A stretch of 22,023 nt of DNA, taken from the IMG/VR virus record IMGVR_UViG_3300027858_000027, positions 1 to 22,023 of that record. One strand, given 5' to 3'. Shown piece by piece: positions 1 to 22,023 of the stretch; position 1 is the stretch's first letter, and each line of letters starts with the position of its first letter. The notes under the pieces were generated by a model. That model made no database searches. It was not told the DNA's origin and worked only from the letters and a program-made list of their open reading frames with translations. This DNA comes from a virus. A program made the translations under genes and the position numbers.

Positions 1-446
1 CCGATAAAGCTATAGTTTGGTACCGTAATCACGTGGGGATAACTAGGGCGAATGTCGATGCAACTGGTGTCGGTACAGGCGTTGCTCCACAAATGCAAAA
101 GTCTGATAGGATCGTTGCCACAGGTATTAAAGTTGCATCAAAGCCTACAATAAAAACAGAGTTAGGTGAATTCCGTATCCTGAGAAATGAGCTTTTATGG
201 AGGGTCCGGGAGTGGCTTCGTACAGATCCGGGGGCAATGCTACCGCCAGATGAAGATTTAATTGATCAACTCCTAGTTCCGACATATTGTACCGACTCCG
301 GATATGTCGAGGTGATGAATACCGCAGACATGAAGGCTTTACTAGGACGAAGCCCTGATCATCTCATGTCCTTAGCTATGACTTTTGCGGGGGGAGGTGG
401 ACTCTTCGACGGGTGTGACTTCCAGGATTTTCCGGATCAGGCATAA
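1..446 (+). CDS. terL: Terminase large subunit, C-terminal part (partial at 5' end)
   Basis: The reading frame is open from base 3 to the TAA at 444-446 with no start in the window, so this is the 3' end of a longer gene; the in-frame GTG at 33 is internal. The visible 147 residues are the RNase H-like nuclease half of a phage packaging terminase, which cuts concatemeric DNA during packaging at the portal. What shows it: a strand ending in V-D-A-T-G-V-G (Asp about residue 19 of the fragment, a metal-binding position in this family), then a conserved 'E-L-W-R-R-E/L-R' like helix (NELLWRVREWLR), a 'lLvPtY' strand and a terminal R-S-P-D-H-L-M-S-L-A-M-T-F-A helix whose Asp is the usual last catalytic acid. 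The ATPase motor domain lies left of the window. The family assignment is recognition of these motifs and is fairly secure. Confidence 0.88.
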   Translation, partial: DKAIVWYRNHVGITRANVDATGVGTGVAPQMQKSDRIVATGIKVASKPTIKTELGEFRILRNELLWRVREWLRTDPGAMLPPDEDLIDQLLVPTYCTDSGYVEVMNTADMKALLGRSPDHLMSLAMTFAGGGGLFDGCDFQDFPDQA

Positions 447-469
447 GGCTTGCATGCTGGGTGACTGGG

Positions 470-492
470 CAATTAATAAAGTCCATTAATTG
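470..492 (+). promoter_or_regulatory. AT-rich inverted repeat overlapping a promoter -35
   Basis: A perfect 8-bp inverted repeat, CAATTAAT (470-477) and ATTAATTG (485-492), separated by 7 nt. It lies 23 nt after the terL stop and its right arm overlaps the putative -35 at 490-495. It could be an operator for the following gene or a weak transcript 3' end for terL; there is no real T-tract, so the operator reading is preferred. Inference only. Confidence 0.4.
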
Positions 493-517
493 TAATTCTT
501 TAGACCTGTGATAAAAT
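490..517 (+). promoter_or_regulatory. Predicted sigma70-type promoter with extended -10
   Basis: A -35-like TTGTAA (490-495), a 16-nt spacer and a -10 TAAAAT (512-517) preceded by TGA (509-511), i.e. the extended -10 form TGnTAnnnT. The expected transcript start near 524 gives a leader of about 40 nt to the ATG at 563. A 5-bp dyad CTGTG (506-510) / CACAG (525-529) brackets the -10 and could be an operator. It would drive only the exported-protein gene, which has its own terminator. Confidence 0.5.
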
Positions 518-562
518 AAATTTACACAGTTCAATTAACCTTAATAGATAGGAGAAAAGAGT

Positions 563-970
563 ATGAAGAAACTATGGCCAGTGATTGCAGTTCTTTTTTT
601 AACCCTAGGGTTCCAGTGGTTAGTCGCCACTGTCGCAATAGCTGGAGATCAGTGCGATGTGGTAGGGAATTCGTATACGATCACTATCGATGGTGGTGAT
701 TGGATCTTGACAGATTTTGTTGATGCTGTAGGTTTCTCTCCACTCCCCCCATGTGGCGGAAATGTGAGCCTTGTGTCTCCAGATGGTTATTATACGTCCC
801 ATAAGTGGAATGCAAATTATGACGGCACCCTTACTGTGGCTGGCCTCCCTGCTAAATTGACACCGGAAGGATTAAAACTTTATGGGGTACCTATGGATCT
901 ATATATCCTACATATCGGTAATAAGCTTTATATGACGGAGCAGGAGGTTCCTCAGTTCCTCCTTAAGTGA
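563..970 (+). CDS. Exported small protein with signal peptide (candidate moron)
   Basis: A 135-residue protein of no family I recognise. Residues 1-27 look like a Sec signal peptide: Lys-Lys at 2-3, a hydrophobic core at about 5-27, and a likely signal peptidase I site after A-I-A (27/28). The mature part, about 108 residues, is strand-rich, with two cysteines (31 and 64) that could form one disulfide, and aromatic residues near the end. The start has a good ribosome site (AGGAG about 8 nt upstream). It sits between terL and the rest of the late genes with its own promoter (490-517) and terminator (1014-1054), the arrangement typical of phage morons. By analogy such products act in the host envelope, for example in superinfection exclusion or lysogenic conversion; that role is inferred. 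It is unlikely to be a virion core protein. Confidence 0.75.
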   Translation: MKKLWPVIAVLFLTLGFQWLVATVAIAGDQCDVVGNSYTITIDGGDWILTDFVDAVGFSPLPPCGGNVSLVSPDGYYTSHKWNANYDGTLTVAGLPAKLTPEGLKLYGVPMDLYILHIGNKLYMTEQEVPQFLLK

Positions 971-976
971 CCTGTT

Positions 977-1040
977 ATCCAGCGGACTCCATGTCCTGGT
1001 GTACAATTACCATAGCCATCCAGCGGACTCCATGTCCTGG
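977..1040 (+). repeat. Tandem direct repeat of a 23-bp hairpin-forming unit
   Basis: An identical 23-bp sequence occurs at 977-999 and 1018-1040 (period 41 bp), starting 6 nt after the stop codon at 970. Each copy can fold on itself (CCAG/CTGG ends, or GGAC-TCCAT-GTCC inside). Only the second copy is closed by AGCC/GGCT and followed by a T-run, so the first looks like a duplicated terminator stem that lost or never had its U-tract. Confidence 0.85.
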
Positions 1041-1054
1041 GCGGCTTTTTTTTT
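1014..1054 (+). terminator. Rho-independent terminator
   Basis: AGCC (1014-1017) pairs with GGCT (1043-1046), CCAG (1020-1023) with CTGG (1037-1040), and an internal GGAC/GTCC stem is an alternative; a run of nine T follows (1046-1054). It ends the transcript of the exported-protein gene and insulates the downstream promoter at 1069-1098. Confidence 0.75.
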
Positions 1055-1068
1055 GTTCAGTCGATTCA

Positions 1069-1098
1069 TTGCAACACTTCCACACCATGTAGTATACT
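1069..1098 (+). promoter_or_regulatory. Predicted promoter of the portal operon
   Basis: TTGCAA (1069-1074), an 18-nt spacer and TATACT (1093-1098). The expected start point, about 7 nt after the -10, falls at or next to the ATG at 1106, so the mRNA would have almost no leader. It follows the terminator directly and heads the run of genes 1106-5379. Confidence 0.55.
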
Positions 1099-1101
1099 AC
1101 A
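1088..1101. promoter_or_regulatory. Perfect palindrome covering the -10 (candidate operator)
   Basis: TGTAGTATACTACA is a perfect 14-bp palindrome centred on the -10 hexamer, so a bound dimer would exclude RNA polymerase. Its 10-bp core, TAGTATACTA, recurs at 5485-5494 in the only other large control region of the portal-capsid segment. I infer one shared regulator; none is encoded in the window. Confidence 0.55.
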
Positions 1102-1105
1102 CTTT

Positions 1106-1831
1106 ATGAGTATAATAAAACTCATCGAACATCCCCACGCCTTAGACTTATTTAGGTCCAGGTCAGACTATGCCAAGGTGCGCGGTATACCTTTAGTCGA
1201 AAGACCTTACTGGTTCGAGAATACAAAGACAGGCCAAAAATATTATGATCTGTATGCCTGTATAGGGTGGCCCTCAGAGATAACAGATAGTTCATATGGT
1301 TTACCGGGATATGCTGCGATAGTCGGTGTGGTCAGACCTACCGATGGTCTTGATACCAATAATCCGAGCGGTGCGAACTTCCAGCTTCTTGCCGAAGCTG
1401 AGAGTAAGGATGTTTCAACGCTCCTCGGAAAGTGTTTAAATCTAAGAGAGCAATATGGTTTCGGAGTACAAAAGAATCTACTCACAGTATGGCTAGGGGA
1501 CCCTGATAGGTTCTTAACTACCCTCGCATTACTGAATGAAGTTTTGATAGAAGATGGTGAGGTTAACGCTATCCTGGTAGCACCGCCTGACGATTTCTAT
1601 ACACCAAAGATTTTCGATAATTATGTTAGGGCCTTACAATCTATTGTATTACCAGAATCAAAGCGTTTCTATTTTGGGCATAATGATATATTACGAAATA
1701 AATTAAACAAGGAGTTTTGCAGAGATGATCCTTGTGTTTTGGCTATTGGTGGCTTGATACACTCTATGCTTTGTAGGACTACATGGATGGATAATGTGCA
1801 AGAATCTGTGTTTACAGTGGAGGAAGATTAA
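1106..1831 (+). CDS. Conserved-looking phage protein of unknown function
   Basis: A 241-residue soluble protein, mixed alpha/beta, with no signal peptide or membrane segment and no catalytic motif I can name. It has several aromatic and Gly-rich stretches (for example Y-D-L-Y-A-C-I-G-W-P-S near residues 48-58 and A-P-P-D-D-F-Y near 161-167). The start is the first ATG after the predicted -10; no Shine-Dalgarno precedes it and it would lie at the 5' end of the transcript. Its stop overlaps the next start by one base (TAATG), with GGAGG upstream, so translation is coupled to the membrane-protein gene. Its place at the head of the portal operon suggests a late or packaging-related role, but that is position only. 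Confidence 0.8.
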   Translation: MSIIKLIEHPHALDLFRSRSDYAKVRGIPLVERPYWFENTKTGQKYYDLYACIGWPSEITDSSYGLPGYAAIVGVVRPTDGLDTNNPSGANFQLLAEAESKDVSTLLGKCLNLREQYGFGVQKNLLTVWLGDPDRFLTTLALLNEVLIEDGEVNAILVAPPDDFYTPKIFDNYVRALQSIVLPESKRFYFGHNDILRNKLNKEFCRDDPCVLAIGGLIHSMLCRTTWMDNVQESVFTVEED

Positions 1832-2091
1832 TGATTAGCCAGATAGTCTTTTTTGGTATAGGAATACTTACCGGAGCCTTAATTATTTTATGTTCAGTAT
1901 GGATCGGTGCATGGATAGCATTGAGAGCCAAAAGCGGTGTCATGTCTATCCAAGAGCCGAAGGGTGATGTCTTTACTGTCGGGGATATCGACGATATACC
2001 GTTCCCTGAATCAGGAGAAAGTACCAGTGAGAAGCATATCCAGAAAAAAAATAATAGTTTTACGAAAATGTTTGGGAGTATGGAGGATTAA
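1831..2091 (+). CDS. Small protein with one N-terminal membrane helix
   Basis: 86 residues. Residues about 5-32 are a long hydrophobic helix rich in Ile, Gly and Trp, followed by a hydrophilic, acidic then Lys-rich tail (residues 33-86) without recognisable domain. Predicted topology is a single-pass inner-membrane protein. There is no lipobox. It overlaps the previous stop by one base and is followed directly (0 nt) by the Zn-ribbon gene, with GGAGG ahead of that start. One-helix proteins in late operons can be spanin or holin relatives, but nothing in the sequence shows that here. Confidence 0.72.
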   Translation: MISQIVFFGIGILTGALIILCSVWIGAWIALRAKSGVMSIQEPKGDVFTVGDIDDIPFPESGESTSEKHIQKKNNSFTKMFGSMED

Positions 2092-2361
2092 ATGGAAGGA
2101 TTTCTTGTTAAGTGTAGGACGTGTGGAGCAGCGATATACGAAACAACCGAGCACTATAATCCACACCAGCCATTGACGGGCGATATGCTCAGACTGATTG
2201 AGCCATACCATTCATATAATTGGCCAGTATATGACGGATCACTAGCTTGCAAGTCAACATCTCGTTTCCTTATGTTTTGTACAATGTGCGGTGGGTATAT
2301 ATCGACTACAGGTAAACTGGAGATAATCGATCCTATCCTTGAAGACGAAGTGAGAGGATAG
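2092..2361 (+). CDS. Small Zn-ribbon-like protein
   Basis: 89 residues. Two C-x-x-C pairs, C8/C11 (V-K-C-R-T-C-G) and C63/C66 (F-C-T-M-C-G-G), each followed by Gly, form a likely zinc ribbon with a 51-residue insert that holds several His and Tyr residues. The function is unknown; zinc ribbons in phage operons often bind nucleic acid or protein. The start is preceded by GGAGG (within the end of the upstream gene). The last codons contain half of the stem that can pair with the portal ribosome-binding site (see 2333-2361). Confidence 0.75.
   Translation: MEGFLVKCRTCGAAIYETTEHYNPHQPLTGDMLRLIEPYHSYNWPVYDGSLACKSTSRFLMFCTMCGGYISTTGKLEIIDPILEDEVRG
2333..2361 (+). promoter_or_regulatory. Possible stem covering the portal ribosome-binding site
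   Basis: CTATCCT (2333-2339) is perfectly complementary to AGGATAG (2355-2361), with a 15-nt loop. The right arm includes most of the portal Shine-Dalgarno (GAGGAT) and the upstream stop codon TAG. Ribosomes finishing the upstream gene would open it, which would couple portal synthesis to that gene. A 7-bp stem could be chance. Confidence 0.35.
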
Positions 2362-2365
2362 ATTT

Positions 2366-4336
2366 ATGCCAATCATAGATAAGAAATGGAATCTATCAAA
2401 TATCCCGCCCAAGGGTCATAAGGATGTAGCAGCTTTCGCAAACAATCTTTTTGAGATAGCGCGTCTCGAAAAAGAAAGGCTCGGAAAACATGATGATTTC
2501 CTTGCTAATTATAGTCTTTATAGGGGTCAATCCAGGGACGGAGTAGCAACTAGAGCGCAGGCTCTTACTTTAGTGAATCTATATTTCTCGAATATCGAGA
2601 GAACCGTTGCGAATATAACAGCCAGAAAACCTATAGGTGAGGTTGTAGACCTGGATGGGACGAGTAGTGATGGTGCTGAGGACGTCCTATCTGCTAAGCT
2701 CCTTAAGTGGTGGAAGGAAAACAACCAGCAAAAACTTATCAGATCATCGGCTAGGACCATGGAGATATATGGTATCACACTTGAGAAGCCTTCATGGAAC
2801 AAAAAAATGGATAGTCCGGCTATAACAATAACTGATCCATTCTCTTTTTATCCAGCCCCTGGATTCTTCGAAGACATTTCAACCGATGCCCCCTTTATTT
2901 CCTATGCATACCTCAAATTTGTTGATGCTATGGAGGCCGAGTTTAATGTTAACGATTTGGTAGCAGACGAGGCTTATGACCTATTAGGAACAGTGAGGGA
3001 GGAATACAAGGGCACGGGTTATGCTCAGCTCGACACATCTCTAACTGGGAAATATGCAGATCCGATGACCAAAGCTATAACAACTCAGACCGGAGCTGTA
3101 GATAAAAAGCTGGAGCGTTGTCTCGTTAAAGAAGTGTGGGTCAGAGATAATAGGACGAAAACAATAATTGAAGAACACCCTGCTGTTGATCCTGCAACCA
3201 GTATGCCTGTTATGGATGATAATGGCGAAATGGTTATTGAGAAAACCACAAAAATAATCAAAGTATATCCAGACGGAATACGGAAGATAACTATTGCAGC
3301 CAGTAAATCATCTGACAAAAATAGTGACGGTTATGTAGTACTCGATGACTGTGCAAATCCTAATATAAATCCTCAACTCGATACTGCGATTGCATCATGT
3401 ACCTTCCCTTGGGGCCGGTTGCCATGCTATCATGCTAATAGCTACAGTGATCTTGTATCCTTGTGGGGATTTGCTGCCGCAGAGCAGGTAGGTGATCTTA
3501 TTATCAAGATCAATAAGATTTTTAGTAGACTTGTCAATTACGTTATTAATGTAATGAGTCCACCGCTTATTGTGCAAAAACATTGTGGAATTACAAAAGA
3601 GATGATAGAGGCTGGGCTCAAGAAGGGTGGTCGCCTTATCTTGATGCCTACTACTCCGAATGCCCGTATCGAGTTTATGCAAGTGCCTAATTTGCCAAGC
3701 ACCTTCTTTCAAGTGCTTGAGCTTATAGTCAATTTTTTTGACAGGATATATGCTATCGAGAGTGCTGATAGAGGCCAGGCTCCAAAGGGTGTCATTGCCG
3801 CAAGTGCTATAGTAGCCTTACAGGAGAGGAACCAGGAACTTGTACAGGCCAAGACATCGGCTATTGAATCCTTAGCTGAGAATAGATCGAGATGGTGCAT
3901 TGGTCTATATCAAAACTTTGGAACTACATCTGAATTTGTTGATGTGGCTGGAGATCCTATTGAGTTTATTGGGACAAAATTCGCAGGTAGGAAATTTAGT
4001 TATGTTGTAGAGACAGGATCTACTACACCAAGAACCTCTCTCCAGACACAAGAAATTGGAAAGTGGTTATGGGAGTCGGGGGCAATAGATAGAAGGGCCG
4101 TGCTCGAATTGCTTAATGTGGCTGGGTGGAAAGAGATAATAGAGAGGATGGGTGAAACCCAGCTTGATCAAGCTCTTCAGGTATTAATTGATTCTGGTTT
4201 ACCAGAAGAAGCTGCCCTTGAGATGAAACAATATCTTATGGAGCCAGAGCAAGGGCCGGGGGGTGAGAATTCTAAAGGCGAAGCATCGAAGGCCGCTAAG
4301 CCTGGGACGCCTAAAGCTAAGCAGGGGGCAGAATGA
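2366..4336 (+). CDS. Portal protein
   Basis: 656 residues, in the range of portals from short-tailed phages. Twelve copies form the ring at one vertex through which TerL pumps DNA and on which the head-tail adaptor docks. What shows it: an N-terminal helical wing beginning with a Y-x-L-Y-R-G like motif and R-x-x-A-x-x-L-x-x-x-N-x-x-x-S (residues about 50-75, 'NLYFSNIERTVANITARKP'), a central beta region with Asp/Lys-rich insertions (residues about 250-340), a long Leu/Ile-rich helix near 370-395 (the crown/stem region), and a C-terminal Gln/Glu-rich helical part ending in a Lys/Pro/Gly tail (about 627-656). Position after terL and before scaffold and capsid agrees. It ends in ATGA, overlapping the next gene by 4 nt. 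Confidence 0.85.
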   Translation: MPIIDKKWNLSNIPPKGHKDVAAFANNLFEIARLEKERLGKHDDFLANYSLYRGQSRDGVATRAQALTLVNLYFSNIERTVANITARKPIGEVVDLDGTSSDGAEDVLSAKLLKWWKENNQQKLIRSSARTMEIYGITLEKPSWNKKMDSPAITITDPFSFYPAPGFFEDISTDAPFISYAYLKFVDAMEAEFNVNDLVADEAYDLLGTVREEYKGTGYAQLDTSLTGKYADPMTKAITTQTGAVDKKLERCLVKEVWVRDNRTKTIIEEHPAVDPATSMPVMDDNGEMVIEKTTKIIKVYPDGIRKITIAASKSSDKNSDGYVVLDDCANPNINPQLDTAIASCTFPWGRLPCYHANSYSDLVSLWGFAAAEQVGDLIIKINKIFSRLVNYVINVMSPPLIVQKHCGITKEMIEAGLKKGGRLILMPTTPNARIEFMQVPNLPSTFFQVLELIVNFFDRIYAIESADRGQAPKGVIAASAIVALQERNQELVQAKTSAIESLAENRSRWCIGLYQNFGTTSEFVDVAGDPIEFIGTKFAGRKFSYVVETGSTTPRTSLQTQEIGKWLWESGAIDRRAVLELLNVAGWKEIIERMGETQLDQALQVLIDSGLPEEAALEMKQYLMEPEQGPGGENSKGEASKAAKPGTPKAKQGAE

Positions 4337-4686
4337 AAGAAAATAGAACATTAAATACTGGTGAAGGCTCCACAAACAAGATTACAGTAATGGACCACCC
4401 TGGAGCTGGAGGGGCATGTCATAGATATCTTATAACAAAGAATCATGTGTCACTATGCTTCGTTAAATTTCAAGAGAGTCAAATCAAAGAATTTGGAGTC
4501 ACTGGTTGTCAGAATGAGGATCTTCTTTCTATTGTGATAGATAGACTTGAGTGTTTTCAGGCCGGATCTTTTGCCTGTGAAGAGAACGAGAGAGCATTAC
4601 GAAAGATACAGGAAGGACTCGATTGGCTAAAATACAGAACCTCGGATCGTATTCGTAGGGGCGTTGAAGGAACAGATAGGAGATAG
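4333..4686 (+). CDS. Tad1/Acb2-family cyclic-nucleotide sponge (immune evasion)
   Basis: 117 residues. The C-terminal two thirds match the pattern of the Acb2/Tad1 hairpin family: a strand with F-Q-x-x-x-I-K-E-F-G-V-T-G-C-Q (47-60), then N-E-D-L-L-S-I-V-I-D-R-L (61-72), F-Q-A-G-S-F-A-C-E-E-N (75-85), a helix with A-L-x-K-I-x-E-x-L-x-W-L (88-99), and the signature R-T-x-x-R-x-x-R-G-V-E-G-T (102-114). The strand-rich N-terminus, including H-P-G-A-G-G-A-C-H (22-30), is more like Tad1 than the all-helical Acb2. Known family members bind and sequester the signal molecules of Thoeris (gcADPR) and/or CBASS (cyclic oligonucleotides) so host effectors stay off. It is coupled to the portal gene through ATGA and preceded by a G-rich ribosome site. 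Which ligand this one binds cannot be read from sequence. Confidence 0.8.
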   Translation: MKENRTLNTGEGSTNKITVMDHPGAGGACHRYLITKNHVSLCFVKFQESQIKEFGVTGCQNEDLLSIVIDRLECFQAGSFACEENERALRKIQEGLDWLKYRTSDRIRRGVEGTDRR

Positions 4687-4687
4687 T

Positions 4688-4936
4688 ATGGACAAAAATG
4701 ATGTAAGCAAAAATGTTCACGGAGATCAACAGGAAGCAGACGTTGTTGGTACTTTTCAGATCGTAATGTACAGCGATGGCAACATAAATGTGAGTGGTCC
4801 TATCAAGAACCCGGTAGTTGTCCTTGATGTCTTTGGTAGGGCATTGACAGCTGTAGCCGACTATGTCACACGGCAGGCTATAAATGATAGTAAGATTATA
4901 ATGCAAGATGACCCGAAGATTGTTACATCGAATTAG
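4688..4936 (+). CDS. Small phage protein with a G-N-I-N-V-S-G-P-I motif
   Basis: 82 residues from the ATG at 4688, chosen because GGAGA lies 7-8 nt upstream; an in-frame ATG at 4664 lacks a good ribosome site and overlaps the previous gene. After a polar N-terminus it has a strand (F-Q-I-V-M-Y-S-D-G-N-I-N-V-S-G-P-I, about 23-39), then a helix (V-L-D-V-F-G-R-A-L-T-A-V-A-D-Y-V). The strand-turn-helix pattern with a G-x-I/V-x-V-x-G-P-I core is one I recall in other small unannotated phage proteins, without known function. It starts 1 nt after the stop of the Tad1-like gene, so the two are probably co-translated. Confidence 0.72.
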   Translation: MDKNDVSKNVHGDQQEADVVGTFQIVMYSDGNINVSGPIKNPVVVLDVFGRALTAVADYVTRQAINDSKIIMQDDPKIVTSN

Positions 4937-4949
4937 GGAGGGTGATAAA

Positions 4950-5096
4950 GTGAGAGATATTACGTTAGCGATAGTGACGATAGGTATATTAGCCTTAGTG
5001 GCTATAGGTGTTGCTCCTACAACTGAGACCATGACAGTTTTGTCATATGCTGTTACCGCGATTGGTAGCCTTGCAACTGGCTATAAATTAAAGTAG
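4950..5096 (+). CDS. 48-residue membrane protein
   Basis: The GTG at 4950 is preferred over the upstream ATG at 4908, because a strong GGGAGGG lies 7-8 nt ahead and the longer form would overlap the previous gene. The product has two hydrophobic segments, about residues 4-20 and 26-43, with a short T-T-E-T turn and a Lys-containing C-terminus, so a two-pass inner-membrane protein is likely. Small hydrophobic proteins like this can be holins, but there is no lysis enzyme next to it to support that. It lies 7 nt upstream of the FmdB-type gene. Confidence 0.65.
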   Translation: MRDITLAIVTIGILALVAIGVAPTTETMTVLSYAVTAIGSLATGYKLK

Positions 5097-5103
5097 GTGG
5101 AAT

Positions 5104-5379
5104 ATGCCACTTTATACCTATAAATGCAATGATTGCGGTCTTGAGATGGATAAATCTTTTCCTATTAACGATTTTCCGCAAGAAGTTGAGTGTATAGCTT
5201 GCGGTAGAATAGCAAGGAAAATTTTGTCTGTAGGACATGGAGGTATACAGACAGATGGAGATGTTTTATGGCTTCCTTCGGCATGTGAGGTTTTACAAAG
5301 ACACGGTGAGCCACCGCTGACAACCCGCACGGAGTATAAGCAATATCTGAAAAAGGAGGGGCTTATACCTTGTAGCTAG
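5104..5379 (+). CDS. FmdB-type Zn-ribbon protein
   Basis: 91 residues. The N-terminus M-P-L-Y-T-Y-K-C-x-x-C-G with a second C-x-x-C-G (C8, C11, C30, C33) is the zinc ribbon of the FmdB/Zn_ribbon_8 family ('putative regulatory protein'); cellular members have the same opening M-P-x-Y-x-Y-x-C. Residues 40-91 form a phage-specific extension with L-P-S-A-C-E-V-L-Q-R-H-G-E-P-P and a helix. The molecular role is not known; phage copies commonly lie in structural operons. It is the last gene before the terminator at 5407-5438. GTGG (5097-5100, in the ribosome site) can pair with CCAC (5107-5110) across the start codon, a weak 4-bp stem. Confidence 0.8.
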   Translation: MPLYTYKCNDCGLEMDKSFPINDFPQEVECIACGRIARKILSVGHGGIQTDGDVLWLPSACEVLQRHGEPPLTTRTEYKQYLKKEGLIPCS

Positions 5380-5406
5380 AATAAGATCCACCCTTATCTA
5401 ATATAC

Positions 5407-5438
5407 CCCGACTGACTTGTGTTAGTCCGGGTTTTTTT
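5407..5438 (+). terminator. Rho-independent terminator after the portal operon
   Basis: CCCG-ACT (5407-5413) pairs with AGT-C-CGGG (5424-5431), leaving one bulged C, and is followed by seven T (5432-5438). It separates the 1106-5379 genes from the scaffold/capsid genes and so implies a new promoter downstream. Confidence 0.75.
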
Positions 5439-5464
5439 GTGCAAAAAATAAAAAAGTCGGATAG

Positions 5465-5524
5465 GTGTAAACTTTCTTTACATATAGTATACTAAATGTA
5501 AGAAAGTGTAAAGAAACTTTACAC
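5465..5524 (+). promoter_or_regulatory. Dyad-rich control region (operator cluster and candidate promoter)
   Basis: Three adjoining dyads lie in 60 bp. First, TGTAAA (5466-5471) and TTTACA (5477-5482), 5-nt spacer. Second, a 24-bp near-perfect palindrome (5478-5501): outer arms TTACAT and ATGTAA, core TAGTATACTA (5485-5494), one mismatched pair between. Third, GTGTAAAG (5506-5513) and CTTTACAC (5517-5524), 3-nt spacer. The core holds the -10-like TATACT (5488-5493), but no good -35 is 15-19 nt upstream, so the promoter may need an activator or a phage factor. The core repeats the one at 1089-1100. This region should start the scaffold-capsid transcript; the third dyad would lie in its leader as a stem-loop. 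No open frame of note lies in 5380-5611 apart from the start of the scaffold gene. Confidence 0.6.
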
Positions 5525-5611
5525 TAAATTTTATTAACAATCAGACAAGGGACTATCCATTTAGGGCGGCCCAAGGGAATAACGCCACAATAAATGGCCC
5601 CGGAGGGAAAC

Positions 5612-6454
5612 ATGAACGATAGTAGATTCAAGAAAGCACCGGCAGTAGATGGAGGTTTTATACTTGGTAAAGAAGGCGGAGCTGGCGGCGACGGCGACGG
5701 CGACAAAGAAGGCGACGAGCCGTTTCTCGGCACATGGAAAACGAAGGAAGATGCCGCTGAGGGTTTAAAGAATCTTCAGACTAAGTTATCTGAGCAAGGA
5801 AACGAGTCAGGCACTCTAAAAAAACAATTAGAGGAAGCTAACGCACACATGGAAGACATGGGTGTCAAGTTACAGGAAGCCGAAAATGCTACTGCAAAGA
5901 GAGCATCCGATCAAGACAAGAATACTGTCAAGAGTGAGCAGGCCAAAATAAATCAGCAAATAGCTGATCTTGATCCTGTGGACGATGACTACTCGAAGAA
6001 ATTAATGTCTCTGATGAACAAGTCAAATGCTTTAGCTGCCAAAAGTCAACACGAAATTACCTTAACGGCTGCTACAGAGGTATTCAGGAAAGAGCTTGAT
6101 GAGCGTGACATTAAAACCGCACATCGGGATTTTTTTAGTGCGAATCCAGATTTCAATACTCCGGAGATGCAAGCTAAGATCAAGGAGTATATTGGTAAGG
6201 ACAAAACGGGAATGAGTGATCCCTTAGTAGCTTTCAGGGAAATTCAGAGAGATGATGCTGTGTTAAAAGCACAGGAACTTGAGACTCAGAATACCGAACT
6301 CATGGAACGGCTTAAACTTAAGAAAGGTACTGATGAGACCGGCACCGTTATTTTGAAGGGGCAAGGTGATCAAGGTACAAAACCACAACAGAAAACATTC
6401 GGAGCTGACCGGAACAAGGGGATGCAAGGTGTCCTCGATAAAATGAGGGAATAG
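5612..6454 (+). CDS. Capsid scaffolding protein
   Basis: 280 residues. I chose the ATG at 5612 because GGAGG (5602-5606) is spaced correctly; the in-frame ATG at 5594 has no good ribosome site. Scaffolds co-assemble with capsid protein into the procapsid and then leave. The sequence has the usual traits: an acidic Gly/Asp/Lys-rich N-terminus, an F-L-G-T-W-K-T-x-E-D-A-x-x-G motif, a long coiled-coil stretch with Gln/Glu/Lys heptads (about 55-135), a middle part with an A-N-P-D-F-N motif, and a basic C-terminal helix (R-N-K-G-M-Q-G-V-L-D-K-M-R-E), the end that binds capsid protein in well-studied scaffolds. It lies 29 nt upstream of the capsid gene. Function is inferred from composition and position. 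Confidence 0.82.
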   Translation: MNDSRFKKAPAVDGGFILGKEGGAGGDGDGDKEGDEPFLGTWKTKEDAAEGLKNLQTKLSEQGNESGTLKKQLEEANAHMEDMGVKLQEAENATAKRASDQDKNTVKSEQAKINQQIADLDPVDDDYSKKLMSLMNKSNALAAKSQHEITLTAATEVFRKELDERDIKTAHRDFFSANPDFNTPEMQAKIKEYIGKDKTGMSDPLVAFREIQRDDAVLKAQELETQNTELMERLKLKKGTDETGTVILKGQGDQGTKPQQKTFGADRNKGMQGVLDKMRE

Positions 6455-6455
6455 G

Positions 6456-6493
6456 TTGAGCTCCTTTATAGGAGATATTTGATATGAGCTTAA
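6456..6493 (+). promoter_or_regulatory. Two mutually exclusive hairpins at the capsid start
   Basis: CTCCT (6461-6465) can pair with the capsid Shine-Dalgarno AGGAG (6470-6474) across a TTAT loop. Alternatively TTGAGCTC (6456-6463) can pair with GAGCTTAA (6486-6493, one G-T wobble), which loops out the Shine-Dalgarno but buries the last base of the ATG and codons 2-3. The two stems share 6461-6463 and exclude each other. The scaffold stop at 6452-6454 is just upstream, so a terminating ribosome would disturb both. This may set the scaffold-to-capsid ratio. Confidence 0.45.
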
Positions 6494-7461
6494 TAAATCA
6501 GTTAAATGCAACCACAGAATATTACTGGCTTCAGACCGATCCTGTAGATATTCTTAACAAAGCATCCGCCCTAGTGTGGAAACTTATGGGCAACGCTATC
6601 ACCAAAGATAATTGGGTAGTACAACCTCATGAGGTTGTCGATGGCGGAAAGATGGTAAAGATTCCTCTTGAGTATGCAAATTCACATAGAGGTGGATACG
6701 GTGCGACTACCGTAATTAATCAGTCAAAGAAAGATCTGTTTGATGCTGCCAGATTCCGTTGGGCCGGTCTTTATGGTAGTAACTCCCTGAACCTTGATGA
6801 TAAGGTACAGAATACTGGGGATGCCGCTGTCATTTCCTTAACCAACCAATATATGGATAGTATCAAGAAAGCTGCCAGGATTCAGATGGCTGAAGATGTT
6901 GTTTCTTCTGCTGCTGATAGTACTCGGATTCTTGGACTCGGGGATCTCTTCAGTACAACCACCTCTACTGAGTATGGGAGTATCGATGAAGATGAGATGG
7001 CGGATTGGAAGGCCAATGTCATTACTACCGTTGAAGCTATTGGTTTCTCGGTACTACAGGCAATCTTCCGTGAAGTTAACATGGGAGACCATGCTTGGGC
7101 TTTGCCTAACTTTATTGCGACTACCGCTCTCTTGAGAGATGGTTATGAGCAGTCCCTCCATCCACAACAGAGATATCGTAACGAGAAGATGGTTGAAGCT
7201 GGATGGGAAAATATCGTCCACAAAGGCGCTCCCATGGTAGCTGATCCATATATTACCGCTGGTGAACTAATGGCCCTTAACCTGAATTTCTTATCTCTAA
7301 GGAGTCATAAGGATTACAACTTTACTACTCCTGTATGGGAGAGTAAAGCGGTCCTCGGTCAGCCTGATAACACTTCGGCAGATACTAGGTGGGTAGGTAA
7401 TCTGTATTGTTCTAACCGTAAAATGCACGTCAAACACACCAACCTTACCGCACCTGCATAA
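6484..7461 (+). CDS. Major capsid protein (HK97 fold)
   Basis: 325 residues, directly after the scaffold gene. It forms the pentamers and hexamers of the head. The pattern is that of short HK97-fold capsid proteins of podovirus-like and related phages: an N-terminal helix region, an E-loop-like segment (Y-A-N-S-H-R-G-G-Y-G, about 59-68), a W-A-G-L-Y-G-S-N-S-L spine region (about 94-103), a Gly-rich A-domain stretch (G-L-G-D-L-F) and a C-terminal P-domain/A-domain part with V-A-D-P-Y-I-T and W-V-G-N-L-Y-C-S-N-R. There is no N-terminal protease domain and no maturation protease gene nearby, in line with a separate scaffold. Ribosome site AGGAG, 9 nt from the ATG. Fold is inferred from sequence pattern and context, not a search. 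Confidence 0.87.
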   Translation: MSLINQLNATTEYYWLQTDPVDILNKASALVWKLMGNAITKDNWVVQPHEVVDGGKMVKIPLEYANSHRGGYGATTVINQSKKDLFDAARFRWAGLYGSNSLNLDDKVQNTGDAAVISLTNQYMDSIKKAARIQMAEDVVSSAADSTRILGLGDLFSTTTSTEYGSIDEDEMADWKANVITTVEAIGFSVLQAIFREVNMGDHAWALPNFIATTALLRDGYEQSLHPQQRYRNEKMVEAGWENIVHKGAPMVADPYITAGELMALNLNFLSLRSHKDYNFTTPVWESKAVLGQPDNTSADTRWVGNLYCSNRKMHVKHTNLTAPA

Positions 7462-7468
7462 ATAATAT

Positions 7469-7492
7469 AAGGGGAGGACCTATCCTCCCCTT
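7469..7492 (+). terminator. Strong stem-loop after the capsid gene (attenuating or stabilising)
   Basis: A perfect 10-bp stem, AAGGGGAGGA (7469-7478) with TCCTCCCCTT (7483-7492), loop CCTA, begins 8 nt after the capsid stop. Only three T follow (7491-7493), so it is probably a partial terminator or an mRNA 3'-end protector that keeps capsid transcripts more abundant than downstream ones. Confidence 0.6.
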
Positions 7493-7513
7493 TCAATATA
7501 AGAGGTACTTATT

Positions 7514-8416
7514 ATGAGTGAAAGAATAGTGACTGTAGGCGGACCTAACCCTACACGCCCCTGGGTAGAAGTTACCCGTAAAGTAACCGGCACTGAGTTT
7601 TTTGTCAGTTCGGTTAATGGAGACGATGGCCGAGCTGGTAGGACAGTAGAGACTTCAGTAGCTACCCTTGACTTTGCGTTAAGCTTAGCGACCGCCGATA
7701 ACGATGACGTAATCTATCTTCTTCCTGGGCATGCTGAAACAGTATCAGCGGCTGCAGGTCTTGTTATAGACGTGGCCGGGATAACTATCGTTGGTATCGG
7801 GACCGGTTCAAAGCAGCCAAAGATTACTCTCGATACCATAATTTCCGCTGACATCGACATTGATGCAGCAGATGTAGTTATAGAGAATGTTCATTTTAGT
7901 GCGAACTTTGCAGATATCACAGCAGCTATTGATGTTAATGCAGACGATTTTACTTTGCGTGGATGTCGATTTACTGAAACCGCTTCTGCAATGAATGCCT
8001 TGATCTGGATTCAGGATGCCCTTGCTACGGCTTCTGATCGGATTACTATCGAAGGTTGTTATGCGATAGCTCTCGATGCCGCAAATACTCACTTTGTGAA
8101 TTTTGCTGGGACCGGCGATGGGCATATCATTAAGTGTAATACCCTAATTGGCGATTGGGGAACCATGGCTATCGGTGGAGCTGGGATCGTTACCAACTGT
8201 GTAATTGTTGATAACATTATCTCAAATGCAGCTTCCGATAATGATGCTTGTATCAATTTGGCTGCTACTACTACGGGGATTGTTATGCGAAACCTGGCTT
8301 GTGGAGCTGCCGCCCAGGCTAATGGTGTAACCGCTACAGCTTGTGCCGTTGCAGAGAACTATTACGGTGTTGTGTCTGAAGATCTTAGCGCGATCCTTGA
8401 TCCAATAGCAACATAG
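7514..8416 (+). CDS. Right-handed beta-helix virion protein
   Basis: 300 residues made almost wholly of short strands in rungs of roughly 20-25 residues: V-I-E-N-V-H-F-S, F-T-L-R-G-C-R-F-T, I-T-I-E-G-C-Y-A-I, H-I-I-K-C-N-T-L, N-C-V-I-V-D-N-I-I and I-V-M-R-N-L-A-C-G are successive rungs with stacked polar/hydrophobic positions, as in pectate-lyase-like folds. It opens with F-F-V-S-S-V-N-G-D-D-G-R-A-G (30-43) and D-V-I-Y-L-L-P-G-H-A-E-T (72-83). There is no obvious catalytic triad. Position directly behind the capsid gene suggests a head decoration or head fibre, perhaps trimeric; a tail-spike role is less likely here. Role inferred. The ribosome site (AGAGG) is modest. Confidence 0.72.
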   Translation: MSERIVTVGGPNPTRPWVEVTRKVTGTEFFVSSVNGDDGRAGRTVETSVATLDFALSLATADNDDVIYLLPGHAETVSAAAGLVIDVAGITIVGIGTGSKQPKITLDTIISADIDIDAADVVIENVHFSANFADITAAIDVNADDFTLRGCRFTETASAMNALIWIQDALATASDRITIEGCYAIALDAANTHFVNFAGTGDGHIIKCNTLIGDWGTMAIGGAGIVTNCVIVDNIISNAASDNDACINLAATTTGIVMRNLACGAAAQANGVTATACAVAENYYGVVSEDLSAILDPIAT

Positions 8417-8440
8417 TAAATTAAAGGAGAAAAAAATAAT

Positions 8441-8827
8441 ATGAAAACTTTAGCTTTTACATTTGAAATCGCGACCACTACTGCGAAGAATATGTATCTT
8501 CCTGTTCCTTGTCGCGGTAATATTGCATCATGCAAGGCTAGCTATGGTGCAGAGAGTGATAAGGATGAGGTGATTACCCTCACTCATAATGCTACCGCCG
8601 TTGCGACCATCACTCCTCTCGCCGATGCTGGTGCCGCTGGTATCGTTACCGAAGGTGTTATGGACACCACGAATGGTGGCCTGATCTTTGATCCAGATTC
8701 AACCACCGCCGCTGAACAGATGATTAAGGTGTCAGTGACCAACGCTACTGACGCTGGCTGTACTGTCGGCCTTATTATTGAATATGATGACAGCGCATAT
8801 GTCGAACAGGCTGCTTCAGAAGCATAG
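8441..8827 (+). CDS. Small beta-rich virion-type protein
   Basis: 128 residues, Ala/Thr-rich, with an N-terminal strand (L-A-F-T-F-E-I-A), a P-C-R-G-N-I-A-S-C segment (Cys at 24 and 31) and alternating strands throughout (I-T-L-T-H-N-A, I-K-V-S-V-T-N, V-G-L-I-I-E-Y). This looks like a compact beta-sandwich. A clear AGGAGA lies 10 nt upstream of the start. It lies between the beta-helix protein and a stem-loop at 8849-8870 and so is probably the last gene of the capsid transcript. A capsid decoration protein is possible from position; I do not recognise a named family. Confidence 0.68.
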   Translation: MKTLAFTFEIATTTAKNMYLPVPCRGNIASCKASYGAESDKDEVITLTHNATAVATITPLADAGAAGIVTEGVMDTTNGGLIFDPDSTTAAEQMIKVSVTNATDAGCTVGLIIEYDDSAYVEQAASEA

Positions 8828-8848
8828 ACCTTAGTCTATAATCGTTAC

Positions 8849-8870
8849 CCCCGCCGATATACCGGCGGGG
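8849..8870 (+). terminator. GC-rich stem-loop after the capsid gene group
   Basis: CCCCGCCG (8849-8856) pairs perfectly with CGGCGGGG (8863-8870), 6-nt loop. The following CGTTCTTTATATAATT has a broken T-tract, with a T8 run only from about 8891. It is likely a transcription terminator or strong pause between the 128-aa protein and the adaptor gene. The rest of 8871-8953 holds no gene; TATAAT at 8880-8885 is -10-like but lacks a -35. Confidence 0.6.
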
Positions 8871-8953
8871 CGTTCTTTATATAATTTAATTTTTTTTGCG
8901 GAGTGGATAAGAGGTAAGTCGCTGGGTTCATATCTCGGTAATCAGGAGTATAC

Positions 8954-9655
8954 ATGACAACATTATCATCTTTAACTACTGCGATAGAAAACATCATCCA
9001 GGACGATTCTTATACCGACCTCACCGAGAGGATTAATGATGCTGTCAATAACATAGCAGGCGGCATCAGGATGCCAGATGGTACGATTTCTCCGCCCTTA
9101 CCGGATCTTTTTTTAACTGCTACCGTTTCAACTACCTCCAATGCTTATGCGGATCTTCCGGCGAATTATCAACGCGGTCTTTTTTATGTGGTGGATTCAT
9201 CCGGGGATCGGATATTGGCACCAGACGGCGGTAACTATTACAGCTTTATGTTATTCCTTAATCATTGTCGCAAGAAGGACTTAACCGAAACCGGATCAGT
9301 TCTTTATGTCTGTGTCAAAGGGAAAAAATTATATTATCAGGGTATCCCAAGTGAGACAGAGGATCTTTTTATATCGTATTACGGAAAGCCTACCGAGATG
9401 GTAGATAATGACGATGAGCCTGACGGGATACCGGAACATTTACAAATACGTATAGTTAAGCACTTCGTATGCAAGGAAATATTTGGAGAAGGACTTGAGG
9501 ACGGTGCGGAGGCTCACGGGACCGGAACGAAATATCACACTGATAAATTTTATTCGGCTATGATAGACCTTATTGATTTTATTGGAGTCGATGCTGAGCC
9601 AGAATATTATGCTTCAGGCGATAACCAATATACCGATTGCCAGATAGGATACTAA
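8954..9655 (+). CDS. Head-tail connector/adaptor protein
   Basis: 233 residues, of the phage adaptor type that docks under the portal ring and links it to the tail. The diagnostic order is an N-terminal helical part (Y-T-D-L-T-E-R-I-N-D-A-V-N-N-I-A-G-G-I-R-M-P-D, 20-42), P-P-L-P-D-L (about 47-52), a strand-loop with L-P-A-N-Y-Q-R (68-74), K-L-Y-Y-Q-G-I-P-S (about 125-133), P-D-G-I-P-E-H-L-Q (155-163) and a C-terminal helix with E-D-G-A-E-A. I recall this pattern from connector proteins of other uncharacterised phages. AGGAG precedes the start. The stop is followed directly by a tiny Lys-rich gene. Confidence 0.78.
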   Translation: MTTLSSLTTAIENIIQDDSYTDLTERINDAVNNIAGGIRMPDGTISPPLPDLFLTATVSTTSNAYADLPANYQRGLFYVVDSSGDRILAPDGGNYYSFMLFLNHCRKKDLTETGSVLYVCVKGKKLYYQGIPSETEDLFISYYGKPTEMVDNDDEPDGIPEHLQIRIVKHFVCKEIFGEGLEDGAEAHGTGTKYHTDKFYSAMIDLIDFIGVDAEPEYYASGDNQYTDCQIGY

Positions 9656-9811
9656 ATGAAAAATGCAAAATTAGCAGAAAAAAAGAGAGATGGATTAGGT
9701 AAGCCAAAAGCTAAGAAGAAGAAAAAAAGTTTCTGGGGTAGCATGTTTGAAAAAGATACGTCTGCTATGTCTAAGCGCAGGAAAGCTCTTGATGATGCCC
9801 TAAATTACTAA
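9656..9811 (+). CDS. Tiny Lys-rich protein
   Basis: 51 residues, starting at the base after the adaptor stop and ending in TAATG, one base overlapping the beta-propeller start. About a third of the residues are Lys or Arg, including a K-A-K-K-K-K-K run (20-26), then F-W-G-S-M-F-E-K and a second basic stretch S-K-R-R-K. It fills the gap between two genes exactly, which argues it is translated and that it couples the beta-propeller start, which has no ribosome site of its own. A DNA-binding or packaging-cofactor role is possible from charge alone; no family recognised. Confidence 0.62.
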   Translation: MKNAKLAEKKRDGLGKPKAKKKKKSFWGSMFEKDTSAMSKRRKALDDALNY

Positions 9812-10719
9812 TGGCTACTGTACCACTTCTCAGAGGTTCGACCGGGATCGACACAGTAAATGATCCGACGCGGATAAAATATAGTCCAGAGTCAGGGGTC
9901 TCCGATCTCGCTGTAGCTGTTAATGTTACATTATCACCATCTGGTAGGGTAAATAGGAGAACAGGTAAAACATTAAGGATACCATTAGATTCACATAGCC
10001 TTTTTTGTGACGGCGGTGAATGTGTATTTGTCTATAATAAGGGGCTCTATCTTCTCGAAACAGATTTTAGCTATCGCTTATTGTGTACACTATCCACTAA
10101 TGACTTAATAGCTTATACGCAGATTGAGAACCGGATATATTATACAAACAATCAGGATCTTGGATATATCGAAGATGGTATAAGATACGCCTGGGAGAAG
10201 ACCACTGATTATGTAGGCCCTACAACACAAAGAACTTTTACAGGTCCGTTTGTCGGGAATCATTTAGCTTACCATGGTGGCAGGGCATATATTGCTAAAG
10301 GGCCTGTGTTGTGGTGGTCGGAATATGGTGCTTTGACATGGTTTGATATGGCAAGAAGCTTTGCACAATATGGTACCAACATTCGGATGGTGAAACATGT
10401 AGAGGATGGGCTTTATGTGTCTACTGAAAAAGAAATTTATTTTCTTGCAGGTTTAGTGCCGCATGAGTTTGAACAGAAAAAAGTAAGAACCTATCCAGCC
10501 TTAGAGTGGTCGGATGCTATAGATTATGTTGATGGATCTGATATACCAGGGTTTGAGGTGAATGAGCCCTGTGCTTTGTGGTCTACTACCAAGGGAGCGA
10601 TGCTCGGATGTCCGGGGAGAGTTGTTATAAATCTTAATAAAAAGAAAGTAGTTTACCCAGAAGGTACAAGAGGTAGGTCTCTTTTGAGGGGATTAAATTT
10701 TATACACACTGTTGAGTAG
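9811..10719 (+). CDS. Beta-propeller-like tail/head-completion protein
   Basis: 302 residues. It has repeated strand units: G-R-V-N-R-R-T-G-K (about 49-57), H-S-L-F-C-D-G-G-E-C-V-F-V (62-74), L-I-A-Y-T-Q-I-E-N-R-I-Y-Y-T-N (98-112), H-L-A-Y-H-G-G-R-A-Y-I-A-K-G and L-W-W-S-E (about 152-172), I-R-M-V-K-H-V-E-D-G-L-Y-V-S-T-E-K-E-I-Y-F-L-A-G (split around 191-214), and P-H-E-F-E-Q-K-K-V. This is a pattern I recall from phage structural genes right after the adaptor, probably a propeller that seals or stabilises the connector. The fold is inferred from strand periodicity; the exact role is unknown. The start is coupled by TAATG to the Lys-rich gene. Confidence 0.72.
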   Translation: MATVPLLRGSTGIDTVNDPTRIKYSPESGVSDLAVAVNVTLSPSGRVNRRTGKTLRIPLDSHSLFCDGGECVFVYNKGLYLLETDFSYRLLCTLSTNDLIAYTQIENRIYYTNNQDLGYIEDGIRYAWEKTTDYVGPTTQRTFTGPFVGNHLAYHGGRAYIAKGPVLWWSEYGALTWFDMARSFAQYGTNIRMVKHVEDGLYVSTEKEIYFLAGLVPHEFEQKKVRTYPALEWSDAIDYVDGSDIPGFEVNEPCALWSTTKGAMLGCPGRVVINLNKKKVVYPEGTRGRSLLRGLNFIHTVE

Positions 10720-10792
10720 AATATGATACAAGAAGAGATTTACAAGAAACTTAAAGATTTGTCTAAGTAAATATTTTGACAAGGAGAAGATT

Positions 10793-11527
10793 ATGGCTTT
10801 TAGATTTTCAACTAAAGTAAGGAATGATATGCTTGGCCTGAAGGCTACCTGTAATGCCCTATATTATAACGGTGGAGCGATAGCCTTGAATGACAATGGA
10901 GCTTCCCCCGATTCAATCACTGACACTGGAAATGGTCTCGCTATTTTTGAACCAGGCGACATGATTACAGTAGAAGGTGCTGCCACAGGTGCTAACGATG
11001 GTGACTATGAAATACTTACCGTAGCCGCCGGCACTATAACGATAGCGACAGGGAGTTTTACGGGGACCGACGTAGCCGCCGGTTCGGTGGTTATCCTTGG
11101 TTCCGCTAGAGGTGGGTCTATGGTCGATCAGTTTAGGAATGGAACCATGGTAATCCGCACCGGTTCACAACCGTCAAGTGCTGACGATGCTGAAACAGGA
11201 TCAGAACTTATCCAGGTTACCGAGTCTAGCGGAGCCTTCGTGGCCGGAGCCGCTGATAACGGAATTAACTTCGGTCAGGTTGCGGATGCCGAACTTCACG
11301 CTGCGTCTGGAGAAGTATGGTCTGGCGTGGCTGGAGCTACTGGTACAGCCGGTCATTTTAGGGTCTATGGAAACGACAAGACTACTGGAGCAAGTACCAC
11401 TACGCCGAGAGTAGATGGAGCCATTGCCACATCTGGATCTCAGATGAATATGGCGAATACGTCTATCACATCGGGCGGAACTACCACCATAGACGATGTT
11501 GATATTCCGATGGCAGAAAGCGCGTAA
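10793..11527 (+). CDS. Phage structural protein, beta-rich
   Basis: 244 residues. It opens with M-A-F-R-F-S-T-K-V-R-N-D-M-L, has a strand-rich region around 50-105 with a T-V-E-G-A-x-T-G-A-N-D-G-D-Y-E-I segment, then D-Q-F-R-N-G-T-M-V-I-R-T-G-S-Q-P-S-S-A-D-D-A-E-T-G (divided near 112-136), W-S-G-V-A-G-A-T-G-T-A-G-H-F-R-V-Y and a C-terminal I-T-S-G-G-T-T-T-I-D-D-V. I recall this pattern from proteins of unknown function in phage tail regions. It is secreted-signal free and probably a virion component. AGGAG lies ahead of the start. 10720-10792 holds no convincing gene. Confidence 0.7.
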   Translation: MAFRFSTKVRNDMLGLKATCNALYYNGGAIALNDNGASPDSITDTGNGLAIFEPGDMITVEGAATGANDGDYEILTVAAGTITIATGSFTGTDVAAGSVVILGSARGGSMVDQFRNGTMVIRTGSQPSSADDAETGSELIQVTESSGAFVAGAADNGINFGQVADAELHAASGEVWSGVAGATGTAGHFRVYGNDKTTGASTTTPRVDGAIATSGSQMNMANTSITSGGTTTIDDVDIPMAESA

Positions 11528-11536
11528 GGAGGAGTT

Positions 11537-12115
11537 ATGGCTGAACCAACTACGCGGTTCCGGCTGATTCCTAACGATACAGCTGTAGCCGATATAGATA
11601 CCGCAGCCGAGAGATTGGCTGCTGTCGCAGGAGAAGCGGTAAAGTCTACTGGTGTTGGCAATGAAGCCGACTATGGGACGGTTGACATATCAAGTGGTGC
11701 CGCAGATTCTGGAGTTCTTACTATGTTCTGGGATGTTACCGCCGATGGTGGTAACACCCTGGCTGAGACTTTTAAGCTATGGCTTTCAAGTAACGGTTTT
11801 GATCAGGCTGGGTCCGTTATTAAAGTTCAACCTTTGTCTGGCGGTGATCAGGGGGCTCCGGCCAACACGGAAAATTATGTCGTAAATGCTGTTGTTGGGA
11901 GTTATACCTGGGCTACTATGGTCGAGGCTGAACCTGGGGCTATAAATCTTTGGCCGAGTGACGAAGGTACAAGCATGGTCTTATCTACCACAGCAGATGA
12001 TGTGATAATGTGGGCTATGTATGCGGCTATTGCGGCTTCGGAAACTACCGGGACATATAAAGGAACTGACGCAGGGTACGAACTTCAGTACTCATTCAAA
12101 TATTCATACTCATAA
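11537..12115 (+). CDS. Hypothetical virion protein
   Basis: 192 residues, acidic and Ala/Thr/Gly-rich, mostly predicted strands, with no cysteine and no membrane segment. A run of Trp and Tyr residues (S-Y-T-W-A-T-M, L-W-P-S-D-E-G, I-M-W-A-M-Y-A-A) and the C-terminal Y-E-L-Q-Y-S-F-K-Y-S-Y-S suggest a compact beta-domain that packs against other virion proteins. It has a very strong ribosome site (AAGGAGGAG). The stop is 11 nt ahead of the next start, inside the reach of the hairpin at 12117-12144. I do not recognise a named family. Confidence 0.65.
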   Translation: MAEPTTRFRLIPNDTAVADIDTAAERLAAVAGEAVKSTGVGNEADYGTVDISSGAADSGVLTMFWDVTADGGNTLAETFKLWLSSNGFDQAGSVIKVQPLSGGDQGAPANTENYVVNAVVGSYTWATMVEAEPGAINLWPSDEGTSMVLSTTADDVIMWAMYAAIAASETTGTYKGTDAGYELQYSFKYSYS

Positions 12116-12116
12116 G

Positions 12117-12144
12117 GAGGTGAAGTATGAAAAAGCTTCACCTC
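12117..12144 (+). promoter_or_regulatory. Hairpin sequestering ribosome site and start codon
   Basis: GAGGTGAAG (12117-12125) is perfectly complementary to CTTCACCTC (12136-12144); the 10-nt loop contains the ATG at 12127-12129. The left arm covers the 3' part of the AGGAGG ribosome site, and the right arm lies in codons 4-6 of the gene. The upstream stop is at 12113-12115, so a ribosome terminating there would cover the left arm and open the hairpin, forcing translational coupling. A nine-pair stem at exactly this place is unlikely to be chance. Confidence 0.6.
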
Positions 12145-12540
12145 GATTCAGAGTATAGGGATCGCTGGATAGAGTTTCATCTTGCAGATGGAACTATCGA
12201 AGATTCTCGTCTAAAAAATTGGAGACATGTGGCCTGGGGACAGGTTGTTCGCCTCGTCGCCCACCTTCGCAATCACTCCCACACAATAGAATGCACTGAT
12301 CCGAGGTTTCTTACCTTTATGAATTTTAGATGGGGCGGTCAAGAAGCTATGTATGATGGTGATAAATATATCGGTCACCGTCCTATAAAAATATGGACCA
12401 TCGGATGGACTAATGGTAAGCAATGTTTTTTGAGAGACATTGATTTTAGGACCGGGGCACTTATCAAGGATTACGTTGCTCCACTTTCTCAGTTTACTGG
12501 ACATGTTCATCCAGATGTTAAGGACATGGTGTTAAGATAA
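12127..12540 (+). CDS. Phage protein of unknown function, His/Trp-rich
   Basis: 137 residues, soluble, mixed alpha/beta, with His at several positions (H5, H18, H29, H45, H50, H52 and later) and Trp-rich strands (I-K-I-W-T-I-G-W-T-N-G). No domain recognised. I recall similar short proteins next to tail-type genes in other phages, so a structural or tail-assembly role is plausible but not shown. Its translation start is held in the hairpin at 12117-12144, making it the most clearly regulated start in the window. One base separates its stop from the next ATG, which has no ribosome site, so the next gene is probably coupled to it. Confidence 0.68.
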   Translation: MKKLHLDSEYRDRWIEFHLADGTIEDSRLKNWRHVAWGQVVRLVAHLRNHSHTIECTDPRFLTFMNFRWGGQEAMYDGDKYIGHRPIKIWTIGWTNGKQCFLRDIDFRTGALIKDYVAPLSQFTGHVHPDVKDMVLR

Positions 12541-12541
12541 T

Positions 12542-14080
12542 ATGGCCGAACCAGGTTCCTGGGATTTATTAGACGAAGATTGCGTTGATATATCTGATTG
12601 GGCGGATAACGATACTGATGCTGCAGTATCAGAAGTAAGCCCAGCCGGACAATTCCGTTTCGACACTAACACCGGTGCCGCAGGAAATGCAAAAGCTCAA
12701 AGGCAAAGAGATATAGGGGCCTATCCTAATACTTTTACTATTGAATTTAAACTATATCACGATCTTATAGGCACTCGAAGCAACAATGATTTTTTTAACA
12801 TTCAATGTAGACAAGTAGATGAATATTTAGAACTTCGTCTTGCTTCCGATGGTATCTTTGTAGCCGATTCAGATTCTGGTCTTACTGAAGTAGGTACCAA
12901 TTTAATTAAAACTTCTGGGAGTGTAGAGTGGCAAACTTGGAGATTTTTAGTTACATATGGTACACTTGGAGATGGTGTATGTGATGTCTATTTAACTGAC
13001 TCAACACATGATTGTGAATTGGTAGGTGAGGCTGTACCTTGCAGTAATGAGTACGGTGGTACTGAAGGAGATACATGGCTGATTCAGAGGGGTGATACAA
13101 CTAATGATATGGTTACTCACGTTGACTATATCAAAGCAGCCACTGGTCTATTTCCACCAAATGCATATAATTTACTTGATGGAAAGATTAAAATTAAAGA
13201 TTCTACCACCAATCTCATTGATGGTAAAATATATATCCTTGACGCAAATCTCTTAGATGGCAAGATCCAGATCAAAGATTCGGCCACCAATCTTCTCGAT
13301 GGTAAGGCAAGAATCAAAGATTCGGCCACCAATCTTCTCGATGGTAAGGCAAGAATCAAAGATTCGGCTACCAACCTCCTAGATGGTAAAACTTATATTA
13401 CATACACCGGTCAGATAGACGATTATTGCCCCACTCCAATATGTGCAATGTCGGCTGTTTTTCGTTATGCCCGCATTGAAGCTTCGCCGCCAGTTCCTAC
13501 CGCAAGTTTTAAGATAGGTAGAATAATAGAGGGTGATAGTCCGGTACCCGACTTTACCTGTATAGCTTACCATGGTAGAAATCCATCACTTATAGCGAGC
13601 GCGCCGTGTCCTACATGTTCGATGCGGATAGGTCTTAGTCTTAGCGATATTGCCACCATATCTCGAAAGGCTGGGGTTCCTATACCAACCGGACATATTG
13701 TTGCCACTTCTGTACATCTGGCTACAATGTACGGGAATACGCCATGTCCTCTATTTACTTGCGATGGGGATACAGAAAATATTGCGGTCATTTCAGCATC
13801 GGTTCCGAGTCCAACTGGATTGTTTAATACTACCATAGGTAATGTCTGTACTATTCTCGGTAGGGTAGCATGTCCCTCTTGTTCTATCGTGGCTTTAACT
13901 GGTCAAGTTATTTCCTTGGCTGGGAATGTGCCAGTACCAGGGTCTCTAGTACGCTTCTACGCATCACTAAAGAATGAGACTATAACACTGGTAGGTACAG
14001 CACCGACTCCGTTAATGATATCTAAGGTTCATGGTTTAACGAGTTCAGTACTAAGGCATGTGAGAGGTGATGTAAGGTAA
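12542..14080 (+). CDS. Repeat-rich virion protein with LamG-like N-terminus
   Basis: 512 residues in three parts. Residues 1-205 look like a jelly-roll (concanavalin/LamG-like) domain: W-D-L-L-D-E-D-C, then F-T-I-E-F-K-L, E-W-Q-T-W-R-F-L-V-T-Y, and a closing D-Y-I-K-A-A-T-G. Residues about 210-290 are six tandem units of N-L-L-D-G-K-x-x-I-K-D-S-x-T (DNA 13169-13408). Residues about 290-505 hold about ten degenerate units of 20-23 residues, each with a P-x-P core (PTP, PVP, PCP, PIP, PSP). Such modular beta proteins are usual in tail fibres or head fibres. There is no ribosome site at the start, only 1 nt after the previous stop. Its end overlaps the next gene by one base, and the P-x-P pattern continues there. 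Confidence 0.68.
   Translation: MAEPGSWDLLDEDCVDISDWADNDTDAAVSEVSPAGQFRFDTNTGAAGNAKAQRQRDIGAYPNTFTIEFKLYHDLIGTRSNNDFFNIQCRQVDEYLELRLASDGIFVADSDSGLTEVGTNLIKTSGSVEWQTWRFLVTYGTLGDGVCDVYLTDSTHDCELVGEAVPCSNEYGGTEGDTWLIQRGDTTNDMVTHVDYIKAATGLFPPNAYNLLDGKIKIKDSTTNLIDGKIYILDANLLDGKIQIKDSATNLLDGKARIKDSATNLLDGKARIKDSATNLLDGKTYITYTGQIDDYCPTPICAMSAVFRYARIEASPPVPTASFKIGRIIEGDSPVPDFTCIAYHGRNPSLIASAPCPTCSMRIGLSLSDIATISRKAGVPIPTGHIVATSVHLATMYGNTPCPLFTCDGDTENIAVISASVPSPTGLFNTTIGNVCTILGRVACPSCSIVALTGQVISLAGNVPVPGSLVRFYASLKNETITLVGTAPTPLMISKVHGLTSSVLRHVRGDVR
13169..13408 (+). repeat. Tandem repeat of a 42-bp unit (14 residues)
   Basis: Six in-frame units start at 13169, 13211, 13247, 13289, 13331 and 13373; the second is 36 bp, the others 42 bp, the last diverges after 9 codons. 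Units four and five differ at one base, so they are the newest copies. The encoded unit is N-L-L-D-G-K-x-x-I-K-D-S-A-T, typical of a repeat that expands and contracts by recombination or slippage. Confidence 0.9.
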
Positions 14081-14613
14081 TGGCTGATATTTCAGGAACC
14101 GCACCTACGCCCACTGCGGATATCACAGCTTCTTTTGTATCATATAGTTCTAATATGTATGTCCTGGATTATGCTATACAGCCTGGGGGGACTACACAGT
14201 ACATCAATTATGACTTTAATTCTATGGTGAAATTTGGAAATATTTATCTCGGGGCATCCACCGATGGCATATATGAACTTGATGGAGACACAGATGATGG
14301 AGATGATATTGGAGCCTACTTTGAACCTATTGTAACTGACTTCGGAATAAACAATCCGAAGAAAGTACGGTTTATGTTTTTAGGTTATGAAGCAGGGGGA
14401 GACCTTATAGTAACATTCGGAGATAACCGGTCTTGGGTATCACGTACAGTAGATTCAGTCAGAACGGGTCAACAGTGGAGAAGGATAACTGGGATTCGTG
14501 CGATAAGAGGAAGGTACCTTACTTTCAGGATATCAAATGTAGGTGGCTGTGATTTTGGCATTAATTCTATAGATGTTGCTCTTGTTACAATGCCGAGGAG
14601 CTTTAAGGTATGA
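14080..14613 (+). CDS. Virion structural protein following the P-x-P repeats
   Basis: 177 residues. The first 17 residues (S-G-T-A-P-T-P-T-A-D-I-T-A-S-F) are one more P-x-P unit like those at the end of the previous protein. The rest is a beta domain: Y-V-L-D-Y-A-I-Q-P-G, I-Y-L-G-A-S-T-D-G-I-Y-E-L-D-G-D (about 51-66) with an Asp/Gly-rich loop after it, then V-T-D-F-G-I-N-N-P-K-K-V-R and a C-terminal F-R-I-S-N-V-G-G-C-D-F. I recall this domain order in tail-region proteins of other phages, where repeats and domain are in one protein. The start overlaps the previous stop (TAATG), and its end overlaps the next start by 4 nt (ATGA). Confidence 0.7.
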   Translation: MADISGTAPTPTADITASFVSYSSNMYVLDYAIQPGGTTQYINYDFNSMVKFGNIYLGASTDGIYELDGDTDDGDDIGAYFEPIVTDFGINNPKKVRFMFLGYEAGGDLIVTFGDNRSWVSRTVDSVRTGQQWRRITGIRAIRGRYLTFRISNVGGCDFGINSIDVALVTMPRSFKV

Positions 14614-16859
14614 AAATTCCTTGTAAAGTAACACTGACAGGTGATAAGAATTACGCTCGTAATTTTATCGGTGCAGCAAAGAGCCAGATGAAAATATTAG
14701 AGAACCAACTTTTTTTTCGAGATTTGGAGCAGGGTGTAAGGTCGAGGCCGCTTGATCCAAGAACTACAGTCGAAGCAAATATTTGCTTTGGCCTAAGAGA
14801 AGTAAAGATACATAGTGAACCTAAAATTATTGAGATGAAAAAAGAGGAGGGATTAGAAAAACTTATTCCAAGATTTTTTGCTTATATTGTCAAAGTTGAT
14901 GATATAACAGGAGAAAATACACGTAAATATTACTGGATATATTTTGTTGAAGCCGGAACTGATATGTCCGAATATGAACAAACGCAGTACCTGTCACCCA
15001 TACATCTTAATGACGATTATGATGTCTATGTATGGGGTACCCAGAATACAATATTAGAAACGATGAAGAATACTCCGAGGGGGCCAGACCATACCCATAA
15101 ACATCCTCACAGACACACGAAATCTTTTATGATGGATGACAGGAGTCAAGAGATAATAGATGCAGCGATTGTTGCAGGCGAAGACTTAAAACCTGAAAGA
15201 TATGTTTCGGCTTGTCATATGTTAACGAAAAACAGAGAAATTGTGTTTATGCCACTTCATGCATATGCAGGTCATGGTGTTCCTGGAAGTAACGAAATAT
15301 GCGATATTTTAGATCCATTAAAATATCCGGAGTACCCATTGCCATATTCGTCTACATATTATCTGGCTTATGCAAGTAATATTTTTTATACTGGCCTTAA
15401 TTTTCCATGTCCCCCACGGAGATTTTACTGTAATACTGAGGAAGGAATTATGGTATGGTATACAACAAATCCTACTATAGTTGAAGCTCAGAATTTTATA
15501 TGTGGAATAATATATAATATAAGAAGTAACGTATTTAAGACTTTTATACACTATCCATCAAATGCTAATGGTCTAGGTTTTACTGAATATTGGGCTATCG
15601 ATACAACTGAGGCTGAACTCCCAACGCCATTATTGTTTGATATTCAATCTTTAGATAGAACTGGTATGGATGTTTCTATATCGTGGTCGAAGAGACCGGT
15701 TAATTGTCACACCACTTTTTCTGATTCAAGTATAACTTATAGTGAACTAGATACATGTAATCATATAAGGTGGGTAGGCGGTGATACAGGTTTTGAGGCT
15801 CAGCTTTTCTGCACATTCGAGCAACACACACTAGATCCTGCCCCAGTTATAACATCCGATAGTATGGGTCCCTTGACTCTTGATTGTAGCGCGCATGCAA
15901 CCTATCCTGAGTGTATAGCTGATGAAATGCACGAAATGGAAATTGAAGCTGATAGAGAATCTAATTTTTATAGAGCCTATGATTGGGGTTCTGTGCATAC
16001 ATGGGATCTTCTTGGAAATGTTCTTTCTGTTATTGCCGACGAAGAGGATAAGGCGGAAACCTTATATTGTCACGAAAAGCAAGAAAGGTGCGCTTGGCCA
16101 TCAAGTAGTTGTATTAATCAAACTTACGAATACAACAAACATAAGGATGTAGAATTTGAGACTGTACAACAAATAACAGAAACATGGTCTGCGAGATGGG
16201 TGTGTCCAAATTCACTTGATTTGATAACTAATAAACATAAGACTTATTGTGTGTCTACTTCTGAAATAAGGATCGACAGTGGGATTCATAACAGTATTAA
16301 CCCACCCACTGGAGACCAGATGGATAATCTTCTTGATAGTTGGTGGAGTCCATATAAGAATGGATATCTTCATACAGTAGGAGATTATTTCTACCAAAAT
16401 CTTTTAATGGCTGGTGACGCTTGGCCGCAGATAGACAATGATTCTATTTCTGGATATGAGATAACTAAATGGAAATGGGAAAGATCAACAAATGTCGATA
16501 CATCAGACACCGATACTCTCCATAAATTTCAGGTAGACGAAGACTTAGAATTTTCCTATGATGATGTAGACCATATATACTATCTCGATGACAGAGCAAC
16601 TGAAGATAATCACGGCGTGATAGCAGCAGGTAAAGGGGATTCGGTTACAGAGCTTTACACTGACGATTGTCTTGGAGTAATAGAATATAAACCTGATTAC
16701 TGGAAGATAATGTGGAAGGTGTGTTGGGATGATGAGAATATCGGTAAGATATGCGCCGATATAGCCGATGAAGATATTCCATATATCGACATAACCGAGA
16801 AATTATTAGAAGCTTTGAATTGCGAGGATCATGAATTGATTGACCTCGGACTTATATAG
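14610..16859 (+). CDS. Large Cys-rich protein with an alternating His motif (tail or fibre candidate)
   Basis: 749 residues; I do not recognise a family. About 22 cysteines are spread along it, unusual for a phage structural protein, and it is acidic and Tyr/Trp-rich with long beta stretches. Residues 161-169 are H-T-H-K-H-P-H-R-H, five His at every second position, as on one face of a strand, which suggests metal binding. HxH metal sites occur in phage tail-tip spikes, but here the motif is internal, so this is only analogy. There is no membrane segment or signal peptide. It has a GAGGAG ribosome site and a 4-nt overlap with the previous gene. Its base use is visibly more AT-rich than the capsid-side genes (many TAT, ATA and AAT codons), hinting at separate origin. 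Confidence 0.6.
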   Translation: MKIPCKVTLTGDKNYARNFIGAAKSQMKILENQLFFRDLEQGVRSRPLDPRTTVEANICFGLREVKIHSEPKIIEMKKEEGLEKLIPRFFAYIVKVDDITGENTRKYYWIYFVEAGTDMSEYEQTQYLSPIHLNDDYDVYVWGTQNTILETMKNTPRGPDHTHKHPHRHTKSFMMDDRSQEIIDAAIVAGEDLKPERYVSACHMLTKNREIVFMPLHAYAGHGVPGSNEICDILDPLKYPEYPLPYSSTYYLAYASNIFYTGLNFPCPPRRFYCNTEEGIMVWYTTNPTIVEAQNFICGIIYNIRSNVFKTFIHYPSNANGLGFTEYWAIDTTEAELPTPLLFDIQSLDRTGMDVSISWSKRPVNCHTTFSDSSITYSELDTCNHIRWVGGDTGFEAQLFCTFEQHTLDPAPVITSDSMGPLTLDCSAHATYPECIADEMHEMEIEADRESNFYRAYDWGSVHTWDLLGNVLSVIADEEDKAETLYCHEKQERCAWPSSSCINQTYEYNKHKDVEFETVQQITETWSARWVCPNSLDLITNKHKTYCVSTSEIRIDSGIHNSINPPTGDQMDNLLDSWWSPYKNGYLHTVGDYFYQNLLMAGDAWPQIDNDSISGYEITKWKWERSTNVDTSDTDTLHKFQVDEDLEFSYDDVDHIYYLDDRATEDNHGVIAAGKGDSVTELYTDDCLGVIEYKPDYWKIMWKVCWDDENIGKICADIADEDIPYIDITEKLLEALNCEDHELIDLGLI

Positions 16860-16869
16860 GGAGAATGTT

Positions 16870-18810
16870 ATGGGTGAATGGGTTCCAACAGATTGGAATG
16901 GTTCAGAATTTGATGGTAAAAAAGTAACACCCGGAGGGCGAGGTGACTTAGTTGAAAGCCGCTTTGATCTAAGCACGGAGTTCGCAAACAGTTCTTTTGT
17001 TATAGCGAATGATTTTATAACACAGCTTGAGGCTCTTCTGGCTAGTTTTGAATTACCAGAATCAACAATAAGTGATGTTGACATACCAGATCTTGATCCT
17101 TTATCATATGAAAATAGACCTGCATTAGGTAATCTCACATTTCCAGATATCCCGGATAGCACTGTTGTTATTCCTACATGGGCTTCAGTACCATCTTTCG
17201 ACGATGTTGAATTTCCAAATTTCGGTGTAGAGCCTGCTGTTTATGTAGATCCAGAAAAACCAGATCCTGACCCGATATCTTTACCTGGAGATCCCCCGGA
17301 GCTTGCTACTATAACTTATCCTGCTAAGCCAGATATCGATATTCCAACTATTCCTATACTCGAAGATATTGTATTCCCGGCGGCACCATCTATTACTATC
17401 TCTGAGTTTGACGGTGAGCTTCCTACCGAAGTATGGGATATGCCTGAAAACTTTTCCTACACCGAAGCTAATTACGGATCAGATATATGGGCCGATCTCT
17501 TAGCGAAGGTCTTGAACGATATCAGAAACGGAGGGACTGGCCTCGGGGCTCTGATAGAAGACGAGCTTTATGACAGGGCCTTAGCAAGGCAGGAGACAGA
17601 AAACCAAAGGCTATATCAGGAGGTTGAAGATTATTTTGGAGCTCGCGGCTTTACTCTTCCTATCGGTGCTATGGCTGGTCGCTTAGCTGAAGCCGCTAGA
17701 GAAATATCAAGAAATAATACGGAGATCAACTCTAAGATAACGATTGATCAAGCGCAGCTTGCTCAAACTAATACCCACTTTATGATAGATAAGGGTGTAC
17801 AGCTTGAGGGGATGCTTAGGGACTTCTTCAACGCACAGGCCACAAGGGCTTTTGAGGCTGCGAAGGCCATTGTCCAGGTTGGTATAGAAATATTCAACGC
17901 CAATGTAAATAAATTCAATGCTAGGGTCCAGGCTTATCAAACGGAAGCTACTGTCTATGAATCCAAAATAAAGGCTGCGCTCACACAAGCAGAGATATAC
18001 AAAGCGCAGATAGACGCTTGCCAGGTTATGTCTGATGTACAAAAAAATCTTGTTGCTATCTATGCTGAAAAAGTGAAAGCTCTTGATACAACCATTAAAT
18101 TATATGCCACTGAGATGGATGCTGTTAGAATTAAGGCTGAAGTAGAAAAGAGCCGATTTGAGATATTCAGGTTGCAAGTTCAGGTATATGTGGCAAGAAT
18201 AGAAGCCGATAAAGCACTATACGATGTATACGTTAAGGAGCTTGAAGGTGAAAAAACAAAAGCAATAATTTATTCCGAACAGGTTAAAGGCTATCTAGGG
18301 GAAGTTGAGGCCGCTAAGGTTGAGTCGGACATTCAGATCCAGAGATCGGATCTTGTCTTAAAGGAAAATCAGATAAAATCAGAGCAGTATAAGGCTGAGC
18401 TTTCTGGGTACGAGGTTATAATAAGAAAAACTATAGCAGAGATTACATCTATGGTCGAGGGATTCAAATCGGAGACTATGGCTTATAGTGCAGAGACTGA
18501 TGCCGAAGGATCGTGGTTTAGAGCCAAGACCGAAGAAATGAGAGTCGGGGTAGAAGGGGCGAAAGTAGAACTGCAAAAGGCTATAGGCGAGATCGATGCA
18601 TCGATTAAAGGTTTTGCTGCTGTTAAAGGTTTACAGGTGGAAGGCACATCCGGAATAATGACTACTGCGGCTCAGTTATGCGCTTCGGCTATGAATGCCG
18701 TTAACGCTACAGCCTCTGTCGGGTACACAGGTTCAGAGAGCAATACTGAGACATGGAGCCATGGAGAGAATATATCTGAGAGTCACCCATACGAGGAGCA
18801 AGCAGCTTAG
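16870..18810 (+). CDS. Long coiled-coil virion protein
   Basis: 646 residues from the ATG at 16870, preceded by GGGAG; an in-frame ATG at 16840 lies within the previous gene and lacks a ribosome site. The N-terminal 190 residues are Pro/Asp/Ile-rich with recurring P-D-I-P and F-P-x-x-P segments, likely extended and unfolded or a thin fibre. A helical stretch follows (about 230-300), and residues about 300-580 are a long alpha-helical coiled coil with repeats such as Y-E-S-K-I-K-A-A-L-T-Q-A-E-I-Y-K-A-Q-I and V-Q-V-Y-V-A-R-I-E-A. The C-terminus is Ser/Thr/Ala-rich (G-Y-T-G-S-E-S-N). A trimeric tail needle, fibre or ejected rod is a reasonable guess. The ribosome site of the next gene overlaps its stop codon. 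Confidence 0.72.
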   Translation: MGEWVPTDWNGSEFDGKKVTPGGRGDLVESRFDLSTEFANSSFVIANDFITQLEALLASFELPESTISDVDIPDLDPLSYENRPALGNLTFPDIPDSTVVIPTWASVPSFDDVEFPNFGVEPAVYVDPEKPDPDPISLPGDPPELATITYPAKPDIDIPTIPILEDIVFPAAPSITISEFDGELPTEVWDMPENFSYTEANYGSDIWADLLAKVLNDIRNGGTGLGALIEDELYDRALARQETENQRLYQEVEDYFGARGFTLPIGAMAGRLAEAAREISRNNTEINSKITIDQAQLAQTNTHFMIDKGVQLEGMLRDFFNAQATRAFEAAKAIVQVGIEIFNANVNKFNARVQAYQTEATVYESKIKAALTQAEIYKAQIDACQVMSDVQKNLVAIYAEKVKALDTTIKLYATEMDAVRIKAEVEKSRFEIFRLQVQVYVARIEADKALYDVYVKELEGEKTKAIIYSEQVKGYLGEVEAAKVESDIQIQRSDLVLKENQIKSEQYKAELSGYEVIIRKTIAEITSMVEGFKSETMAYSAETDAEGSWFRAKTEEMRVGVEGAKVELQKAIGEIDASIKGFAAVKGLQVEGTSGIMTTAAQLCASAMNAVNATASVGYTGSESNTETWSHGENISESHPYEEQAA

Positions 18811-18819
18811 GAGAATATT

Positions 18820-19446
18820 ATGGGAATGTTTAATAATTTTTTAGGTCAGAACAATGGATACACTGGAGCACAGCGTACAAGTCTTCAACGAAGCGCTGGA
18901 ATCAAAAAAAAGAGGAAAGAGGAAGAGAAAAAATTTGAACGTGAAAAAATGAAATTTGCTGCTGGAGAAGCGGAAAAAGGAAGAGGGCATAAAGAGCTAT
19001 TGTCGGTTATGGAAGGGCTCCAAAAAGAACCTAAGGTGTGGACACCTCCAAAAGGCGAGGGCATGAAACCTCAGCCAGAGAGTCAGATGGAGCTACAAAA
19101 GCTCAAAGGTGAACAAGCGGCGGCTTTATCAAAACAGAAGGCTGAGCAGTCTACAGGGAAACCAGTCTGGAAATCATTTGAAACCTATGAAGGTGACCCT
19201 GGCTTTATGGAAATGGGCACAGGAGAAACACTATATCCTAAAAAAAGAACAACTCCCACATCTACCAAAACATTAGGTGAAAGGATCAGGGAGGGTTTGG
19301 TGCCGCAGAAAGATTATACATTTTCTGAATTCACTGGATTAGAACAGGAAGAACAGAAAAAATACATGGCTCATATGAAAAGCAAAGATCGTGAAAAATA
19401 CCTTGACTTTGCTAGGCAGTACAAACAACTCTATGCTCCAGAATAA
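18820..19446 (+). CDS. Charged hydrophilic protein of unknown function
   Basis: 208 residues, strongly hydrophilic: Lys/Glu-rich helix (about 25-50, K-K-K-R-K-E-E-E-K-K-F-E-R-E-K), a Pro-rich middle (V-W-T-P-P-K-G-E-G-M-K-P-Q-P-E), and a helical C-terminus (E-Q-E-E-Q-K-K-Y-M-A-H-M-K). No membrane segment or cysteine. It begins M-G-M-F-N-N-F-L and shares the layout 'TAGGAG then M-G' with the gene before it. It lies ahead of the giant open frame. Many phages place an ejected or scaffold-like internal protein here, but nothing in the sequence identifies it. The coding region is judged real by its spacing and ribosome site. Confidence 0.68.
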   Translation: MGMFNNFLGQNNGYTGAQRTSLQRSAGIKKKRKEEEKKFEREKMKFAAGEAEKGRGHKELLSVMEGLQKEPKVWTPPKGEGMKPQPESQMELQKLKGEQAAALSKQKAEQSTGKPVWKSFETYEGDPGFMEMGTGETLYPKKRTTPTSTKTLGERIREGLVPQKDYTFSEFTGLEQEEQKKYMAHMKSKDREKYLDFARQYKQLYAPE

Positions 19447-19553
19447 TAGATACAAAAACTGGTAATATAGATCAATCAATTTATTAACTGTATAATGGTA
19501 CTTATAGTAATTATAGAGTATAATATATTACTTTAAATAAATAGGGGTTAAAT
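19447..19553 (+). promoter_or_regulatory. AT-rich intergenic region with -10-like boxes
   Basis: This 107-nt gap holds two exact TATAAT hexamers (19491-19496 and 19519-19524), neither with a convincing -35 at 15-19 nt. An 8-bp inverted repeat GTAATATA (19462-19469) / TATATTAC (19524-19531) brackets them. AGGGG at 19543-19547 is the ribosome site for the next gene. In such AT-rich DNA the boxes could be chance; a promoter for the ejection-type gene is a mild inference. Confidence 0.35.
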
Positions 19554-22023
19554 GTGCCATTTCAAGATGATATATTAAGAGAGTTCGGCCAAGGGGTTGC
19601 TGAGATTGAGGACGAGAGAGCTCGCAAGAAACAGAAACCCTCTATATCGCCCAGCATCGTACCTGGAGGAAATGTTCCAGAAACAAAAACAAGCGATTGG
19701 TTAATGGATGAATTTGACGCTGGTATCAAAGAAATAGAACAGGCACAGGCAGAAGAAAAACCGACCCTCGTTTCAGGGATTGAGAAAATATTAAAAACTT
19801 TGCCGACGATTACTGATCCAGTCCCTCTAGTTAGAGAAAAGAAAGTCGAAAAAAAGGTGCCAAAGGCATTTGGAATGTCAGGTGAATTCGAGGAAGTAGG
19901 AATACCTGGAGTAACGCCGCCGCCCGCAGTTAGCCGCCGTCCACCCAGAATAACACCGCCGAAAGAAATTAGTCCGCTTGAAGCAGCTGGTAAGGGTGTC
20001 AAACATGGAATTATAGGTCTTGCTGAATCGGTCGGTACTGGCTTAGAATATGCAGGAGTCAGGACGGGTGTTAAGTTACTTAAAAAGGTTGGGAAAGAAA
20101 CAAGAGCATACTGGAAAGAAAAAGCAGAACCTCTTGAAGCGCCCCCTGAAATACAAGGTTCCATATTAAATGATCCTGGGATAATGTTGAAAAGTAATTG
20201 GTGGGCATATAATTTAGCTGACATGATTCCGAGCTTTGCTTCGATGATGGTTCCAAGTGTAGCTGCCGGAAAATATTTAAAAGTAGCAGGTAAGGCTCTT
20301 GAATTAACTCCCAAAGTTATTGAAAGATTGGTAAAGTTTGGATCATTAACAACGGCTGGGGTTGTTGGCGGTGGGATGGAAGGCGCGTCAACGTATCAAG
20401 AAATATTGGATAGGGGCGGATCTGAACAGGATGCAGCCGCTGGCATGGAAGCAATGACTTTAGCCGCTGGTGCGCTCAATTCAATAGGTTTTGGTAAAAT
20501 AACAGGAAAATTAGGAACTAAAAAATCTAATGCAATAATAAAATTTCTAAAAAATGGTAGCTGGGAAGGACTCACGGAATATCTTGAAGAACCCGTGGAA
20601 GTACTTATTAAGATGGGTCTTTTGCCGGAATCTGCATTTACTAAAAAGGAAGCAATAGAACAGTTAAAAGCAGGCATAAATGTTATTCCCATAGCTGGCG
20701 TAATGGGCGGTAGCACTTCAATGATTTTTGCAGAACCAAGCGATACGACCGAAAAGCTTAAAAAGACTGTTCTTGATGGTATAACAAAAACATATAAAGA
20801 AGGTACACAGAATGCGGATCAGGCAACTGGATCGATAATACGTGGATATAAGAATCAATTATTTAATGATGCAGATTTAAATGATTTATCAAAAAAGTAT
20901 CCTGAATTAAAAACAGGAATAGAGACTGCAAGGGAAGAAGTAAGAATAGAAGCAGTCAAAGATACCTTAATTGATGCTATCAATACAGGCCTTACTTCAG
21001 GAATATTACAAGGACAAACATTTAAAGAAAGCGATGCCATTGATTTTATTCGCAATGGTTTAGCGGGCGATATTTTTACAACTGACGATATTGATAATTT
21101 CAAAGAACAATATCCTAATCTCGGGAGTGATCTAAATGCTCTCATAGCTTCATCTTTCAGTCCTGAACTTGCAGCAACTCTTGAAAATATAAAGGCTTTA
21201 CCATCAGGGCAGGGGTTCGAGTTGATTGAGCCTAAACCTGAAATCAAGATACGCCCGAAAGATGTAAAGTATCCGAGAGGCAAGGAATATGTAGCTGGTA
21301 AACCTGCATCCGAAGAACTTGAGGTTGAATATAAACCTGTTTTAAGAAAAACCGTGAAGGGTGACATGCCATGGAAGACTAAGATCGGTGCAGAAAATGC
21401 TTTAAAATCTGAGAAGCTAAACAAAAAAGGGATATCTTCATCTACTCATGAGGTTGTAGGGGTTGAGGATGGATATCAGATTGTAAGAACAAAGCCTGAA
21501 GTAAAGGAGCCTGAAGTAAAGGAGCCTGAAGTAAAGGAGCCTGAAGTAAAGGAGCCTGAAGTAAAGGAGCCTGAAGTAAAGGAACTTGAAGTAAAGGAGC
21601 TTGAAGTAAAGGAGCTTGAAGTAAAGGAGCTTGAAGTAAGAAGTACGACTGATCTTGTAAAGAGATACGTAAAAGAGACCGGTAAAAAAGTTGAGAAAGG
21701 CGATCTTGATAAAGTAAAAGCTAGGTATCCTGAAGAATGGGCAAAGATAAAGGAAGCCGAAACACACAAAAAAGAATTATGGAATAAGTTGTCTGAAGAC
21801 TTCAGAAAGAATCGTGGAATTAACGAATATACTACAGAGGAATTAGAGAGAGAAGTAACAAGAATTTCTCCAGAAAAGGAAATAACAGAAAAAATATTAA
21901 CAAACAGTTCCGGTAAAGATGAAACTGTCAAGGTTGGGGCGCATGTAAAAATAAATAAAAGTACCTATGGAACCGTGAAGGGATTTGATAAAAATATTGT
22001 TATAGTCGAATCAGATCCAATCA
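19554..22023 (+). CDS. Very large internal-virion (ejection-like) protein, partial at 3' end
   Basis: An uninterrupted frame from the GTG at 19554 (AGGGG six nt ahead) to the window end, 823 codons with no stop. Residues 1-110 are hydrophilic with Lys/Glu and Pro-rich stretches. About 130-165 is an amphipathic Gly-rich part. About 212-320 is hydrophobic and Gly/Ala-rich (N-W-W-A-Y-N-L-A-D-M-I-P-S-F, V-V-G-G-G-M-E-G-A-S-T-Y-Q-E-I-L-D-R-G-G), a pattern I recall from large polyvalent or internal virion proteins that enter the host envelope with DNA. Residues 648-696 are ten units P/L-E-V-K-E. A small beta domain (G-A-H-V-K-I-N-K-S-T-Y-G-T-V-K-G-F, about 799-815) follows. Place at the end of the structural genes fits an ejection protein. 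Catalytic domains, if any, may lie beyond the window. Minus-strand frames over this region are shadows. Confidence 0.72.
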   Translation, partial: MPFQDDILREFGQGVAEIEDERARKKQKPSISPSIVPGGNVPETKTSDWLMDEFDAGIKEIEQAQAEEKPTLVSGIEKILKTLPTITDPVPLVREKKVEKKVPKAFGMSGEFEEVGIPGVTPPPAVSRRPPRITPPKEISPLEAAGKGVKHGIIGLAESVGTGLEYAGVRTGVKLLKKVGKETRAYWKEKAEPLEAPPEIQGSILNDPGIMLKSNWWAYNLADMIPSFASMMVPSVAAGKYLKVAGKALELTPKVIERLVKFGSLTTAGVVGGGMEGASTYQEILDRGGSEQDAAAGMEAMTLAAGALNSIGFGKITGKLGTKKSNAIIKFLKNGSWEGLTEYLEEPVEVLIKMGLLPESAFTKKEAIEQLKAGINVIPIAGVMGGSTSMIFAEPSDTTEKLKKTVLDGITKTYKEGTQNADQATGSIIRGYKNQLFNDADLNDLSKKYPELKTGIETAREEVRIEAVKDTLIDAINTGLTSGILQGQTFKESDAIDFIRNGLAGDIFTTDDIDNFKEQYPNLGSDLNALIASSFSPELAATLENIKALPSGQGFELIEPKPEIKIRPKDVKYPRGKEYVAGKPASEELEVEYKPVLRKTVKGDMPWKTKIGAENALKSEKLNKKGISSSTHEVVGVEDGYQIVRTKPEVKEPEVKEPEVKEPEVKEPEVKEPEVKELEVKELEVKELEVKELEVRSTTDLVKRYVKETGKKVEKGDLDKVKARYPEEWAKIKEAETHKKELWNKLSEDFRKNRGINEYTTEELEREVTRISPEKEITEKILTNSSGKDETVKVGAHVKINKSTYGTVKGFDKNIVIVESDPI
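21495..21641 (+). repeat. 15-bp tandem repeat encoding P-E-V-K-E / L-E-V-K-E
   Basis: Ten in-frame units of CCTGAAGTAAAGGAG or its variant. Units 1-6 (21495-21584) start CCT (Pro), the sixth ending in GAA; units 7-10 (21585-21641) start CTT (Leu), the last truncated at 12 nt and ending AGA (Arg). The single C-to-T change shared by all of units 7-10 shows the array grew in blocks. The encoded stretch is charged and Pro-spaced, a likely flexible tether. Confidence 0.93.

Follow-up and report, generated by a model that had tools for sequence, protein, structure and literature searches.

How is the synthesis of scaffold and capsid controlled in the virus whose record is analysed here? The scaffold:capsid ratio is critical for the assembly of tailed phages and, to our knowledge, the means by which this ratio is set is not known for most of them. 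The record (22,023 bases, the whole of which is called the window below) had been given a preliminary description, which read a cluster of DNA dyads ahead of the scaffold and capsid genes as cooperative operators. The features between the upstream gene and the capsid gene, apart from the RNA leader described further on, are the following:

5104–5379, + strand: zinc-ribbon gene, directly upstream (Pfam Zn_ribbon_8, E 7e-10).
5405–5439, + strand: intrinsic terminator, plain, without the bulge module defined below, which separates the zinc-ribbon gene from the promoter segment.
5466–5482, no strand: dyad O1, TGTAAACTTTCTTTACA, not conserved in relatives.
5478–5501, no strand: central near-palindrome TTACATATAGTATACTAAATGTAA, containing the −10-like TATACT (5488–5493), not conserved as a dyad.
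5507–5523, no strand: dyad O2, TGTAAAGAAACTTTACA, not conserved.
5612–6454, + strand: scaffold gene, ATG at 5612, 280 amino acids, assigned from its position 5′ of the capsid gene and from homologues.
6484–7461, + strand: major capsid gene (PHROG major head protein, E 1e-22).

The dyads themselves are as they had been described. TGTAAA is found at 5466 and 5507, TTTACA at 5477 and 5518, the variant ATGTAA at 5496, and the perfect dyad GTGTAAAG/CTTTACAC at 5506–5513/5517–5524. The three dyads exceed chance (at most 2 in 400 shuffles): with dinucleotide-preserving shuffles of 5440–5548 as the control, the six perfect dyads with 6-bp arms in this segment compare with a mean of 0.8, as many being seen in 2 of 400 shuffles, and no shuffle out of 400 gave two 6-5-6 dyads that share one half-site. 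O1 and O2 are one and the same 17-bp unit, TGTAAA-N5-TTTACA, placed 41 bp apart (centre to centre) on either side of TATACT, and they are the only two such sites with up to two mismatches in the record. In a transcript beginning at about 5500, O2 would also form a hairpin close to the 5′ end. The lack of a −35 box was confirmed: the promoter scan of the region gave no sigma70 pair on the + strand, and 5465–5524 holds the −10-like TATACT only, with no −35/−10 pair 16–18 nt apart.

The "shared core" of the preliminary description has to be abandoned. At 1090, TAGTATACTA is the −10 box of another promoter and, since the relatives read CAGTATAATA there, the palindrome itself is not shared; a second operator at this place is ruled out, the site being an ordinary −10 box in the relatives. 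This promoter (1066–1095, sigma70-like, about TTGCRN-N18-TATAMT) lies ahead of ORF 1106 and has been retained in L003, L006, L012, L015 and L019. Two other repeats of the window may be mentioned here: a tandem-hairpin terminator made of a perfect 23-nt direct repeat, ATCCAGCGGACTCCATGTCCTGG, at 977–999 and 1018–1040, each copy of which can form a hairpin, followed by a run of nine T; and, close to the end of the record (21493–21639), tandem 15-nt repeats, GTAAAGGAGCCTGAA, which are in frame and code for a repetitive charged peptide.

About 100 related loci were retrieved with the window capsid and portal genes as queries, and scaffold homologues are present in about 20 of the loci fetched first; the scaffold protein has no match in Pfam or PHROG. 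DNA comparison gave no named phage relative, and the single named genome among the relatives is that of the Methanosarcina virus MetMV, whose capsid protein is 58% identical to that of the window. The host of MetMV was predicted in silico from metagenomic data only, with CRISPR-spacer matches to four unrelated genera (PMC7164591). Seven loci from genome bins, one of them inside a 188-kb contig, contain relatives, and most of these bins are labelled Deltaproteobacteria or Syntrophaceae. The archaeal host that MetMV brings to mind was set aside as weak, and we assume a bacterial host, probably one of the Deltaproteobacteria, because of these bins and because the host of MetMV is a metagenomic prediction only. 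As a separate observation, near-identical MetMV-like capsid genes (L066, which is MetMV, L145, L146 and L147) occur in bins labelled Methanoperedens and Peptococcaceae; the Methanosarcina host published for MetMV seems open to doubt.

The dyads do not fare well in the comparison with relatives. In seven close relatives (capsid protein identity 80–83% where measured), the dyad segment is 27–43% identical to that of the window at the DNA level, against 69–77% for the adjoining leader; dyad pairs are retained in only 50–59% of cells, a small margin over the controls, and TGTAAA together with TTTACA is absent from the segments of all seven aligned relatives. The preliminary description had itself set in advance what would refute its proposal, and this is what the alignment gives: conservation extends to the coding regions, and to the RNA leader, but not to the dyads. 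The operator reading is therefore only partly sustained. Identical paired dyads in helical register, about four turns apart at a −10-like box, are what is expected of a cooperative pair of operators; their conservation is not observed. Since the dyads are private to the window virus, an operator function can only be specific to its lineage. With the −10-like box, in the AT-rich segment between the terminator and the scaffold leader, they look like a regulated promoter, to judge from sequence features, and any operators at that promoter would belong to the window virus alone.

In the window-clade relatives, too, an AT-rich insert separates the terminator from the leader. L003, L004, L005, L009 and L014 have a box there, TATAAT or TATAGT with no evident −35, at 47–50 nt before the leader, and L015 has a TATACT box 37 nt ahead of it. 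A promoter in the insert of this clade is plausible. Regarding the protein that might bind the dyads, the half-sites are identical to those of the TyrR box, TGTAAA-N6-TTTACA, but the spacer is 5 bp in both window sites instead of 6 bp, and nothing ties the dyads to TyrR. Paired TGTAAA-N5-TTTACA sites also occur in 34 other, unrelated viral stretches. In L033, L036, L039, L042, L050, L054 and L064, at least two such dyads lie inside phage genes, several of which are HTH_36 or DnaD-like, which gives a lead: a winged-helix protein is one candidate binder.

What the relatives keep lies 25 nt downstream of the dyads and was overlooked in the preliminary description. It is the mRNA leader of the scaffold gene, 5549–5614, of which 5549–5600 folds as two nested stems, both with a bulge on one strand:

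5549–5551, + strand: GGG, 5′ strand of the base of the outer stem (P1a), pairs with 5598–5600 (from the covariance model and pair counts).
5552–5556, + strand: bulge 1, ACTAT.
5557–5563, + strand: CCATTTA, 5′ strand of the outer stem (P1b), pairs with 5591–5597 (TAAATGG), with several compensatory changes across the clade.
5565–5568, + strand: GGCG, 5′ strand of the inner stem (P2a), pairs with 5583–5586 (CGCC).
5570–5577, + strand: inner hairpin P2b, CC, loop CAAG, GG.
5578–5582, + strand: bulge 2, AATAA.
5583–5600, + strand: 3′ strands of P2a, P1b and P1a.
5602–5606, + strand: Shine–Dalgarno sequence GGAGG, 2 nt downstream of P1.

Across the family, the Shine–Dalgarno core follows the end of the stem at 1–8 nt (median 4) in 38 of 39 leaders, and the scaffold ATG follows it at a median of 17 nt. 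The letters of the outer stem differ widely in distant relatives (CATGTTT/AAACATG or CTTAGTT/GACTAAG, for example) while the plan is the same. In the eight sequences of the window clade, 96% of cells are paired, with 5 double-change pairs against 1.5 in shuffles. For 30 diverse leaders, 89.5% of cells are paired, covariation is 0.458 against 0.144 after shuffling (reached in none of 500 shuffles) and 0.04–0.12 when the partners are slid, and there are 74 double-change cells against 22. The 26 leaders that remain when the window clade is removed give 0.508 against 0.144, and a second subtype, marked by GYAG bulges and represented by nine leaders, is 98.4% paired (0.210 against 0.101). All these figures come from MAFFT alignments that were not fitted to the structure, but the starts had been trimmed to fit the motif and the structure had been derived from the very sequences compared. 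Covariation above both the shuffled and the slid controls, and a constant position with respect to one ribosome-binding site, are what is expected of a structured cis-acting mRNA leader. RNAalifold, unaided, recovers the inner stem only; taken singly, the window leader has a minimum-energy fold that favours another structure by 1.8 kcal/mol, while in L003, L145 and L117 the minimum-energy fold is the conserved form.

Covariance models find the leader at one place. The model R1 gives 60 matches in 772 kb (85 loci), all on the + strand and all in the scaffold leader, including sequences outside the seed such as L113 (2e-9), L137 (4e-9) and L103 (6e-8); L123 has a partial second match just 5′ of its leader, and every other locus with a match has it at one place. 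The model R2, built without the window clade, has its best match in the window at 5550–5608 (19.1 bits, E 0.006; the next one scores 8.2 bits) and picks the same leader position in L003 (5e-4), L006, L009 and L014. Nothing convincing turned up in the distant capsid relatives Mx9, 45A6 and ctMlz233 (best match 11 bits, E 3.2), and the twin motif, searched as a narrow DNA pattern, matched only family members that had already been collected.

Rfam gave chance-level matches only, both for the window region at a permissive threshold and for ten relatives at the gathering threshold, and a literature search for such a leader element gave nothing relevant. Judged against Rfam and the literature searched, the leader is a previously undescribed RNA element, with a fold strongly supported by sequence comparison and kept by dozens of related viruses; the novelty of this locus resides in the RNA, not in the dyads. 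Two other readings of the leader were considered. CsrA sites (GGA core) are rejected, the GGGCAA and GGGTAG variants breaking the core, and a coding constraint is unlikely as the cause of the conservation, as the lengths of stems, bulges and loops vary by single bases.

The repeated unit of the leader is a bulge module, 5′-GG-[A/G]NA[A/C]-C...G-CC-3′, in which the bulge faces either no base or a single one. As a rule, both copies in a leader, outer and inner, are of one bulge type, ANAA/GCAA in most relatives, 5-nt AAYAW-like in the window clade and GYAG in the MetMV group, and the type tends to switch jointly in both copies between clades, as expected if the copies co-evolve with one binder. 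By eye, L028 and L134 have a single module, and in L133 (leader at about 460–540) and L139 (3843–3891) the bulge of the inner module is on the 5′ instead of the 3′ strand; the inner module of these two appears circularly permuted. Module density in the pre-scaffold region is about four times that in the rest of the loci, as counted by an automated finder that does not detect the longer bulges of the window clade.

In most relatives the module also occurs within the terminator hairpin, 6–30 nt upstream of the leader, whereas it is absent from the terminator of the window clade, a contrast that may reflect one event in one clade and is not an independent replication. The gap between terminator and leader is about 80–200 nt in that clade; as the 6–30 nt of most relatives leave no room for a promoter, their scaffold gene is presumably transcribed by read-through. 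In 47 loci (L105, 3410–3589; L112, 3484–3663; L088, 3495–3650; and 44 others), the zinc-ribbon gene is separated from the terminator by a gene for a small conserved protein of about 50–60 amino acids, with a core like KPTGxFxIxVNQGGIRGKPKI. Of the window-clade loci, six with enough upstream sequence were inspected, and none has this gene. It is unlikely to be the binder of the leader, since the window clade is devoid of the gene yet keeps the leader.

We propose, tentatively and at somewhat less than an even chance, that 5380–5614 is a two-layer control region of the scaffold–capsid operon, in which a lineage-specific regulated promoter is combined with an ancient translational operator. The first layer, in the window virus only, would be a promoter with TATACT as its −10 box, without −35, between the two identical 17-bp dyads, to which a dimeric repressor or activator would bind. 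The second layer, common to the family, would be the folded mRNA leader that ends 1–8 nt 5′ of the Shine–Dalgarno core: a protein, probably encoded by the phage, would bind both bulge modules as paired sites and cover the ribosome-binding site. Scaffold, and the capsid encoded downstream, would then be produced only as fast as assembly consumes scaffold. Two identical modules beside the start site suggest a protein that contacts RNA through two surfaces and hinders ribosomes or, with lower probability, assists them. From the sequence we infer promoter activity, a DNA-binding protein, an RNA ligand and a direction of regulation, and the leader probably controls the amount of scaffold and capsid made.

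The scaffolding protein of P22 is autoregulated post-transcriptionally, and because the site considered here is at the scaffold's own start, the scaffold protein is the first candidate ligand. The likeness to P22 is in the position of the gene and in a plausible logic, free scaffold limiting its own synthesis; we know of no RNA target of this kind in P22, so that the two cases differ: here the RNA element has been found and the protein has not. The zinc-ribbon protein is another possible trans-acting factor. In MS2 and PP7, a bulged hairpin at a start site is bound by a capsid-related protein and translation stops; these operators are single hairpins with a bulged A in single-stranded RNA phages, whereas the leader has two copies of a one-sided bulge of 4–5 nt, in a double-stranded DNA phage, and its ligand is putative. 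The presence of the module in the terminators of most relatives suggests that the same ligand may also set read-through there, and that the ancestral arrangement also controlled read-through. A single phage protein (scaffold, capsid or small neighbour) might even read all GG-ANAA-C/G-CC modules, once in the terminator and twice at the scaffold start, thereby tying read-through and translation to assembly; we regard this as rather unlikely.

On another hypothesis, the modules are read on the nascent RNA by RNA polymerase or by an antiterminator protein (put-like or nut-like), and transcription then enters the late genes. The putL and putR elements of HK022 are phage RNAs about 70 nt long that have bulges and two stems and are located near the transcription start or terminators (PMC9378689). 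They form two stem-loops in a V shape and act on RNA polymerase (zinc-binding domain of β′) in early operons; the window leader is a stem nested in a stem, not a V, tied to a Shine–Dalgarno sequence in a late operon. Fold and context set it apart from put as described there. Attenuation would account for the terminator modules of relatives that have no room for a promoter, and for their absence from the clade that has room; on the other hand, the distance from the leader to the Shine–Dalgarno sequence and start codon is nearly constant in all lineages and the leader survives the loss of the terminator module, which argues against a purely transcriptional role, and no terminator comes directly after the window capsid gene, the hairpin at that place being without a T run. 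We give this hypothesis a minor share of the probability.

It may also be that only the dyads are regulatory, as cooperative operators of a phage regulator on a late promoter, the leader being a passive structured 5′ untranslated region. Two identical sites 41 bp apart are above chance, and the AT-rich segment has a −10-like box in relatives too; however, no relative conserves the sites, the leader is strongly conserved by structure, and none of the window proteins scanned, a part of the total, was recognised as a regulator, so we consider this improbable. That the dyads are instead iteron-like sites of a replication initiator is suggested by the 34 unrelated stretches with paired sites, several of them in HTH_36/DnaD-like genes, as in phage origins. 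There are only two copies here, intergenic and around a promoter-like core, and no such gene was recognised among the part of the window proteins scanned, in a record that is a fragment; this is very unlikely. Last, a packaging RNA (pRNA-like) or other trans-acting RNA that lies 5′ of the scaffold gene by chance would suit the location, with the portal gene on one side and the capsid gene on the other, and the repetition of identical modules would suit a multimeric protein, but it is very improbable, since a trans-acting RNA does not need to abut a Shine–Dalgarno sequence and a start codon, as the leader does in every lineage with hardly any change in spacing.

The leader is a sharply defined RNA element at the scaffold gene of a large family of uncultured viruses with deltaproteobacterial genome-bin relatives. 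That the bulge types differ between clades offers a route to finding the binding protein. The family also presents an evolutionary contrast: in most of the relatives, transcription of the scaffold gene seems to depend on reading through a terminator that carries the module, while the window clade has a separate putative promoter segment, with candidate operators of its own in the window virus, and yet has kept the RNA.
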